Below, one piece after another: positions 1 to 64,000 of a DNA stretch of 64,000 bases (positions within the stretch are counted from its first letter, which is position 1; each line of letters opens with the position of its first letter). Position numbers and translations under genes: made by a program. The notes under the pieces are model-generated. The model was not told the origin of the DNA and ran no database searches. It saw only the letters and a list, made by a program, of their open reading frames with translations. The DNA is from Streptococcus sp. 1643 (GTDB lineage Bacteria > Bacillota > Bacilli > Lactobacillales > Streptococcaceae), in assembly GCF_006228325.1 (NCBI RefSeq), contig NZ_CP040231.1:1747001-1811000 (forward strand), given 5' to 3'.

Positions 1-2
1 TC

Positions 3-71
3 CTCCTAGGTGCCTTGATTGGGGCTTTGCTTGGACAAGCCATTAGTAAAAAGTTTACACACAAAATCTAA
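3..71 (+). CDS. C-terminal end of a membrane protein (partial)
   Basis: The last 22 codons of a gene entering from the left edge are open in this frame and end at TAA, finishing ...QAISKKFTHKI. The visible part is a Gly/Ala/Leu-rich hydrophobic stretch followed by a short basic tail, which is typical of a final membrane helix facing the cytoplasm. The family cannot be told from so little sequence. It converges with metI and shares a terminator with it. Confidence 0.6.
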   Translation, partial: LLGALIGALLGQAISKKFTHKI

Positions 72-76
72 TCACT

Positions 77-105
77 AAAAAAGAGCCCTTCGGCTCTTTT
101 TATTT
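77..105. terminator. Bidirectional terminator between the partial gene and metI
   Basis: A GAGCC-CTTC-GGCTC hairpin is flanked by A-rich sequence on the left and T-rich sequence on the right, so it can stop transcription from both sides. Its right edge overlaps the metI stop codon. Confidence 0.85.
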
Positions 106-792
106 ATGACTTAATTTCTTGGTCAAGAAATCTCCCAAGAACTGGATTGTAAAGATAATCAAGATGATAATGATGGTCGCCAAGATGGTCACATCGTGAT
201 TGTAACGGTTGAATCCATAGGCAATGGCCACATTACCGATACCACCAGCACCAACTGCTCCCGCCATAGCTGTTTCACCAACAAGGGAAATCAAGGTTAC
301 TGTCGTCACACGAATCAAATCTGGAAGACCTTCTGATAGGTAAACACCCACGATATCCCAGAAGGTCGCTCCGCTTGCTTGAGCAGCCTCAATGACACCA
401 CCATCTAACTCAGCCAAGACAACCTGCACCTGACGGGCAAAGAAGGCAAAGACCGCAAAAGAAAGGGGGACAAGGGCTGCATTTGGCCCAATGCTAGTCT
501 TCACAATCAAGTGAGAGAGTGGTGACATGATTGCCAAGAGGATGATGAAAGGAACCGCACGGAAAATAGAGGTAATCTTATCCAAAATCCAAAAGATAAC
601 CTTATTTTCCAAGACACCACCTGGCGCTGTCAAGACGAGGAAAAGACCTGCCACCAGCCCCAAGAATCCTCCGATGATGAAGGAAAGAACTGTCATATAA
701 AGAGTTAGGTAGATAGCCGTTCCCCAGCCTGCCTGACCAGCCCAGCCCATCTTGTAGACATTTGGTAAGTAAGTTTGAATCAACTCTGTCAT
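100..792 (-). CDS. metI: Methionine ABC transporter permease MetI
   Basis: Inner-membrane subunit of the D/L-methionine importer. The 230 residues match the family's usual length and show about five hydrophobic segments. The cytoplasmic coupling loop of binding-protein-dependent permeases is visible around residues 135-160 (EAAQASGATFWDIV), where MetN docks. The start codon is 1 base beyond the metN stop, so the two are translationally coupled. It is the last gene of the metQ-peptidase-metN-metI operon and probably shares its MET-box control. The order and the MetN/MetQ partners make the assignment safe. Confidence 0.95.
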   Translation of the reverse strand: MTELIQTYLPNVYKMGWAGQAGWGTAIYLTLYMTVLSFIIGGFLGLVAGLFLVLTAPGGVLENKVIFWILDKITSIFRAVPFIILLAIMSPLSHLIVKTSIGPNAALVPLSFAVFAFFARQVQVVLAELDGGVIEAAQASGATFWDIVGVYLSEGLPDLIRVTTVTLISLVGETAMAGAVGAGGIGNVAIAYGFNRYNHDVTILATIIIILIIFTIQFLGDFLTKKLSHK

Positions 793-793
793 T

Positions 794-1855
794 TTACTGT
801 CCTCCCTTCAATACTTTTAACTGCACACCAGCCTGACGGATGGCTTCTTGAGCACCTGCTAGTGCTGCTTTTTCACCTGACAAGACCACAACCAATTCTC
901 CAACAGGAGTGCCATCGAGAATTTCGATATTTCCATAGAGGATATTAGCCGTTACTTGGTAACGCTTGTACAATTCATTCAAAAGTGGTTCGTCTGTCGA
1001 AGCCCCTGCATACTTGAGCTGCACTAAAATACTGTTCTCAGATAAATGTTCTACGATTTCTTGCTTCTCAATCTTGACCATGGCTTCATCAATACCTGTA
1101 GCTGTTGAGATAAAGTCCTGTGTCAAAGGTTGTTTAGGGTCTGAGAAGATTTCAAGAACACTTCCTTCTTCAATCAAACGGCCATCCTGCATGACCGCCA
1201 CACGGTTGGCAATGTCTTTGACAATCTGCATTTCATGCGTAATCAAAACAACCGTCAAACCTAATTTTTGGTTTAAATCTTGCAACAAGGCCAAAATCTG
1301 CTTGGTTGTCTTAGGGTCAAGGGCAGAAGTTGACTCATCTGAAATCAAGATTTTTGGATCATTGGCCAAGGCACGCGCAATAGCCACACGCTGTTTTTGC
1401 CCTCCTGATAGTTGTGAAGGGTAGTTTTCAGCACGATCCGCCAAGCCAACCAAGTCCAACAACTTGGCTACTTTAGCTTTCTTTTCTTCCTTGCTGAGTC
1501 CAGAATGTTTAAGGGCAAAGGCCACATTCTCCTCGGCCGTTTTCTGGCTCATAAGATTAAAGTGTTGGAAAATCATCCCGATATCTTGACGTTTCCGACG
1601 CAACTGCTCCGCCGTCAAAGTGACCTTACCGTCAAAAATCACATCGTCATCAATGGTGATTTTCCCTGCAGATGGTTTTTGCAAGAGGTTAATCACCCGT
1701 ACAAGGGTTGATTTCCCTGCTCCAGAATATCCAACGATTCCGTAGATATCCCCTTCTTGGATGTGAATGGTCACATCCTTGACCGCTGTGATGGTTCTCT
1801 TCTTTTGGTGAAAAGTCACATCGATCTGATCTAACTTGATAATATCTCTACTCAT
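794..1855 (-). CDS. metN: Methionine ABC transporter ATP-binding protein MetN
   Basis: ATPase that powers methionine uptake with MetI and the lipoprotein MetQ. Walker A is GYSGAGKST (residues 42-50), the ABC signature LSGGQKQR lies near residue 150, and Walker B with its catalytic Glu and D-loop is [12 protein letters not shown]. The last roughly 75 residues form the NIL domain found in MetN proteins, which in E. coli binds methionine and inhibits transport. The start overlaps the upstream peptidase gene by 8 bases. The 353-residue length is normal for a full MetN with NIL domain. Confidence 0.95.
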
Positions 1856-3221
1856 AGCTTCTAATCAGCTCCTCTACTAATTCAATATGGGTGTAGTAAT
1901 CGGCGATTCGCACGTTTTCATCTCCACCATGGTCTCGGCTATTGGCATTTCCTAGACCGAAGGCCACCATGGGTACCTCTAAGGCATCAAAGACCGTATG
2001 CATAGGTCCTGTCCCCGCTGTGGTCGGCAAGACTGAAACGCCCTGTGGATAGAATTTCTTGGCCAACTCGATCACATTGAGAATGGCCGGCGCGCTCATA
2101 TCGCTTCGATAACTCATCTCTCCCAAGGTATAGTATAATTCTACCTTATCAAAGCCATTTTTGTCTAGCTGTTTCCGAATTTTTTCCAGAACATCATGCG
2201 GTTCTAAGCCAGGAACCAAACGAACTTCTAACTTAGCACTGGCTTCTGCTGGCAAAATCGTTTTAACCCCTTGCCCTTGATAACCTGACTGAATCCCTTC
2301 GATATTAAGGGCTGGCTCGAAAAAGAACCGTTTTAGAAAGGCTGCACGATCCTCTTGTAAGAGAGGTAATTCCAAACCATAAATGCGACTAATTTCCTCT
2401 GGATTGCGTTGGGCGTAAGTATCCACCAAGGCTAGCTCTCGTTTATTTGGCTCTTGAACATCCTCGTACAGGCCTTCTACTAAGATACGTCCATCTGCTG
2501 CACGTAGGCTACTTAAGGCCTGGATAAGATACCATGGAGCTGACTCCACGACACCACCATAACTCGAGTGGATATCCACATCCGCACTCTTCACCTTAGC
2601 ATCAAAGGTTACAATTCCCTTGTTTCCGCCAGAGATTTCCAGCTGTTCCAAGGCGTTCTTGGTTCCTTGTTCCCAGACTAGCAAGTCCGCTCCACGAAGT
2701 TTGTCTGCGTGTTTCTCTAAATACTTATCTAGATCCATGGAAGCAGACTCCTCTGCTCCCTCCATGATAAAGCTGATATTGACAGGCAGGTCATCATGGT
2801 GCTGCATATACTTTCTCAAAGCACTCAAACGAGCTGTGATATGGCCTTTGTCGTCGTCAACCCCACGCCCATACATAAAGCCATTTCGCACAGAAAGGGT
2901 AAAAGGATCCTCTGTCCACACCTGGTCGCCATCCGCTGGCACGGTGTCATAGTGATTATAGAAGATCAAGGTCTTGGCATCCGGACGCGAACTCTTGAAA
3001 TGCGCCATGACAAAGGGAGCCGTATAGCTCTCATCAATCTCCACTTCAGCCCCTACACGCTTGAAAATCTCACCCAGATAGTTTGCGACCTCCTTGAGTC
3101 CAACCTGTTGGGCAAAGACTGATTTCTTGGAAATCAAGGTGCGCAAGACTTCAAAATAATGCTGGGCAACATGATCCTTCTCAAATTTTTCAATCTGCTC
3201 TTGTTCGCTAGGAAAAACCAT
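1848..3221 (-). CDS. M20 family metallopeptidase in the methionine operon
   Basis: Zinc-dependent dipeptidase/deacylase of the M20 family, cytoplasmic (no signal peptide). Metal-site motifs are visible: [22 protein letters not shown] and a C-terminal HGGDE. I start it at ATG 3221 (457 residues, [13 protein letters not shown]...). The frame stays open to 3266, but that extension looks unlike family N termini. It sits between metQ and metN and overlaps metN, so it probably releases methionine or a related amino acid from peptides or acylated forms taken up by this transporter. The true substrate is unknown; this is inference from context. Confidence 0.88.
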
Positions 3222-3303
3222 TTTCTCTCTCTTTCTACTACCTACTTGTGTCTTCAGAACGACCACAAGTGCCTCTTTAAAATCAACTCTCTATACAAAA
3301 GCA

Positions 3304-3328
3304 AGAGGTGGAAACTCTCTCCCACCTC
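3304..3328 (-). other. Intercistronic hairpin between metQ and the peptidase gene
   Basis: GAGGTGG and CCACCTC arms pair around a short loop just after the metQ stop codon. There is no clean T tract on the minus strand, so it is more likely a processing or 3'-end protection hairpin that raises metQ mRNA relative to the downstream genes than a full terminator. Confidence 0.45.
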
Positions 3329-3339
3329 CCTGTGTCTTA

Positions 3340-4194
3340 TTACCAAACTGGTTGGTCCAAACCGTCTGATGTTTCTTCGATAACTTTTTTCACTTCATCA
3401 GTGTGGTAAGCTGCGATAATTTTCTTGATGGCATCAGCCTTAGGTGATGATTCCCAATCTTTTTTCGCAACAATGATGTTGTACCATTGTTTTGAGTTTT
3501 CATCAGCTTGTTCTTTGAAGAGTGCTTTCTTGTAGTCCAATTTTGCTTCTGTAACGAAGGTATTGTTTACAACGGCAGCATCAACTGATGACAATGAACG
3601 AGCTGTTTGGCTAGCGTCCAATTCAGTAATCTTCAAGTTCTTTGGATTTTCTGTGATGTTAGCAACTGTTGCAAGTGCAGTTCCAGAAACATCCAATTTG
3701 ATCAAACCAGCTGATTGAAGCAAGTAAAGTGCACGGCTTTCGTTTGTTGCATCGTTTGGTACGGCGATTTCACCGTTATCTGGGATTTCTTCCACTTTGG
3801 TGTACTTGTTTTCTTCCCCATTTTTACCTGAGTATAGGCGGATTGGTGAGATATAGGTATCTGCAATCGCTACAAGGTCTTTCCCGTTTTCTTTGTTCCA
3901 GTTGTTCAAGAAGTTGTAGTGTTGGAAAGCATTCAAGTCTACTTCGCCATCAGCAGTTGCCTTGTTTGGTTGTGAATAGTCTGTGAACTCTGTGAATTCC
4001 AATTTAATTCCATCTTTTTCAACCAATTCTTGGATTTTATCCCAACGCGCTTCTTCAGAACCGCTACGGTTAACTGTTGCAATTTTGACAACTGTTTCGT
4101 TGTCTGCTTTCTTTTCTGAATTTCCGCAAGCTGCAAGAGTCAAACCTGCGACTGTAGCAAGAGCTGCTACACCGAGCCATTTTTTAATTTTCAT
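3340..4194 (-). CDS. metQ: Methionine-binding lipoprotein MetQ
   Basis: Extracellular substrate-binding lipoprotein (NLPA family) that captures methionine for MetNI. The start at ATG 4194 is set by an AAAGGAG ribosome site 8 bases upstream; the frame is open further but without a site. A signal peptide with lipobox LAAC puts the lipidated Cys near residue 22, followed by a Ser/Lys-rich linker and the periplasmic-binding fold (284 residues, usual size). It is the first gene of its operon. A perfect MtaR-type MET-box about 80 bases upstream indicates repression or activation in response to methionine supply. Confidence 0.94.
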   Translation of the reverse strand: MKIKKWLGVAALATVAGLTLAACGNSEKKADNETVVKIATVNRSGSEEARWDKIQELVEKDGIKLEFTEFTDYSQPNKATADGEVDLNAFQHYNFLNNWNKENGKDLVAIADTYISPIRLYSGKNGEENKYTKVEEIPDNGEIAVPNDATNESRALYLLQSAGLIKLDVSGTALATVANITENPKNLKITELDASQTARSLSSVDAAVVNNTFVTEAKLDYKKALFKEQADENSKQWYNIIVAKKDWESSPKADAIKKIIAAYHTDEVKKVIEETSDGLDQPVW

Positions 4195-4276
4195 GATTCT
4201 ATCTCCTTTAAAAATAATACCGTAATAGTATCTCATACTTTATTTGATTTAGCAAATTGTTATTAGATAGGCAGAC

Positions 4277-4295
4277 ATATAGTTTGAAACTATAT
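4277..4295. promoter_or_regulatory. MET-box upstream of metQ (probable MtaR/MetR site)
   Basis: The palindrome TATAGTTTGAAACTATA, extended by one pair on each side, is exactly symmetrical around a single central base. It matches the streptococcal MET-box (TATAGTTTnAAACTATA) reported for the LysR-type regulator MtaR. It lies 83 bases upstream of the metQ start, a normal position for a LysR-type activator. Confidence 0.85.
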
Positions 4296-4301
4296 ACCTA
4301 A

Positions 4302-4341
4302 AAATTGAGAAATCATCCGCCTTTCTCAGACTGGATGATTT
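4302..4341 (-). terminator. Terminator after the amino-acid-binding lipoprotein gene
   Basis: AAATCATCC pairs perfectly with GGATGATTT across a 14-base loop just downstream of the stop of the gene ending at 4349. The minus strand continues CTCAATTTTTA. It lies between that gene and the MET-box, so metQ has its own promoter. Confidence 0.7.
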
Positions 4342-4348
4342 CATACGA

Positions 4349-5191
4349 CTATTTAATATCAGCTTCTGCTGGCAGATAAGAACCGCCAAAGAACTGTTGA
4401 GATAGCTTTTCAAGGGTTCCATCTTTATATAATTCTTGGATGCGTTTATCCACAAATGCCTTCAACTCATCTTGACCTTTGGCAAGAAGTGGGTATACGT
4501 AAGGTTGTTGGTCGCTTGGAAGTTCGATAACTTTCAAGTTATCCAAACCTTGGTCCTTGATGACTGTCTCTACACCGATCTTATCAAAAATCTTGTAGTC
4601 AAATCGGCCATCACTCAAACGTACCATGATTTGTTGGAAGTCCCCTTTAACGTAGTTAAGGATAGTTGGGTTATCTGAGTGTTGTTTGTTGTAGTCTTCT
4701 AGCTGTTTAGCAGATGTTGTTCCTTGAACAACTTCTGTTGATTTTCCACCGATATCATCAAACGATTTGATGCTAGAGTCATCTTTTTTCACTACAAGAA
4801 CGTTAGGGTTTTTAGCAGTTGGAGCTGCATAAAGGTATTTTTCAGCACGTTCTTTAGTGTAGCTGATGTTGCTAACAGCCATTTGGTAACGATCAGCATC
4901 AAGTCCTGCAAAAACACCTGACCACTCTGTCTTCTCAAACTTGACAGTATACTTGTCAGAATCTTTAAAGATAGCGCGAACCACTTCAATCTCGTAACCA
5001 GTCAATTCGCCATTTTCTTCATAGTTGAATGGTTTTGGTGTAGCATTGGTTACAACGATAATTTCTTTTTTACTAGATGTTGCTTCACCAGATGCAGCAT
5101 CTTTCTTCTCACCACCTGAGCAAGCTGCTAGTACACCTGCGGCAACAAGTCCTAGAGCAGCAAGAGATGAATATTTGACGATTTTTTTCAT
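4349..5191 (-). CDS. Amino-acid ABC transporter substrate-binding lipoprotein
   Basis: Type-3 periplasmic-binding-protein fold (SBP_bac_3), 280 residues, anchored by a lipobox (LAAC) with Cys near residue 24 and a Ser/Ala/Lys-rich linker. Typical family segments are seen: [36 protein letters not shown] and the FD(D)IGGK segment. Homologues at this position in pneumococcus are annotated as polar amino-acid (cystine-like) binding proteins. No permease or ATPase genes follow, so it must use a transporter encoded elsewhere. The ribosome site is TTGGAGGAAATGAC-ATG. Substrate assignment is open. Confidence 0.88.
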
Positions 5192-5249
5192 GTCATTTCC
5201 TCCAAAATAGAATACTTTACTATCTTAACAGAAAATATTTTTTTTTGCC

Positions 5250-5255
5250 ATTATA
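5250..5255 (-). promoter_or_regulatory. -10 element of the amino-acid-binding lipoprotein gene
   Basis: A perfect TATAAT on the minus strand lies about 60 bases upstream of the start codon, with no good -35. A small CTATC/GATAG hairpin with a T9 tract reading to the + strand lies immediately beside it (5263-5286). Confidence 0.5.
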
Positions 5256-5294
5256 TGATATCTATCTCGGTGATAGTTTTTTTTTATGGCTGAT

Positions 5295-5618
5295 TTAAAA
5301 GACCAGACGCAAGACTGCAATCAAGACTACCCCAAAAAGAACCGTACCTACTAGATTGCGGTAGCGAAAGGCTACCCAAGCCGTTGGAAAAACTGCCAAG
5401 AAGTCCAGCCATTTGATCTGAGGAAGGCTCCCAACCTTGCCAGTCACTACGCTTGAAAGGATCAAGGCAAAAATAATGGAAACAGGCAAGAACTTCAAAA
5501 ACCGCTCAACGATAGCAGGCAAGCCCTTATACTTGACCAAGATGAAGGGAATCATACGGGGAACCCAAGTCACTAGGCCTGAAAAGATAACGGCTAACAA
5601 AAGATATTTACTGACCAT
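5295..5618 (-). CDS. azlD: Branched-chain amino acid export subunit AzlD
   Basis: Small integral membrane partner of AzlC, 107 residues with about four hydrophobic segments and the family segment PRMIPF (residues 20-25). Together the two export branched-chain amino acids or their analogues such as azaleucine. It overlaps the end of azlC by 11 bases, a typical arrangement for this stoichiometric pair. No regulator gene is adjacent. Confidence 0.88.
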   Translation of the reverse strand: MVSKYLLLAVIFSGLVTWVPRMIPFILVKYKGLPAIVERFLKFLPVSIIFALILSSVVTGKVGSLPQIKWLDFLAVFPTAWVAFRYRNLVGTVLFGVVLIAVLRLVF

Positions 5619-6315
5619 CTAAGACCACCCCCATAGTACAACCTAGCAAGGTCGCAAACAGAACAGCTAGCGACTGAGACACTACTGTCAAGAGCAAAAA
5701 GAAAGACACTGCAACAACTGCTAGGATTCGCAGCAGATTGCGGACAGGAACCCGTCTTTGCATAATCTGAAATTGCGAAGTAAAAATCCCGATAAACATC
5801 CCGACAAGGGCAAAGTCTAAGCCAAAGACTTCAGGATTTGGCAGAAGGCCACCTAAAGCTGTCCCCGCAACTGTCCCAATAAACCAGGCTACATAACTAT
5901 TGAGATTGTTCCCGTGCATCCACATAGGATGGACCTTGTCTGTATGGGCTAATTCTCCCATCAAAACCCCATAGGTCTCATCTGTCAGGAGACTGGACAT
6001 GCCGATATTTTGCCAAAGACTAGTATGACGGAAATAGGTCGATGCATGCAAGCTCAGCAAAAAGAGTCGCAAGTTGATCAAAAAGACCGTCATAGCAATA
6101 GCTGCCACAGGCGCTTGGACCGCAATCAGTGCCAACATGGCAAACTGGGCGCTCCCAGCATAAACAAAGAGGCTCATCAAGCCCATCTCAACAGGTGTCA
6201 CATAAGGCGCACCAATAATCCCACAGGCTAGACCAATGCTGACATAGCCAAGAGCAGTCGGCATGGCCGCCTGAACACCTTCCCAAAATCCTTTTTCTTT
6301 CATCCTTCTCCTCAT
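5608..6315 (-). CDS. azlC: Branched-chain amino acid exporter AzlC
   Basis: Main permease of the AzlCD exporter, 235 residues with at least six hydrophobic segments. The family opening is clear (FWEGVQAAMPTALGYVSIGLACG), as are the LTDETYGV and NSYVAWF segments. Two starts are possible: ATG 6315, preceded by GGAGAGAAT, and ATG 6303, preceded by AGGAGAAGG. I keep the longer one but the shorter is about as likely. azlD follows with overlap. Confidence 0.9.
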   Translation of the reverse strand: MRRRMKEKGFWEGVQAAMPTALGYVSIGLACGIIGAPYVTPVEMGLMSLFVYAGSAQFAMLALIAVQAPVAAIAMTVFLINLRLFLLSLHASTYFRHTSLWQNIGMSSLLTDETYGVLMGELAHTDKVHPMWMHGNNLNSYVAWFIGTVAGTALGGLLPNPEVFGLDFALVGMFIGIFTSQFQIMQRRVPVRNLLRILAVVAVSFFLLLTVVSQSLAVLFATLLGCTMGVVLDGQ

Positions 6316-6439
6316 ATTCTCTCCAATTGAGGCTGTTCGTCATCACAGCCACAGCACGGACTATTATAACATATTCAAAGAAGAGAAAAAAGTTTCGGAT
6401 TCGAAACCTATTGCCAGAAAAAGTGCTGAAGAGGAAGCA

Positions 6440-7048
6440 TCATGGATACATGAGAAATTGATCCACTCGGATAGTATACTTATCGGTTTCTGTGTCTGTA
6501 GCATATTTATTTTCTGTTGGATAGACATCAACCCAGAGTTCCCACTGTTGTCCTTTTAACTTGACCTTGTAGCGATAACCGTCATCATAGATGCCTACTG
6601 TCTCAGTTGTCATGGACTGGTAATCTGGGAGTTCTTCAAGCTCTTTTTTTACAGTCTGGGATAAGTTATCGAGCAATGCTTGCTGCTCAGCTTTTGAGGC
6701 AACGGGGAAATAAGCCGCTACTGTTTCCAAGCGATGCGTTTTTGAAAATGTAAAGGTTGCTCGACCAGTATAGCCTTTCAAATTAATCTGCTCATAGTGA
6801 TAGAAAAGGCGACCTGTTTTATAGAAATACGGATCTTCTGCGCGCCAAGTGTCGCGATAGGCCGTTTCCTCTTCTTCCTCCACCTCGCTTACCTTTCCAA
6901 ATACTTCTTCAACAGATTTAGGAGAAATACCGAACGAAAGGGATTCAAACAAGACCAGTGGTGTCTTTTTGATATTCTGGCAAGCTGATAAAAGCATGAG
7001 TAAAGCTCCAAGAGCAAGCAGACTACTGATTATTTTTGTAAATTTCAT
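6440..7048 (-). CDS. Putative lipoprotein of unknown function
   Basis: Signal peptide with lipobox LLSAC near residues 19-23, then a roughly 180-residue extracellular domain rich in Tyr, Glu and aromatic strands. The first part (SFGISPKSVEEVFGKVSE) resembles the start of small BLIP/SmpA-like lipoprotein domains, but I do not recognise the family with confidence. I start it at ATG 7048 because the signal peptide then begins MKFTKIISS; the ribosome site is weak. It is a single-gene unit between azlC and a CPBP gene. Confidence 0.75.
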   Translation of the reverse strand: MKFTKIISSLLALGALLMLLSACQNIKKTPLVLFESLSFGISPKSVEEVFGKVSEVEEEEETAYRDTWRAEDPYFYKTGRLFYHYEQINLKGYTGRATFTFSKTHRLETVAAYFPVASKAEQQALLDNLSQTVKKELEELPDYQSMTTETVGIYDDGYRYKVKLKGQQWELWVDVYPTENKYATDTETDKYTIRVDQFLMYP

Positions 7049-7174
7049 ATTTCTACTATACAAAAAAAGTCTCAGACTGACAAACTTTGGATTTTCCGAT
7101 TACATTTTGAGACTTATTCTCTAAATTTGGAGGAAACAAAGGACTACTCAAAAATTAGTAACAGACATTCAAAA

Positions 7175-7204
7175 TAAAAAAGACTGAAAAAACAGTCTTA
7201 TTTA
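7175..7204. terminator. Terminator downstream of the CPBP gene
   Basis: AAAAAAGACTG pairs with CAGTCTTATTT around an A6 loop. It can work in both directions and ends the transcript of the CPBP gene on the minus strand. Confidence 0.75.
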
Positions 7205-7251
7205 TAATACTTAGCTAGTCAGTTCTTTTGTTTTTATGATTGGCAGAAACT

Positions 7252-7920
7252 CTAAAACAACAAGGGCAGAATTTGACCAATGGCATTATTGACTATATGC
7301 AGTCCAATAGGCCAATAAATGGACTTGGTTACTCTAAACAAGACTGCAAGTATGAGGCCACCACCCATATATACGAAAAAGTCTGTCAAGACCCAACCGT
7401 GATTACTAATGTGCAAGATTCCAAACAAAGCAGCAGAACCAAGCACATCCAGACCCCACTTCTTTCCTTTTTCCAGAGCAGTCATCACCAACCCACGATA
7501 AATCATCTCTTCAAAAATGGGACCTGCAATCACAGGATAGAAAAAATACATCAAAAATGCCGTTGCACCTGTAAAAGTAGGAACATCCAGTTGATAAGCA
7601 ATTTCATTTTTGGTAGGTGGGAAAATAACAAATGTGACAAAATTCCAAATAACAAAAGCAAGAAGAGCTAAAAAGGAATAAAAAAGATAAGACCCTTTAA
7701 ATTTTCTACTGTTGATTTTCTGCCATTTACCTGACCAAACCATAACAATAATAGCAAGCAGAACCACAAGAAAATTCAACATCATATCCGACAAATAATA
7801 GGCAAAGTCAGATAGACCAGCAGCAAAGTCGCTGTGTAAGAGCAGACGAATCAAGAACTGGTCAGTAATGACAAGTAGAATAGCTACAAACAAGTAGTAG
7901 CGTGAGATTATCTTTTTCAT
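7252..7920 (-). CDS. CPBP family intramembrane metalloprotease (CAAX/Abi type)
   Basis: Membrane protein of 222 residues with about six helices and the CPBP catalytic motifs: EEMIYRG (EExxxR) near residue 140, FGILHISNH near 170 and HIVNNAI near 207. In streptococci such proteases are linked to bacteriocin self-immunity or peptide processing. The gene follows an Rgg regulator in the same direction (115-base gap with its own -10 TATACT), which suggests the regulator controls it. No substrate peptide gene was found beside it. Confidence 0.88.
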   Translation of the reverse strand: MKKIISRYYLFVAILLVITDQFLIRLLLHSDFAAGLSDFAYYLSDMMLNFLVVLLAIIVMVWSGKWQKINSRKFKGSYLFYSFLALLAFVIWNFVTFVIFPPTKNEIAYQLDVPTFTGATAFLMYFFYPVIAGPIFEEMIYRGLVMTALEKGKKWGLDVLGSAALFGILHISNHGWVLTDFFVYMGGGLILAVLFRVTKSIYWPIGLHIVNNAIGQILPLLF

Positions 7921-8035
7921 TTTATTTTCTCCTATACTATGAAATAAAGACAGTATAACACGAAAAATGCCCTATTTTAGAAAATCGCATATTTGACATT
8001 TTTTCTTATAGAAATTTCATTTTTGCGATTGTTTG

Positions 8036-8899
8036 TTAATCGATAAGGTCTTTATATTGCTGTAAGCGTAGTTCAAAAAGGGCTGTTAATTGTGGATTTT
8101 CTAATACTTGTAGAGATTGGATAAAGTCTTCAATCTCTTTTTGATTACTTCCCTTGGTTTGAAGGAAAATGCTCATCTTCTTTAAAAACTGCCACAATAA
8201 TTTCTCAAAAACATCGTATGGACGGAGCATGCTCTCCAACTCGGCTTCAAAGATTGGGATATAAGAAAAAAGTTTGCGCTCCATGAGCTCTGAGATGATA
8301 TTTAACAGTCCTTGTTTCATATACAATCGATTGTGTACTAACTCTTTAAATTCCTTGGATTTTTCAAGTAAAGAGGTGGATAAAAAGATTAGGTCCTGAT
8401 TACTCAAGAAGGGCATGGTATTACAAAAAATATAAAGTTCAAACCAGGTCCAAGACTCGATAGCATAGAGATAAGTGGTCAAAAACTCACGATCCTCCTC
8501 TTCGAGTAGATAGCTTTTATCCAAGGAATGGATAGCATTTTTAATCACAATAGCGTTCAAACGACGATAGGTCTGCGCTATCTGTTCTTGTTCGACTTCC
8601 TCCAACAGTTGCTCTAAACCCGCTATATCTTGATGGGCAAAACGATCCACAACCTTTCGACCAAATCGTATGTGTGGGGATTCTTGATAGTTGTTGAGCT
8701 TGTGCCCAAACTCATCAAAGGTCACATTTATCCCTTGGATAGCTAGGATCAGCTTATCCGCAGACAGCATAGACTGTCCTAGTTCAAACTTGGATAGCTG
8801 GGATGCTGTCAGTCCATCACAAGCCACATCTGACTGCTTGAGTTTTCTCGCCAGACGCAATTCCTTGTAAAATTCTCCCAATTCCATTTTTTCAATCAT
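8036..8899 (-). CDS. Rgg/GadR/MutR-family transcriptional regulator
   Basis: 287 residues: an N-terminal helix-turn-helix (FYKELRLARKLKQSDVACDGLTASQLSKFELG) followed by a long all-helical repeat domain that in this family binds short hydrophobic peptide pheromones. I start it at ATG 8899 because AAAGGGAG lies 7 bases upstream; the frame also reads from a TTG at 8905. By position it corresponds to the pneumococcal Rgg upstream of the tsaD operon. No pheromone gene was found in the flanking spacers. A ComX-type box lies just upstream. Confidence 0.9.
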   Translation of the reverse strand: MIEKMELGEFYKELRLARKLKQSDVACDGLTASQLSKFELGQSMLSADKLILAIQGINVTFDEFGHKLNNYQESPHIRFGRKVVDRFAHQDIAGLEQLLEEVEQEQIAQTYRRLNAIVIKNAIHSLDKSYLLEEEDREFLTTYLYAIESWTWFELYIFCNTMPFLSNQDLIFLSTSLLEKSKEFKELVHNRLYMKQGLLNIISELMERKLFSYIPIFEAELESMLRPYDVFEKLLWQFLKKMSIFLQTKGSNQKEIEDFIQSLQVLENPQLTALFELRLQQYKDLID

Positions 8900-8921
8900 G
8901 GCCAAACTCCCTTTACTATTC

Positions 8922-8929
8922 TATTCGTA
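8922..8929 (-). promoter_or_regulatory. Candidate ComX (SigX) cin-box upstream of rgg
   Basis: The minus strand carries TACGAATA, the exact core of the competence sigma-factor promoter, preceded by a T5 tract. It lies 22 bases before the rgg start, which leaves a short leader holding the ribosome site. A sigma-A type TATAAT lies further upstream (8952-8957), so basal transcription is also possible. An 8-base match can occur by chance. Confidence 0.45.
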
Positions 8930-8968
8930 AAAACTTTTCCTTTTTTAACATATTATAAAATATTTTAG

Positions 8969-8990
8969 CAAAAAAGCCAGCTTCAAGCTG
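8969..8990 (-). terminator. Terminator of the tsaB-rimI-tsaD operon
   Basis: CAGCTT/AAGCTG hairpin directly after the tsaD stop, running into T6 on the minus strand. Confidence 0.8.
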
Positions 8991-8995
8991 ACTCT

Positions 8996-10006
8996 TTATT
9001 CCATGGTATCAAAGGCAAGACTTGGTTTGGCATTGAGGTCCAAGTCTGCAAAGTTTTCTTTGTTCCATTCGCTGACACTGGCATAGGCAATCATACCTGC
9101 ATTGTCTCCACAGAGACGCAGGGGTGGAATGATGACCTTGACATCTGTAATTTCGGCCGCTAGGCGTTCTCTGAGATCTTTATTAGCTGCCACGCCACCT
9201 GCCACGACCAGAGTTTTAACAGAGTATTTTTCCAAGGCCTTCTTGGTTTTGGCCATAAGAATATCCATGACTGCTGCTTGGAAGGACGCTGACAGGTCTT
9301 CCTTGGACAAGCTTTCTCCCTTTTGCTCGGCATTGTGGTGAAGATTGATAAAGGCAGACTTCAAACCTGAGAATGAAAACTCTAGATTGTCCTCCTTAAT
9401 CATGGCACGAGGGAAATCATAAAGATCCTGCCCCTGATGAGCTAGCTCATCAATTTCGCGACCTGCTGGATAGGTCAAGCCCATGACACGGCCGACCTTA
9501 TCATAGGCCTCACCAACCGCATCATCTCGTGTCTCCCCAACAATCTTGTAATCGCCAGCCTCTGACACATAGACCAACTCGGTGTGTCCTCCGCTGACCA
9601 AGAGTGCCAACAAAGGAAACTCCAAAGGCTCCACACTCTGAGCTGCCATGAGGTGACCAGCCATGTGATTAACGGGAATTAGAGGCAAGCTATGCGCCCA
9701 AGCAAAGGCCTTGGCAGCTGACAAACCAACTAGCAAAGCCCCAACCAATCCAGGTCCATAAGTAACGGCAACGGCTGTTACATCCTCTTCGGTAATTCCT
9801 GCTTCTGCTAGCGCCTCCTCGATGCAGGCTGTAATAACCTCGACATGGTGACGACTGGCCACTTCTGGCACTACACCCCCAAAACGTTTGTGACTCTCAA
9901 TTTGACTCGCAATGACATTGGACAAGAGCTCATCATCGTTTTTCAGTACGGCGACACTAGTCTCATCACAGGATGTCTCAAATGCTAAAATATATCTATC
10001 CTTCAT
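8996..10006 (-). CDS. tsaD: tRNA N6-adenosine threonylcarbamoyltransferase TsaD
   Basis: Catalytic subunit that transfers threonylcarbamoyl to A37 of ANN-decoding tRNAs, working with TsaB, TsaE and TsaC/YwlC. The 336 residues carry the ASKHA fold: [12 protein letters not shown] at the N terminus, the metal-binding HHVEV and HMAGH motifs (around 107-115), LVSGGHTEL, and [12 protein letters not shown] late in the protein. It overlaps rimI by 11 bases. Essential in most Firmicutes. Confidence 0.97.
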
Positions 10007-10433
10007 CTATTTCTCTCTTCATGATGATGGCGTCCTCGACTGGGTCATGATAGTAAGCCTTTCGCTCAGCGATGATCGCCATCTTTTCTTTCTTGTAAAA
10101 TGCTTTCGCTCGTTGGTTTGACTTTCTGACTTCGAGGAAAAGCTCCTTATCCGCTGGCAATTGAGCAAACAAGGCTGACGCAATTCCCTGACCCTGATAG
10201 GCTCCTTTGACAGCAATTTGCAGGACTTCTGCCTCAAAGAGATTCTCCTGCACAGCTAGAAAGCCAATCACTTCTGTCCCATCATAAGCCAGAGCGTACC
10301 AAGTCTGGCCTTGGGACAGGTCTGCTTGGATTTGTTCCAGTGTCCAAGGGCTGACTGGGTAAACATCTGCCATGACAGCATAGATAGATTGAGCTAGGTC
10401 AGGCTGTCTTTGGATTCGTTTGATTTCTATCAT
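9996..10433 (-). CDS. rimI: Ribosomal-protein-alanine N-acetyltransferase RimI-like
   Basis: GNAT acetyltransferase of 145 residues. The acetyl-CoA loop is visible as [15 protein letters not shown] (around residues 75-90), followed by [17 protein letters not shown], the typical RimI beta-6 region. It overlaps both tsaB (4 bases) and tsaD (11 bases), an order conserved across Firmicutes. The usual RimI substrate is the N-terminal Ala of S18, but in Gram-positives the target is less certain. Confidence 0.88.
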
Positions 10434-11113
10434 AGGCGTTTAATGTAGGACTCACCAGACTCGGTGTGGTTCTTGAGCCAATTTTCCTCGGCTTCGACAC
10501 GCTTGAGGTAATTTGGTACAAAGTCGTGTAAGGAGTCTGCTCCCTTGTCCCATGCCCACAAAGCTAGATTAGCTGCATTTGGCAAGGTTTTTTGGTAGCT
10601 AGCTTGTGGTAGCTGTTCTTGGATCTGCTCCACAAAGGGACCAACTTCTCCGACAAAGGTCACCTGTTCAGCATCCTTGACTTTTTCTAGCACTTCCGCA
10701 AAGGACAAGTGTGCTTCTGGCATGACAGGTTTGGCATTTTCATAAAATCCTGCATAAACATTGTTGCGACGCGCATCCATCAAAGTAACAAGTAAGCCTT
10801 CTTGTTGGCGTGGCACCAGAGCCAAGAGGCTAGACATACCAACCAACTCAATGTTCAGGGTATGAGCCAAGGTCTTGGCAGTTGCTACCGCAATTCGCAA
10901 ACCTGTGTAGCTACCTGGCCCTTCAGCGACCACGATTCGATCCAAATCCTTAGGTGTCCAATCCAAACTGGCCATCAAAAAATCAATGGCAGGCATAAGG
11001 GTAATACTGTGATTCTTCTTAATATTAATCGTCGTCTCGGCAAGAACCTGCTTGTCCTCTAAAATAGCGAGAGAAAGAGCCTTGCTGGACGTATCAAAAG
11101 CTAATACTTTCAT
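10430..11113 (-). CDS. tsaB: tRNA threonylcarbamoyladenosine biosynthesis protein TsaB
   Basis: Non-catalytic partner that forms a heterodimer with TsaD in t6A37 synthesis. 227 residues with the truncated ASKHA fold: LAFDTSSKALSLAIL at the start and VVAEGPGSYTGLRIAVATAK near residue 65, the motif that defines TsaB. First gene of tsaB-rimI-tsaD. A TATAAT (11144-11149) about 30 bases upstream is the likely -10. Confidence 0.95.
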   Translation of the reverse strand: MKVLAFDTSSKALSLAILEDKQVLAETTINIKKNHSITLMPAIDFLMASLDWTPKDLDRIVVAEGPGSYTGLRIAVATAKTLAHTLNIELVGMSSLLALVPRQQEGLLVTLMDARRNNVYAGFYENAKPVMPEAHLSFAEVLEKVKDAEQVTFVGEVGPFVEQIQEQLPQASYQKTLPNAANLALWAWDKGADSLHDFVPNYLKRVEAEENWLKNHTESGESYIKRL

Positions 11114-11198
11114 AACACATTCCTATCTTTTTGTCTGCTTACTATTATACTACAAAAGCTGACGCATGGGAATTTTCTTTGTTTCCAAACAAAAAGGC

Positions 11199-11318
11199 CT
11201 ACCACTTAGACAAAAAGAAGTGTAAATAAGTCATATATTCCTTAACTCGATTGTCGACGTTAGAAATCATCGTCATAACAATAAAGATAGCACCTAAAAA
11301 TAGAAAAATCCATCCCAT
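11199..11318 (-). CDS. Possible 39-residue membrane peptide
   Basis: A short frame starting at ATG 11318 encodes one strongly hydrophobic helix (WIFLFLGAIFIVMTMI) and a basic/aromatic tail ending FFLSKW. It has no clear ribosome site, and its start lies inside the hairpin that appears to end the gene at 11365. It could be a real small membrane protein, or only the remains of one. Confidence 0.25.
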   Translation of the reverse strand: MGWIFLFLGAIFIVMTMISNVDNRVKEYMTYLHFFLSKW

Positions 11319-11339
11319 CTAAAGACGAGGTGGATTTTC
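11303..11339 (-). terminator. Terminator downstream of the 71-residue membrane protein
   Basis: AAAATCCA pairs with TGGATTTTT on the minus strand just after the stop at 11365. Confidence 0.6.
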
Positions 11340-11364
11340 TGTATATCTAGAGGAATAATTGACT

Positions 11365-11580
11365 TTAGGCATTTAAACCAAAGTAGAAAACGAGCCAGAC
11401 AACATAGGTGACCAGGAGGAGAAAAATTGAATAGAGCGTCACAAAAGCAAGCTTCCAAAGGAACTTTGTTTTGCGGTGTTCCAGATGCACAAACAGGGCA
11501 TTCCCCCCATAGACACAAGCTACAAAGACTACAAACATCAAGAGGCGAACCCCTACTGCAAATTCAAACAAACTAAACAT
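11365..11580 (-). CDS. Small two-helix membrane protein, unknown function
   Basis: 71 residues from ATG 11580, chosen because AAAGGAGGA lies 6 bases upstream; the open frame extends to 11628 without a site. Two hydrophobic helices (around residues 8-28 and 42-66) are separated by a short charged loop (HLEHRKTKF). I do not recognise the family. It lies alone between tsaB and the small-RNA region and diverges from the first RNA unit. Confidence 0.65.
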   Translation of the reverse strand: MFSLFEFAVGVRLLMFVVFVACVYGGNALFVHLEHRKTKFLWKLAFVTLYSIFLLLVTYVVWLVFYFGLNA

Positions 11581-11621
11581 TCTTAATCCTCCTTTTGGTA
11601 TTGCTATTTTTATATAAACTG

Positions 11622-11651
11622 TTGACAATGTTGGTCTATCAATGTTAAAAT
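11622..11651 (+). promoter_or_regulatory. Promoter of small-RNA unit 1
   Basis: A perfect -35 TTGACA (11622-11627) is followed after 18 bases by TAAAAT (11646-11651). No ribosome site or open frame follows, so it most likely drives a non-coding RNA. Confidence 0.65.
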
Positions 11652-11657
11652 GTAATT

Positions 11658-11805
11658 CAACATTGGTAGGAAAATCAGGTTGAGTTGTTTACTCTTCGGG
11701 TTGCAGTGCTATCCCTGAAACTTTGGTTTCTAAAGAACTGAAATTGCGATTGAACAATTCGCCCCCAGTGTTTGACGGCTCTTGACTTCGGTCAGGAGCT
11801 TTTTG
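11658..11805 (+). ncRNA. Putative small RNA, unit 1
   Basis: About 148 bases between a good promoter and a strong terminator hairpin (GGCTCTTGAC-TTCG-GTCAGGAGC followed by T5, 11777-11804). No start codon with a ribosome site or sensible frame is present. It shares TTCGGG loops and a G/C-rich centre with units 2 and 3, but I cannot align it with them well. Family not recognised. The 5' end is an estimate from the promoter. Confidence 0.5.
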
Positions 11806-11853
11806 ATGCTTTTAAAGTTGATTCCCTCAGTAAGTTATAGTAAAGTATAAATA

Positions 11854-11978
11854 TCGAGAGGATAACATAGGGCGACTGGTGACAGAGCGTTCAAAGGTAC
11901 TTGTTTCAAGTACGGGTGAGGTGCTACTTTCAGCTTCGGGCTGTAAAGAACCCTTGAGCAGATACGTCCTCTTTTTTT
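11854..11978 (+). ncRNA. Putative structured small RNA, unit 2
   Basis: About 125 bases. A promoter TTGATT-N17-TAAAGT (11818-11846) ends 7 bases before the estimated start. The 5' end (GAGGA) pairs with the 3' end (TCCTC), which runs straight into T7, so the closing stem doubles as the terminator. Inside are a GTACTTG/CAAGTAC hairpin and a CAGC-TTCG-GGCTG hairpin. Two blocks, TGGTGACA...TTCAAAGGT and GAGGTGCTAC, are shared with unit 3. I know of no riboswitch or sRNA family with these blocks. Confidence 0.6.
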
Positions 11979-12065
11979 GCTTACTCTTAAATTAAGGACT
12001 TTCCCTTGCCTGTTCAGTAAGCACTCCACTCCATCTTGCTATTTCTACATCGTTATACTTATAGA

Positions 12066-12095
12066 TTGACTTCTTAGCCTCATAGATGATAGAAT
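12066..12095 (+). promoter_or_regulatory. Promoter of small-RNA unit 3
   Basis: TTGACT (12066-12071), an 18-base spacer and TAGAAT (12090-12095). The predicted start falls 7-9 bases later, exactly where the closing stem of unit 3 begins. Confidence 0.65.
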
Positions 12096-12103
12096 TAAGT
12101 AAA

Positions 12104-12228
12104 AGCTGAGATCGAGTTTGATTTGGTGACAAGTCATTCAAAGGTTGCGATGCATTCGCTTCAGGCAGAGGTGCTACCATCTGGACTGCCCCAGGAAAAT
12201 CCCCGAGTTTTGTCTCAGCCTTTTTATT
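12104..12228 (+). ncRNA. Putative structured small RNA, unit 3 (paralogue of unit 2)
   Basis: About 125 bases, the same length as unit 2. The 5' GCTGAGA pairs with 3' TCTCAGC, followed by CTTTTTATTT. Internal hairpins are GCGA-TGCA-TTCGC and CTGG/CCAG. The blocks TGGTGACA, TTCAAAGGT and GAGGTGCTAC occur in the same order and at nearly the same spacing as in unit 2, while the hairpin sequences between them differ. That pattern of conserved unpaired blocks with covarying stems suggests a real RNA family. The antisense frame here is not convincing as protein. Confidence 0.6.
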
Positions 12229-12346
12229 TGCTCTTGAGATTTCTCAAGAGTTTTTCTTTTTTCAAAGGTATCATTCTGTCCCAGCCATCTACACCAACGA
12301 TTAATGAAACTAAAACTGTATTCTTCCTTAAATCTACTATCTCCAT
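12224..12346 (-). CDS. Possible 40-residue peptide opposite the RNA terminator
   Basis: ATG 12346 has AAAGGGGG 5 bases upstream, and a good promoter (TTGGTC-N17-TATAAT, 12361-12389) precedes it. The product begins MEIVDLRKNTVLVSL, with no helix long enough to be a sure membrane segment, and ends in basic residues. Its 3' part is the antisense of the terminator at 12231-12260. It may be a real small protein, an antisense transcript to the small RNA, or chance. Confidence 0.3.
   Translation of the reverse strand: MEIVDLRKNTVLVSLIVGVDGWDRMIPLKKEKLLRNLKSK
12231..12260 (+). terminator. Second terminator after small-RNA unit 3
   Basis: CTCTTGAGA pairs perfectly with TCTCAAGAG across a 2-base loop and is followed by T5. 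It lies only a few bases after unit 3's own terminator and would block read-through toward rpoY. Confidence 0.8.
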
Positions 12347-12360
12347 AGATTCCCCCTTTA

Positions 12361-12389
12361 ATTATAACACCTAAGCGCTCTCCGACCAA
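12361..12389 (-). promoter_or_regulatory. Minus-strand promoter TTGGTC-N17-TATAAT
   Basis: A perfect -10 with a near-consensus -35 at the optimal 17-base spacing, reading toward the small-RNA units. The only candidate product is the 40-residue frame ending at 12224. Confidence 0.5.
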
Positions 12390-12463
12390 ATCCTACCTGT
12401 CTTTTTGCTCCTTCTTACCCTCCCTACTTTCTCCATTTCCGTCTTTTACTAATTTTTCATTTT

Positions 12464-12473
12464 GTGGTATAAT
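12464..12473 (+). promoter_or_regulatory. Promoter of rpoY-rnjA
   Basis: Extended -10 with TATAAT at 12468-12473 preceded by a TG dinucleotide. The -35 (TTTACT) is weak, as is common with extended -10 promoters. The leader to the rpoY start is about 100 bases, with no clear structure seen. Confidence 0.65.
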
Positions 12474-12583
12474 TGAAATAATTGTAACGAATCAAGGTCA
12501 ATCTAGACACAAAATGGAATGAAATCAAGCAAATCTCTGCTAAAAGTTTGGAATAAGCTGACCTGTAAATAGAAAGGAACTAT

Positions 12584-12817
12584 ATGATTTACAAAGTTTT
12601 TTATCAAGAAACAAAAGAACGTAGCCCACGTCGTGAAACAACACGCTCACTTTACCTAGACATCGATGCCAACTCAGAACTTGAGGGACGTATCGCTGCT
12701 CGCCAACTTGTCGAAGAAAACCGCCCAGAGTACAACATCGAATTCATCGAACTCTTGTCTGACAAATTGCTAGATTACGAAAAAGAAACTGGCGCTTTCG
12801 AGATTACGGAGTTCTAA
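12584..12817 (+). CDS. rpoY: RNA polymerase epsilon subunit RpoY
   Basis: Small accessory subunit (77 residues, DUF1447) of Firmicutes RNA polymerase, acidic toward its C terminus. The start follows AGAAAGGAACT. It is separated from rnjA by a single base, an arrangement conserved across Firmicutes and the main support for the name along with length and sequence. It binds near the downstream DNA channel and may help protect the polymerase. Confidence 0.93.
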
Positions 12818-12818
12818 T

Positions 12819-14498
12819 ATGGCCTACACTCTTAAACCTGAAGAAGTCGGCGTTTTTGCCATCGGTGGTCTGGGAGAAATCGGGAAAAACACTTACGGAA
12901 TTGAATACCAAGATGAGATTATCATCGTCGATGCTGGGATTAAATTCCCAGAAGATGACTTGCTGGGTATCGACTATGTCATTCCTGATTACTCTTACAT
13001 CGTAGACAATATCGACCGTGTCAAGGCTGTTTTGATCACACACGGACACGAGGACCACATTGGTGGAATTCCTTTCCTGCTCAAGCAAGCAAATGTCCCT
13101 ATCTACGCTGGACCACTTGCCTTGGCTTTGATCCGTGGAAAACTCGAAGAACACGGTCTCTTGCGCAACGCCAAACTTTACGAAATCAACCACAATACTG
13201 AGTTGACCTTTAAAAATCTCAAGGCAACTTTCTTTAGAACCACCCACTCCATTCCAGAGCCTTTGGGGATTGTCATTCATACTCCTCAAGGTAAAATCGT
13301 CTGTACGGGTGACTTTAAGTTTGACTTTACTCCAGTTGGGGAACCAGCGGACTTGCACCGTATGGCAGCCCTTGGTGAAGAAGGCGTACTCTGCCTCCTC
13401 TCTGACTCGACAAATGCAGAAGTTCCAACCTTTACCAACTCTGAAAAAGTCGTTGGTCAGTCCATCATGAAGATTATCCAAGGCATCGAAGGACGTATCA
13501 TCTTTGCATCCTTTGCCTCAAATATCTTCCGTCTCCAGCAAGCAACGGATGCTGCAGTTAAGACTGGACGCAAGATTGCGGTCTTTGGACGTTCTATGGA
13601 AAAGGCCATTGTCAACGGTATCGAGCTTGGCTACATCAAAGCTCCTAAGGGAACTTTTATCGAGCCAAATGAAATCAAAGACTACCCTGCAGGCGAGGTT
13701 CTGATCCTCTGTACAGGTAGTCAAGGCGAGCCGATGGCTGCCCTCTCTCGTATCGCTAACGGAACCCACCGTCAGGTGCAACTTCAACCCGGCGATACCG
13801 TTATCTTCTCTTCAAGTCCTATCCCTGGAAATACCACTAGCGTCAACAAGCTGATTAACATTATCTCAGAAGCTGGTGTCGAAGTCATTCACGGAAAGAT
13901 TAACAATATCCACACCTCTGGACACGGTGGTCAGCAAGAGCAAAAACTCATGCTTCGTTTGATCAAGCCCAAATACTTCATGCCTGTTCACGGTGAATAT
14001 CGTATGCAGAAAGTCCACGCTGGACTAGCGGTGGATACGGGTGTCGAGAAGGACAATATCTTTATCATGAGCAATGGTGATGTGCTTGCCCTTACTGCTA
14101 ACTCAGCCCGTATCGCAGGGCACTTCAATGCCCAAGACATCTATGTTGATGGAAATCGTATCGGTGAAATCGGTGCGGCTGTCCTCAAAGACCGCAGAGA
14201 TCTATCTGAAGATGGTGTCGTTCTAGCAGTCGCAACTGTTGACTTTAAGTCGCAGATGATTCTATCTGGTCCAGATATCCTCAGCCGAGGCTTTGTCTAC
14301 ATGAGGGAATCTGGCGACTTGATTCGCCAAAGCCAACGTATCCTCTTCAATGCTATTCGTATCGCACTGAAGAACAAAGATGCTAGCGTGCAATCTGTCA
14401 ATGGTGCTATTGTCAACGCCATTCGCCCCTTTCTCTATGAAAATACGGAACGTGAGCCGATTATCATCCCGATGATCCTCACACCAGATGAAGAATAA
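12819..14498 (+). CDS. rnjA: Ribonuclease J1
   Basis: Metallo-beta-lactamase/beta-CASP nuclease of 559 residues with endo- and 5'-3' exonuclease activity, central to mRNA decay and rRNA maturation. The zinc motif is [11 protein letters not shown] (around residues 72-82); further ligands are in TTHSIPEP and GDFKFD; the beta-CASP motifs include DSTNAE and the [12 protein letters not shown] segment. Coupled to rpoY by a 1-base gap. Its stop TAA is also the first triplet of a BOX-end sequence. Confidence 0.97.
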
Positions 14499-14514
14499 TA
14501 CTCTTCGAAAATCA
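14496..14514 (-). repeat. BOX-element terminus remnant at the rnjA stop
   Basis: TAATACTCTTCGAAAATC is the terminal sequence of BOX elements (compare the complement of 49353-49370). No boxA or boxB follows, so this is a leftover or solo end. Its first three bases serve as the rnjA stop codon. Confidence 0.55.
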
Positions 14515-14517
14515 ACA

Positions 14518-14547
14518 AAACAGCCCCATCTTCGGAGCTGTTTTTCT
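14518..14547. terminator. Terminator between rnjA and mnmG
   Basis: AAACAGC...GCTGTTTTT hairpin lies between the converging genes and can serve both strands. Confidence 0.8.
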
Positions 14548-16459
14548 ATGCTTTCTTTTCTTGATTCTTAGAAATACTACGATTTTTACCTTCTAGGTAC
14601 ACCATCAAAATAGAAATATCTGCTGGATTTACTCCCGAAATACGGCTAGCTTGACCGATGGTTTCTGGATTGATCAGTTTGAACTTCTGGCGAGCTTCTG
14701 TTGCGATAGAATCAATGTCATCCCAGTCGATATTGGCTGGAATGCGTTTTTCTTCCATGCGTTTCATCTTGGCAACCTGATCCATGGCTTTGGAAATATA
14801 GCCTTCGTACTTGATTTCTGTTTCAATCAATTCGATAATCTTGTCATCCAAGTCCTCAGCAGCTGGACCAATGAAGACTACCACATCTTGGTAAGAAACT
14901 TCTGGGCGACGAAGGAATTCCTTGGCTGTCACCGCATCAGTCAATGGTTTGAAGCCCATCTCCTCAACCTTGGCATTGGTTTCCTTGACTGGCTTGAGTT
15001 TGATGCTATCAAGACGCTGCATCTCATTGTCAAATTGGTTCTTCTTAATCTCAAAACGAGCCCAGCGTTCATCGTCCACAAGCCCAATCTCGCGTCCCAT
15101 CTCGGTCAACCGCATGTCGGCATTGTCATGACGGAGGATGAGACGATATTCAGCTCGACTGGTCAAAAGGCGATAAGGTTCGATCGTTCCCTTGGTCACC
15201 AAGTCATCAATCATGACCCCGATATAACCATCGCTTCGCTTCAAAATCAATTCAGGTTTGCCTTGGATTTTCAGAGCTGCATTGATACCCGCGATGATCC
15301 CTTGGCCAGCAGCTTCTTCGTAACCTGATGTTCCATTTGTCTGACCAGCTGTGAAAAGGCCTGAGATTTTCTTGGTTTCCAGAGTGGCACGTAACTGGTG
15401 AGGCAAGACCATGTCGTACTCGATAGCATAACCAGTTCGCATCATCTCAGCATTTTCCAAACCTTTGATAGAATGAACTAGCTCGCGCTGTACATCTTCA
15501 GGCAGACTGGTTGAAAGACCTTGAACATAGACTTCCTCTGTATTGCGCCCTTCTGGCTCAAGGAAGAGTTGGTGGCGTTCCTTATCCGCAAAGCGCACAA
15601 TCTTGTCCTCAATCGACGGACAGTAGCGAGGCCCTACACCCTTAACTACACCTGTAAACATAGGCGCACGATGGAGGTTGTTTTGAATAATCTCATGACT
15701 GGTACCATTGGTATAGGTTAACCAGCATGGAACTTGGTCTTTGACATAGTCCTCATCACGCGAAGTGTATGAGAAGTGATTAGGCGCTTCGTCTCCTGGC
15801 TGAATTTCTGTCATATCGTAGTTGATAGAAGAAGCCTTGACACGTGGAGGGGTTCCTGTCTTGAAACGACCAATTTCAAGCCCAAGTTCCTTGAGATTAT
15901 CAGCTAGGTTAATCGAAGCTAGGCTGTGGTTAGGTCCTGATGAGTACTTGAGGTCTCCGATGATGATTTCCCCACGGAGTGCAGTCCCTGTCGTCACAAT
16001 AACGGCCTTAGCAGCATACTCTTGATGGGTTGCTGTACGCACACCGACAACCTTACCATCTTCCACCAAAATCTCATCAATCATGGTCTGACGAAGAGTC
16101 AGATTCTCTTGATTTTCAACTGTCTTGCGCATTTCCTTAGAGTAAAGTTCCTTGTCAGCCTGCGCACGAAGGGCACGGACAGCTGGCCCCTTCCCAGTGT
16201 TGAGCATCTTCATCTGGATGTAACTCTTGTCAATGGTCTTAGCCATTTCGCCACCAAGGGCATCCACTTCACGCACGACAATCCCCTTGGCAGAACCACC
16301 GATTGAAGGGTTACAAGGCATGAAAGCCAGCATTTCAATGTTGATGGTCGCAAGCAAGACCTTACAGCCCATACGGCTGGCAGCTAAGGAAGCCTCGACT
16401 CCAGCGTGTCCCGCACCGATTACAATAATATCGTATTCTTCCGTAAAATTATAAGTCAT
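14546..16459 (-). CDS. mnmG: tRNA 5-carboxymethylaminomethyluridine-modifying enzyme MnmG (GidA)
   Basis: FAD enzyme that with MnmE modifies U34 of tRNAs reading NNA/NNG codons. 637 residues, the expected length. The FAD-binding motif [12 protein letters not shown] is at residues 13-24; GNAD-type family segments include [29 protein letters not shown] and a C-terminal helical MnmE-contact domain ending near [19 protein letters not shown]. It is followed upstream by a Nudix gene 8 bases away in the same direction. Confidence 0.97.
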
Positions 16460-16467
16460 TTTCTCTC

Positions 16468-16923
16468 CTATTCCTCAAGATGAATGTGTCTTAGTTGGCC
16501 GTCCCAATCTGGCAGGGCTGTTTTTAAAAAGGCTGGAACTAGCTGGATATTCTGGAGTTTATCCAAATCAATCCACTCACAAGGCTGCCTTTTCTCATCT
16601 TCCTGCATGGTCAATGGGGCATCTTCAAGCAAGTCTACCAAATAATGAAACTCGATGTTGTGATAGGAAACACCGTCCTGTTCAAAACGATTTTCAACCA
16701 CGAAAGCTAGCTGCCCAGCTTGAGCTTTGACACCCAGTTCTTCCCTCACTTCACGGACTACCGCGTCTTCCGTTCTTTCATTGACTTGGATAGCACCGCC
16801 AATAGTGTAATACTTGCCCTTATCTTTGGTAACTAGGAGCTGGCAATTTTGGAGAATCAAGGCTGTCGCCCGAACACCAAAAACAGTATTTCCTACTTTT
16901 GTCCGAAAGTCTTGTTGAGTCAT
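16468..16923 (-). CDS. Nudix (MutT-like) hydrolase
   Basis: 151 residues from ATG 16923 (AAGGGAAAGG ribosome site). The Nudix box is complete, running from GGAIQVNE to REVREELGV (around residues 41-64), so the Mg-binding Glu residues are present. Substrate, probably a nucleoside diphosphate derivative, is unknown. It ends 8 bases before mnmG and is probably cotranscribed with it. Confidence 0.88.
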
Positions 16924-17071
16924 TTTTTTCCTTTCCCTTAAACGACACAAAAACAGTCAAAACTCCAAAGAAGTGCAGGACAAAAAGCCTGCAACATCCA
17001 TGAGCTTTGACCATCATTTCTATTGCTGTTATTATTGTAGCAAATTGAGAAAATTTGTCAATCTAAATGTA

Positions 17072-17503
17072 CTATGATTGGCGAATCGCTTCAAAAGCTC
17101 CTTTGTCAATCTCAACTGGGTCAGAGAAGGCATCCAGAACAATCCCTCTCACCGGAAACTCCCCTATCTCTTCCGCAGCAACTAAACAGTCCGTAAGAAG
17201 CAATTGCAACCAGGAAAAACGGTCATAATAGTCCTTAGGAATATCTTGTTCAGTTAAGAAACAAGGATAGAAGTAGTCGTCTCCCTTTCGCAGAATATCT
17301 GGTTTTAGGCGAGCACCTTCTTGTCCGTCACTCCCATTCACTAGAGAAGCATTGAAGGGGACCCAGACTTTAGCTTGTTTCAATTCCTTGAACAAGGCTT
17401 CAATAGACTCTGTCGTTTTCTCTCTCAAATACTCTTTCTTATAGTCAGAGAGACTCATTGTTTGCTCTTTTTTAGCCGTTTTTTTCTTAAAAAACTGAAA
17501 CAT
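17072..17503 (-). CDS. SseB-domain protein, unknown function
   Basis: 143 residues. After a basic N terminus (FFKKKTAKKEQ) comes a globular domain resembling the SseB N-terminal domain (KVWVPFNASLV, then LKPDILRKGDDYFYPCFLTEQDIP). No signal or membrane helix. It follows mnmA by 21 bases and is probably in its transcript. The molecular role is not known. Confidence 0.65.
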   Translation of the reverse strand: MFQFFKKKTAKKEQTMSLSDYKKEYLREKTTESIEALFKELKQAKVWVPFNASLVNGSDGQEGARLKPDILRKGDDYFYPCFLTEQDIPKDYYDRFSWLQLLLTDCLVAAEEIGEFPVRGIVLDAFSDPVEIDKGAFEAIRQS

Positions 17504-17524
17504 TCTCTTTCCTCTTAGAAAATC

Positions 17525-18724
<1,200 letters not shown>

Positions 18725-18726
18725 TC

Positions 18727-18755
18727 ATTATAACACGCTTGGTTAGAGAAGACAA
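18727..18755 (-). promoter_or_regulatory. mnmA promoter
   Basis: TTGTCT (18750-18755), 17 bases, and TATAAT (18727-18732) with a TG extension, reading to the minus strand. Its -35 overlaps the edge of the argH terminator hairpin. Confidence 0.8.
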
Positions 18756-18792
18756 GAAAGAGGCTGATAAATCATCTCAGCCTCTCTTTCTT
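18754..18792. terminator. argH terminator
   Basis: GAAAGAGGCTGA pairs with TCAGCCTCTCTTTC; on the minus strand it follows the argH stop by about 15 bases. Confidence 0.75.
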
Positions 18793-18806
18793 ACTTTACA
18801 AACGAA

Positions 18807-20198
18807 TCAATTTTCCCCTTCAAGTTCTTTCTTCGCTTGTTCTATCTGGTATTTTACTTGCTCAAAGCCGGTTCCTCCTAAGGAATTCCGTCTCTGAACA
18901 GCGGTTTCTGGGCGCAAGTAGATATAAATATCCTCTTCAATCAAGGAATGGTAGGCTTGCAACTCCTTCAAATCCCAATCTTGGATGTTTTTACCATGCT
19001 TGATAGAGTCTAGAACCAATTTCCCTACTATTTCATGCGCTTCTCTAAAAGGGAGGCCTTTTTCAGCCAAATAATCTGCCAGTTCGGTCGCATTTGAAAA
19101 ATCATTCTCTGTGGATTGCTGCATTTTGGCCTTATTAACCTGCATGCTCGATAGCATACCTGCCAGCACATCCAGAGAATTCAAAATCGTTTCTACTGTA
19201 TCAAACATGCCTTCCTTGTCCTCTTGCAAATCCTTATTATAGGCCAGAGGCAAAGACTTCATGACGGTCAATAGTCCGAGTAAGTGTCCGTAAACCCGTC
19301 CTGTCTTCCCTCGAATCAATTCGGCCATATCAGGATTTTTCTTCTGGGGCATGATAGATGAACCCGTTGAAAAGCTATCAGACAAGCTAATATACTGATA
19401 CTCAAAACTGCACCAATTGATGATTTCCTCACAAAAACGGCTCATATGCATCATCAAAATGCTGGCATTTGACAGAAATTCTAAGATAAAATCGCGGTCA
19501 CTCACTGCGTCCAAGGAATTGGTATAGGGTTGTTGGAAGCCCAATAAATCACTCGATAATTGACGATTGATTGGAAAAGTTGTCCCCGCCAAGGCAGCCG
19601 CACCCAGGGGAGATAGGTCCGTATGTTTCAGGTTAAATGCAAAACGCTCGCTATCCCTTTGGAACATATTGTAATAAGCCATGAGATGGTGGGCAAAACT
19701 AATCGGTTGGGCGTGCTGTAAATGGGTATAGCCTGGCATGATGGTTTCCACATGTTTTTCAGCCAAATCCAGCAAAACACTGTTCAGATTCGCCAACTTA
19801 TCCAAGACATGCCCAAGTTGCTCCTTTAGATATAAGTGCATATCCGTTGCGACTTGGTCATTCCGAGAACGAGCCGTGTGTAGTTTCCCAGCCAGAGGAC
19901 CGATTTTCTCTGTCAGCAACACTTCCATATTCATATGAATATCTTCATTTGCAATATCAAAATGAAGCTCTCCTGCCTCTAAATCTCGCAACAAAGCTTT
20001 CAGACCATCTTGGATCTGCTCCGCCTCTTCCAAGTTCAAAATGCCAGTCTGTCCTAGCATTTGAACATGAGCTAGGGAACCCATCAAATCAAATTTTGCC
20101 AGCTGGTGGTCAAAGGAAATACTCGCACCGAACTGTTCTACCCACTCTTCCACAGTGCTTTCAAATCGACCACCCCATAATTTTGTATTTTTCGGCAT
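18807..20198 (-). CDS. argH: Argininosuccinate lyase
   Basis: Last step of arginine synthesis: argininosuccinate to arginine and fumarate. 463 residues, normal length. The fumarase/aspartase-superfamily signature [12 protein letters not shown] lies near residues 281-292, with the catalytic-region segments HTARSRNDQ and [10 protein letters not shown]. Follows argG by 27 bases in one operon with an amino-acid-binding protein. Confidence 0.97.
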
Positions 20199-20225
20199 AT
20201 CCTGTCGTCCCTTTCTATCGCGTCA

Positions 20226-21422
20226 CTACTCAACATTTTTCTGAACTTCTGAATAAACCTTAGTCGGAAGCCCCCAAAGCTTGATAAATCCAACAGCCGC
20301 ATCTTGGTCAAAAGTATCCGCACTGGTATAAGTCGCCAAATTTTCATCATAAAGAGAATTTGGAGATTTCCGAGCCACTACCTGGGCATTCCCCTTATAG
20401 AGTTTAACTTTTGCAGTTCCATTGACAACTTTCTGTGTCTCCTTGATATAGGCAATCAAAGCCTGAGTTGCTGGGCTAAACCACAGGGCATTATAGATGA
20501 GATTGGACAACTCATTTTCGATAATAGGTTTGAAATGAGCCACTTCTCTCACAAGAGTCAAGTCCTCAATCTCCTTATGAGCTGCCAATAAAGTCACAGC
20601 ACCTGGGCACTCATAAATCTCTCTTGACTTAATACCGACTAGGCGATTTTCCACATGGTCAATACGACCAACACCGTGTTTGCCTGCAATTTCATTGAGC
20701 TTTTGAATCAAAGTCGCCACTTTCATCTTCTCTCCATTGAGGGAGATGGGCACCCCGCAGCTAAACTCAATGTCAATAAATTCTGGACTGTCTGGTGCCT
20801 CTTCTGGAGAAGATGTGATACCAAATGCTTCTTCTGGCGCTTGGTTCCAAGGGTTTTCCAAAACACCACATTCATTTGCGCGTCCCCAAAGATTTTGATC
20901 GACAGAGTAAGGATTGTCAAGGTCAGCAGGAACTGGAACACCGTTTTCTTTGGCATATTGGATTTCTTCTTCACGAGACCATTTCCACTCACGAACAGGC
21001 GCAACTACTTTTAAATTGGGATCCAAAGCTGCAATAGAGACTTCAAACCGAACTTGGTCGTTTCCCTTACCTGTACAACCATGGGCAATTGTGGTTGCCC
21101 CCGTCTGATGAGCTATTTCAACGAGTTTTTTTGAAATAAGAGGACGACTCAGAGCAGATACCAAGGGATACTTCTGTTCGTAGTAGGCATGAGCCTGAAG
21201 GGCCACTAAAACATAGTCATTAGCAAATTCTTCCTTAACATCAATGACATAAGACTCAACAGCCCCAACCTTGAGAGCTTTATCATGGATGAACTCCAAG
21301 TCTTTTCCTTCACCCACATCCATACAAACAGCAATCACATCATAGTCTTTTTTTAACCATGTAATAGCAACTGATGTATCCAATCCACCTGAATAGGCTA
21401 AAATGACTTTTTCCTTACTCAT
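20226..21422 (-). CDS. argG: Argininosuccinate synthase
   Basis: Joins citrulline and aspartate with ATP. 398 residues; the N-type ATP PP-loop [10 protein letters not shown] is at residues 9-18, followed by family segments [13 protein letters not shown] and [10 protein letters not shown]. It is 15 bases after the binding-protein gene and just before argH. Only these two late arginine genes are present, so the cell would need citrulline or an earlier route elsewhere. Confidence 0.97.
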
Positions 21423-21437
21423 TTCTCTTCCTTCTTT

Positions 21438-22244
21438 CTATTTTTCGATAGAGGCTTTAAAAGCATCTTCAATCAATTTGTCCAATTCCCCAGAATCCTT
21501 CAACTTCTGGATGGTTTTGTCAACCGCCTCTTTTAATTCTTTACTGTCTTTTTTCATCGCAACAGCGTAGGAATCTTCCTTGTCATTGTCAAAATCAAAC
21601 TCAGCGATGGCTAGGTCTGGATTATTCTCTACAAATCCTTTTGCCACTGGTTCCTCAAAGATAACCGCATCCAGTTGCCCTGATTTTAAATCTGTTATCA
21701 AATTTCCATTTTTAGGAAGTGAAACGAGAGAAGAATTCTGCAAGGTTTCTTTAGCCAGAGTTTCCTGGATAGAACCTTTCTGCGCTCCAACCTTTTTCTG
21801 AGCCAAATCCTTGACTGATTGGTAATTCGTTAATTCAGCTTTCCTTACGATAACCTTATTTTTCGAAGTGTAGTAGGGAATTGAAAAATCGTAAACTTGA
21901 CTTCTCTCTTCCGTTTTAGAAACACCTGATATGGCAAGATCGGCCTTACCTGAATCAAGACTAGCTAGTACATTGTCAAAACTCATTGGAGAGAACTCCA
22001 CTTCTACACCTAGTTCCTTTGCGATGGCTTTGGCTAGTTCAACATCTGAACCTACAATCTGATTTTTCCCATCAACCAATTTCTGGTATTCAAATGGAGC
22101 AAACTCTGGATTTAGGGCCACCACCAATTTTCCTTTAGCCTTAATGACTTCAACACCTTGGGATTGAGTGTTACTACAAGCAAATAATAAGGGAAACATA
22201 AGCAAACCAAACATCGTCATCAACACCTTCTTCACTTTATTCAT
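21438..22244 (-). CDS. Amino-acid-binding lipoprotein, probably arginine/citrulline type
   Basis: SBP_bac_3 fold, 268 residues, with lipobox LFAC near residue 23. Ligand-site segments typical of basic/polar amino-acid binders are visible (NPEFAPFEY, VGSDVELAKAIAKELG, ISGVSKTEER). It leads an operon with argG and argH, and an ARG-box-like site covers the -10, so arginine or citrulline is the likely ligand; that is inference. No permease is adjacent. Confidence 0.85.
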   Translation of the reverse strand: MNKVKKVLMTMFGLLMFPLLFACSNTQSQGVEVIKAKGKLVVALNPEFAPFEYQKLVDGKNQIVGSDVELAKAIAKELGVEVEFSPMSFDNVLASLDSGKADLAISGVSKTEERSQVYDFSIPYYTSKNKVIVRKAELTNYQSVKDLAQKKVGAQKGSIQETLAKETLQNSSLVSLPKNGNLITDLKSGQLDAVIFEEPVAKGFVENNPDLAIAEFDFDNDKEDSYAVAMKKDSKELKEAVDKTIQKLKDSGELDKLIEDAFKASIEK

Positions 22245-22278
22245 AGAAGAGCCTCCTTTTATTTTTATACTTTATTAT

Positions 22279-22314
22279 TGTATAAATAATACTCTTCTCG
22301 TTCTCGTTTGTCAA
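22279..22314 (-). promoter_or_regulatory. arg operon promoter with ARG-box-like operator
   Basis: TTGACA (22309-22314), 17 bases and TATTAT (22286-22291) form a strong promoter. The imperfect palindrome TGTATAAATAATACT (22279-22293, + strand) resembles the ARG box and covers the -10, which fits repression by ArgR-family proteins. Confidence 0.7.
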
Positions 22315-22345
22315 GGAAAAACTGTATTTTATTTCATTTAAATCA

Positions 22346-22391
22346 AGAAAAAGCTTATTATATGATATATTTTTACACATAATAAGCTTAT
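22346..22391 (-). terminator. Terminator of the bacteriocin ABC operon
   Basis: AAGCTTATTAT pairs with ATAATAAGCTT over a roughly 15-base loop; the minus strand then reads TTTTTCTT. Confidence 0.8.
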
Positions 22392-22471
22392 TTATACTAT
22401 TTGAGTTTTAAAAATACAATTGTCCAATTACAGGTAAGATGAAGAGATCAATGAACTCTCCACATTCTCTT

Positions 22472-23101
22472 TCACAATTCAATAACTCGATGGCATTGTT
22501 GAGCCACATAGATATCGTGGGTAACGATAATGACCGTTTTCCCTTCCTTGTTCATATCTAAGAGAAAATTTAAAACCAAATCTCGATTTTCAGGGTCTAG
22601 GGAACCAGTTGGTTCATCTGCTAAAAGGAGCTGACTCGGTTTTAGAATGGCTCTAGCAACTGCGATTCGTTGCTGTTCCCCTCCAGATAACTCTGAAACC
22701 TTCTGATGTAGGGTTGATGACAAGCCCACTCTCTCTAAAATTTCTTCTATCTTTTTAACTTTATCTTTCTTGGACAATTTCACATACTTTAGAGCGAGCA
22801 TGAGATTATACTCTACCGTTTCATTATCAATCAGAGCAAAGTTTTGAAACAGATAGGAGATATGTTCGCGGATAATCGCTTGCGACTTAACAGAATTGAC
22901 AGGTACATTTTGCTGACCGAAAATTTCATAATGTCCACTGTAATCGCCATCTATCAAACCCAAGAGATTTAACAAGGTTGACTTGCCACTGCCACTTTTT
23001 CCAACAATGGCAACTAAATCTCCTTGGTTAATTTTTAGAGATAAGTTCTCCAAAATAACTTTTTTCCCAATGGTTTTCGTAACATTTTCCAACTTTATCA
23101 T
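22472..23101 (-). CDS. ABC transporter ATPase of lactococcin-972-type bacteriocin systems
   Basis: 209 residues: Walker A GKSGSGKST (33-41), signature LSGGEQQR (about 142), Walker B LLLADEPTGSLD and a switch His in VTHD. It belongs to the MacB/LolD-like group with short ATPases paired with FtsX-like permeases. It overlaps the permease gene by 4 bases. Context (a lactococcin 972 gene at the head of the operon) points to bacteriocin export or self-protection. Confidence 0.88.
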   Translation of the reverse strand: MIKLENVTKTIGKKVILENLSLKINQGDLVAIVGKSGSGKSTLLNLLGLIDGDYSGHYEIFGQQNVPVNSVKSQAIIREHISYLFQNFALIDNETVEYNLMLALKYVKLSKKDKVKKIEEILERVGLSSTLHQKVSELSGGEQQRIAVARAILKPSQLLLADEPTGSLDPENRDLVLNFLLDMNKEGKTVIIVTHDIYVAQQCHRVIEL

Positions 23102-25206
23102 AAGTGATCCCCTTTCAATAACTGCACTACATTTCTTTGTTCCATCTTAGAGCCCAAAAAAAGTACAAACAGAATATCTAAGCCTGTAAATCCTGCGAAA
23201 AGCAAGAGCGGGAACAGTGCCTGTGTAAAGAATAGCAGGGCTACAAAAGGAAGTCTATAGACAGCTAATAGAAGACCCAGCAAGGAACGATACCGATCTA
23301 TCAATTTCCAGCCCATAAACTTCTTGGTGATAATGTCTGTTCGCTTCAATAAGAAAGTTGTTACTAATAAGAAGTAGGAAATCATCATACTAAGAAGACC
23401 AACCAAAGCAAAGAGTATGTTGAAATTCCGAACAGCATCTCGATAACTATCCACCTTCTCTTGTTGAATGGCTTGAATAGATGAAAATTTTAAATAATTC
23501 CCATCTGATAATTTCTCAACTAACGCTGTCACCTCTTTTTGATGTTGAGCTGTATTTTCGATTTTAATGGGATTATTTAAACCTGTTGTTGAAAGGGAAG
23601 CTTTTTCATCCCACATCATATCAGAATCATTGACCAAGCTAATAATTGGATTGTAGAGATTTTCCTTTCGCTTCTCGTTATAGGGGAAGAATGACCAATC
23701 ACCTTCATAGTAAGCAATCTCGATATCCATCTCCTCTATCGTTCGTTTTTGCTGCTCTTCATACTTCATCGAATGATAGGCAATTAACTTGCCCAAGAGC
23801 TGATTTTTATCTTCTTCACCTTTCGTACTTGCTGGCATCAAAATAACTTTTTTAGTGCTGGTATCGGGTAACTTGAATCCCTTGCTCTTTAGAAAATTGC
23901 GATTAGCATAGTAAACATCCACCGTATCTGTCAACTGATATTGCTGAATCTGTTCTGATTTGACAAAATTTTTTACAGGAAGACTGCTACTTTGCACATA
24001 GCCCGCCTGCGTTTTTTCTACCAAATCCTGATAAAATCGATAGAAATAATCCACTGCCTGCCCTGAGCCTGCCAACTGCTCTTGCCACAGGTTATCATTG
24101 AGTTGGAAAGTTTCCAAGGTCAGATAATTTCCTTGACTGATCCACTGTTTCTGGTAATCCAACTCTTTGTTTTCTTGCTCCAAACTTTTTCCTACCCCAA
24201 CTAGCAAGACTGTCAGTAAAATGGTAGTTCCAATTTTCATCAAATAATTAAAGAGTAAACCAAATTTGAAAGATGAAAAACTTTTCAGCAGAGAGCTGAT
24301 TGTCATTTTTTGGATTAAGAGGTAAGTCAACCAACTGATAAAGAGATAAAGTTGCAAAAGCAAAAAATGCGACAACCATAACATAGGGAACAAATCTTTT
24401 GGCTTATAATCAAGCAAGAAAAACACTCCTAGATTGATCACAAGCGTCCCACCTAGTAGGAGGTAGAGGTTGCCTTTCACAACATCAGCTAAAACAGCCC
24501 GATCTTGAAAACCAAGTAATTTTTGTACCCCAACTCTTTTCATCTCCATCATCGGTTGATACACTGTCACTAACACAAGAAGTAAAATAGCCAAGACAAA
24601 AACAATGGCAGATAAAAGCAAATCTCGATTTATGACTTCCACTGCACTTTTATAGGTCGGCTCTAGCAAGGTAGCCTGGTCTATCTTGAAAAAATCGCTC
24701 CATTTCTGTACAATCCTATCCTTGTCCATCTCTTGTGTAGAAGTTATCGTATAGCGACCATTTAAACTACGAGATGTATCCTTGATATAGGTTTGAAAAG
24801 TCATAAGCTGAATAGGCTTGGCTTTTAGAAAAGTCGGAATCGTACCAAGTTTATTGGAAATTTCTTTATTACTGTAAACTCCCTCACCATCTGTGGTAAA
24901 ATCAAGAGAAGAAATCCCAAACTCTTGGTAGGGGAAGGTATCTTTATCAAAAACACCAGACTTGACCACCTCATCACCACTGTCTGTTTTGATAATGGAG
25001 ACTTTGTACTCCTTTGATACATCCTCAAAAAATCGAAGAACAGATACTGCAGGTTCATTAATATCTTTCAAATACAAATCCAAAGAATCTACAGTCTTTC
25101 CCATTTCCCGAATCCGCACCACTTCTCGTGTGTAGTTTATATTAAAAACAAAAAAAGTGGTACACAAAAGCAGGAGTAACATACAGAAATTACAGATTTT
25201 TTTCAT
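23098..25206 (-). CDS. Bacteriocin-associated integral membrane protein (FtsX-like permease)
   Basis: 702 residues. One N-terminal helix, a roughly 160-residue extracellular domain, helices around 195-340, a second extracellular domain, and three or four C-terminal helices: the MacB/FtsX-like layout of the family usually annotated as bacteriocin-associated integral (putative immunity) membrane protein. It forms a transporter with the overlapping ATPase. The reading frame is intact although the bacteriocin gene 54 bases upstream is broken. Confidence 0.85.
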   Translation of the reverse strand: MKKICNFCMLLLLLCTTFFVFNINYTREVVRIREMGKTVDSLDLYLKDINEPAVSVLRFFEDVSKEYKVSIIKTDSGDEVVKSGVFDKDTFPYQEFGISSLDFTTDGEGVYSNKEISNKLGTIPTFLKAKPIQLMTFQTYIKDTSRSLNGRYTITSTQEMDKDRIVQKWSDFFKIDQATLLEPTYKSAVEVINRDLLLSAIVFVLAILLLVLVTVYQPMMEMKRVGVQKLLGFQDRAVLADVVKGNLYLLLGGTLVINLGVFFLLDYKPKDLFPMLWLSHFLLLQLYLFISWLTYLLIQKMTISSLLKSFSSFKFGLLFNYLMKIGTTILLTVLLVGVGKSLEQENKELDYQKQWISQGNYLTLETFQLNDNLWQEQLAGSGQAVDYFYRFYQDLVEKTQAGYVQSSSLPVKNFVKSEQIQQYQLTDTVDVYYANRNFLKSKGFKLPDTSTKKVILMPASTKGEEDKNQLLGKLIAYHSMKYEEQQKRTIEEMDIEIAYYEGDWSFFPYNEKRKENLYNPIISLVNDSDMMWDEKASLSTTGLNNPIKIENTAQHQKEVTALVEKLSDGNYLKFSSIQAIQQEKVDSYRDAVRNFNILFALVGLLSMMISYFLLVTTFLLKRTDIITKKFMGWKLIDRYRSLLGLLLAVYRLPFVALLFFTQALFPLLLFAGFTGLDILFVLFLGSKMEQRNVVQLLKGDHL

Positions 25207-25260
25207 AAAGATACCTCCAATAAAGTTCTCCCTCTCCTAATAGGAGAGGGAAAATTCCAC

Positions 25261-25535
25261 TTAAAATCCATAGAAATATTCTAATCCTGTTGGCGGAATC
25301 TTTGTGAGGGAAGCTTGAGCCCAAACCTAGGGAGCTTCACGCTCCTTAGAGATTCTACTACCATGTCGGACCGTTGCTGTATGAGATCGAGTAGAATGTA
25401 AATAATCAGAATATCCAAAAGTTCCTGTCCAACCTACTCCATAATTCCATTGACCACCATCAACCCATACTGCCAAAACATTTGTCGTAGCAAGCAAACC
25501 ACATGCCATTACGGTTGCTACACTAATTTTTTCAT
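25261..25535 (-). pseudogene. Lactococcin-972-family bacteriocin gene, broken twice
   Basis: Mature-region residues AVWVDGGQWNYGVGWTG, YSDYLHSTRSHTATV and the tail VWAQASL...YFYGF match this family (Lcn972 has HSATV and GVWAKATV at the same places). The ATG at 25535 has a GAGGAAA ribosome site, but the A run after it has six A instead of the seven needed; translation would stop after five codons. In the correct frame a TAG at 25327-25329 interrupts just before VWAQASL, where the family has Gly. Without the lesions it would be about 91 residues with a signal peptide ending ...TTNVLA. Confidence 0.8.
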
Positions 25536-25632
25536 GATATTTTCCTCACATCTTATATCTTTAACTGTTTCGCAGAAACAGATGAATTGGTTCATTTGTA
25601 AACATCGAAGTCCTGTTCTTTAAACAAGATTG

Positions 25633-25641
25633 ATTATAACA
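25633..25641 (-). promoter_or_regulatory. Extended -10 promoter of the bacteriocin operon
   Basis: TGTTATAAT on the minus strand, a perfect extended -10 without a good -35, about 100 bases before the bacteriocin start. Confidence 0.6.
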
Positions 25642-25655
25642 CTTTTTGAAGAATA

Positions 25656-25682
25656 CAAGGGAGTCCCATATTGACTCCCTTG
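25656..25682 (-). terminator. Terminator after the secreted 198-206-residue protein gene
   Basis: CAAGGGAGTC pairs with GACTCCCTTG across 7 bases. It separates the unknown secreted-protein gene from the bacteriocin operon. Confidence 0.7.
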
Positions 25683-25738
25683 ATTTGAAAAATATTTTAA
25701 CTATTATCTTTATTCTTAAAACTAGAAATTGTAATATA

Positions 25739-26359
25739 TTACCACATTCGTTTGATTTCTTCTCTATAAGCCACCTTATATCTCATTGCTGCATCAGAGT
25801 AAAAATGGTAACAGTATTTGTAAAATTGATACCCTTTTCGATAGTATCTGTTTAGTTTTACATACATGCCCGGAGCTCCTTGTCCTAATAAGGCATCTAA
25901 TATTGAACCAATACCAATCGCAGGGCTTAAATAAGGGATTAGAAAAGAAATGACACCTAGCAAGACTGTACGACTTCTATTTTGAAAGTCAATATTATAA
26001 GTATGTGTATCAAGATAATACCAAGTAGTAGCTGATCTCGCCATAACAGGCTGTTCAGTGGACTGCTCTTCATTTTTACTTACTTGAACCATACTATTAA
26101 ATTCATCTGAGGTTAGTTCTAAGACCCCATCAATAAAAACATTGTGTTCGTCATCAATATATACTTTTGACACCGTTCCATCTTCGTTTGTGATTGCTAG
26201 ATTATGTGAATCTACAACACGAACATACGACGGATTGGATTGAAAATCAGACGTTGTCAAATTAGATTTGCTATTCATAGCAGATTCTAAAGCTAAAGCC
26301 GTTGGAGAGAATATATTAAGAAAAATTATGGTCAAAAGAAACAGAGAACATTTTTTAAT
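25739..26359 (-). CDS. Secreted protein of unknown function with non-ATG start
   Basis: Up to 206 residues. The frame gives a typical signal peptide (KKCSLFLLTIIFL, cleavage near SPTALA) only if translation begins at ATT 26357-26359, which has AGG 8 bases upstream; a TTG at 26335 is the alternative and would shorten the signal. Next come an acidic Ser/Thr-rich segment, one hydrophobic stretch (LLGVISFLIPYLSPAIGIG) and a basic Tyr-rich tail. This resembles a propeptide plus membrane-active C-terminal peptide, but the family is not recognised. Close behind the small membrane protein gene. Confidence 0.55.
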   Translation of the reverse strand: MKKCSLFLLTIIFLNIFSPTALALESAMNSKSNLTTSDFQSNPSYVRVVDSHNLAITNEDGTVSKVYIDDEHNVFIDGVLELTSDEFNSMVQVSKNEEQSTEQPVMARSATTWYYLDTHTYNIDFQNRSRTVLLGVISFLIPYLSPAIGIGSILDALLGQGAPGMYVKLNRYYRKGYQFYKYCYHFYSDAAMRYKVAYREEIKRMW

Positions 26360-26368
26360 TTTGCAAAC

Positions 26369-26554
26369 CTACTTTCTTATAAAATATTTAATGACAACAT
26401 AACTAATAGGGAATGTTAACAGTATCAAAAATATAATTTGAATCTTATAAATATCTGGTTGAAAAAATGAAATATAACAACCCGTCAACAACAATCCCAT
26501 GAAAACGACACCAAAAATAAAATCAACTATATAGTCATTTTTATTTCTTTTCAA
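26369..26554 (-). CDS. Small two-helix membrane protein next to the secreted protein
   Basis: 61 residues from TTG 26554, chosen because the strong ribosome site AGGGGGTGAT lies 8 bases upstream; GTG 26563 is in frame but overlaps that site. Two helices (DFIFGVVFMGLLLTG and IIFLILLTFPISYVVI) with a short loop. It ends 9 bases before the putative ATT start of the secreted protein, in the same frame. The pairing suggests an immunity or accessory role, which is inference. Confidence 0.5.
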   Translation of the reverse strand: MKRNKNDYIVDFIFGVVFMGLLLTGCYISFFQPDIYKIQIIFLILLTFPISYVVIKYFIRK

Positions 26555-26603
26555 AAATATCACCCCCTAGCACTATACAAATCTAACACCAATTGGCTAA
26601 TGA

Positions 26604-26667
26604 TAGCACATTACGTCTCTATATGTCGTAAGCTCCCTCCTCTCTTGATTAAATAACTAGCACATTA
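26604..26667. repeat. 10-base direct repeats upstream of the membrane/secreted pair
   Basis: TAGCACATTA is present at 26604-26613 and 26658-26667, 54 bases apart, in the spacer between the pheromone-like gene and the two-gene unit. Possible regulator sites. Confidence 0.4.
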
Positions 26668-26751
26668 TATTGGCCAATTCCACGGAAACTGTGAAGCTAA
26701 GGTGACCAAGAATGCAAAAAAGACCAAAAAGCGAAATACTTTTTTATCCAT
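26665..26751 (-). CDS. Short hydrophobic peptide (SHP-like), probable Rgg pheromone precursor
   Basis: 28 codons starting at ATG 26751 with CGGAG 7 bases upstream. The product begins MDKKVFRF, continues with a strongly hydrophobic core (LVFFAFLVTLA) and ends SQFPWNWPI. A short peptide with a basic start, a greasy middle and an aromatic C terminus, divergent from an rgg gene, is the hallmark of Rgg pheromones. The Trp-X-Trp motif recalls the RtgS pheromone of pneumococcus (from memory). The mature signal would be the last 8-10 residues. TATAAT at 26780-26785 lacks a good -35, as expected for an activated promoter. Confidence 0.65.
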   Translation of the reverse strand: MDKKVFRFLVFFAFLVTLASQFPWNWPI

Positions 26752-26867
26752 AATGTTTCTCCGATCTTTTTATAGCTATATTATAACTCTTTTTCGTAAC
26801 GCCAAAGATCTTTGTTGGCTTTTTCACAAAATTATCTTAGATCTTTATTTTACTTTTTCTGTCTTTA

Positions 26868-26876
26868 TGATACAAT
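26868..26876 (+). promoter_or_regulatory. Extended -10 of the second rgg gene
   Basis: TGATACAAT lies about 55 bases before the rgg start; the -35 is weak. Confidence 0.55.
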
Positions 26877-26931
26877 ATTTTTAATCAATTTCTATTTTTT
26901 GTTAACTTTTTTCACAAATAAGGAGGAGAAC

Positions 26932-27795
26932 ATGCGCTATGATTTCGGAAAAGTATATAAAGAAATCCGTGAGTCAAAAGGGTTAACTCAAGAGGAGGTC
27001 TGTGGGGATATTCTCTCAAGAACCAGCCTATCAAAAATCGAAAGCGGGAAAACAACTCCTAAATATGAGAATATGGAGTTTCTTCTCCGACAAGTCAATA
27101 TGAGTTTTGAAGAGTTTGAATATATCTGTCAACTTTATCAACCAAGTCAACGCACAGAAATTATGCAAACCTATCTCAATATGAGCTCAATCCTAGGGAC
27201 TAATGAACTCGAAAAACTATTTCAAAAATGTCAAGACTACCTCAAAACTCACCACGACCTCCCCATCAAAGAGATACGAGATATGCTAGAAATTGTTATC
27301 TATACCCGCCAAAATGGGACTAAAAAACTGTCAATCGAAGTTAACAATACTGTAAAGAAGCTATGGAAGAAGATAGAAAAGCAGGACACTTGGTACGAGA
27401 ATGACTTAAAAATCCTCAATACCATTCTCTTTACCTTTCCTATAGAACATATCCATCTCATCACTGGAAAAATCTTGCAACGCTTAGAAGTCTATAAAAA
27501 CTATCAACATTTATATGACTTGCGAATGGCAATCCTACTCAACCTCTCTACCATTTACTTATACAATCAAGATAAAAACATGTGCCAACAAATCTGCTAC
27601 ACTTTACTGGAGGATGCCAAGAACAAGAAAAGCTACGATAGGCTTGCTATCTGCTATGTCCGTATTGGGATTTGTACGGATGATTCTAAACTTATCCAAA
27701 AAGGTTTCTCCCTTCTGGAACTAACCGATGAAACCTCCATGCTAGCTCATCTCAAAAAAGAAGTGGAGACCTATCATCAACCAAAGGAAATATAA
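26932..27795 (+). CDS. Rgg-family regulator paired with the WNW peptide
   Basis: 287 residues from ATG 26932, set by AGGAGGAGAAC; the frame is open to 26812 without a site. The N-terminal helix-turn-helix is VYKEIRESKGLTQEEVCGD through LSKIESGKTTP (residues 7-40), then helical peptide-binding repeats. Same length as the Rgg at 8 kb but distant in sequence. It diverges from the 28-codon peptide gene, so the expected circuit is peptide export, import by the Ami permease, binding to this protein, and activation of the peptide promoter and neighbouring genes. Homology to RtgR is a suggestion only. Confidence 0.88.
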   Translation: MRYDFGKVYKEIRESKGLTQEEVCGDILSRTSLSKIESGKTTPKYENMEFLLRQVNMSFEEFEYICQLYQPSQRTEIMQTYLNMSSILGTNELEKLFQKCQDYLKTHHDLPIKEIRDMLEIVIYTRQNGTKKLSIEVNNTVKKLWKKIEKQDTWYENDLKILNTILFTFPIEHIHLITGKILQRLEVYKNYQHLYDLRMAILLNLSTIYLYNQDKNMCQQICYTLLEDAKNKKSYDRLAICYVRIGICTDDSKLIQKGFSLLELTDETSMLAHLKKEVETYHQPKEI

Positions 27796-27796
27796 A

Positions 27797-27822
27797 AAAG
27801 TCGAGGGATTTCCTCGACTTTT
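27797..27822. terminator. Bidirectional terminator between rgg and the LysM gene
   Basis: AAAAGTCGAGG pairs with CCTCGACTTTT around GATTT. Confidence 0.85.
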
Positions 27823-27846
27823 ACATATTTTTCTGTTAGCTAGTTC

Positions 27847-28491
27847 TTAATACCAACCGTTGTTAAGCCAGAAGTTCTTGGCAGCTGTCCATGAACCGTA
27901 ACGTCCTGCAACGTAGGCATCTGCTACACGTTCTTGGTTTTCAGCTGAGTAGTCACCGTTCAAGTATGAATCTGTCAATTGGTAACGTCCGATGTAACGT
28001 CCGTTTGTAGCAGTGTAGCTACCGCCTGATTCTTTTTGAGCAATCCATTCTTTGGCTTCTGCTTCAGAACCACTTACAGTAGAAGCTGCTGCAGTGTTGC
28101 TTTCTGCTGCCGGAGCTGCTGGTGTAGCTGGTGTAGCTGGCGCTTCATAGGTTGTTGTTTCAGTTACTTCTTCTGCAGTTTCTTCCGCAGCTGCTGGTGC
28201 TTCATAAGTTGTTGTTGAAGCTGCAGCGGTTGCAGTTGCTGTCGATGGAGCTGTTCCTTCGATAACCAAAACTTGGTCAACATAGATAAGGTGAATATCT
28301 TTGATGTTGTTTTTTGCTGCCAATTTTTCAACAGTTGTGTTGTACTTCTCAGCGATTTCTGAAAGAGTATCACCTGATTTAACTGTGTAAGTTACAGTTT
28401 CTTGGGCAGATGCAAGTGATGGAGCAAAGAAAGCAAGCAAAGCTGCTACTCCTGCGATAGTTGTTTTAATTTTTTTAGTTGTTAATGACAT
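27847..28491 (-). CDS. Secreted LysM protein with SLT-like C-terminal domain
   Basis: 214 residues from ATG 28491. Signal peptide (cleavage near SLASAQ), one LysM domain (TYTVKSGDTLSEIAEKYNTT, residues about 33-77), a 60-residue Ala/Thr/Pro/Glu-rich linker with repeated TTTYEAPA, and a C-terminal domain (WIAQKESGGSYTATNGRYIG...) like the transglycosylase-type domain of staphylococcal SceD/IsaA. The Glu in KESGGSY is the likely catalytic residue. It probably acts on peptidoglycan. In pneumococcus the counterpart is reported in the WalRK (VicRK) regulon; I did not find a clear WalR box here. Confidence 0.88.
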   Translation of the reverse strand: MSLTTKKIKTTIAGVAALLAFFAPSLASAQETVTYTVKSGDTLSEIAEKYNTTVEKLAAKNNIKDIHLIYVDQVLVIEGTAPSTATATAAASTTTYEAPAAAEETAEEVTETTTYEAPATPATPAAPAAESNTAAASTVSGSEAEAKEWIAQKESGGSYTATNGRYIGRYQLTDSYLNGDYSAENQERVADAYVAGRYGSWTAAKNFWLNNGWY

Positions 28492-28542
28492 ATCTAAAAA
28501 TTCTCCTTCCATTGGATATATCTATGATACCTTTTAAATGTT

Positions 28543-28558
28543 ACCGTTGTTTAACGGT
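28543..28558. promoter_or_regulatory. Inverted repeat in the LysM gene leader
   Basis: ACCGTT-GTTT-AACGGT, with a further TACCGTTT half-copy near 28592. It could be an operator or an mRNA hairpin. Confidence 0.35.
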
Positions 28559-28694
28559 TTTATGTAGAAATATTACAAAAATGTTTTATATTTACCGTTT
28601 TAAGTAGGTTTTTGTCACAAAAGACCTTATTTTATACTATCTTTAATCATTTTAAGCTTTTGATAAGGGAAATAAGCGCAGAGGGCCATTCTTT

Positions 28695-28702
28695 GATATA
28701 AT
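28695..28702 (+). promoter_or_regulatory. Promoter of the serine dehydratase operon
   Basis: Extended -10 with TATAAT at 28697-28702 preceded by TG, 30 bases before the sdaAB start. Confidence 0.6.
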
Positions 28703-28732
28703 AGATATAAGAATCTTTGTAAGGGGAAACAG

Positions 28733-29404
28733 ATGCACTCACTTCGTTTTCAGTCTGTCTTTGATATTATCGGACCAGTTATGATTGGCCCATCAAGTAG
28801 CCATACTGCTGGTGCTGTTCGTATCGGGAAAATCGTCTCTTCCATCTTTGACGATACGCCAACAGAGGTAGAATTCCAATTATTTAACTCATTTGCCAAG
28901 ACCTACCGTGGTCATGGAACGGACCTTGCTCTCGTCGCTGGTATTTTAGGTATGGATACGGACGATCCCGACATTCCAAATAGCCTAGAGATTGCCCATA
29001 AACGTGGCATTAAGATTGTCTGGACCATTCAGAAAGACAGCAACGCTCCTCACCCTAACACCACTAAAATTACTGTGAAGAATGAACACAAGTCCATTAG
29101 TGTGACAGGAATTTCCATTGGTGGGGGAAATATCCAAGTTACGGAGCTTAACGGCTTTGCTGTCTCTCTCAACATGAATACACCGACCATCATCATCGTG
29201 CATCAGGATGTTCCGGGTATGATTGCCCATGTTACTGAAGCCCTCTCTCGTTTCGATATCAACATCGCGCAGATGAATGTGACTCGGGAAAAAGCTGGAG
29301 AAAAAGCCATTATGATTATCGAAGTCGATAGTCGAAGTTGCGAAGAGGCGATTAAAGAAATTCGAAAAATCCCTCATCTCCACAATGTCAATTTCTTTAA
29401 GTAG
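28733..29404 (+). CDS. sdaAB: L-serine dehydratase beta subunit
   Basis: Regulatory/structural half of the iron-sulfur L-serine deaminase (serine to pyruvate and ammonia). 223 residues: the family opening FDIIGPVMIGPSSSHTAGAVRIG (residues 8-30) and a C-terminal ACT domain from about 150 (TIIIVHQDVPGMIAHVTEAL), which in related enzymes senses serine. The alpha subunit follows after 8 bases with AGGAGG between. Confidence 0.95.
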   Translation: MHSLRFQSVFDIIGPVMIGPSSSHTAGAVRIGKIVSSIFDDTPTEVEFQLFNSFAKTYRGHGTDLALVAGILGMDTDDPDIPNSLEIAHKRGIKIVWTIQKDSNAPHPNTTKITVKNEHKSISVTGISIGGGNIQVTELNGFAVSLNMNTPTIIIVHQDVPGMIAHVTEALSRFDINIAQMNVTREKAGEKAIMIIEVDSRSCEEAIKEIRKIPHLHNVNFFK

Positions 29405-29412
29405 GAGGAAAC

Positions 29413-30285
29413 ATGTTTTATTCTATCAAAGAATTGGTTGAGCAAGCAGATCTAGACTTCCGAGGAAATGTTGCAGAACTCATGATTGCGACAGAATATC
29501 AACTAACTGGTCGGGAACGGCCAGAAGTTCTCCTCCTCATGGAACGCAATCTAGAAGTCATGAAAGCCTCTGTCGAGCTCGGCCTCAGTGAAAACAAATC
29601 TCGTAGTGGCTTAACGGGTGGAGACGCGGCCAAACTAGACCGCCATCTCAAAAGTGGCAAGGCCTTATCGGACTTTACCATTCTATCAACTGCCCGAAAT
29701 GCCATCGCGGTCAATGAACACAATGCGAAGATGGGCTTGGTCTGCGCCACTCCAACTGCAGGAAGTGCCGGCTGTCTGCCAGCCGTTCTCACTGCTGCTA
29801 TCCAAAAACTTGACCTTAGCCACGAAGAACAGCTGGATTTCCTCTTTGCTGCGGGTGCCTTTGGACTAGTCATCGCAAACAACGCCTCTATCTCAGGTGC
29901 TGAAGGTGGCTGTCAGGCCGAAGTTGGCTCTGCCTCTGCCATGAGTGCCGCAGCCTTGACCTTGGCTGCAGGTGGAACGCCCTATCAAGCTAGCCAAGCC
30001 ATCGCCTTTGTCATTAAAAATATGCTGGGCCTCATCTGCGACCCCGTCGCTGGTTTGGTTGAAGTTCCCTGTGTTAAGCGCAATGCCATGGGAGCCAGCT
30101 TTGCCTTTATCGCAGCAGACATGGCCTTGGCAGGTATCGAGTCTAAGATCCCTGTTGACGAAGTCATCGATGCCATGTACCAAGTCGGATCAAGTCTTCC
30201 AACTGCCTTTCGTGAAACGGCCGAGGGTGGACTCGCCGCTACACCTACTGGTCGCCGCCTACAAAAAGAAATCTTCGGAGAATAA
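29413..30285 (+). CDS. sdaAA: L-serine dehydratase alpha subunit
   Basis: Catalytic half, 290 residues. Cys residues expected to hold the 4Fe-4S cluster are seen in AGSAGCLPAV, EGGCQAE and NMLGLICDPVAGLVEVPCVKRN. Together with SdaAB it lets the cell degrade serine for pyruvate. A HAD phosphatase gene follows 27 bases later in the same unit. Confidence 0.95.
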   Translation: MFYSIKELVEQADLDFRGNVAELMIATEYQLTGRERPEVLLLMERNLEVMKASVELGLSENKSRSGLTGGDAAKLDRHLKSGKALSDFTILSTARNAIAVNEHNAKMGLVCATPTAGSAGCLPAVLTAAIQKLDLSHEEQLDFLFAAGAFGLVIANNASISGAEGGCQAEVGSASAMSAAALTLAAGGTPYQASQAIAFVIKNMLGLICDPVAGLVEVPCVKRNAMGASFAFIAADMALAGIESKIPVDEVIDAMYQVGSSLPTAFRETAEGGLAATPTGRRLQKEIFGE

Positions 30286-30312
30286 GCTTATCTATATCTA
30301 TTAGGAGAAACT

Positions 30313-30942
30313 ATGTCCTCTATCTCAGCAATCTTTTTTGATCTAGACGGAACCTTGGTTGACAGTTCCCTCGGGATCCACAATGCCTTTACCCATACCT
30401 TTAAAGAGCTAGGAGTTCCGAGCCCTGATGCCAAAACCATTCGTGGTTTTATGGGACCACCCCTTGAAAGTAGTTTTGCAACTTGTCTTCCCAAGGAACA
30501 AATCTCGGAGGCCGTCCAGATATACCGCTCTTACTACAAGGAAAAAGGGATCCACGAAGCCCAACTCTTCCCCCGAATAACGGAATTACTCCAAGAACTT
30601 TCACAAAACTACCCTCTCTACATCACTACAACAAAGAATACTCCTACTGCTCATGATATGACTAAAAATCTGGGAATCCATCATTTCTTTGATGGCATTT
30701 ACGGCTCTAGTCCGGAAACGCCACACAAGGCGGATGTCATCCGTTTTGCCTTGCAAACGCATCAACTCCCTGCAGACCAAGTCCTTATCATCGGAGATAC
30801 CAAGTTTGATATGATTGGAGCCCAAGAAACTAGCATCAAAAAGTTCGCTGTTACTTGGGGATTTGGAGAAGAGGCTGATTTACTCAGCTATCAGCCTGAC
30901 TGGATTGCCCGTACCATTGACGATATCATTAAGCAACTATAA
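30313..30942 (+). CDS. HAD-family hydrolase (phosphoglycolate-phosphatase-like)
   Basis: 209 residues with the HAD motifs: nucleophile FFDLDGTLVDSS (about 8-19), motif II TTTKN, motif III Lys in HKADV, motif IV GDTKFDMIGA. A helical cap lies between motifs I and II (subfamily IA, Gph/YjjG-like). Substrate not predictable. Probably cotranscribed with sdaAB-sdaAA; a ribosome site TTAGGAGAAACT precedes it. Confidence 0.88.
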   Translation: MSSISAIFFDLDGTLVDSSLGIHNAFTHTFKELGVPSPDAKTIRGFMGPPLESSFATCLPKEQISEAVQIYRSYYKEKGIHEAQLFPRITELLQELSQNYPLYITTTKNTPTAHDMTKNLGIHHFFDGIYGSSPETPHKADVIRFALQTHQLPADQVLIIGDTKFDMIGAQETSIKKFAVTWGFGEEADLLSYQPDWIARTIDDIIKQL

Positions 30943-30956
30943 ATAATACAATATAC

Positions 30957-31003
30957 AAAAATACTCCTAACACTAGTGAACTAGGTTGAGGAGTATTTTT
31001 TAT
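30957..31003 (+). terminator. Terminator of the sda operon
   Basis: AAATACTCCTAAC pairs with GTTGAGGAGTATTTTTT across an ACTAG-containing loop, with a T6 tail. Confidence 0.85.
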
Positions 31004-31037
31004 ATGTTGTTACTATCAGAAGGAATCAACTCCATGC

Positions 31038-31436
31038 TTAAGCAGTAATTTGATCCTGTTCTTCAGTATCTGCATCTTCATCCTTCTTACTTGGCCAAGC
31101 AAGCATCACAATAAGGGCAATCGGTCCAACGATAGGAACCAAAGCAATGAAGATAAAGGCCCAGTGGAAACCAGCGTCTCGTAAGCGACGAACAGTTACG
31201 GCGATAGAAGGCAACATGAGAATAGCCGCTAAAAAGAAGTAAAAACCACTCATAGCTTGTAAACTACGGAGTGCCTCCAAGTTATATGGGCGAGTTGACA
31301 CTGCATCATGATATTTCATGTAAGCAGGAAGACAGATTAATAAGTTTGTAAAATAAATCCACCAGTACTCCGAACGAGTTGAACGACCAGTAAAGTTTAC
31401 ATAACCCTTCCAAAAGTTCTTATAAGCATTAAACAT
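31038..31436 (-). CDS. DUF805 membrane protein
   Basis: 132 residues with three or four helices and the DUF805 pattern: WKGYVNFTGRSTRSEYWW at the start, VRRLRDAGFHW in the middle, then hydrophobic segments and an acidic tail. AAAGGAGATT ribosome site. Function unknown. A paralogue lies 120 bases upstream on the same strand. Confidence 0.88.
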   Translation of the reverse strand: MFNAYKNFWKGYVNFTGRSTRSEYWWIYFTNLLICLPAYMKYHDAVSTRPYNLEALRSLQAMSGFYFFLAAILMLPSIAVTVRRLRDAGFHWAFIFIALVPIVGPIALIVMLAWPSKKDEDADTEEQDQITA

Positions 31437-31556
31437 ACAATAATCTCCTTTATTTTTTCTTCATAGAGTCTACCATAAAGTAGAATGATTGACAAGCCCT
31501 GAAGGGATTATTTGCTGCGAAACGACTCAGCCGTTTTTAAATAAAGTAAAAATATC

Positions 31557-31979
31557 TTAATATTTTCGTACCATTTCTTCAAATCGAGAGTCTTCAGTGT
31601 TCTCTTTATTTGTTTCACTATTCTCTATCACTTTTTCTACAAATCGTTGACTTGGCATAGCGAGCATAACGAGCAGTGTTACTGCACCTAAAGGAACAAA
31701 TACAATAAAGATATAGGCCCAATGGATACCTACATCTCGTAAGCGACGTACTATCAGTGCTAGTAGAGGAACAAACTCTACTATAAACAAAATAATACAC
31801 ATACTGAAGACCGCAATATTCCTGATGGCTTTATCAGATTCTACTCCAGTAAAAAGTGAGTAGTAGGCGGGCAAGAAAATCACCATATTTAGTAGCCAAA
31901 CCCACCAAAATTCTGGACGTGTGGAACGACCAGAAAAATTTGCATAGCCTTTGAAAAAACTCCTAATAGCACTCAGCAT
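31557..31979 (-). CDS. DUF805 membrane protein (paralogue)
   Basis: 140 residues, same layout as the neighbour (FKGYANFSGRSTRPEFWW, VRRLRDVGIHWAYIF), with a longer Glu/Asn-rich tail. The two genes have matching leaders and AAAAGGAGATT sites, so this is a tandem duplication that has diverged. Function unknown. Confidence 0.88.
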   Translation of the reverse strand: MLSAIRSFFKGYANFSGRSTRPEFWWVWLLNMVIFLPAYYSLFTGVESDKAIRNIAVFSMCIILFIVEFVPLLALIVRRLRDVGIHWAYIFIVFVPLGAVTLLVMLAMPSQRFVEKVIENSETNKENTEDSRFEEMVRKY

Positions 31980-32153
31980 ACAAAAAATCTCCTTTTGATT
32001 TTAATACTTATTTCGCAAAGTTATGTTACCAGCTTAAAAAAGAGGTAGTTTTTAGATTGTCTGAAATCACTCTCCTGATAGATCACATAACATCGTCCCT
32101 TGAATAGTTGCGCTTATTAAACCTTTGAAAGATCCGATGTTCTCTACTCTCTA

Positions 32154-32192
32154 TTTATAAAAACCAGCTTTCTGATTCTCTCAGAAAACTGG
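32154..32192 (-). terminator. Terminator of the capD-like operon
   Basis: CCAG-TTTCTGA pairs with TCAGAAA-CTGG; the minus strand follows with TTTTTATAAA. The rest of the 31980-32228 spacer shows no gene. Confidence 0.75.
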
Positions 32193-32228
32193 CGATAGTT
32201 GTTTCATTATGAAGGTAGTTGGACACTC

Positions 32229-34079
32229 TTACTCAGCATGAGTTGTCTCATTCGCAAAGGAAATAATCGCTTCTTTGAGCTCATCTCCGCTGAGTGAACG
32301 GAACTCTTCAATCTTTTGATCGATGGCTTCTAGCGGCATGACATTTACCTTACCAACGAAAATCTTGTCCATGACTTGGTTATCAACCAATTCGGTCGAA
32401 ACCAAGAGTTCTTCATAGAGTTTTTCCCCTGGGCGGATACCGACCTCAACGATTGGAATTTCACTTTCCGTGTGCCCACTTAGAAGGACCATTTTCTTAG
32501 CCAAGTCATAGATTTTAACTGGTTTGCCCATATCGAGGATAAAGACTTCTCCGTCCTTAGCATAAGCGCCAGCATGGATTACTAGACGGCTAGCCTCTGG
32601 AATGGTCATGAAGTAACGTGTCATACGGAAGTCTGTTACTGTTACAGGACCGCCTTCAGCAATCTGGCGTTCAAAGACAGGAATCACGCTACCACGACTA
32701 CCGAGAACATTCCCAAAACGAACTGCACAGTAGGTTGATTTGCTACGTTGGTTAAAGCCAGTGACAATCAATTCTGCCACGCGCTTAGTTGCACCCATAA
32801 CATTGGGTGGATTGACCGCTTTGTCAGTCGAAATCATGACCATCTTAGGCACTTTGGCCTCATCCACAGCCTTGGCAACATTGTAAGTCCCGAGGATATT
32901 GTTCTTGAAGGCTTCTTTTGGATTGCGTTCCATCATCGGAACGTGCTTGTGGGCTGCAGCATGGTAAACAATGGCTGGTTTGTACTGTTCAAACACCTGT
33001 AAGAGGCGAGCATAGTCCTGAATATCTGCAATAACAGGAACATAATCAATTCCTTGGAATGTACGAATCAATTCATGATAAACGAGATAGATGGAATTTT
33101 CGCCATGCCCAAGCAAGATAATACGTTCTGGATTGAAGCGGCTAACCTGACGACAAATCTCTGAACCAATCGAACCACCAGCTCCTGTCACCAGGATGGT
33201 CTTGCCTGTAATCTCAGTACCCAGACGCGATTCATCAAGACGAATTTCCTGACGGCCCAAAAGGTCTGTGATATCAATTTTCTGGAAGCCACTACCTAGT
33301 TGATGGAGTCCTTGAACAACTGTCTCAACCTTAGGCATCTTGTAACATTTGACGCCTAGTTTATTACACATCTGCAAGATGCGTTCGTACTCTGATGGGT
33401 CAAGCGAAGGGATGGCCACGATGACACGCTCGATTTGGTGACGTTTAGCTAATTCAGGTAGATTATTATAAGAGCCCAAAACTGGGATGCCACCTAGTTT
33501 TTGTCCCTTTTTCTTTTCATCGTTATCCAAAATCCCCACTAGCTCAAGGTCGCTAGTTGGATGTTGGTAGCTGTTCATAAAGAGGGCACCACCATCACCA
33601 GCACCAATCAAGAAGGTCCGACGATGCTCTCCATCTCCACTACCTTTTTTACGTTTAGAATAAATCAACTGCCAAGTGATACGAGGAAGCAAGATGAGGA
33701 AGGTACTCAACAAAATGAAGAGTACGATGAAACGGATAGAAAACAATGGAAGAAAGGCATAACAGATTCCATAAGAAAGAACACTGCTGAGCATCACTCC
33801 GAAAAAGATTTTCATGAAATCCGTAATCTTGCTATAACGACTGATACTAGCATTCAGTCCCCAAAAAGCAATCATGATTTGATAGAGGAGGAAAGCTAAA
33901 AGAGTGTAGATCACGTAATCCACAGGCGCAGGATTTATAAGGCCATAAAACAAGATATAAGATACGATGATGGAAACCACCATACTCAGAATATCGAATA
34001 TCCCCCAAAACACTTGTTTTTGCTGTTTATTTAAAATTTCAACCAGATCAATCACATAATCTGTTAGTTTTTTATTCAT
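32229..34079 (-). CDS. CapD/FlaA1-family nucleotide-sugar 4,6-dehydratase/epimerase
   Basis: 616 residues. Four N-terminal membrane helices (about 20-140), a CoA-binding-like Rossmann domain (IGAGDGGALFMNSY), then the SDR catalytic domain with VTGAGGSIGSEICRQ near residue 296 and the MMISTDKAVNP region. These enzymes convert UDP-GlcNAc or related sugars for capsule or glycan synthesis (WbpM/PglF group). As is usual for this group the third motif residue is Met rather than Tyr (NPPNVMGATK). A glycosyltransferase gene precedes it by 75 bases. Confidence 0.9.
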   Translation of the reverse strand: MNKKLTDYVIDLVEILNKQQKQVFWGIFDILSMVVSIIVSYILFYGLINPAPVDYVIYTLLAFLLYQIMIAFWGLNASISRYSKITDFMKIFFGVMLSSVLSYGICYAFLPLFSIRFIVLFILLSTFLILLPRITWQLIYSKRKKGSGDGEHRRTFLIGAGDGGALFMNSYQHPTSDLELVGILDNDEKKKGQKLGGIPVLGSYNNLPELAKRHQIERVIVAIPSLDPSEYERILQMCNKLGVKCYKMPKVETVVQGLHQLGSGFQKIDITDLLGRQEIRLDESRLGTEITGKTILVTGAGGSIGSEICRQVSRFNPERIILLGHGENSIYLVYHELIRTFQGIDYVPVIADIQDYARLLQVFEQYKPAIVYHAAAHKHVPMMERNPKEAFKNNILGTYNVAKAVDEAKVPKMVMISTDKAVNPPNVMGATKRVAELIVTGFNQRSKSTYCAVRFGNVLGSRGSVIPVFERQIAEGGPVTVTDFRMTRYFMTIPEASRLVIHAGAYAKDGEVFILDMGKPVKIYDLAKKMVLLSGHTESEIPIVEVGIRPGEKLYEELLVSTELVDNQVMDKIFVGKVNVMPLEAIDQKIEEFRSLSGDELKEAIISFANETTHAE

Positions 34080-34154
34080 AGGAATTTACTCCCCCTTAAA
34101 AGAGTCAGATGATACTGTTGTTATGATAACCTGAATCATTCAGTCTATCGGGGC

Positions 34155-34985
34155 TTACTTTCTCTTTCTTAAAAGTTTGACGAAGATAAACTGACGTACA
34201 AAGCCTGGACAAAGTGCAACAATTGCCTGAATGGCTACACTTTTAGCATATTCCATGTAAGAAATTTGCCCTCGCTCAAGCATCCGTTGGCGAGCTTGAC
34301 GATAGAGTTTAAGGTAACGCAAGCCACCTCGACGCTCAAACATCCCTGCACCGACACGAACCTTACACAAGATTTGATCAAGGTTCCCAGTCTTGGCACC
34401 TGCCGCAATCATATTGAGCCAAAGGAGGTCATCCTCCATGTAAAGGCCATCTTCATAGTTGCCCGCCTTGAGGACCATGTCCTTTTTAAACATGACTGTC
34501 ATATGGTTAAAGGCGCTTCTCATTCTCTGATAAGCCACAATGTCTGCATGTTGAGTTGGAACACGACGATAAGACACAATCTCATCTGGATTGTCAATGA
34601 ACTCTGCGATATGCCCGCCTAAGAGATCGAGATCTTCTTTCTCCATTAGCTGAAGCTGTTTCTCAAAACGATCCGGAACGGCTAAATCATCCGTATCCAT
34701 GCGAGCAATAATATCATACTGGCACTGTAAAACGCCGTATCGAAGAGCCAAGCCTAAACCTTGATTTTCTTCTAAGGGGCACCGTTTCACTGTAATGTCT
34801 GACTGAGCTTCCACTTCATCTAGCACCTGATAGAGTTCGGGTGTGAGCGGCCCGTCCTCAACAAGAACAAGTTCACTCGGTTTCAAGGTCTGGTTTTGAA
34901 CACTTTTGATAGCATCTCTTAAAAACGTCGGATTTTCCTTTACATAGACCGACATCAAGACGCTGATTTTTTGCTTTTCAGGCAC
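34155..34985 (-). CDS. Family 2 glycosyltransferase
   Basis: 276 residues, GTG start with GGAGAAAAACT before it. GT-A fold: SVLMSVYVKENPTFLRDAI at the N terminus, LVEDGPL, and the metal-binding MDTDD (DxD) near residue 94. A weakly hydrophobic C terminus could attach it to the membrane. Acceptor unknown; the next gene makes a modified UDP-sugar, so both may decorate the same surface glycan. Confidence 0.9.
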   Translation of the reverse strand: MPEKQKISVLMSVYVKENPTFLRDAIKSVQNQTLKPSELVLVEDGPLTPELYQVLDEVEAQSDITVKRCPLEENQGLGLALRYGVLQCQYDIIARMDTDDLAVPDRFEKQLQLMEKEDLDLLGGHIAEFIDNPDEIVSYRRVPTQHADIVAYQRMRSAFNHMTVMFKKDMVLKAGNYEDGLYMEDDLLWLNMIAAGAKTGNLDQILCKVRVGAGMFERRGGLRYLKLYRQARQRMLERGQISYMEYAKSVAIQAIVALCPGFVRQFIFVKLLRKRK

Positions 34986-35143
34986 AGTTTTTCTCCAATG
35001 TATAGATTTCCTTCCACTATTTTATCACAAATTCTCCTAGTTTCCTATTTTTATATCAAATCAAGGAAAATTCTAGTAAAGAAATCTGTCTCTTTTCACT
35101 TTATTTTCACTTCCATTGATTGAACTGTCTTGGCTGTCATTAC

Positions 35144-35172
35144 TTGACATTATAAGGAAAAAACCTTAAAAT
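35144..35172 (+). promoter_or_regulatory. Promoter of the MFS transporter with an embedded palindrome
   Basis: TTGACA (35144-35149), 17 bases, TAAAAT (35167-35172). The spacer holds TAAGG-AAAAAA-CCTTA, so a protein could bind between the two elements. Confidence 0.75.
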
Positions 35173-35206
35173 AAGCTGTTATTAAAATCATCCTATCGAG
35201 GTTTTT

Positions 35207-36373
35207 ATGAAAAAACAATCACTCTTTTTTGTTCTAGGAATTGTCTTAATCGGGACCGTTTTACGTTCTCCCTTTACTGCTCTACCAACTATTTTAGGAG
35301 ATATCGCTCAGGGACTAGGAGTGGAGGTTAGCTCTCTTGGGATTTTAACCAGTCTCCCTCTCTTGATGTTTGCTCTTTTCTCTGCTTTTGCAAGTCGCTT
35401 GGCACAAAAAATTGGGTTGGAACATCTCTTTACTTACTGTCTCCTCCTCTTAACTGTTGGCTCTGTCATTCGAATTTTCAATCTCCCCCTTCTCTATCTA
35501 GGGACCTTAATTGTGGGAGCAAGCATTGCGATCTTCAATGTACTCCTCCCAAGTATGATCCAGGCAAATCAGCCTCAAAAGATTAGTTTCCTAACAACTC
35601 TCTATGTCACTGCCATGGGAATTTCGACAGCCATCGCTTCTTATCTATCCGTCCCTATCACCCAAGCTAGTTCTTGGAAGGGCCTCATCCTCGTTCTCAG
35701 CTTTCTCTGTCTGGTCACTCTGCTAGTCTGGTTGCCAAATCATCGCCATAACCACCACCTAGAAAGCCAAAAAGAAAAGCAAGTCAAAGAGAATATTCTA
35801 AAAAGTAAAGATGTCTGGGCTATCATTATCTTTGGCGGGCTTCAGTCCTTGCTCTTTTATACAAGTATGACCTGGTTGCCAACGATGGCTGTTAGTGCTG
35901 GCCTTTCTAATAATGATGTGGCTCTCCTCGCTTCTATTTTCTCACTGATCAGCATTCCTTTTTCAATGACTGTTCCAAGTCTAACGACTCGTCTATCAGA
36001 TGGTCACCGTCGAATCATGCTAGCAATTATCTCTATCGCTGGGCTGACAGGAATTGCCATGCTCTTGTATCCAACCAATAATTTCCTCTACTGGTTAGTC
36101 GTCCATCTCTTGATTGGAACGGCCTGCAGTGCCCTCTTCCCCTACCTCATGGTTTGTTTTTCTCTTAAAACCAGTTCTCCTGAAAAGACCGCTCAGCTAT
36201 CAGGACTAGCGCAAACAGGAGGCTACATCTTAGCTGCTTTTGGACCTGCCTTGTTTGGTTATAGTTTTGAACTTTTTCAATCTTGGATCCCAGCTGTCCT
36301 TGCCCTTCTAGTCATCGATATCATCATGACTATCTCGCTCTTTATGGTAGATCGGGCGGATAAGATCCTTTAA
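35207..36373 (+). CDS. MFS transporter, CynX/NimT family
   Basis: 388 residues with 12 hydrophobic segments. Opens with the family pattern GIVLIGTVLRSPFTALPTILG. Homologues are annotated as cyanate or nitroimidazole transporters, but substrates are mostly unproven. Single-gene unit with a strong promoter and its own terminator. Confidence 0.88.
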   Translation: MKKQSLFFVLGIVLIGTVLRSPFTALPTILGDIAQGLGVEVSSLGILTSLPLLMFALFSAFASRLAQKIGLEHLFTYCLLLLTVGSVIRIFNLPLLYLGTLIVGASIAIFNVLLPSMIQANQPQKISFLTTLYVTAMGISTAIASYLSVPITQASSWKGLILVLSFLCLVTLLVWLPNHRHNHHLESQKEKQVKENILKSKDVWAIIIFGGLQSLLFYTSMTWLPTMAVSAGLSNNDVALLASIFSLISIPFSMTVPSLTTRLSDGHRRIMLAIISIAGLTGIAMLLYPTNNFLYWLVVHLLIGTACSALFPYLMVCFSLKTSSPEKTAQLSGLAQTGGYILAAFGPALFGYSFELFQSWIPAVLALLVIDIIMTISLFMVDRADKIL

Positions 36374-36400
36374 ACTTCTAGTTTTTACTAGGAGTTTTTT
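36373..36400 (+). terminator. Terminator of the MFS gene
   Basis: AACTTCTAG pairs with CTAGGAGTT, then T4. Confidence 0.85.
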
Positions 36401-36423
36401 ATATGTAAAATTTTTACACATAT
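36401..36423. promoter_or_regulatory. Palindrome 1 of the PadR operon
   Basis: ATATGTAAAATTTTTACACATAT, 4 bases before the -35. PadR proteins often bind ATGT...ACAT palindromes, and both half-sites are present. Confidence 0.55.
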
Positions 36424-36426
36424 TTC

Positions 36427-36455
36427 TTGACAGGGCTTTCATATTGAGATACAAT
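36427..36455 (+). promoter_or_regulatory. PadR operon promoter
   Basis: Perfect TTGACA (36427-36432), 17 bases, TACAAT (36450-36455). Confidence 0.85.
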
Positions 36456-36469
36456 ATATTTGAAAAGAG

Positions 36470-36492
36470 TATATATAAAATTTTTATATAAT
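36470..36492. promoter_or_regulatory. Palindrome 2 of the PadR operon
   Basis: TATATAAAATTTTTATATA shares the core AAAATTTTTA with palindrome 1 and lies between the -10 and the ribosome site. Confidence 0.5.
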
Positions 36493-36508
36493 ATAAAGGA
36501 GGTTTCCC

Positions 36509-36835
36509 ATGTACTTCCCAACATCCTCTGCCTTGATCGAGTTTCTCATCTTGGCTGTACTGGAGCAGGGGGATTCTTATGGTTATGAGATTAGTCAAAC
36601 TATTAAGCTCATCGCCAATATCAAAGAATCTACGCTCTATCCCATTCTCAAAAAATTGGAAGCCAGTGGCTTTCTGACCACCTACTCTAGAGAGTTTCAG
36701 GGGCGTATGCGCAAATACTACTCCTTGACCAATCGGGGCGTAGAGCAGCTCGTTACTCTAAAGGAAGAGTGGACGCTCTATACCGACACCGTCAACGGCA
36801 TCATAGAAGGGAGTATCCGCCATGACAAGAACTGA
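36509..36835 (+). CDS. PadR-family transcriptional regulator
   Basis: 108 residues, PadR winged helix: FLILAVLEQGDSYGYEISQTIK, STLYPILKKLEASGFLTTY, and a C-terminal dimer helix. AAAGGAGG ribosome site. It overlaps the DUF1700 gene by 14 bases. PadR-DUF1700-DUF4097 is a recurring Firmicutes operon associated with envelope stress; the regulator probably represses its own promoter through the two palindromes. Confidence 0.92.
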   Translation: MYFPTSSALIEFLILAVLEQGDSYGYEISQTIKLIANIKESTLYPILKKLEASGFLTTYSREFQGRMRKYYSLTNRGVEQLVTLKEEWTLYTDTVNGIIEGSIRHDKN

Positions 36836-37415
36836 CTATCTGACTCAGTTAGAAACCTATCTCAATAAACTGCCTGAAGCTGACCGCATCGAAGCTATGG
36901 ACTACTTTAAGGAACTATTTGACGATGCCGGCCCTGAGGGCGAAGAGGAGCTTATTGCCAGTCTAGGCACTCCAAAAGAAGCTGCCCATGATGTCCTCTC
37001 TGATCTTCTCGATAAAAAAGTCAATGAAGCCCCTGCTCAAAAGAATGACCGTCAACTGCTACACATTGCCCTCCTGGCCCTGCTAGTAGCTCCTATCGGA
37101 ATTCCGGTCGGGATTGGCATCCTCATGGCCATCATCGGTATTTTTATCGCGGCTGCCTCCGTCATTCTAGCCTTCTTTACCGTCTCTGTGACGGGTATCC
37201 TGCTAGGTGGACTCTTTATCGTAGAGAGCTTTAGCGTCCTAGTCGAAGCCAAATCTGCCTTTATCTTGATTTTTGGGGCCGGTTTGCTTTCTATCGGTGC
37301 TTCTTCTCTTGTTCTACTGGGCATCTCCTATGTAGCTCGTTTCTTTGGGCTCCTGATCGTCCGCTTGGTGCAATGGATTCTTAAAAAAGGAAAGAGAGGT
37401 GACAGACATGCGTAA
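36822..37415 (+). CDS. DUF1700 membrane protein
   Basis: 197 residues. N-terminal helical domain (LTQLETYLNKLPEADRIEAMDYFKELFDDAG, then LGTPKEAAHDVL), typical of DUF1700 and like the HAAS signalling domain, followed by four hydrophobic segments. Coupled to PadR upstream and overlapping the DUF4097 gene downstream. Confidence 0.85.
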   Translation: MTRTDYLTQLETYLNKLPEADRIEAMDYFKELFDDAGPEGEEELIASLGTPKEAAHDVLSDLLDKKVNEAPAQKNDRQLLHIALLALLVAPIGIPVGIGILMAIIGIFIAAASVILAFFTVSVTGILLGGLFIVESFSVLVEAKSAFILIFGAGLLSIGASSLVLLGISYVARFFGLLIVRLVQWILKKGKRGDRHA

Positions 37416-38340
37416 ATTGACAAAAGGATTTCTCATTTTTGGTGTGGTTTCTACAATCCTCGGTTTTATCATGATCATTGTAGGCGCGCAGTCCAATGGT
37501 ATTCAAAGTTTACTTGCCATGTCAAAAGACCCCGTCTATGACAATCGTATCGAAGAAGTGACCTTTGGAAATGAAGTGGAAAAACTTGATTTGACCCTTG
37601 AAGAACATAGCCTAACCATCACAGAGTCTGTAGATGACAAGATCCATATCACCTATCATCCTTCGGTGTCTGGTCGTCATGATCTGACTACTGGCATGAG
37701 TGACAAAACACTGACCGTCACTGACAAACAAGCCGCCCAACATCGTTTTCTCGGCTCAGGAATCGAAGGCCTACTTCGTATCGCCAGCAGTTATTCTCAC
37801 CGTTTTGACGAAGTCATTCTCTCCCTCCCTAAAGGAAGAACCTTGCAAGCCATCACCGTCTCAGCCAATCTTGGACAAACCAACATTCGTCAAGCCAATC
37901 TTGAAAATGCGACAATTAAAACAAAAGGCTATCTCTTAAGACTAACAGAAAGTTCTATCAAGAACAGCACACTAACGACACCTCACATCATCAATATCTT
38001 TGATACCGAATTAACAGATAGTCAAGTCAAGACGGAGGGGGGACACATCTATGCTGAAAACATCAAGATCCAAGGCAAGGTTGAACTAGACTCTCATCAC
38101 GACTTAAGACTCTTTCTTTCTAAGACTGAATTCGATCGTATCAATTTAGATATTTCTTCTAAGCACGGCGGTATTTATCGTAAAGCACAAAGAGAACATC
38201 CTAAACAAAAAGACAATGAACTTGCCAACCCTTATAAAACGGAAAAAGCAGATGTCAAGGACCTGCTCATTATAAAAGCCAATCAGGATATCTACCTCCC
38301 CGAGGAAGAAGAGTACTCTGCTCCACCTAGCAATCATTGA
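37399..38340 (+). CDS. DUF4097 family protein (putative adhesin fold)
   Basis: 313 residues. One N-terminal membrane helix (FLIFGVVSTILGFIMIIVG), then a beta-helix-like domain of short repeating strands (NIRQANLENATIKTKGYLL...) characteristic of DUF4097/DUF4098, and a charged tail. Overlaps the DUF1700 gene by 17 bases. The extracellular domain may sense or bind envelope components. Confidence 0.85.
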   Translation: MTDMRKLTKGFLIFGVVSTILGFIMIIVGAQSNGIQSLLAMSKDPVYDNRIEEVTFGNEVEKLDLTLEEHSLTITESVDDKIHITYHPSVSGRHDLTTGMSDKTLTVTDKQAAQHRFLGSGIEGLLRIASSYSHRFDEVILSLPKGRTLQAITVSANLGQTNIRQANLENATIKTKGYLLRLTESSIKNSTLTTPHIINIFDTELTDSQVKTEGGHIYAENIKIQGKVELDSHHDLRLFLSKTEFDRINLDISSKHGGIYRKAQREHPKQKDNELANPYKTEKADVKDLLIIKANQDIYLPEEEEYSAPPSNH

Positions 38341-38402
38341 CAAAAACGCTTTCATCTGCTAATCTAAAAATAGAAAACGACCATAAAAAAGGAGGTTCCA
38401 CC

Positions 38403-39365
38403 ATGACACAAGAATGGTTTGAAAGTGCCGATCTTGAGAAGAAATCACCTCAGACAAAATCAGAAATCCAGCCCAACGAGCCTGAGACTTCAGAAACTGT
38501 GGAGACCGAACTACAAGTAAGCCAAGAAACATCTGTCTCACCTAAAGAGATGGAAACCCACGAGGAGAAAGCTCCCGAAATGACTGAGGAAACCCAAACC
38601 GAGGAAGAGGGAGAAGGGAAAGCTGAAGAGGAACACCAGCAAGAAAACCCTACAAAAGAGAAAAGTATCCTCAGCAATGCTTTAGAAAGCCCCTATATCC
38701 CAGATATTGACCCTCGTAAAACAGCCAGATTCAAAGAAGAAATCGCACTATTTTGGACTTGGCTGCTGGATGCTATCCAAGAACCAACTGCCAGCAAGAC
38801 TACGGACCAAAAGCATCGTTACAGTGTCTTTGCCCTGCTCACTTTGCTATCCTCAATTAACCTTTTCTTTAGTATCTATCATATCAAGCACCTCTACTAT
38901 GGCTATATGATTTCTATTGCTAATAGTTCTCCTAACCAGCTCCCTCCTTTAGATCTCTTTGCTGGCCTTTCTATCTTGGTCGCTAGCGCTCTATTTTACT
39001 TTTCTATCATTTTGGGAGGCTTTACTGTCCGACGGGTACTGGACCAGGAGAGCGACTTCACATTCCAAGAAGCTTGCGATCGTTACAGCCGACTCTTTGC
39101 TATCCCACTTGTCCTAACGGCTCTAGCAAGTTTCTTTGCACTCTTTGGGGGCTTACGATTTGCTGGCATCCTAACTCTTCTCAGCATGGCCATCTTTGCC
39201 CTTGGAAATCTCTTTGTGATTAGCAAGCCAAGTAAGACCAGTAGCCTTGACCCATTTTATCGATTCTTGCTAGCTGTCTTACTTGATGGCGCTATTCTCT
39301 TACCCTTCTTCATAGCAGAGCTTGCGCTAACAGTAGACTACCTTCGCATCCTGACATTCTTTTAA
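38403..39365 (+). CDS. Membrane protein with long acidic N terminus
   Basis: 320 residues from ATG 38403 (AAAAGGAGGTTCCACC before it). The first roughly 105 residues are Glu/Thr/Gln-rich and disordered-looking; four or five helices follow (SVFALLTLLSSINLFFSI, LSILVASALFYFSIILGG, LVLTALASFFALFGG, FLLAVLLDGAILLPF). The family resembles DUF6574-type proteins seen with such operons, but I am not sure. Last gene of the PadR operon. Confidence 0.75.
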   Translation: MTQEWFESADLEKKSPQTKSEIQPNEPETSETVETELQVSQETSVSPKEMETHEEKAPEMTEETQTEEEGEGKAEEEHQQENPTKEKSILSNALESPYIPDIDPRKTARFKEEIALFWTWLLDAIQEPTASKTTDQKHRYSVFALLTLLSSINLFFSIYHIKHLYYGYMISIANSSPNQLPPLDLFAGLSILVASALFYFSIILGGFTVRRVLDQESDFTFQEACDRYSRLFAIPLVLTALASFFALFGGLRFAGILTLLSMAIFALGNLFVISKPSKTSSLDPFYRFLLAVLLDGAILLPFFIAELALTVDYLRILTFF

Positions 39366-39368
39366 TCA

Positions 39369-39404
39369 AAATCCCTGCCATTTGTTAATGACAGGGATTT
39401 TTAT
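39369..39404. terminator. Bidirectional terminator after the PadR operon
   Basis: AAATCCCTGCCAT pairs with ATGACAGGGATTTTT. Confidence 0.85.
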
Positions 39405-39427
39405 GCTTACTCTTTTTTGGACAAGGT

Positions 39428-40288
39428 CTACTCGATGCTTGCCAATTCTTCAAAGTCTTTTCCCAAAATGGCTTGTACTTCTAATTGATTAGCATCTAAT
39501 TGCTGGTAAAATGTTTCTGGTAGTGACTCTAGGAATTTTTCATAATCCAAGCGAGCGATGGATTCGTAGTCTTCGGCTTTGGACCCATCACCAGAAATCG
39601 TCACTAGGTCAATCTCCCAAACAAGCTCCTTGCCTGCCAGCTGCTCGGTATAAGGAGCTGGTACAAAGGGTTCCTTTGGCAAAATCGTCTTGACTCCTTG
39701 GGCTAGGTGATAGATACCGTGTACCTTGCCCTGAGCATCTGGGTAAAATTTTACACTGGCAAGGTAGGCATCAGAGCCTTGAACCTTCTTGACCAGCTCT
39801 TCAAAACGTGCCAATCCATCCTCAGCCAAAAAGCTCTCGAGGTATTCCTTGTTGAGATAGATAGGGGACAAGAGCCCTTGGCAGTATACTAGACGAGCCG
39901 CTTTGTCAGCTAGATAATTCTGAACTATTTGTCGGAAATAAGCTTCAAATTCAAACCCTTCTAGCCCTTCTACCATTTGCCCCAAATTACTCGATAGGGC
40001 TTGGAGGAGAGCCTCTACAATCTCCCAGTCCGCTCTGGTAAGGAAGTCTGGAATCACCACTTGATAGCCTTTTCGACTATCCGCATAGTTGACCTTGAAG
40101 AGAAATTGTGACTGACCTACAATCCCACACTCGATATACTCGAGACGATTGAGGGGCTGACGGAGATAGACCGCATCATAACTGTGTGACTCCAAGCCCT
40201 CCACCAAGGCCAAGATAGACTTGGCAGTCAAGACCTCCTGTTGTCCTAGAATGCTTTCTTTATTTGGGATAAAAAATGTTTTCGCCAT
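39428..40288 (-). CDS. DUF4299 family protein
   Basis: 286 residues, soluble, no signal peptide. Begins MAKTFFIPNKESILGQQEVL. Found mostly in streptococci and of unknown function; I assign DUF4299 from memory of related annotations. AAAGGAGGCCAGTT ribosome site. A perfect cre site between the -10 and the start suggests CcpA repression when sugar is plentiful. Confidence 0.7.
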   Translation of the reverse strand: MAKTFFIPNKESILGQQEVLTAKSILALVEGLESHSYDAVYLRQPLNRLEYIECGIVGQSQFLFKVNYADSRKGYQVVIPDFLTRADWEIVEALLQALSSNLGQMVEGLEGFEFEAYFRQIVQNYLADKAARLVYCQGLLSPIYLNKEYLESFLAEDGLARFEELVKKVQGSDAYLASVKFYPDAQGKVHGIYHLAQGVKTILPKEPFVPAPYTEQLAGKELVWEIDLVTISGDGSKAEDYESIARLDYEKFLESLPETFYQQLDANQLEVQAILGKDFEELASIE

Positions 40289-40301
40289 AACTGGCCTCCT
40301 T

Positions 40302-40315
40302 TGAAATCGTTTACA
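40302..40315 (-). promoter_or_regulatory. cre site upstream of the DUF4299 gene
   Basis: TGTAAACGATTTCA on the minus strand fits the full consensus TGWNANCGNTNWCA and lies just downstream of a TATACT -10 (40319-40324), a repressing position. Confidence 0.75.
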
Positions 40316-40464
40316 TATAGTATAACCTATTTTCCTGAAAGATACAGAAACAAATTTTAGATTTTTAGATAAAAAGCATAGAAAAACAGCCCCTGAAAAT
40401 TGCTTGACATTCAGCAGACTAAAAGTAATCGGTATTCACACACCCTAGAAATGCAATAAAGACG

Positions 40465-40495
40465 ACCAAAGGAATCGTCTTTATTTTCTGTAAGT
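40465..40495 (-). terminator. Terminator of the decayed gene
   Basis: AATAAAGACGA pairs perfectly with TCGTCTTTATT across 9 bases. It starts inside the pseudogene stop codon. The remaining spacer 40325-40464 holds nothing I can identify. Confidence 0.75.
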
Positions 40496-40915
40496 AAATT
40501 CTATATAGCTTATACTGTCCTTATCTATATTGCTATCTGACTTTAATTTTGTAGCTAACTGCCATGCTTGTTCAAAATATTTTCTATATACCCCCACCGA
40601 TTCCTTTCAAAGAATATGGATAAGACGCATAAGATGATGAGACAAAAATAACCTCTTCCTTATCAATTATTACAAATTGAATCTTTGAAAATTTTATTTT
40701 TTCTTCCTTATTATCAAAGTATCCACACGAATAATTGGAATCGTAACTTAGATGTTCAAGCATTTCGTCTATATTACGCTTATAACTAAAGGTAAGTATT
40801 TCTTTATAATCTCATATATCTTTTTATGATTGTAGATCTTTTTAATTTGCCTATCAATTTAATTGCCTACGTGTCCCTTCTTAGCATCATTTCTTCGTAT
40901 AAGATTTATTTTCAT
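40491..40915 (-). pseudogene. Decayed gene of unknown family (stop plus two frameshifts)
   Basis: Reading from ATG 40915, MKINLIRRNDAKKGHVGN meets TAA; the same frame resumes IDRQIKKIYNHKKIYEIIK, then shifts to the frame giving SYKRNIDEMLEHLSYDSN and IQFVIIDKEEVIFVSSS. A second shift at a G5 run (around 40590) leads to YRKYFEQAWQLATKLK and ends IEFTYRK. Codon choice and residue make-up are protein-like throughout. Joined up, it would be a soluble protein of about 140 residues. Family unknown. Confidence 0.65.
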
Positions 40916-41030
40916 AAAATCTTGCTAATTAAAGTCACAAAATCAATACATATTCTGAGAATATATCTGAATTTCATAGAAAAGCAATGAATGAACTTCT
41001 AAGAAAGCAAAAACTCATTCTGAGCTCTTC

Positions 41031-41393
41031 TTACTTTTTATCCTGCTGCGTCAGTTCCTGATTGTAGGACAAAGCTAGATTGATCCAATAAGACAGTTCT
41101 TTTTGTGCTTCACCATCTAAATCAATATAGCCATGATAAAGCCTACCCTTCATTAAAGTCACACTGGCACCATTTTTAGGCAGAGTCTGCTTTTCCAGTT
41201 CCTTACCGATGCGCACCATGACAAGCTCTTGACCCTTTTCTGAACTCACAGTCACGGTCATCTTACCTCGGATCATAAAAGCCAAACCACCAAACATCTT
41301 CTTCTCTTCTACCTCTTCTTCAAAAACATGAGGAGGAAGTTCAGTAGCTAAAATGGCACGGACTTGCTGGGCTAAGGATTCACTATATGCCAT
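41031..41393 (-). CDS. TfoX N-terminal-domain protein
   Basis: 120 residues with the TfoX_N pattern (EEKKMFGGLAFMIRGKMTVTVS, then MVRIGKE). Only this domain is present, without the C-terminal TfoX half, so a role in competence is not implied. It lies 9 bases after a VOC-like gene in an operon headed by an AraC regulator. Confidence 0.82.
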   Translation of the reverse strand: MAYSESLAQQVRAILATELPPHVFEEEVEEKKMFGGLAFMIRGKMTVTVSSEKGQELVMVRIGKELEKQTLPKNGASVTLMKGRLYHGYIDLDGEAQKELSYWINLALSYNQELTQQDKK

Positions 41394-41402
41394 CCTTCTA
41401 CC

Positions 41403-41816
41403 TCATTTCATCACATCCCAGCCGATACCAAAACGGTCAATCAAGCGGCCATAAAACTCTGCGAAAGCCTGATTCTCTAGAGAATAGAGAATCTGCCCAC
41501 CTTCAGCAAGCTTAGCAAAGAGCTCATCGGCTTCTTCTCTACTGTCTGGGCTCAGAACTAACCATTGATTGGGCTGATGATTGCTAGGAATAGACAGGTC
41601 GTTAAAAATGCCTACATCCTCACCATTCAGGGTCAAGTTTTCCGTATCTAAGGCAATCCAAGCAATCTTATCCCGTTTTGTTGCAGGAAGGCCAGCTGGA
41701 TCCATCATCTCACTGGCTCGGACAAGTCCCTTAATCTCTGTCTGAAAAAGGTCAGCATAAAAACGAAAAGCTTCTTCGGCCTGGCCATTAAAACTTAAAA
41801 ACACATCTAATTTCAT
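41403..41816 (-). CDS. VOC-superfamily protein (PhnB-like)
   Basis: 137 residues: LDVFLSFNGQAEEAFRFYADLF at the N terminus, GEDVGIFND in the middle and FGRL..RFGIGWDVM at the end, the pattern of PhnB/YjdN-type glyoxalase-fold proteins. Substrate unknown. Probably cotranscribed with the AraC and TfoX_N genes. Confidence 0.85.
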   Translation of the reverse strand: MKLDVFLSFNGQAEEAFRFYADLFQTEIKGLVRASEMMDPAGLPATKRDKIAWIALDTENLTLNGEDVGIFNDLSIPSNHQPNQWLVLSPDSREEADELFAKLAEGGQILYSLENQAFAEFYGRLIDRFGIGWDVMK

Positions 41817-41872
41817 TATTGTTCCTCCGATTTCTTATATCTGAGAATAACTCTCTACCATCAGTGTATCAA

Positions 41873-42676
41873 TTATGGCAAAAATTTTCTTATTCTCAAT
41901 TGCGCTTGTTTGGCTAGGGAACGCATGATTAAAACTGGAAGATTAACTGTAATAGGTGGATCGCTGGGCAAGGGTCTGCGCATGCTGATTTCCTCCTGAT
42001 AGATGCTATCGCCTGAAAAAGTGAGAGGCTCATCGCTGCCCCAGCGAAAGTTATGCTTCAAGACATAGTTTTTAGTTAGGCGTAAATCCTCCAGCAATTC
42101 ACAGGCCAAAAGATAGTAGCGACCATCGGGTACATTTTCAAAAGTAAACTGTCTCTCCTGACTCAGTGCTACTCCGATAACCGGCTCTTCTTTGGGTATT
42201 CGGGTTTTAAACAACCCGACACAGCTAATGCGTGGTTCATACCCCTCGGGATAAGATAACGCCACAGTCAACCGATTGCCACTTTTGTGGTCAGGATCCT
42301 GATGCAACAAAGCTCCCTTCTCATCCAGCTGTTTTACCATAAAATCATAAGCCTTGGTTGATTCTTGGTAGTATTTTTTAGGCGAAAGTCCAGTATGCCG
42401 CTTAAAAGTATTGGAAAAACTGCCTAGACTATCATAACCAGCTTCCATAGAGGTCTCGGTCACATTTTGCCGGCTTTCTACAATCTCCTGAATCCCTTTT
42501 TCCATCTTAAGAGCTTCCACATATTGCTTGATAGAAAAACCCATCTTTTTCTTGAAAGTTCTAGATAGATGGGAAGGACTATAATGGAAATGCTCAGCCA
42601 AATCGGTCAGACTCAGCTCTTCATCTGCATGCTGACGCAGATAGGCTGCTACTTCTTCCATGATATCTTTAGACAT
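41873..42676 (-). CDS. AraC-family regulator with GyrI-like ligand domain
   Basis: 267 residues from ATG 42676 (AAAGGAGCAAGTCT before it). N-terminal double helix-turn-helix: LSLTDLAEHFHYSPSHLSRTFKKK and ESRQNVTETSMEAGYDSLGSF...GLSPKKY. The C-terminal half resembles the GyrI-like small-molecule domain of Rob/BmrR-type proteins. It probably controls its operon in response to a small compound. Confidence 0.88.
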   Translation of the reverse strand: MSKDIMEEVAAYLRQHADEELSLTDLAEHFHYSPSHLSRTFKKKMGFSIKQYVEALKMEKGIQEIVESRQNVTETSMEAGYDSLGSFSNTFKRHTGLSPKKYYQESTKAYDFMVKQLDEKGALLHQDPDHKSGNRLTVALSYPEGYEPRISCVGLFKTRIPKEEPVIGVALSQERQFTFENVPDGRYYLLACELLEDLRLTKNYVLKHNFRWGSDEPLTFSGDSIYQEEISMRRPLPSDPPITVNLPVLIMRSLAKQAQLRIRKFLP

Positions 42677-42707
42677 AGACTTGCTCCTTTCCCATTTATT
42701 TAAGTTC

Positions 42708-42716
42708 ATTATATCA
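42708..42716 (-). promoter_or_regulatory. AraC operon promoter
   Basis: Extended -10 TGATATAAT on the minus strand with TTGTCC 16 bases upstream of the TATAAT. Confidence 0.65.
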
Positions 42717-42862
42717 CATCAAAAAGAAAGGACAAAAAATCAGAACTGTGGAAAGAAAACCAGAAATCAAGTGATAATCCGCGAGATGCCCCAAGAATCA
42801 GCGGAAATAGTCTGCTTTCCCAAATCTCTGTCCAGCAAGACTTTTACCTGTAGATAAATGAT

Positions 42863-42906
42863 AAAAAACTTTAGACGTTTGAATCGTCTAAAGTTTTTAG
42901 TTTTTC
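42863..42906. terminator. Terminator after the ABM gene
   Basis: AAAAACTTTAGACG pairs with CGTCTAAAGTTTTT. It separates the ABM gene from the AraC promoter. Confidence 0.85.
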
Positions 42907-42914
42907 TTAGGAAT

Positions 42915-43223
42915 TTAGAAACTTGCCTTACCATCAAAAATAGTCAGCTTATGTAAATTTTCCATGCCTGCAATAATGGGTCTAGCTTTTGCAATGAGAT
43001 TTTGAAAAACTTCCAAGGTCAGACTGTCATTGTGAGCTTGCTCGCTCTCCCAAACCTCATAAATATAGATGCTGTTGGGTTCGTCTGCCTTCTCTCCTAA
43101 GATATAGCAGAAACAAGTATCAAGATTTTGCATTTCTTTGACAACTTCTTGCATATAAGCAGCAAGTTCCTGCTCCTTTCCTTCTTTGGCAATTAATTTA
43201 CCATAAACGCAAAATTTTTCCAT
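42915..43223 (-). CDS. Antibiotic biosynthesis monooxygenase (ABM) domain protein
   Basis: 102 residues with the dimeric ferredoxin-like ABM pattern (YGKLIAKEGKEQELAAYM, then IYIYEVWESEQAHNDSL). Similar to YgiN-like small oxygenases. Lies 15 bases after trhO. Activity unproven. Confidence 0.82.
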   Translation of the reverse strand: MEKFCVYGKLIAKEGKEQELAAYMQEVVKEMQNLDTCFCYILGEKADEPNSIYIYEVWESEQAHNDSLTLEVFQNLIAKARPIIAGMENLHKLTIFDGKASF

Positions 43224-43238
43224 TAGGATCTCTCCTTA

Positions 43239-44225
43239 TTACTGAGCTACCACTGTTTCCAAGCTTTCACCGATAGCAGCTAAGCGCTCCACCACTTCTG
43301 CTTGTGTCAATTCATTTTCAGCAACATAGCGGTTTCGTGGGTGAACACGGCACTCGTGTGAGCATCCACGAAGGTACTTGTCTTCATTTTCTTCTGATGT
43401 CAAGATACGACGGTTACAGAAGGGATTGCCACAGTTGACATAACGTTCACATGGTGTTCCATCAAACCAGTCTTTCCCTACGATGGTTGGGTTAACATGG
43501 TTGACATCGACGGCGATACGCTCGTCAAAGACGTACATTTTCCCATCCCAAAGCTCGCCTTGAACTTCTGGGTCTTTACCGTAAGTTGCGATTCCTCCGT
43601 GCAATTGACCAACATCTTTGTAGCCTTCACGGACCATCCAGCCTGAGAATTTCTCACAGCGAACCCCACCTGTACAGTAAACCACGACACGCTTGTCCAT
43701 GAATTTTTCCTTGTTGTCACGAACCCATTGTGGCAACTCACGGAAGTTGCGGATGTCTGGGCGGATAGCCCCACGGAAGTGTCCTAGGTCGTACTCATAA
43801 TCGTTACGTGTGTCAAGGACCACTGTATCTTCGTCAAGAAGGGCCTCTTTGAACTCTTTTGGAGACAAGTAAGCACCCGTCGTTTCAAGTGGGTTGATGT
43901 CGTTGTCAAAATCGTTGTCTTCCAAACCAAGGTGGACAATTTCTTTCTTGTAGCGAACAAACATCTTCTTGAAGGCTTGTTCATTTTCTTCGTCAATCTT
44001 GAACCAGAGGTCTTCCATTCCTGGGAGGCTGTGAACGTAGTCCATGTATTTTTGAGTTGTTTCGTAATCACCTGAAACAGTCCCGTTAATCCCCTCGTCA
44101 GCGACTAGGATACGGCCTTTGAGACCGATTGATTTACAGAAAGCCAAGTGATCTGCCGCAAATTGCTCTGCATTTTCAATTGGAGTATAGAGGTAGTAAA
44201 GTAAGACACGAATATCTTTTGCCAT
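43239..44225 (-). CDS. trhO: tRNA uridine 5-oxyacetic acid hydroxylase TrhO (rhodanese family)
   Basis: 328 residues from ATG 44225. N-terminal acylphosphatase-like domain, central rhodanese domain with active Cys in [13 protein letters not shown] (near residue 180), and a C-terminal Cys-rich region ([15 protein letters not shown] and CSHECRVH). In E. coli and B. subtilis relatives hydroxylate U34 of tRNA without oxygen activation by iron. Length and Cys motifs match. Confidence 0.93.
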
Positions 44226-44356
44226 AAGATTTGTTCTCTTTTCTATTCTTAAATTTTCAGAATTTTTCATTCAACTATTCTAGTATACCCACTTGGGAAA
44301 ACGAATGCAATTTATTTGACCGGAAATTATATAGAGAGACCTGCCACTGTACTTCA

Positions 44357-44659
44357 TCAGTAACCATACCGAATCGCAGATAATTCTCTCAATTTTTTGA
44401 CTTGCTTAGCTTGACTTTCTGACAAACCCAGCTTATTTTCAATCAACACACGTGAGATGTCAATGTTCATTTGGCTCAGAATAAATGGAGTAGAGATTCC
44501 ATCATCCTCTAATCGTTTTTGATAAATCACTAACTGATTTTTCAAGGGAGTAAGTTGAGGCGCAGCCTTTATATCTTCCAATAGATGATCAATGATCGTC
44601 ATGGCTTCACAACGTCTTTCACTTCCTCCAGCAAACCATTTTAATGGTGTCATACTCAT
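44357..44659 (-). CDS. Bacteriocin immunity protein, enterocin-A-immunity family
   Basis: 100 residues, all-helical. WFAGGSERR near the start and the ending ELSAIRYGY match class IIa immunity proteins such as those for mundticin and enterocin A, which block the mannose-PTS pore target from the cytoplasm. AGGAG precedes the start; ATG 44653 is an alternative. No class IIa bacteriocin gene is nearby, so it is an orphan immunity gene. Confidence 0.85.
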   Translation of the reverse strand: MSMTPLKWFAGGSERRCEAMTIIDHLLEDIKAAPQLTPLKNQLVIYQKRLEDDGISTPFILSQMNIDISRVLIENKLGLSESQAKQVKKLRELSAIRYGY

Positions 44660-44721
44660 TTCACTCCTGAAATTCGCTTATAAATTGAAAAACTATAATT
44701 CCTAACTCTCCAGCCAGTATT

Positions 44722-45391
44722 TTACCCAAACACCCTATGTAAAAAAGTCAGCAAAAATGGCAATGTTGCTACGATATTATTGATAACATGCACCGCATAG
44801 GATGGATAAATGCTCTTGGTATAGCGGGTCAAACCAGCAAAGATGATTCCAACTGTTGCAAAGACGAAGATATCTAACAGACTAGGCAGGCTTGAAAAAT
44901 GAGGGAGAGCAAATAAAATAGAAGGAAGAAGCAAATCAAGAGCAAATCTCGAATCTTTAAAAAAGGCGTGTTGCAGTAATCCTCTATAGATTAACTCTTC
45001 CATCAGTGGAATCAGAAAGAACAGGGCTATATAGATACCTAGCTCTGCAAAGTTAGTCCCACTATAACCAATCAATACAGCCCAACCTTCAGCAGTTGAC
45101 TGAACATGTTTAGCTGTCTGAACGTTAAAAAAGATCTGGAGCACTACCACTAATACTGTCAAAATCGAATACCAAAGCCATTTTTCTCTTGGAATGCGAA
45201 AGAGATAACCATGGCCTGTCTTAACCAGAATCCAAATCATGACTCCGATAAATAGCAAACTCAAGATATTTTGAATCCAGAAGAAATTACCAATAGTTTT
45301 GGACAATAAGCGTCAGCTGGGAAAGGCCAAATACGAAAAATAGGTAAGAGAAGACAGCACTCATTTTGAAAAGAAGACGATATTTTTTCAT
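44722..45391 (-). pseudogene. CPBP intramembrane protease with an early frameshift
   Basis: From ATG 45391 (GAGGA ribosome site) the frame reads MKKYRLLFKMSAVFSYLFF...LTLIVQ and then stops. The rest, starting around 45306 in another frame, is a complete CPBP body: MEELIYRGLL (EExxxR), ALPHFSS and HVINNIVAT motifs with six helices. One extra base near 45293-45300 accounts for the break. If the shift is real, expression would need a weak TTG restart. Partner of the adjacent immunity gene. Confidence 0.7.
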
Positions 45392-45463
45392 AATAAATCC
45401 TCTATAGATGTATGTGTATCACATCGTATAAACCCTCAGAACCACTCTTTTCATTTTTACATC

Positions 45464-45510
45464 CTAAAAATCACTACCTCCCCTAGAGAACTAAGGAAGG
45501 CAGTGATCAC
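45464..45510 (-). terminator. Terminator of the glycan-importer operon
   Basis: ATCACTGCCTTCC pairs with GGGAGGTAGTGATTTTT on the minus strand. Confidence 0.8.
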
Positions 45511-45551
45511 ATTTTTAGGAATTAGGAATGAATACACGAAATCAATCGTTC

Positions 45552-47036
45552 TTATGATTTTTTGTTTTTCAAGAATTCGTCGTATTGTTTTTGCATTTCG
45601 TTCAATACTTTTTCGTAGGCACCTTCAGATTTCAATTTTTCCATCAATTCTGGAATAGCTTTATCTGGGTCTACAGTACCAGTGTTGATAGCTGTATCAA
45701 ATTGTTGCATTGTGTTAGAAATTGCTGAGATTTCAGATTTCACATTGTCAGTGTTAAAGATGAATCCAAGTGCTGGAGATTCTTTAGCTTCTGCCAATTG
45801 TTTCTTAGAATCTTCGATTTGTTGGTCTGTAACGTTTTCGTTGATGTAAAGAATCCAGTTGTTACCAGTGTTCCATCCACCCATGTGAGTATTTCCTTTG
45901 TAGCCATCAAGGACGCGTACACGGTTTTCTTTACCTTGAATTTTTTCCCAGTTCTTGCCTTCTGGACCGTAAACAAGACCGTTCAAGAGTTCTGGGTTCG
46001 TGTTCAAGAGGTTCAACACTTCCATTGATTTTTCTTTGTTCTTAGAGTTGTTTGAAATGACAAAGTTAGCAACTTGTGTTGTTTGGTTTTTCTTGATAAA
46101 GTTAGTGATTGGTTTGATTTGGATATCTTTGTTAGCAACACGTGAGAGCAAGCTGTTACCATAGTCAGCTGGTCCTACTGTTTCTTCACGAACGAACCAA
46201 GTATCTTGTTGAAGGTCAAATGAAGTGTCGCTGGTTGCTACGTCTTTTGGAATGTATCCTTCTTCATAGAATTTGTGAAGAGTCTTCAAGTGTTCTTTGA
46301 AACGAGGTACTTCGTAACGGTTTACAATCTTAGTAGTGTCTCCTTCAAGGTCGATAACAAATGGAAGTCCATTTGGTACTGGGTAGTCAAAGTTATCAGA
46401 TGGGATAAAGTTCTTCGTAACCGCAAATGGTACTACATCTGGAGCTTTTTCTTTGATTTGTTTCAAGACTGGCTCAAGTGTTTCGTATGAAGTTACACCT
46501 GAAATATCGATACCGTATTTAGCAAGAAGAGTTCCGTTGAAGGCAAAGTTTTGAGATGATGCAACGTTAGCTGCAACTGGTACTGCATAGATCTTACCGT
46601 TTACAGTGTTCCCTTTGATGTAAGCTGGGTCAAGTGCTTTGTAAAGCTCTGCTCCTTCTTTTTTATACAATTCAGTCAAGTCAGCATAAGCACCTTTTTG
46701 AGCATTTACGACATAGTTAGACGCAAATGCGATATCATAGTTTTCACCAGATGATGTGATAACAGACATTTTCTTATCATAGTCACCCCATCCAAGGTAT
46801 TGGATATCCAATTTAGCACCGACTTTTTCTTCGATGATTTTGTTTGCATTTTCTAGCAATTCATCCAAGTTATCTGGTTTGTCACCGATTTGGTACATTT
46901 TGATTACAGGTTTTTCACCTGAAGTAGTATCTGCAGCTTTTTTGTTGTTACCTGTAAGGTTTCCACAAGCAGCAAGACCAGCAGCCAAAGCGACTACGCT
47001 AGCAGATGCAAAAGCATATTTTTTCCAGTTTTTCAT
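45552..47036 (-). CDS. ngtS: Extracellular glycan-binding lipoprotein of an ABC importer (NgtS type)
   Basis: 494 residues from ATG 47036 (AAAAAGGAG). Lipobox LAAC (Cys near 23), then a type-1 sugar-binding fold and a C-terminal DUF3502-like segment. In pneumococcus the homologous protein NgtS binds deglycosylated N-glycan products for uptake. Last gene of the P1-P2-S operon; no ATPase is encoded, so it would use the shared MsmK ATPase. Name given by homology and locus. Confidence 0.82.
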   Translation of the reverse strand: MKNWKKYAFASASVVALAAGLAACGNLTGNNKKAADTTSGEKPVIKMYQIGDKPDNLDELLENANKIIEEKVGAKLDIQYLGWGDYDKKMSVITSSGENYDIAFASNYVVNAQKGAYADLTELYKKEGAELYKALDPAYIKGNTVNGKIYAVPVAANVASSQNFAFNGTLLAKYGIDISGVTSYETLEPVLKQIKEKAPDVVPFAVTKNFIPSDNFDYPVPNGLPFVIDLEGDTTKIVNRYEVPRFKEHLKTLHKFYEEGYIPKDVATSDTSFDLQQDTWFVREETVGPADYGNSLLSRVANKDIQIKPITNFIKKNQTTQVANFVISNNSKNKEKSMEVLNLLNTNPELLNGLVYGPEGKNWEKIQGKENRVRVLDGYKGNTHMGGWNTGNNWILYINENVTDQQIEDSKKQLAEAKESPALGFIFNTDNVKSEISAISNTMQQFDTAINTGTVDPDKAIPELMEKLKSEGAYEKVLNEMQKQYDEFLKNKKS

Positions 47037-47144
47037 GATAAAAACTCCTTTTTTTATTTTTAAACTTATAAACGATTTAATGATTTTTAACTTCAATCGC
47101 TATGATGAAGTTGGGAAGGGAGAAACGGTGTTTCTCAGCAAGTG

Positions 47145-48068
47145 CTATTCTTTCACACCACCGATCGTCAAACCTTTAACAAAGTAGCGTTGGAAGAATG
47201 GATACAGAATCGCGATTGGAAGGGTTGCAACCACAACCATGGCCATACGACCTGTTTCTTTTGGTAGAGCAACTCCCAGTTGGCCAGATAGGCCGACTGC
47301 TTTTGCAATGTAGTCCATATTTTGCTGGATTTGCATAAGCAAATATTGCAATGGATACAAGTTGTCACTCTTGATGTAAAGAAGGGCGTTGAACCAGTCG
47401 TTCCAGAAACCAAGAGCTGTCAAAAGCGTGATGGTTGCGATACCTGGAAGTGACAATGGCAAACAAATCTGGAAGAAGATCCGAGCTTCACTGGCACCAT
47501 CGATACGAGCAGATTCGAGAATGGCTTCTGGAATGGTCTTCTTGAAGAAGGAACGCATCAAGATGATGTTGAATGGTGAGAGAAGCATTGGAACAATCAA
47601 GGCCCAAACGGTATCACCAAGTTGAAGCAGGCGAGTGACCACGATATAGCCTGGTACCAAACCAGCATTGAACAACATACTAAGAAGAGCGAAAATCGTA
47701 AAGAATCTGCGGTACTTAAAGGTTGTCCGTGAGATGGCGTAGGCATAAGTGGTTGTGATGAAGACGTTGGTCACTGTTCCGACTACAGTTACAAAAACTG
47801 AGATAAAGAGCGCTTGGAGGATCTTATCTTTAAACTGAGCTAGGAACTGGAATCCATCTACACCAAACTTCGAAGGGAAAAAGCTATATCCATACTGGAG
47901 GATGCTCTTTTCGTCTGTCACCGAAATGATGATAACGAAGATAAAGGGTAAGATACAAGAAAGAGCGATCAAACCAGAGATAATACTAAAGAAGATATCT
48001 GCTTTCTTACTGAAGGAGTGAATGCCGACATTATCGATTTTTTCTTTTTTAATTTTCTTTTCTGCCAT
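47145..48068 (-). CDS. ngtP2: Glycan ABC transporter permease 2 (NgtP2 type)
   Basis: 307 residues from ATG 48068 (AAAGGAGGAGAAT). Six helices; coupling loop ESARIDGASEARIFFQICLPLSLPG near residues 200-225, typical of MalG-like permeases. Starts 13 bases after permease 1. Confidence 0.85.
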   Translation of the reverse strand: MAEKKIKKEKIDNVGIHSFSKKADIFFSIISGLIALSCILPFIFVIIISVTDEKSILQYGYSFFPSKFGVDGFQFLAQFKDKILQALFISVFVTVVGTVTNVFITTTYAYAISRTTFKYRRFFTIFALLSMLFNAGLVPGYIVVTRLLQLGDTVWALIVPMLLSPFNIILMRSFFKKTIPEAILESARIDGASEARIFFQICLPLSLPGIATITLLTALGFWNDWFNALLYIKSDNLYPLQYLLMQIQQNMDYIAKAVGLSGQLGVALPKETGRMAMVVVATLPIAILYPFFQRYFVKGLTIGGVKE

Positions 48069-48081
48069 ATTCTCCTCCTTT

Positions 48082-49011
48082 CTAGAACAAAGCTGAGTTT
48101 GGATCAACTCGTCTTGCAAGCAAGTTTGATAGGATAACCAGAATCAAACCGACTACGGATTGGTAAAGACCGGCTGCTGAAGCCATACCGATATCTGCTG
48201 TCTGAGTCAAACCATTAAAGACATATACATCCAAAACGTTGGTTACATTGTAAAGCTGACCAGCATTGTGTGGGATTTGATAGAAGAGACCAAAGTCTGC
48301 ACGGAAGATATTTCCGACTGCAAGGATGGTCAAGACTGTTACAAGCGGAATCAACTGAGGAATGGTTACGTTGCGAATACGTTGCCACTTGCTAGCCCCG
48401 TCCACTGTTGCTGCTTCGTAGTAGGTTGGGTCAATTCCCATGATCGTCGCATAGTACATGACACTGCTATATCCAAAGCCTTTCCAAATACCTAGGAAAA
48501 GGAGAAGGTATGGCCAAATGCCTAAGTCAGCGTAGAAGTTGACTTCCTTCATGCCAATGGATGTTAGGAAATGGTTGAAGACCCCTTTGTCAATGTTTAG
48601 GAAGGCATCTGTAAAGAAACTGATGATAACCCATGACAGGAAGTAAGGGAACAACATAGACGTTTGGAAAATCTTAACCATTCTCTTAGAGCGGAGCTCG
48701 CTGAGGATGATGGCAATCCCTACTGATACAATCAAACCGATAAAGATAAAGCCAAGATTGTAGAGAACGGTATTTCGAGTGATGATAAAGGCATCTTTTG
48801 AACTAAACAAGAATCTGAAATTATCTAACCCGACCCATTTACTATTCACAATACTATCTATGAAACCATTACTGGTCATATGGTAGTCTTTAAAGGCGAC
48901 CACATTCCCAAATACTGGAATGTAAAAGAATAGAATCAACCAGAGTGCCCCTGGTAAAACCATCAAGAGAAAGATCCAGTTATCTCTCAAGGTCTTTGAA
49001 AACTTTTTCAT
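48082..49011 (-). CDS. ngtP1: Glycan ABC transporter permease 1 (NgtP1 type)
   Basis: 309 residues, MalF/LplB-like: N-terminal NWIFLLMVLPGALWLILFFY, coupling loop YYEAATVDGASKWQRIRNVTIPQL near 200-225. First gene of the importer operon, behind a promoter overlain by a perfect cre site. Confidence 0.85.
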   Translation of the reverse strand: MKKFSKTLRDNWIFLLMVLPGALWLILFFYIPVFGNVVAFKDYHMTSNGFIDSIVNSKWVGLDNFRFLFSSKDAFIITRNTVLYNLGFIFIGLIVSVGIAIILSELRSKRMVKIFQTSMLFPYFLSWVIISFFTDAFLNIDKGVFNHFLTSIGMKEVNFYADLGIWPYLLLFLGIWKGFGYSSVMYYATIMGIDPTYYEAATVDGASKWQRIRNVTIPQLIPLVTVLTILAVGNIFRADFGLFYQIPHNAGQLYNVTNVLDVYVFNGLTQTADIGMASAAGLYQSVVGLILVILSNLLARRVDPNSALF

Positions 49012-49062
49012 AATTTCCTCCCTTTTTATTCCTAAAAACTGATTTCATCGAATTTTTAGGTT

Positions 49063-49076
49063 TGATAACGATTACA
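49063..49076 (-). promoter_or_regulatory. cre site in the importer leader
   Basis: TGTAATCGTTATCA fits TGWNANCGNTNWCA at every position. It lies just downstream of a TATACT -10 (49085-49090), a road-block position for CcpA. Inverted CCTAAAAA/TTTTTAGG arms flank the next 30 bases. Confidence 0.8.
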
Positions 49077-49124
49077 TTATTAGTATACTCCTATTTGAAG
49101 GTCAGGTTAAACTACTAATTATAG

Positions 49125-49162
49125 AAAAAACTCCACAAATTATTTTTTGTGGAGAAGTTTTT
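49125..49162. terminator. Terminator of the GH20 operon
   Basis: CTCCACAAA pairs with TTTGTGGAG, with A and T tracts on both sides. Confidence 0.8.
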
Positions 49163-49218
49163 TATAAGAAATAGGTTTCACGAGGAACACTCTGAACAAG
49201 GGACACGGTTCTTGTTTT

Positions 49219-49370
49219 TATACTCAATGAAAATCAAAGAGCAAACTAGGAAGCTAGCCACAGGCTGCTCAAAGCACTGCTTTGAGGTTGCAGATAGAAC
49301 TGACGAAGTCAGTAACATCTATACGGCAAGGCGAAGCTGACGTGGTTTGAAGAGATTTTCGAAGAGTATT
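49219..49370. repeat. BOX element (A-B-C type)
   Basis: Begins TATACTCAATGAAAATCAAA and ends GATTTTCGAAGAGTATT, with the boxB segment (CTCAAAGCACTGCTTTGAG, GACGAAGTC) and the boxC segment (CGGCAAGGCGAAGCTGACG) between. These are the three modules of the pneumococcal/mitis BOX repeat. Its right end supplies the stop codon of the GH20 gene. Confidence 0.9.
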
Positions 49371-51249
49371 AAGTCGTATAAATCGTTGAAGCTGTCGCAA
49401 TGGTATGCCACTGGTTGGCTGTTGTGGCTGCAAAGTCCTTGTCTGCGTAGAAGTCAGTAAATGGTAGGATTTCAACTTCTAGCTCGTCGATGCAGTCAAT
49501 CTGCCCTGCCAGATAAGCCTCTATACGGCTTTCTGCTCGTTTGATACGTTGCAAGAGTCCGCCCATACGGATATCGACTGTATCCAAACCAAAGACCTTG
49601 TTTTCTTTCAACCATTGGTGGCTAAAGAGGGCATGGAAGTTTTCAATCTCGCTTCTAAGTTTTGGTAATTCTTGTCTTGCGATTTCTCTCAGACTTTCTT
49701 TATCGTTTACTTGGTAGGCCTGACGAATGCGTCGTCCCACATCCACTTTACTGCTTAAAATCTGGTTCAACTGGGCCTGAGTTTCAAAGAGATAAGCATA
49801 GTTCCCAGCTTTTTCTTTAATGTCAGAGAGAATCTCAGCTGCCTGAGCGAAGTGTGGTTTGTCCTGTTCAGGTGTCATGTGTCTGTCAAGAATCGGACAG
49901 AGAACATCCTGATAAAAGACATAGCGGTTGGGATTGATACCACTGAGATTATCTGGCAGGTCTGGCAAGAGGTTGGCTAGGTCGATCTGCATGAATTCCT
50001 CAACTGATAGACCTGTATTGGTCTTGAAGTGAGCAGACAAACGGTCTAGGTCATTGCGGTAGCTGAGTTCTGCCCAGATTTGCAGACTTGGTAGAATAGA
50101 GAGCTGAGCAGTTTCTCCACCATTGTCCCCCCAACCCGTCACAATCACTTCTTTGATATCATTGGCGCGGCAGGCTTTGTTGGCTTCTACAGCGATGAGA
50201 CGGCTGAAATGGTTGTTGGGCGTAAAACCGATCCACTTCCAAGCACCACCTGCAAAGGCAATATCTTGGCTAATCTTGTGGTGATTGCGGAAATTGCGGT
50301 TGTATTTTTCCTCGCTGTCCTGATAATAATCCCAGTAAACCAAGGTTACACGATCTTTAAGTCGGTCGAGGTAGACACGCGTTTCCTCTGGAATTTCCAC
50401 GTCACGATCGTACTGGCCATCCGCTGACATGAGTTTGAAGAACATATCACTCCACATCTGACAATGGAAACCATACTTGTCAGCAATATCTAATACGCGC
50501 TCCAAGTGTTGGCACATGAGGAGACTACGGTCCACAACACCGTTCAAAATGAGGTAGCGCCCCAAACCAACCAAATGGGCTTCGTCCATCCCGATATTGA
50601 CCTTGCGAGTCTGCAGTTTAGATAGAGTGGCAAACATGCCATCAATCAGGTCATAAACCTTTTCTTCTCCAATGAGGAGAATGTCCTCTACATCACGAAG
50701 TTCCTGCACTTCCTTGACACCCCATTTGACAAAGGCCGACAAGTGGGCCAAGGTCTGAATGCAGGGCACAAAGGTCATGTCAAACTGCTGAGCGTAGGCT
50801 TCGATTTCCTGTAACTCTTCAGCTGAATAAGCCCCACGGAAGTAACCAAAATAAGGCCGCCCCTCAATCTGGTAGGTGTCTTCCATGTAAAGCTCAAATG
50901 TTGAGTAGCCCATGAGTGCCAAAACCTCAATCATCTGCTTGGCAGAAGCGACATTCAAAACTGCATTTCGAGAACAGTCTGCCATATAGGCCAAATCTTC
51001 ATAAGCTGCCTGCTCCTCAATCTCGACCTTACCCCCTTCTTCCAGAGCTGTTGCCAATAAGGACAAGGCGCGATAGAGTTGGTGAGGTTTGCGATAGGTT
51101 AGTTGATAGTGTCCTACCTCACCCTTGATAGAGATAGAGGCTTGGTCAGACTGAGCGACTGCAACTTCCACATCTGGTAAAGAGATATGCTTTGTTAGCA
51201 AGTCGATTGCCTGAGTTTGTTTGGGACTAAGTCCTGTAAATCTTACCAT
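49369..51249 (-). CDS. GH20 family beta-N-acetylhexosaminidase
   Basis: 626 residues, no signal peptide, so cytoplasmic. The catalytic Asp-Glu pair is in VNIGMDEAH (around residues 230-238) of a TIM barrel, preceded by a small beta domain. By locus it corresponds to pneumococcal GH20C, which releases terminal GlcNAc/GalNAc. It overlaps the ROK gene by 7 bases. The stop codon is inside a BOX end. Confidence 0.88.
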
Positions 51250-52112
51250 TGATTTTCCTCCTGTAGCCAGTTGACAAGGGCACCGTAGAGATTGGCATCT
51301 GCGTGATAGGTGCAGGCCTGGATAACTGGTGCGACCGTGTATTCTTCGTAGGTCTCGACAAAGTTATCGACAGCCTTCCTGACGCCTTGGATAAAATCAG
51401 GGTTTTGGCTGATAGAGCCACCCAGACTAATGACATCTGGATCAATCAGATACTGAATATTGAGCAAACCTTGCGCCAGATTGCGGTTCATGCGCAAAAT
51501 AGCTTCTTGACAGAGAGCATTGCCTGCTGCGGCCTCTTGGTAAATCTTGCGACCATCCCAGTCAGTCTGACCAGATTTTTCAATTACGTAGCGAACCATG
51601 TTTCCTGTAGAGGCTAGTAGCGACCAGTTGTTGAGTTTTTCAGCAGGTGCAATGGTTGTCATATAGCCAAACTCTCCTCCCAAGCCATGACGACCTCGGT
51701 GAAGTTTTCCATTGATAATCATAGCTCCGCCAATTCCTGTCCCAATAACGACACAGGCTGCATTTTCAATCTCTGGGTGAGCCAGCAGTTCACTAAGTCC
51801 AACACAGTTGGCGTCATTTTCTAGATGGACAGGGAGTTGATGATGAGCAAAAGCTTCATACCAAGAAAAGCCATGAATATAAGGCACGGCACTGATTCCC
51901 TCAATCACACCTGTTTCTTGATTGACCGCGCCTGGAACACTCATGGCGATCCCACTATAATCTTGTTCTGACAAGCGTTGGTCTAGCCAAGCTAGTAGAT
52001 CCTCCAAACTTTCTGGAGTTGGGATGCTTGTCTTATCCAATATTTTCCCATCAGGAGTCAGACTGGCAAACTTAATCCCAGTCCCTCCGATATCAATCGT
52101 TGCAATGGTCAT
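51243..52112 (-). CDS. ROK-family sugar kinase
   Basis: 289 residues from ATG 52112 (GGGAAGAACA before it); ATG 52124 is in frame but lies in the hairpin at 52125-52168. ATP-binding [10 protein letters not shown] at the start, catalytic HLENDANC near residue 100, GTGIGGA and HGLGGEFG. The usual CxCGxxGC zinc motif after HGLGGEFG is missing. No helix-turn-helix, so a kinase rather than a repressor; it may phosphorylate mannose or N-acetylhexosamine released by its neighbours. Confidence 0.85.
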
Positions 52113-52124
52113 TGTTCTTCCCAT

Positions 52125-52168
52125 AAAAAGGGGCGAATCAGTAGTTAGTCCTTACTCTTTCGCCCCTC
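52125..52168 (-). terminator. Hairpin terminator/attenuator between GH38 and ROK
   Basis: AGGGGCGAA pairs with TTCGCCCCT and is followed by TTTTT on the minus strand. It lies between genes that point the same way and would reduce read-through from GH38 into ROK-GH20. Confidence 0.7.
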
Positions 52169-52210
52169 CTTTCTATCTCATAGTATTAGTTATCAAACAC
52201 TTTAAAACTG

Positions 52211-54856
52211 TTAAATGTCTTCTTTTTTGATCAATTCTGTGCGAATTTCTTGTGGTGCTAAGAGTCCTGAATGAACTGGATATGGTCGCTCAAGTAAGTC
52301 AAGAATGGTTTGTTGGTGTTCAGATATGCGCACATTTTCTTGGCTCATATTGTAGTAACGGAAAACATATCCTTCTTCATTTTCAGCTACCTTAAAGGCT
52401 GTCGGGCAGACTTGTGGTAAGCTGAGCGCCGCATGGCTCAAGAGGCTGCCAGTCGCTGCCACACTTCCTTCTTGTTTAGCGACCTGAAGACTAGTGAATG
52501 GTGTTTGAAAGGCTTTGGCACGACGGAAAGCTGAGAAGCGTTCCCCTGCTTGGTGGCATTCCAGAGCAAACTCGACTTCAAACTCGCGCAAGCACTGAGC
52601 CTCTGGTGTTGGGAAGTAACCCCAGTCTCCTAACTCACCTGAGGCACGAAGAATGGTCACTGCAATAGTGTCATCTCCAAGGATTTCATACTCGTGCAGT
52701 CCTTTATTAGCCACCGTCACCCCTTTTTCATCATCATAAAGGCTGACAAAGGCTTGTTGGTGTTGTGGATTTTCAGGATTTTCCCAAGAAGCAGCTGGTT
52801 TGTTTGGTCTTGTCACCACCTCATAGATACTTTCAGAGTCATTGCTTGGACGAGTGTTATGAGTCTTAACCAAGAGACGGATACGGTGGTCCTTGGCTGT
52901 GTTAGTAAAGCGAGTCTTGAAACGAATTTGTGGATTGTCAACAAAGACGGTCATCTCTGTTTCAAGAAGAATGCTTGTCAATTCTTCTGAGCGCCCAGCT
53001 TCACGCGTCATAAACTCGATGATGCCTCTTTGTTCTGCATCCAATTTTTCGTCTGCACTTACTGGAATTGTCAATTCATGCTTGAGCAAAATCTTGGCAA
53101 AACGAGCTGTATTTTCCAAAACTTCATAGCCTTTCAGCTCGGCGTAGATAGGTTCTGTTCCTTTTGGTTGGAAGTAGATGTACTCATTTCCGATGTCACC
53201 ACGGTCTTCAAAGCGAACAACATCTTCATAAGCTTCATGAGTTGTCTTGTCGTAGACTGTGATGTTTTCATCCACACTTACCGTTACAAATGGCGTATCA
53301 ATCACTCCATTTTGGTAAATACCGTCACGGTGTTCTTGTTCTCCTTCAAGCAATTGGAAGGTTGTCCAAGAAAGTGGTGCCAGATGAACCGGCACTGTCA
53401 CGCGCACTTGTCGAGCGATACGAGCCTGACGGAACTTGTCTTTTGGTAAATCATACTCAAAATTAGCTCCCAAATCTTCGATTTTCGCTTCTACAGCATG
53501 TCCTTCCAAGTCTTCGACACGGTAGTTTGGCAAGGTCAAGGCTGCCATCTTCTTATAGCCTTCTGTTGGGTGCAATTCTTTGAAATCACAAGTCGCCACA
53601 TCAATCACTGTGCTGACAGTATCAACCTTGTCATGCAAGCCTGTATTGATAACCGTAAAGAGATGGTCGTTTTGAGCTTCCTGAGTTGCAATTTTACCCT
53701 TCCACTCGTTGAGAAGGTTAGTTTTCACAAAGTTTCCGACTTGATTGACCTTAGCAAAACGTGTCTCCATCTCACGGTGAACCTCGTCCACACTACAGCC
53801 ACAGATACTATCATGGGGTGCATTTTGTAGAAGGACTTTCCAAGCATAGGTCAACTGGTCCTTGTGGTTGTGGCCGCCAGTGATGACCGTCAATGGTTCC
53901 ACCACTTGTTCTAGCAAGTTACTGTTTTTTTGGAAAGCTTGTTTAAGGTAAATACGGGATGAAGAAGTATTGGCAAGTGTGTACCAGCCATCTGTTTCTT
54001 GACTGGTCAACTCACCTGTAACCGTAGATAGTTGCTCCGGCAGAGCACTTTCTACTGCGTGGATATAGTCGTCAAATGAACTATGCACAAAGGTCACATC
54101 TGGGAAGAGTTCATTTGCCACACGAATGGCTTCACTCAGATTTCGCTGTACAGGCTGGTGATCACATCCGTTCATCATCAACCATTGGTTGGTCGAAGCA
54201 TAGTCACGCACGTCTGACAATTTTTGTTTCCAAAAGGCCAAGGCTTCGTCCTTATCAACTGGGATTTCATTCCCATTACTATACCAGTTGGCAAAGAGGA
54301 TACCGAGAACACGACTTCCGTCCGCGCCCTGCCAGTACATTTCTGAAAACTGGGAAGTAAACTGCTCATCTTCGAGAACTTGGTTGTCAAATCCAATCGG
54401 CTTCACACCACGGCCAAAGGCTGCCACGTGAATGCCTGATTTTTGAAGGATTTGGGGAGCTTGTCCCATATTTCCAAAGGTATCTGGGAAGTAACCAATC
54501 TGAGTGGATTTGCCCCATTTTGCACATTCTGCTTGACCAATCAAGGTATTGCGGACGTTGGCTTCGCTAGAAATCAAGTAGTCATCCTGCAAGATGTAAA
54601 AGGGACCAATTTTAAGTTTGCCTTGGTCGATGTAACCTTGAACCTTATCGCGATTTTCAGGACGAATTTCCAAATAGTCATCGAGGACAATGGTTTGTCC
54701 ATCTAAGTGGAAACTCTTGAACTCAGGGTCATTTTCAAAGAGCTCAAAGAGATTGTCAAATAATTCCACCAACTGCATACGGTGGCTTTCAAAAGGCAAG
54801 TACCACTCACGATCCCAGTGACTATGTGAGATAATATGTACAACAACATTTTCCAT
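52211..54856 (-). CDS. GH38 alpha-mannosidase
   Basis: 881 residues, cytoplasmic. Zinc-site motif HSHWDREWY (residues 10-18) and nucleophile Asp in YFPDTFGNMGQ (around 138), both standard for GH38, followed by the helical middle domain and beta-sandwich domains. Removes alpha-1,3/1,6-mannose from imported N-glycan pieces. A weak cre-like AAAACGTTAAAA lies in its leader. Confidence 0.93.
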   Translation of the reverse strand: MENVVVHIISHSHWDREWYLPFESHRMQLVELFDNLFELFENDPEFKSFHLDGQTIVLDDYLEIRPENRDKVQGYIDQGKLKIGPFYILQDDYLISSEANVRNTLIGQAECAKWGKSTQIGYFPDTFGNMGQAPQILQKSGIHVAAFGRGVKPIGFDNQVLEDEQFTSQFSEMYWQGADGSRVLGILFANWYSNGNEIPVDKDEALAFWKQKLSDVRDYASTNQWLMMNGCDHQPVQRNLSEAIRVANELFPDVTFVHSSFDDYIHAVESALPEQLSTVTGELTSQETDGWYTLANTSSSRIYLKQAFQKNSNLLEQVVEPLTVITGGHNHKDQLTYAWKVLLQNAPHDSICGCSVDEVHREMETRFAKVNQVGNFVKTNLLNEWKGKIATQEAQNDHLFTVINTGLHDKVDTVSTVIDVATCDFKELHPTEGYKKMAALTLPNYRVEDLEGHAVEAKIEDLGANFEYDLPKDKFRQARIARQVRVTVPVHLAPLSWTTFQLLEGEQEHRDGIYQNGVIDTPFVTVSVDENITVYDKTTHEAYEDVVRFEDRGDIGNEYIYFQPKGTEPIYAELKGYEVLENTARFAKILLKHELTIPVSADEKLDAEQRGIIEFMTREAGRSEELTSILLETEMTVFVDNPQIRFKTRFTNTAKDHRIRLLVKTHNTRPSNDSESIYEVVTRPNKPAASWENPENPQHQQAFVSLYDDEKGVTVANKGLHEYEILGDDTIAVTILRASGELGDWGYFPTPEAQCLREFEVEFALECHQAGERFSAFRRAKAFQTPFTSLQVAKQEGSVAATGSLLSHAALSLPQVCPTAFKVAENEEGYVFRYYNMSQENVRISEHQQTILDLLERPYPVHSGLLAPQEIRTELIKKEDI

Positions 54857-54945
54857 GAGTAAAACCTCATTCTAACTTAAATTTTAACGTTTTAAATGTA
54901 AAGGTGTGATTCTGACAAGAATCGGTGAAACTAAAGCGAGCTCCT

Positions 54946-55051
54946 TATACTCAATGAAAATCAAAAAGCAAACTAGGAAGCTAGCCGCAGGCTGTACTTG
55001 AGTACGGCAAGGCGAAGCTGACGTGGTTTGAAGAGATTTTTGAAGAGTATT
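54946..55051. repeat. BOX element (A-C type)
   Basis: Same ends as the first BOX (TATACTCAATGAAAATCAAA ... GAAGAGTATT) but no boxB module. Its right end provides the stop codon of the GH125 gene. Confidence 0.88.
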
Positions 55052-56330
55052 AGCGGATATCCAAGTAATCCAAGACTAACTCGCAGAACATCATGTTGGC
55101 CCAGGAGAACCATTCACGAGAGTAGAGAGTCGGATCGTCTACGTGGAAGCTTTCGTGCATCACACCGGTTCCACCATCGCAGGCAACCAGCTGGTCCAGC
55201 AAGAATTTCTTCTCTGCCTTATCTCTTGTTGTCAAGCCTTGGATAGAAAGGGCAATGGGCCAGATATAGCGATAGAAGGTATGAGAACTTCCTAGGCCAC
55301 TAGCGTATTTCCCTTGGTAGAAATATGGATTTTCAGGGCTCAGAATAGTGCGGCGTGTAGCTTGATACACTTCGTCTTCAATGTCGCAATAGCCCAGATA
55401 AGGCGCCGCCAACAAACTTGGTACATTTGGATCGTCCATGATGCTGGCATTTCCTAAACCATCCACTTCAAAGGCGTAAATCTTTTCACCCTTGCTGTTA
55501 GTTGTGTAAGCGTAATTTTCGATGCCTTCTTGGATTTCAGCTTGCAGGCGTTTAGCGTCTGCCACGATGTTTTGGTTATCAGCTAGATCCAGTTCTGCAA
55601 AGATTTCTTGAACATAACCCAAGACCACTACAGCAAACATATTGGACGGAATCAAATAGCTATACTGGCAGCAGTCATCACTCGGACGAAAGGCTGACCA
55701 GGTCATACCTGTCACTGCAAAGGCAGGTCCAAAGCCATCATTTACCAGAGTATCTTCCTTGCGGTCCGTATCACGGACAAAACGATAAGGAGAGTTCTTG
55801 TGGTCTTGTTCCACTGTCCAAAGATGAAGAATTTCCTTGGTCGCTGCGACAAAAGTCTCATCAAACTGACTGGTCTCGCCAGTCTCTTTCCAAAGGAGAT
55901 AAGCCAGCTGCAAAGGATAGCAAAGCGAATCCACCTCGTACTTGCGTTCCCAAATCCAGCCATTAAGCTCTGTGTGATCAGTCTCATGGTGCCCCTTCCA
56001 GTTTTCCTCAATATTGAAGGAATTGGCATAAGGATCCTTGAGCACCAAAGTCATCTGACGCTTGACCAAACCTGCAATGGTCTGACGCAAGAGAGGATCT
56101 CTTTTAGCCACGTGCAGGTAGGGTCTGAGTTGGGCTGTCGAATCCCGAAGCCACATAGCAGGAATATCCCCTGTCAAGACAAAAGTTGAGCCATCTTCTA
56201 GAATCTCGACCGTATTGTCCAAGGTGTCTGTATAGCAACGCTCGAAGACATCCACCCACTCCGGATGGTCCTTAGCCCGCTCCGCTACTTCATCCAGCCA
56301 TTTTCTAACAATTTCTTTCGAATAAATCAT
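55050..56330 (-). CDS. GH125 exo-alpha-1,6-mannosidase
   Basis: 426 residues from ATG 56330 (GAGGAAACTGCACG). (alpha/alpha)6-barrel family: MWLRDSTAQLRPYL near residue 55 and ...GGTGVMHESFHVDD near 390 are family hallmarks. Cytoplasmic. Works with GH38 and GH92 on mannose branches. Divergent from the GH92 gene. Confidence 0.9.
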   Translation of the reverse strand: MIYSKEIVRKWLDEVAERAKDHPEWVDVFERCYTDTLDNTVEILEDGSTFVLTGDIPAMWLRDSTAQLRPYLHVAKRDPLLRQTIAGLVKRQMTLVLKDPYANSFNIEENWKGHHETDHTELNGWIWERKYEVDSLCYPLQLAYLLWKETGETSQFDETFVAATKEILHLWTVEQDHKNSPYRFVRDTDRKEDTLVNDGFGPAFAVTGMTWSAFRPSDDCCQYSYLIPSNMFAVVVLGYVQEIFAELDLADNQNIVADAKRLQAEIQEGIENYAYTTNSKGEKIYAFEVDGLGNASIMDDPNVPSLLAAPYLGYCDIEDEVYQATRRTILSPENPYFYQGKYASGLGSSHTFYRYIWPIALSIQGLTTRDKAEKKFLLDQLVACDGGTGVMHESFHVDDPTLYSREWFSWANMMFCELVLDYLDIR

Positions 56331-56466
56331 CGTGCAGTTTCCTCTTTCAAACAAGTTTCATGTTCAGTATATAGTTTTTGAGACAGAAAATACATACACA
56401 AATGATAGTCATTTTTCTACAAAATTGCTTACTTTCGAACCCCATATCTAAAGGCCTCATTTTTCT

Positions 56467-56474
56467 GATATAAT
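56467..56474 (+). promoter_or_regulatory. GH92 promoter
   Basis: Extended -10 with TATAAT at 56469-56474, 26 bases before the start; no cre site seen in the divergent spacer. Confidence 0.6.
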
Positions 56475-56500
56475 GTAGAAAAACAGCTAAAGGAAATACC

Positions 56501-58588
56501 ATGAAACCACTACTTGAAACCATCGATACCCGCTTTGGGACTGCTAGCAAGCATGCCTTCTCTCGGGGAAATACCCTGCCCTACACGGGCGTGCCTTTTG
56601 GGATGAATTATTTTGTGCCCCAGACCAGTGACCAGGAGGGAGCTTGGTTCTTCGATCCGCATCTGCCCATCTTTCAGGGGATTCGCTTAACCCACCAGCC
56701 CAGCCCTTGGATTGGGGACTACTCGTGGCTCCTTCTGACACCTGTCACAGGTCAGCTTGGGGGAGACAGTCTCTTTCACCGCCAGTCTTCTTATGATATA
56801 GATAAAGCTTGCTTCCAGCCTCACTATTTGAAACTCTTTTCTCTGCGCTATCAGATTGAAACCCAGCTCACACCGACTTGCTATGGCGCTTCTATGCGCC
56901 TAGAGCAAAAGCAAGGCAAAGCCCTCGCCCTCTATCTTCACGCAGCAGATGAACTGACAGTGGAGCAGGTAGATAAGCGGACTCTGTCCCTAAGACAAGA
57001 AGGCAAAACAGAGACCAATAAAAATCCACTGATACTCTTCACCGCCCTACAAATAAATACGGATATTCTTGCTGTCAACCAAGAAAGCGGAGACTGGCGG
57101 ATTGACTTCGCAGATAGCCATGCCGAGATTCAACTAGCGACTTCCTTTATTTCTCCTTCTCAAGCGCTGCTCAATCTACCTCAAACGGACTTCGATAGCT
57201 GTAAAGCAAATGCCCAAGCAAACTGGGAAAATCTCCTCCACCGTTTTGATATCGTGGAGACAGGGGAAACCGACCGGACCTTCTTTGACCACTGCCTTTA
57301 CAGACTCTTCCTCTTCCCACAGACTTTTTATGAGGTTGATGAATCAGGGCAATCCATCCACATGGACCTGGCTACTGGTACTGTCAAGCCCGGTGTCCTC
57401 TTTAGCAACAATGGTTTCTGGGATACCTTCCGCACCACCTTCCCCCTCTTTGCCCTTATCATACCAGAACACTATCACCGCTTTCTAGAAGGTTTCCTCA
57501 ATAGCTACCGCGATACTGGATTCCTTCCAAAATGGCTAGCCCCAGATGAACGTGGTATGATGCCTGGTACTCTATTGGACGGCATTATCGCAGATAGCGC
57601 CTGCAAGGACATGGCCCCCGACCTAGAAGAAGAACTCCTCCAGGCCATGCTTGAAACAGCCAGCAAGTCCGACCCTCTCGGCATCAATGGCCTCCACGGA
57701 CTAGCCCAATACCAAGAACTGGGCTACCTCTCTACCGACCACCACGAAAGCGTCAGCCACACCCTAGACTACGCCTATAGTGACTTTTGTATCGCCAGCT
57801 GTGCCGAAAAGCTTGGTCAGAATGACATCGCGGAAACTTATAGAACTGCGTCACAAAATTACCGCCATCTATTTGACGCTGAGACAGGTTACATGCGAGC
57901 CCGAGACAGCCAAGGAAACTTCCGCCCTGACTTCTCTCCCTATAGTTGGGGACGCGACTACGCCGAATGCTCTGCCATTCAAGCGACTTTAGGCGTCCTC
58001 CATAACATCCCAGGCTTAATCCAGCTTATGGGTGGAAAAGAAGCCTTCAGCAATTATCTTTTGAAAGCCTGTCAGGACGCTCCTCTCTTTGAAACCACCG
58101 GCTATGGTTACGAGATTCATGAAATGAGCGAGATGGCAACAGCTCCCTTTGGACAAGTCGCCATCTCTAACCAGCCTAGCTTCCATATTCCATATTTCTT
58201 TCGCTACAGCAACTACCCAGACTACACTGCTCTACTCATCAAGACGCTCCGTCAGAAAGCCTTTCACCCAAGCTGGCAAGCCTATCCTGGCGATGAGGAC
58301 AATGGCAGTCTCTCTGCTTGGTACATCTGGTCAGCTCTTGGATTCTACCCGACCTGTCCAGGCAAACCCAGCTACGACCTCGGAATCCCTCTCTTTGACC
58401 ATCTGCGTGTCTATCTAGCTAAGGAAAATAAATGGTTAGATATCCACGCTGAACAAAACCACAGCCACTTCAATTTTGTCAAAGAATGCCGATTGGACAA
58501 GACCATAGTATCTAGCATTCAACACCAAGACCTCTTGAAAGCTGAGCAACTGACCTTCACCCTCAGCTGGCTACCAAATCACTCCTAA
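56501..58588 (+). CDS. GH92 alpha-1,2-mannosidase
   Basis: 695 residues, no signal peptide. Family segments: NTLPYTGVPFGMN near the start, NGFWDTFRTTFPL (about 305), and the calcium/catalytic segment GDEDNGSLSAWYIWSALGFYP near 600. Trims alpha-1,2-mannose from high-mannose glycans. It is the only glycosidase gene here on the + strand, divergent from GH125. Confidence 0.92.
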   Translation: MKPLLETIDTRFGTASKHAFSRGNTLPYTGVPFGMNYFVPQTSDQEGAWFFDPHLPIFQGIRLTHQPSPWIGDYSWLLLTPVTGQLGGDSLFHRQSSYDIDKACFQPHYLKLFSLRYQIETQLTPTCYGASMRLEQKQGKALALYLHAADELTVEQVDKRTLSLRQEGKTETNKNPLILFTALQINTDILAVNQESGDWRIDFADSHAEIQLATSFISPSQALLNLPQTDFDSCKANAQANWENLLHRFDIVETGETDRTFFDHCLYRLFLFPQTFYEVDESGQSIHMDLATGTVKPGVLFSNNGFWDTFRTTFPLFALIIPEHYHRFLEGFLNSYRDTGFLPKWLAPDERGMMPGTLLDGIIADSACKDMAPDLEEELLQAMLETASKSDPLGINGLHGLAQYQELGYLSTDHHESVSHTLDYAYSDFCIASCAEKLGQNDIAETYRTASQNYRHLFDAETGYMRARDSQGNFRPDFSPYSWGRDYAECSAIQATLGVLHNIPGLIQLMGGKEAFSNYLLKACQDAPLFETTGYGYEIHEMSEMATAPFGQVAISNQPSFHIPYFFRYSNYPDYTALLIKTLRQKAFHPSWQAYPGDEDNGSLSAWYIWSALGFYPTCPGKPSYDLGIPLFDHLRVYLAKENKWLDIHAEQNHSHFNFVKECRLDKTIVSSIQHQDLLKAEQLTFTLSWLPNHS

Positions 58589-58590
58589 CC

Positions 58591-58626
58591 AAAAGAACCT
58601 TTGCATCGCGCAAAGGTTCTTCTTTT
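58591..58626. terminator. Bidirectional terminator between GH92 and GH29
   Basis: AAGAACCTTTGC pairs with GCAAAGGTTCTT, with A and T tracts outside. Confidence 0.85.
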
Positions 58627-60307
58627 ATGAAATTTGGACCTGAAGCTGGTCAACCAGCTGACCATCTACTGTCAAATTCAGATAAAAATCTAAGCTTTTA
58701 TCTCCTGCAAAATACAAGGTTGGTAGTGTTAGCCTTTTTTCAGTCTCACCAGCTTGAAACGTAAGGACTTGAATCTCGTCCCGATAGGCGACACCATGCA
58801 CACCTGTCCCTGGTTGAATCGAAATCTTAGCTTCTAAAGGACTGCTAGATTCTCTCCGCTTAACTGTAAAGTGGACATTTTCTCCCTTAATCACAACTAG
58901 ACTTTTTTCTGAAAACTCTAGTTGCTGAACAGCTTCTTTTTTTGACAAGCTAGGTGTTTTATAGAGTGAAATCTTAGTTAATACTGGCAAATCCTGTGCC
59001 TCTGTGATGATTACACGCACCTTCTGAGCCTCTACCATGGATCCTCGCAAAAGGCGTTTATAGCCCACTGTAAATCCTGATCCAAACTCCTGCCAGACAC
59101 CATCCAACTCTACCTGAACATGGAAAGCAGCGATGCGTTGTCCTAGATTCAAATCTTCCCTCAGCTCGATCACATCAAAAGTTTTAGGTGACTCTAAATC
59201 GAGCTCTAACTGGATTGGCAACTCTGCATCACTTGCCCAAGAACTAGCCTCCAGTCCATCTGTCAGATGATGACAAGCAAAGTCTGGTGATAGAGCAGGG
59301 CCAGATACCTTGGCTCCCAGAGCTAAATCTTCCCTATAGAGTGTGTCACGGTAGGCAGCAAATTCATAGAGACGCTGGATATCCTTTTCGTCAAAGAGTC
59401 CATCTTGGTTTGGCGGAATATTGAGTAAGAGAGGTGTACCCCGCCCTACTGAGTGAAAGTAGATTTCGACCAACTCCTCGAGAGACTTGGGATCCTGATC
59501 CTCATGGTAAAACCAGCCCGGCCGAAGAGAAACATCTGCCTCACCGATTGAAAATAGCGTCCCAAAGGGGTCTCCGTGCTGTAGATAATCTAATTCCGCC
59601 TCTGTCCCCAACTGGTCTGGCTTGACTTTTTGCCACAAGGGATCCCCTGCATAGCCTCGTTCATTTCCAATCCAGCGAATACTGGTCCCTTCAGTTGAGA
59701 AAATCAAACAATCGCCCTGCAAGTCACGAATGGTTTCAAACCAAGTCTCAAACTCATAGTTGACTTTCTGGGCCCCTTCGCCTCGAGCACCATCCATCCA
59801 CACCTCAGTGAACTTACCGACATTCCCATAGGCAGGATTTGATAAAATTTCCTTCAATTGAGCCAGATAGTAGGCATTGTAATCCGCTTCTCGGTCCACG
59901 TGATAGAGGGGACTGTGAGCATCCCAAGGAGACAAATACACTCCCATATCCATATCAAACTCAGTCACAGCTTGGGAAACCTCAAGGAGCAAGTCCCCCT
60001 TTCCATCCCTCCAAGAGCTAGCCTTGACCGAATAATCTGTATGTGCTGTCGGGTAGAGGACAAAGCCATCGTGGTGCTTCACCACCAAAATCAGCTTTTT
60101 AAAACCTGTTTCTTTGAGCACTCGAACCCATTCACGCGCATCCAACTTGGCCGGGTTAAAACGCTTGGGATCCTCTTGCCCACTTCCCCATTCCTGGTCA
60201 TAAAAGGTATTGGGGCCAAAATGGATAAAAGCAGCTAGTTCATCCTCTAAATAATCCAGCTGGGCCTGACTTGGTAATGGTCCATGCGGTTTTATTTTCG
60301 TCATCAT
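58625..60307 (-). CDS. GH29 alpha-L-fucosidase
   Basis: 560 residues from ATG 60307; a second ATG follows immediately and the frame runs on to 60364. Catalytic TIM barrel with FIHFGPNTFYDQEWG, LILVVKHHDGF and nucleophile Asp in EVWMDGARG (about 205), then a carbohydrate-binding-like beta domain. No signal peptide. Removes fucose from imported glycans. DnaA boxes and a hairpin lie in its leader. Confidence 0.9.
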   Translation of the reverse strand: MMTKIKPHGPLPSQAQLDYLEDELAAFIHFGPNTFYDQEWGSGQEDPKRFNPAKLDAREWVRVLKETGFKKLILVVKHHDGFVLYPTAHTDYSVKASSWRDGKGDLLLEVSQAVTEFDMDMGVYLSPWDAHSPLYHVDREADYNAYYLAQLKEILSNPAYGNVGKFTEVWMDGARGEGAQKVNYEFETWFETIRDLQGDCLIFSTEGTSIRWIGNERGYAGDPLWQKVKPDQLGTEAELDYLQHGDPFGTLFSIGEADVSLRPGWFYHEDQDPKSLEELVEIYFHSVGRGTPLLLNIPPNQDGLFDEKDIQRLYEFAAYRDTLYREDLALGAKVSGPALSPDFACHHLTDGLEASSWASDAELPIQLELDLESPKTFDVIELREDLNLGQRIAAFHVQVELDGVWQEFGSGFTVGYKRLLRGSMVEAQKVRVIITEAQDLPVLTKISLYKTPSLSKKEAVQQLEFSEKSLVVIKGENVHFTVKRRESSSPLEAKISIQPGTGVHGVAYRDEIQVLTFQAGETEKRLTLPTLYFAGDKSLDFYLNLTVDGQLVDQLQVQIS

Positions 60308-60335
60308 CTCGTATCTCTTTCTCTTGTTTACAAAG

Positions 60336-60356
60336 TTATCCACAACTTGTGGATAA
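60336..60356. promoter_or_regulatory. Divergent pair of perfect DnaA boxes (pair 1)
   Basis: TTATCCACA at 60336-60344 faces TGTGGATAA at 60348-60356. Together they form a palindrome about 30 bases upstream of the fucosidase start. It could bind DnaA or fold as a hairpin in the leader mRNA. Confidence 0.7.
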
Positions 60357-60543
60357 GAAAACATTCCTAAAAACTAGTTTCTCCAGAATCCAGCTCTTAG
60401 ACTTGGAAGCCTTCACGCTAAACACACCTTTGTCAAATGGCTCTGTACTAGGATTTCTACTATCTCTCTAGCAAGTTGCTAATATACGGAACTATTATCA
60501 GGATACTTCAACTCCCTGAGTTGTATATCATTTCCTTCTAGAC

Positions 60544-60564
60544 TTATCCACAGACTGTGAATAA
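60544..60564. promoter_or_regulatory. Divergent pair of DnaA boxes (pair 2)
   Basis: TTATCCACA at 60544-60552 and TGTGAATAA (one mismatch) at 60556-60564, with the same inward-facing layout as pair 1. A weaker TTATCACA/TGTGAACAG pair lies at 60730-60747. No gene was found in 60357-60790. Confidence 0.65.
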
Positions 60565-60791
60565 ACTATGCTTCCAGACTGCTCTCTCTTTGACTATAAC
60601 AAAAAGCGATAGCAGCGTCAATATGACTAAGATTCCTTCCTAAATCCCCTGAAAAGATTCTATAATTTGTACAATCGTAGCTTTTACATTCTTCAGCTAG
60701 TGAGAATCAGCCAATAGAAAATGACTTCTTTATCACATTGTGAACAGTACATCTGTGATACTATAATACCTAACAACCTAATCGTTTCTAG

Positions 60792-60818
60792 CAAAAAATC
60801 CCGCAGATTTGCGGGATT
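60792..60818 (-). terminator. adc operon terminator
   Basis: ATCCCGCA pairs with TGCGGGAT and runs into T6 on the minus strand, just after the adcA stop. Confidence 0.9.
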
Positions 60819-60828
60819 CTCTCTTGCA

Positions 60829-62334
60829 TCAATGCGCCAACATTTCTTGGGCGATTTCTTGGCCAGATAGGTTATCTGGATAGTAGGTTGGCCAGTTATC
60901 CATCTCTTCAAAGAGGGCTTCTTGGCTAGTACCTCCAAAGAAGATATGGAAATGTTCTGCCTTAACTGGAGCGATATTGTGGTCACTAAACTGAACATAC
61001 TTGAACTGTCCAGCGTCCGCATCTGTCGCTTCAAAGAGGAAGCGCACACCACGATTGCCTTTCTTATATGTCAAGATTTTCTTGCCGACATACTTGTAGG
61101 TGAATTTCTTGCTTTGGCCACCTTGAACAAATTCCATAGTGTTGTCCGTGATGTTGATTTTGGTCACATCTGTCTGATAGCCTTTTCTATAGTAGGCCTT
61201 GTACTCATCCTTGGTCATCTTGCCAGTCAACTTAGCCTTGTAGTCAAAGACTTGATCAAAATTTCCATCCTCAAGGAAAGGATAGACCGACTGCCAGTTG
61301 CCAACATAGTCACTCAAGGTACGATCTTTGACATCTGCATCCTCAAAGTAACCATTGTGAACTGTCTTGGTGTTTTCTTCCTTCTCTGGCTCGATTTCTG
61401 GTCCTTCTTGGTCCGTTGTCTGTTTCAAAGCTTTGAGGTTTTTCTCCATCACGGAGATATAGTCCTCACCAGCCTTGGTTGCTTCTTCTGTCAGACTTTC
61501 TAGCGGATTGAGCACGTCTAGTTTGACACCTGTTTCTTTTGAGAGTGTATTAGCTAGGGCTTGTGAGGCATTTTCCTCAAAGTAGATATAAGAAATCTTG
61601 TTTTTCTTGATATACTCTGTCAACTCTGCCAAACGTGCTGCTGATGGCTCTGCATCTGGTGAGAGACCTGAGATGGATACTTGCTTGAGACCGTAGTCCA
61701 AGGCAAGGTAGTTAAAGGCAGCGTGCTGGGTCACAAAGCTCTTTTGTTTGGCTTGAGACAAGCCATCTGTGTAGGCCTTATCCAATGCTTGCAATTTTAC
61801 GATATAGGCAGCCGCATTCTTCTCAAAAGTCTCTTTTTTATCAGGATAATCTGCTGACAAGCTGTCACGGATATGCTCTACCAGTTTGATGGCGCGTGCT
61901 GGTGAAAGCCAAACGTGGGGATCGTAGTCGTGATGGTGACCTTCACCACCATGATCATGCCCTTCCTCTTCTTCCTCACCACCTGGCAAGAGGAGCATAT
62001 CGCCTGTCGCCTTGATGGTTTTCACCTTTTTCTTATCCAAGGATTCTAGCAATTTTGGAACCCAAGTTTCCATATTTTCATTTTCATAGACAAAGGTATC
62101 TGCGTCTTGGATTTTGGCAACTGCCTTGGCAGACGGTTCATACTCATGGGGTTCTGTACCAGCACCGATGAGAAGTTCTACATTAGCAGTATCTCCTGCG
62201 ACTTGTTTGGTAAATTCGTAGACAGGGTAAAAGGTTGTCACGATATTGAGTTTCCCATCTGCCTGTTTTTGATTGGAACAAGCCACTAAAAACAGAGCAC
62301 ATAGACTAGCCAGTAGTAAGCTAATTTTTTTCAT
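60829..62334 (-). CDS. adcA: Zinc-binding lipoprotein AdcA
   Basis: 501 residues. Lipobox VACS near residue 19, cluster A-I metal-binding domain with the His-rich loop GHDHGGEGHHHDYDPH (about 123-138), and a C-terminal ZinT-type domain (from about 325, KTVHNGYFEDADVKDRTLSDY) with its own metal site (EHFHIFFGG). Delivers zinc to AdcBC. Last gene of the adcRCBA operon. Confidence 0.96.
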   Translation of the reverse strand: MKKISLLLASLCALFLVACSNQKQADGKLNIVTTFYPVYEFTKQVAGDTANVELLIGAGTEPHEYEPSAKAVAKIQDADTFVYENENMETWVPKLLESLDKKKVKTIKATGDMLLLPGGEEEEEGHDHGGEGHHHDYDPHVWLSPARAIKLVEHIRDSLSADYPDKKETFEKNAAAYIVKLQALDKAYTDGLSQAKQKSFVTQHAAFNYLALDYGLKQVSISGLSPDAEPSAARLAELTEYIKKNKISYIYFEENASQALANTLSKETGVKLDVLNPLESLTEEATKAGEDYISVMEKNLKALKQTTDQEGPEIEPEKEENTKTVHNGYFEDADVKDRTLSDYVGNWQSVYPFLEDGNFDQVFDYKAKLTGKMTKDEYKAYYRKGYQTDVTKINITDNTMEFVQGGQSKKFTYKYVGKKILTYKKGNRGVRFLFEATDADAGQFKYVQFSDHNIAPVKAEHFHIFFGGTSQEALFEEMDNWPTYYPDNLSGQEIAQEMLAH

Positions 62335-62343
62335 TTCATTCTC

Positions 62344-63150
62344 CTATTTGATAAAACGTTTCAGTAGACTGACTAACAAAAAGACAGCTACAAAGATAAT
62401 GGTGATACTAGCGCTAGCAGGTGTTTCCGCATAGTAGGAAATATAAAGTCCTGCCACCATTCCCAAAAAGCCAATAGCGCTGGCTAGTAACATAACGGAT
62501 TTGAAGTTTTTCCCCAGACGAAGGGCAATGCTAGCTGGCAAGACCATAATGGTCGACACCAAAAGGGCTCCTGCAGCTGGAATCATAAGGGCAATGGCCA
62601 CCCCTGTCACCATGTTAAAGAGGATAGACATGGTACGAACGGGTAAGCCATCCACAAAGGCCGTGTCCTCATCAAAGGTCAGGATATACATTGGTCGCAA
62701 GAATAAGAAAGTCAAGAGTAAAACGACCGCCGCAATGGCAAAGAGGAAAATCACCTGCTCCTGGCTAATGGTCACAATCGAACCAAAGAGATATTGGTCC
62801 AAACTCATGGAACTCGAACTTTTCCCCTTACTCATGACAATAAGTGACACCGCAAGTCCTGTTGACATGAGGATGGCAGTTCCGATTTCCATAAAGTTCT
62901 TATAGACTGTCCGGAGATACTCCAAAAAGACCGCTGCGATCAAGACGATAACAATGGTTGAAATGGTTGGAGAAATCCCCAAAACCAGACCAAAGGCTAC
63001 TCCTGATAGAGAAACGTGACTGAGGGTATCACTCATCAAACTCTGACGACGTAAGATAAGGAAAGTCCCAAGAACTGGAGAAAAGAGACTCATGGCAATG
63101 ACCGCCAAGAAGGCACGCTGCATGAAGTCATAAGATAACAAACTAAGCAT
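62344..63150 (-). CDS. adcB: Zinc ABC transporter permease AdcB
   Basis: 268 residues from ATG 63150 (CAGGAGGTGGACC). ABC-3 family with about eight helices ([27 protein letters not shown] near the start, [11 protein letters not shown] in a loop). Overlaps adcC by 8 bases; adcA follows after 9. Confidence 0.95.
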
Positions 63151-63847
63151 GGTCCACCTCCTGGTCACTTTCGTGAACGTTGAAACAACGCCACGGCGAG
63201 TCTTGATTGCGCACTAGATGGATATTGCGATCCGCATAGTCCTTGACCTCCTCAGGATCATGGGTAATCATCAAAACGGCCTTACCATGATGGTGGGCAC
63301 TGTGGTGCATGAGTTCGTAAAATTCATTTTTGCTCCCCGCATCCATCCCTGTCGTCGGCTCATCTAGGACAAAGATATCTGGGTCAGAAGCAAACATCCG
63401 TGCAATAACCGCCCGTTGTTTTTGCCCACCAGAGAGGGAACCAATCCGTTTATCACGGTGTTCCCACATACCAACTGAGTCTAGACTAGCCTTGATATGC
63501 TCCTCATCATGGGCATTCAAACGACGGAACCAACCCTTTCGAGGATAGCGACCCGACTTGACAAATTCATAAACCGTACTCGGAAAGCCAGCATTAAAAC
63601 TAGCTATCTGCTGCGGGAGATAAGCTATCCTAAGTTTTTTCCCATGAGTATTTGTCTTTGAGATGGTTACCTTGCCAAATCTTGGCTGCAAGATGCCTAG
63701 ACTAGCCTTGATCAGCGTCGTCTTGGCAGCTCCATTTTCACCAGTCAGGGTGACAAACTCCCCACTATCAACACTATAGTTGATATGCTCGAGGACAGGT
63801 TCCTTGTCATAATAGAAAGACAAGTCCTCTACTGTAATATACCGCAT
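63143..63847 (-). CDS. adcC: Zinc ABC transporter ATPase AdcC
   Basis: 234 residues: Walker [10 protein letters not shown] (the usual GKT/S lead is GAAKTT here, with Ala for Gly), signature LSGGQKQR, Walker [13 protein letters not shown] and switch His [10 protein letters not shown]-terminal [12 protein letters not shown] is metal-rich. Its ATG overlaps the adcR TAA by 1 base. Confidence 0.94.
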
Positions 63848-64000
63848 TATTTGATTTCTCCTACTAAAGCAGTTAAAAACCGCTGGATCACTTCTTGTTC
63901 ATTTGGAGTAAACTGACTTGCCACTTGTTCATAGGCTAAGAGCGTGTGTTCATGATGATGGTGGTGTTCCTCTGCCACCGGTCGAGCTAGCTCTGTCAGT
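63847..64000 (-). CDS. adcR: Zinc-responsive regulator AdcR (C-terminal part)
   Basis: The last 51 codons of a gene entering from the right edge. The run [18 protein letters not shown] matches the zinc-sensing region of this MarR-family repressor, and the position before adcC fits. The DNA-binding half and the operon promoter lie outside the window. Confidence 0.9.

Follow-up and report, generated by a model that had tools for sequence, protein, structure and literature searches.

What is encoded between tsaB and rpoY in Streptococcus sp. 1643? In the window that we analyzed (64,000 nt; contig NZ_CP040231.1, positions 1,747,001–1,811,000), an initial annotation based on the letters alone saw no convincing protein gene at this spot. 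It proposed three promoter-to-terminator units on the forward strand, of which units 2 and 3 would belong to an RNA family whose unpaired blocks are conserved while its stems change. Here we extend this description: unit 1 is also a family member, and relatives of the units lie antisense within a mobile-element gene, are linked to the PBECR4 domain, and occur on plasmids.

Three predicted RNA genes between tsaB and rpoY

The array is followed by rpoY and, from 12819, directly after it, by a gene that we take to be rnjA (Table 1). Frames on the opposite strand that cover at least 80% of a unit span at most 38, 67, and 83 codons from stop to stop (units 1–3); the region is partly overlapped by other short frames. 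Units 1 and 3 have promoter-like and terminator-like sites, and unit 2 has a weak promoter-like site and ends in its closing stem and a T-run. The promoter scan alone proves little, because it found seven sites in 10800–13000 on both strands against 4.1 expected from shuffles. Units 2 and 3 do share three blocks in the order first described: TGGTGACA (at 11877 and 12124), TTCAAAGGT (11890 and 12137), and GAGGTGCTAC (11918 and 12168). The middle pair of P4 in unit 3 is a C-A mismatch.

Folding-energy z-scores were −2.29, −0.45, and −1.95 for units 1–3. We rejected single-sequence folding as proof of RNAs, as unit 2 folds no better than shuffles; folding energy alone is ambiguous, and it is the comparative data presented below that establish the RNAs.

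Two further features were observed nearby. An 87-aa frame with the look of a small membrane protein (11365–11628, reverse strand) lies 5′ of unit 1 and runs into the unit 1 promoter; its protein recurs in several other arrays, as an in-frame fusion to the unit 1 region. The single Rfam match in the window above a gathering cutoff lies elsewhere, at 16960–17025 on the reverse strand, and is to a known streptococcal sRNA, Spd-sr37 (RF02419).

Table 1. Features of the RNA array, in positions of the 64,000-nt window
Feature	Position	Strand	Basis or remark
tsaB	10430–11113	−	left flank of array loci; name from the initial annotation
Unit 1 promoter-like site, TTGACA-18-TAAAAT	11622–11651	+	11/12, promoter scan
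Unit 1, type T1 RNA	11658–11806	+	match to model R3; covariation in A6
Unit 1 stems	P1 11659–11666/11765–11772; P3 11682–11694; P4 11698–11714; P5 11717–11730; P6 11746–11762	+	
Unit 1 pseudoknot	CAGU 11704–11707 with ACUG 11737–11740	+	
Unit 1 terminator-like hairpin and T	11777–11804	+	
Unit 2 weak promoter-like site, TTGATT-17-TAAAGT	11818–11846	+	8/12, under the limit of the scan
Unit 2, type T2 RNA	11856–11978	+	match to model R1; covariation in A4
Unit 2 stems	P1 11856–11863/11966–11973; P2 (GUGA loop) 11870–11892; P3 11897–11913; P4 11915–11928; P5 11931–11943	+	
Unit 2 pseudoknot	loop GGU 11920–11922 with tail ACC 11950–11952	+	
Unit 2 3′ end		+	closing stem into T-run
Unit 2 3′ half, swapped allele	11898–11965	+	array comparison
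Unit 3 promoter-like site, TTGACT-18-TAGAAT	12066–12095	+	10/12, promoter scan
Unit 3, type T3 RNA	12102–12255	+	match to model R2; covariation in A5
Unit 3 stems	P1 12102–12111/12213–12222; P2 (GUGA loop) 12120–12135; P3 12147–12159; P4 12164–12178; P5 12181–12194	+	
Unit 3 proposed pseudoknot	GGU 12170–12172 with AUC 12199–12201	+	
Unit 3 second, terminator-like hairpin and T	12230–12255	+	
rpoY	12584–12817	+	right flank, 77 aa; name from the initial annotation

A widespread RNA family

Rfam 15 had no family above its gathering cutoff in the array region; at E-values up to 5, two chance matches appeared there, both to eukaryotic families (E = 0.3 and 0.86) and far under the cutoffs. DNA searches matched unit 2 in 13 of 58 Streptococcus genomes and units 3 and 1 in 17 of 118 each, a few matches being weak or due to chance. 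Two weak ones (L030 and L031) look like chance matches in unrelated genes. Covariance models (E ≤ 0.001) recognized type T2 (model R1) in at least 89, type T3 (R2) in at least 50, and type T1 (R3) in at least 42 of 284 Streptococcus genomes, counts that are lower bounds because the models scored the best 11–12 candidates per genome. Merged, the matches make up at least 164 loci and at least 200 sites in at least 113 of the 284 genomes. These homologs, and the covariation among them, bear out the RNA family initially proposed for units 2 and 3.

Model R1 also picks up many T3 copies, mostly with E-values of 1e-7 to 1e-4, and T2 and T3 are therefore related in sequence. T1 differs in sequence but has hairpins P4 and P5 and the loop-tail pseudoknot, as they do, and unit 1 is a family member as well. 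We group T1, T2, and T3 as one new family, having found in all three a common fold core with covariation and a loop-tail pseudoknot. By this comparison, the three units of the window are predicted structured RNA genes of one architecture, made of a closing stem, hairpins, and the pseudoknot.

Across the order, R3 matched five of 276 genomes, all of them Streptococcus, and R1 matched 10 of 276, with one non-Streptococcus genome. One T2-type unit (L372, genome G422) was seen in a genome from another family of the order; its loop GAU and tail AUC, read by eye, represent a further kind of pseudoknot pairing. A scan of named genomes used too loose a pattern, with nine of the 80 loci listed coming from Streptococcus, and the array had no match in phage records. 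Among the matches listed in searches of the open-licence literature, we recognized no earlier report of the RNA family, and among those listed in one of these searches the term “PBECR4” occurred 0 times. To judge from these searches, the family is undescribed; its parts resemble RNA antitoxins, antisense RNAs, and orphan immunity genes, and their combination is new as far as could be seen.

Covariation supports the fold and a pseudoknot

Alignments fitted with the covariance models comprised 90 T2 copies (A4; 76 distinct), 51 T3 copies (A5; 47 distinct), and 52 T1 copies (A6; 45 distinct). The fraction of paired cells was 95.1%, 98.2%, and 94.3% in A4, A5, and A6, respectively, and double-change cells numbered 284, 136, and 156, against 87.8, 34.8, and 40.6 in shuffles; none of 500 shuffles reached any of these six values. 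For A6, a further measure, of pair types, was equaled by two of 500 shuffles. As a control, slid structures were 33%–50% paired. Alignments fitted by covariance models lean to their own structure, and MAFFT alignments give the same kinds of change. The covariation that the initial annotation proposed to look for is strong.

The pseudoknot joins the P4 loop to the tail after P5 and covaries though it is absent from the models. One pair in T2 takes several forms (G-C 35, U-A 22, C-G 10, unpaired 9), and two pairs vary in T1 (G-C/G-U/A-U and G-C/A-U; G-C 33, A-U 12). The three pairs in T3 are invariant and therefore neither support nor oppose the pseudoknot. On the RNA strand as read here, G·U accounts for 6%–15% of pair cells and A·C for 1.1%–1.4%; this commonness of G·U and rarity of A·C make it the likelier functional strand.

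Half of the sites lie opposite a polyvalent-protein gene

At 100 of the 200 sites found, the RNA faces an open frame of at least 250 codons on the other strand. This limit is arbitrary; opposing frames at the remaining sites reach 168 codons. We refer to the 100 sites with a long opposing frame as element copies and to the other 100, which are not encoded opposite such a gene, as orphans. Pfam found PBECR4 in all four opposing proteins scanned and, among them, also Toprim_2, LPD25, ArdcN, DUF3991, and TSP3. In element copies, the RNA gene runs antisense to this toprim/PBECR4 polyvalent-protein gene, inside the linker that immediately precedes PBECR4. The opposing genes presumably belong to conjugative elements, judging from their Pfam domains and from the relaxase, mobilization, topB, and TraG genes that flank two copies on plasmids.

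Sites that could start and end transcription accompany most copies. A promoter-like site of at least 9/12 was found for 80 of 100 copies in elements and for 66 of 93 orphans (7%–16% in simple shuffles), and upstream of T1 copies in 25 of 26 element copies and 22 of 26 orphans. A hairpin followed by T was present in 99 of 100 element copies and 68 of 93 orphans, as raw counts without a control. One locus (L271; G136:C230) has three RNA units (T3, T1, T3) opposite a single element gene of 2062 codons.

RNA type follows the PBECR4 domain

The Pfam model of PBECR4 (PF18813) matched 115 of the 284 Streptococcus genomes, and a search with it gave no match in the genome of the window. Among the matches listed, 98 of 99 typed PBECR4 matches in long frames (at least 300 codons) had an RNA within 500 nt, compared with none of 33 typed stand-alone matches, a typing that leaves out 17 weaker stand-alone matches and unlisted ones. 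Our own profile placed PBECR4 in 98 of 98 element loci, a figure with some circularity, as 90 of those proteins went into the profile; our conclusions rest on Pfam's own model.

We compared RNA type with protein phylogeny in 87 of 97 element proteins (those in which both domains were found, with locus L271 and its three sites excluded). RNA type changed three times on the PBECR4 tree (shuffled mean 39.9) and 26 times on the toprim tree (shuffled mean 39.2). On a tree of the 200 aa after PBECR4, it changed 25 times (84 proteins; shuffled mean 38.1), and among the 31 proteins with a toprim gap below 160 aa, it changed three times for PBECR4 versus eight for toprim. Since RNA type tracks the PBECR4 tree and not the toprim tree, RNA and PBECR4 behave as a single module that is exchanged.

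PBECR4 is a predicted RNase domain. Excerpts of the study that described PBECR domains (PMC5512222) predict that these are RNases, most of them bearing a His and a C-terminal Ser or Thr, and propose RNA targets of host or defense origin. The genes opposite our element copies are of the same kind as the polyvalent proteins reported there, although those excerpts mention “small RNA” and “RNA antitoxin” 0 times. In 90 PBECR4 proteins, the His of the HLTG motif never varies and a Ser further along is conserved in 91%, counts that are biased because the proteins were chosen by a motif fixing the Gly of HLTG and allowing His or Phe; the His is also invariant in five proteins picked by profile. Conserved His and Ser fit the active site as given in the excerpts of PMC5512222. 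A structure model of PBECR4 was poor (mean pLDDT of 56.9).

Orphan copies in chromosomes and on plasmids

Orphans occur alone or in tandem, and a PBECR4 remnant was not found in the flanking stretch examined for 63 of 66 orphan loci. Several settings recur. Fifteen tsaB–rnjA loci have one to several units each. Other orphans adjoin RelB-type antitoxin genes (two tested, both just above the Pfam cutoff; others of similar sequence) or ParE-type toxin genes (two above the cutoff, one just under). Further ones share a small plasmid or contig with Mob_Pre, Rep_OBD, or Rep3_N genes, or lie next to a NikA/MobC-like gene or elsewhere.

Type II toxin–antitoxin genes (RelB, ParE) flank many orphans (e.g., L096, L240, L282, L085, L295). 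Six loci beside RelB-like genes (L219, L225, L226, L267, L282, L358) have, as judged by eye, head-to-tail fusions of T3 and T2, between which no promoter or terminator was seen. Proteins with a YYFHHDLSKKD motif near the N-terminus and no Pfam match (L282:4378–4866, L228:4388–4924) recur beside T3 orphans.

The rolling-circle plasmid pMV158 (L361) has a T2-type unit in its replication region (nt 240–366, E = 1.4e-17), over which the PLSDB gene table, itself incomplete, has no feature. The RNA is also found on the named plasmids pDRPIS7493 and pSRD478; in the latter, a T2 unit is directly followed by another match to R1 (E = 3e-7), which resembles T3. A BLAST search with the pMV158 copy matched 18 plasmid records, five of them over at least 80%. 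Unit 1 matched a Streptococcus parasuis plasmid (94%), within a long gene without assigned function that adjoins topB, and two Lactococcus plasmids (71%–73%), in one of which a PBECR4 gene and a toprim gene flank the match.

Orphan copies appear to be under selection

Orphans of the three types have 92%, 97%, and 92% of their nested cells paired, and in alignments of orphans alone, 10 of 34, four of 29, and nine of 30 pairs exceed the 99th background percentile, where ∼0.3 would be expected. Relative to the nearest element copy, 168 changed pairs were doubly compensated, 141 were kept by a change on one side, and 81 were broken. Divergence in stems and loops was 14.6% and 15.2% for T2, 15.1% and 14.5% for T3, and 8.6% and 11.5% for T1. 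These comparisons argue that orphan copies are under selection.

Among 12 arrays, mean divergence was 3.6% and 4.7% for the 5′ and 3′ halves of unit 1, 3.2% for the 5′ half of unit 2, and 11.3% for the 5′ spacer; nonaligning rows influence the remaining figures of this comparison. An apparent faster evolution of the RNA bodies was dropped, as it came partly from nonaligning rows (L305, L294) and the swapped allele of the window. Arrays resemble one another far more closely in the 5′ half of unit 2 than in the 3′ half, where 24 of 68 positions separate the copy in the window from the allele in L082, L227, and L302 and the pseudoknot is kept; we read this as an allele swap. In two tsaB–rnjA arrays (L302 and L305), a T1 unit is still joined to an N-terminal piece of PBECR4, an arrangement that looks like a trace of capture.

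A candidate RNA antidote

What might the RNA do? Our best guess is that it is an antidote to, or a regulator of, the PBECR4 module. The reading that we favor, with a probability of roughly 0.42, is a trans-acting antidote. The units would be transcribed as short folded RNAs with a pseudoknot. Acting in trans, these would most likely bind the RNase domain of the PBECR4 module and so neutralize it in both donor and recipient. Orphans in chromosomes and on small plasmids would protect hosts or hitchhiking plasmids against PBECR4-carrying elements, and the array in the window would comprise one antidote of each of the three types. Polymorphic toxin systems have orphan immunity genes, free antidote copies without a toxin that form small arrays; by analogy, orphan RNAs would be antidote copies free of the toxin and in arrays, the difference being that the candidate antidote here is an RNA.

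Type III toxin–antitoxin systems (ToxIN, CptIN, TenpIN) likewise have a pseudoknotted RNA beside an RNase, here a predicted RNase domain, and tandem copies occur. Their defining layout is a tandem short-repeat RNA upstream of a ToxN-fold toxin gene and on the same strand, whereas the family RNA is antisense inside the gene, ∼120 nt long, and not built of short repeats. The domain also differs, being PBECR4, and Pfam scans of four proteins gave no ToxN-type domain.

Several results count against an antidote. Joint exchange of RNA and PBECR4 would also be expected from their mere closeness, stand-alone PBECR4 genes do without the RNA, and orphans have long matches to element copies. Moreover, a test for same-type exclusion was negative: in the 20 genomes with both orphan and element copies, 13 same-type overlaps were seen versus 14.3 expected (P = 0.34). 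A second permutation, run on all 113 genomes, gave P = 0.0003; it conditions on at least one copy per genome and hence was not used.

The long matches raise a second, somewhat unlikely possibility, that the element RNA pairs as an antisense silencer with the mRNA of the polyvalent protein and limits its expression or stability, in the manner of antisense RNAs that set plasmid copy number, with orphans silencing matching incoming elements. The RNA is encoded opposite the gene at 100 of the 200 sites and away from it at the other 100, and perfect matches between orphan and element copies of the same type have medians of 40 nt (T2), 29 nt (T3), and 39 nt (T1), those of the window units reaching 46, 38, and 48 nt. 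Type I antitoxins and plasmid antisense RNAs (e.g., RNAII of pMV158) resemble the family in being small RNAs opposite a mobile-element gene, with promoter- and terminator-like sites. Here, however, compensatory changes conserve the fold in copies far from the gene, and the types, though unlike in sequence, have one fold core and conserved unpaired blocks in common. Orphan stems diverge about as much as loops in T2 and T3 (less in T1), most changed pairs stay paired, so that structure is kept and complementarity lost, and 14 of 93 orphans lack any match of at least 20 nt. We favor the antidote over silencing on the ground that the copies have retained structure and unpaired blocks but lost part of their complementarity.

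The RNA could also be a cofactor or primer for the transferred replication protein with its toprim domain, adopted by small plasmids that ride the transfer machinery of the element. Some orphans do share a small plasmid or contig with MobV relaxase or Rep genes, and one tested orphan adjoins a NikA/MobC-like gene. Yet RNA type tracks PBECR4 and not toprim, and the nearest genes of at least 90 aa beside tsaB–rnjA arrays are not mobilization genes, making this role improbable.

The position of the pMV158 unit, ∼90 nt from a CS-6-like TAGCGT at nt 149, suggests a folded single-strand DNA element such as an sso, acting as DNA and not as RNA. CS-6 occurs as TAGCGT as well as TAGCGA. The TAGCGA form appears in an excerpt of PMC6395029, and according to part of PMC5703833, sso elements fold and recruit RNA polymerase. 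Single-strand origins (ssoA, ssoU) would share with the family a strand-specific fold on rolling-circle plasmids. Unlike them, the window has no CS-6 motif (TAGCGA/T) on either strand of 11501–12400, most copies are bracketed by promoter- and terminator-like sites, G·U is common and A·C rare on the RNA strand, and orphans persist in arrays and at other chromosomal sites without adjoining replication genes. An sso-like DNA role is therefore unlikely, and we would give it very little weight.

Least probable of all is that the copies are functionless relics of inserted elements, for although the protein part has decayed in arrays with element fragments (L302, L305) and a few orphans score weakly, orphans keep their structure by compensatory change, and unit 1 diverges far less than the 5′ spacer of the arrays.

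Implications for streptococcal gene transfer

It is unusual for the two strands of a single stretch of DNA to hold an open frame and a covarying RNA, respectively, as they do where this structured RNA gene is nested antisense in the linker of an effector-bearing gene. The family is also widespread, occurring in more than a third of the Streptococcus genomes searched and on a much-studied plasmid, pMV158.

The PBECR4 pieces attached to units in L302 and L305, and the swapped 3′ half of unit 2 in the window, hint that the tsaB–rnjA locus might be an RNA immunity array, in which recombination gathered antidote or silencer units, one for each PBECR4 type. We regard this as a doubtful, speculative reading; if it were true, the array would be a heritable record of past elements kept without Cas-like proteins. 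If the RNAs are antidotes or silencers, the polyvalent-protein domain PBECR4 would gain a testable partner, and streptococci would have in them a simple means, based on RNA, to block or to license horizontal transfer.
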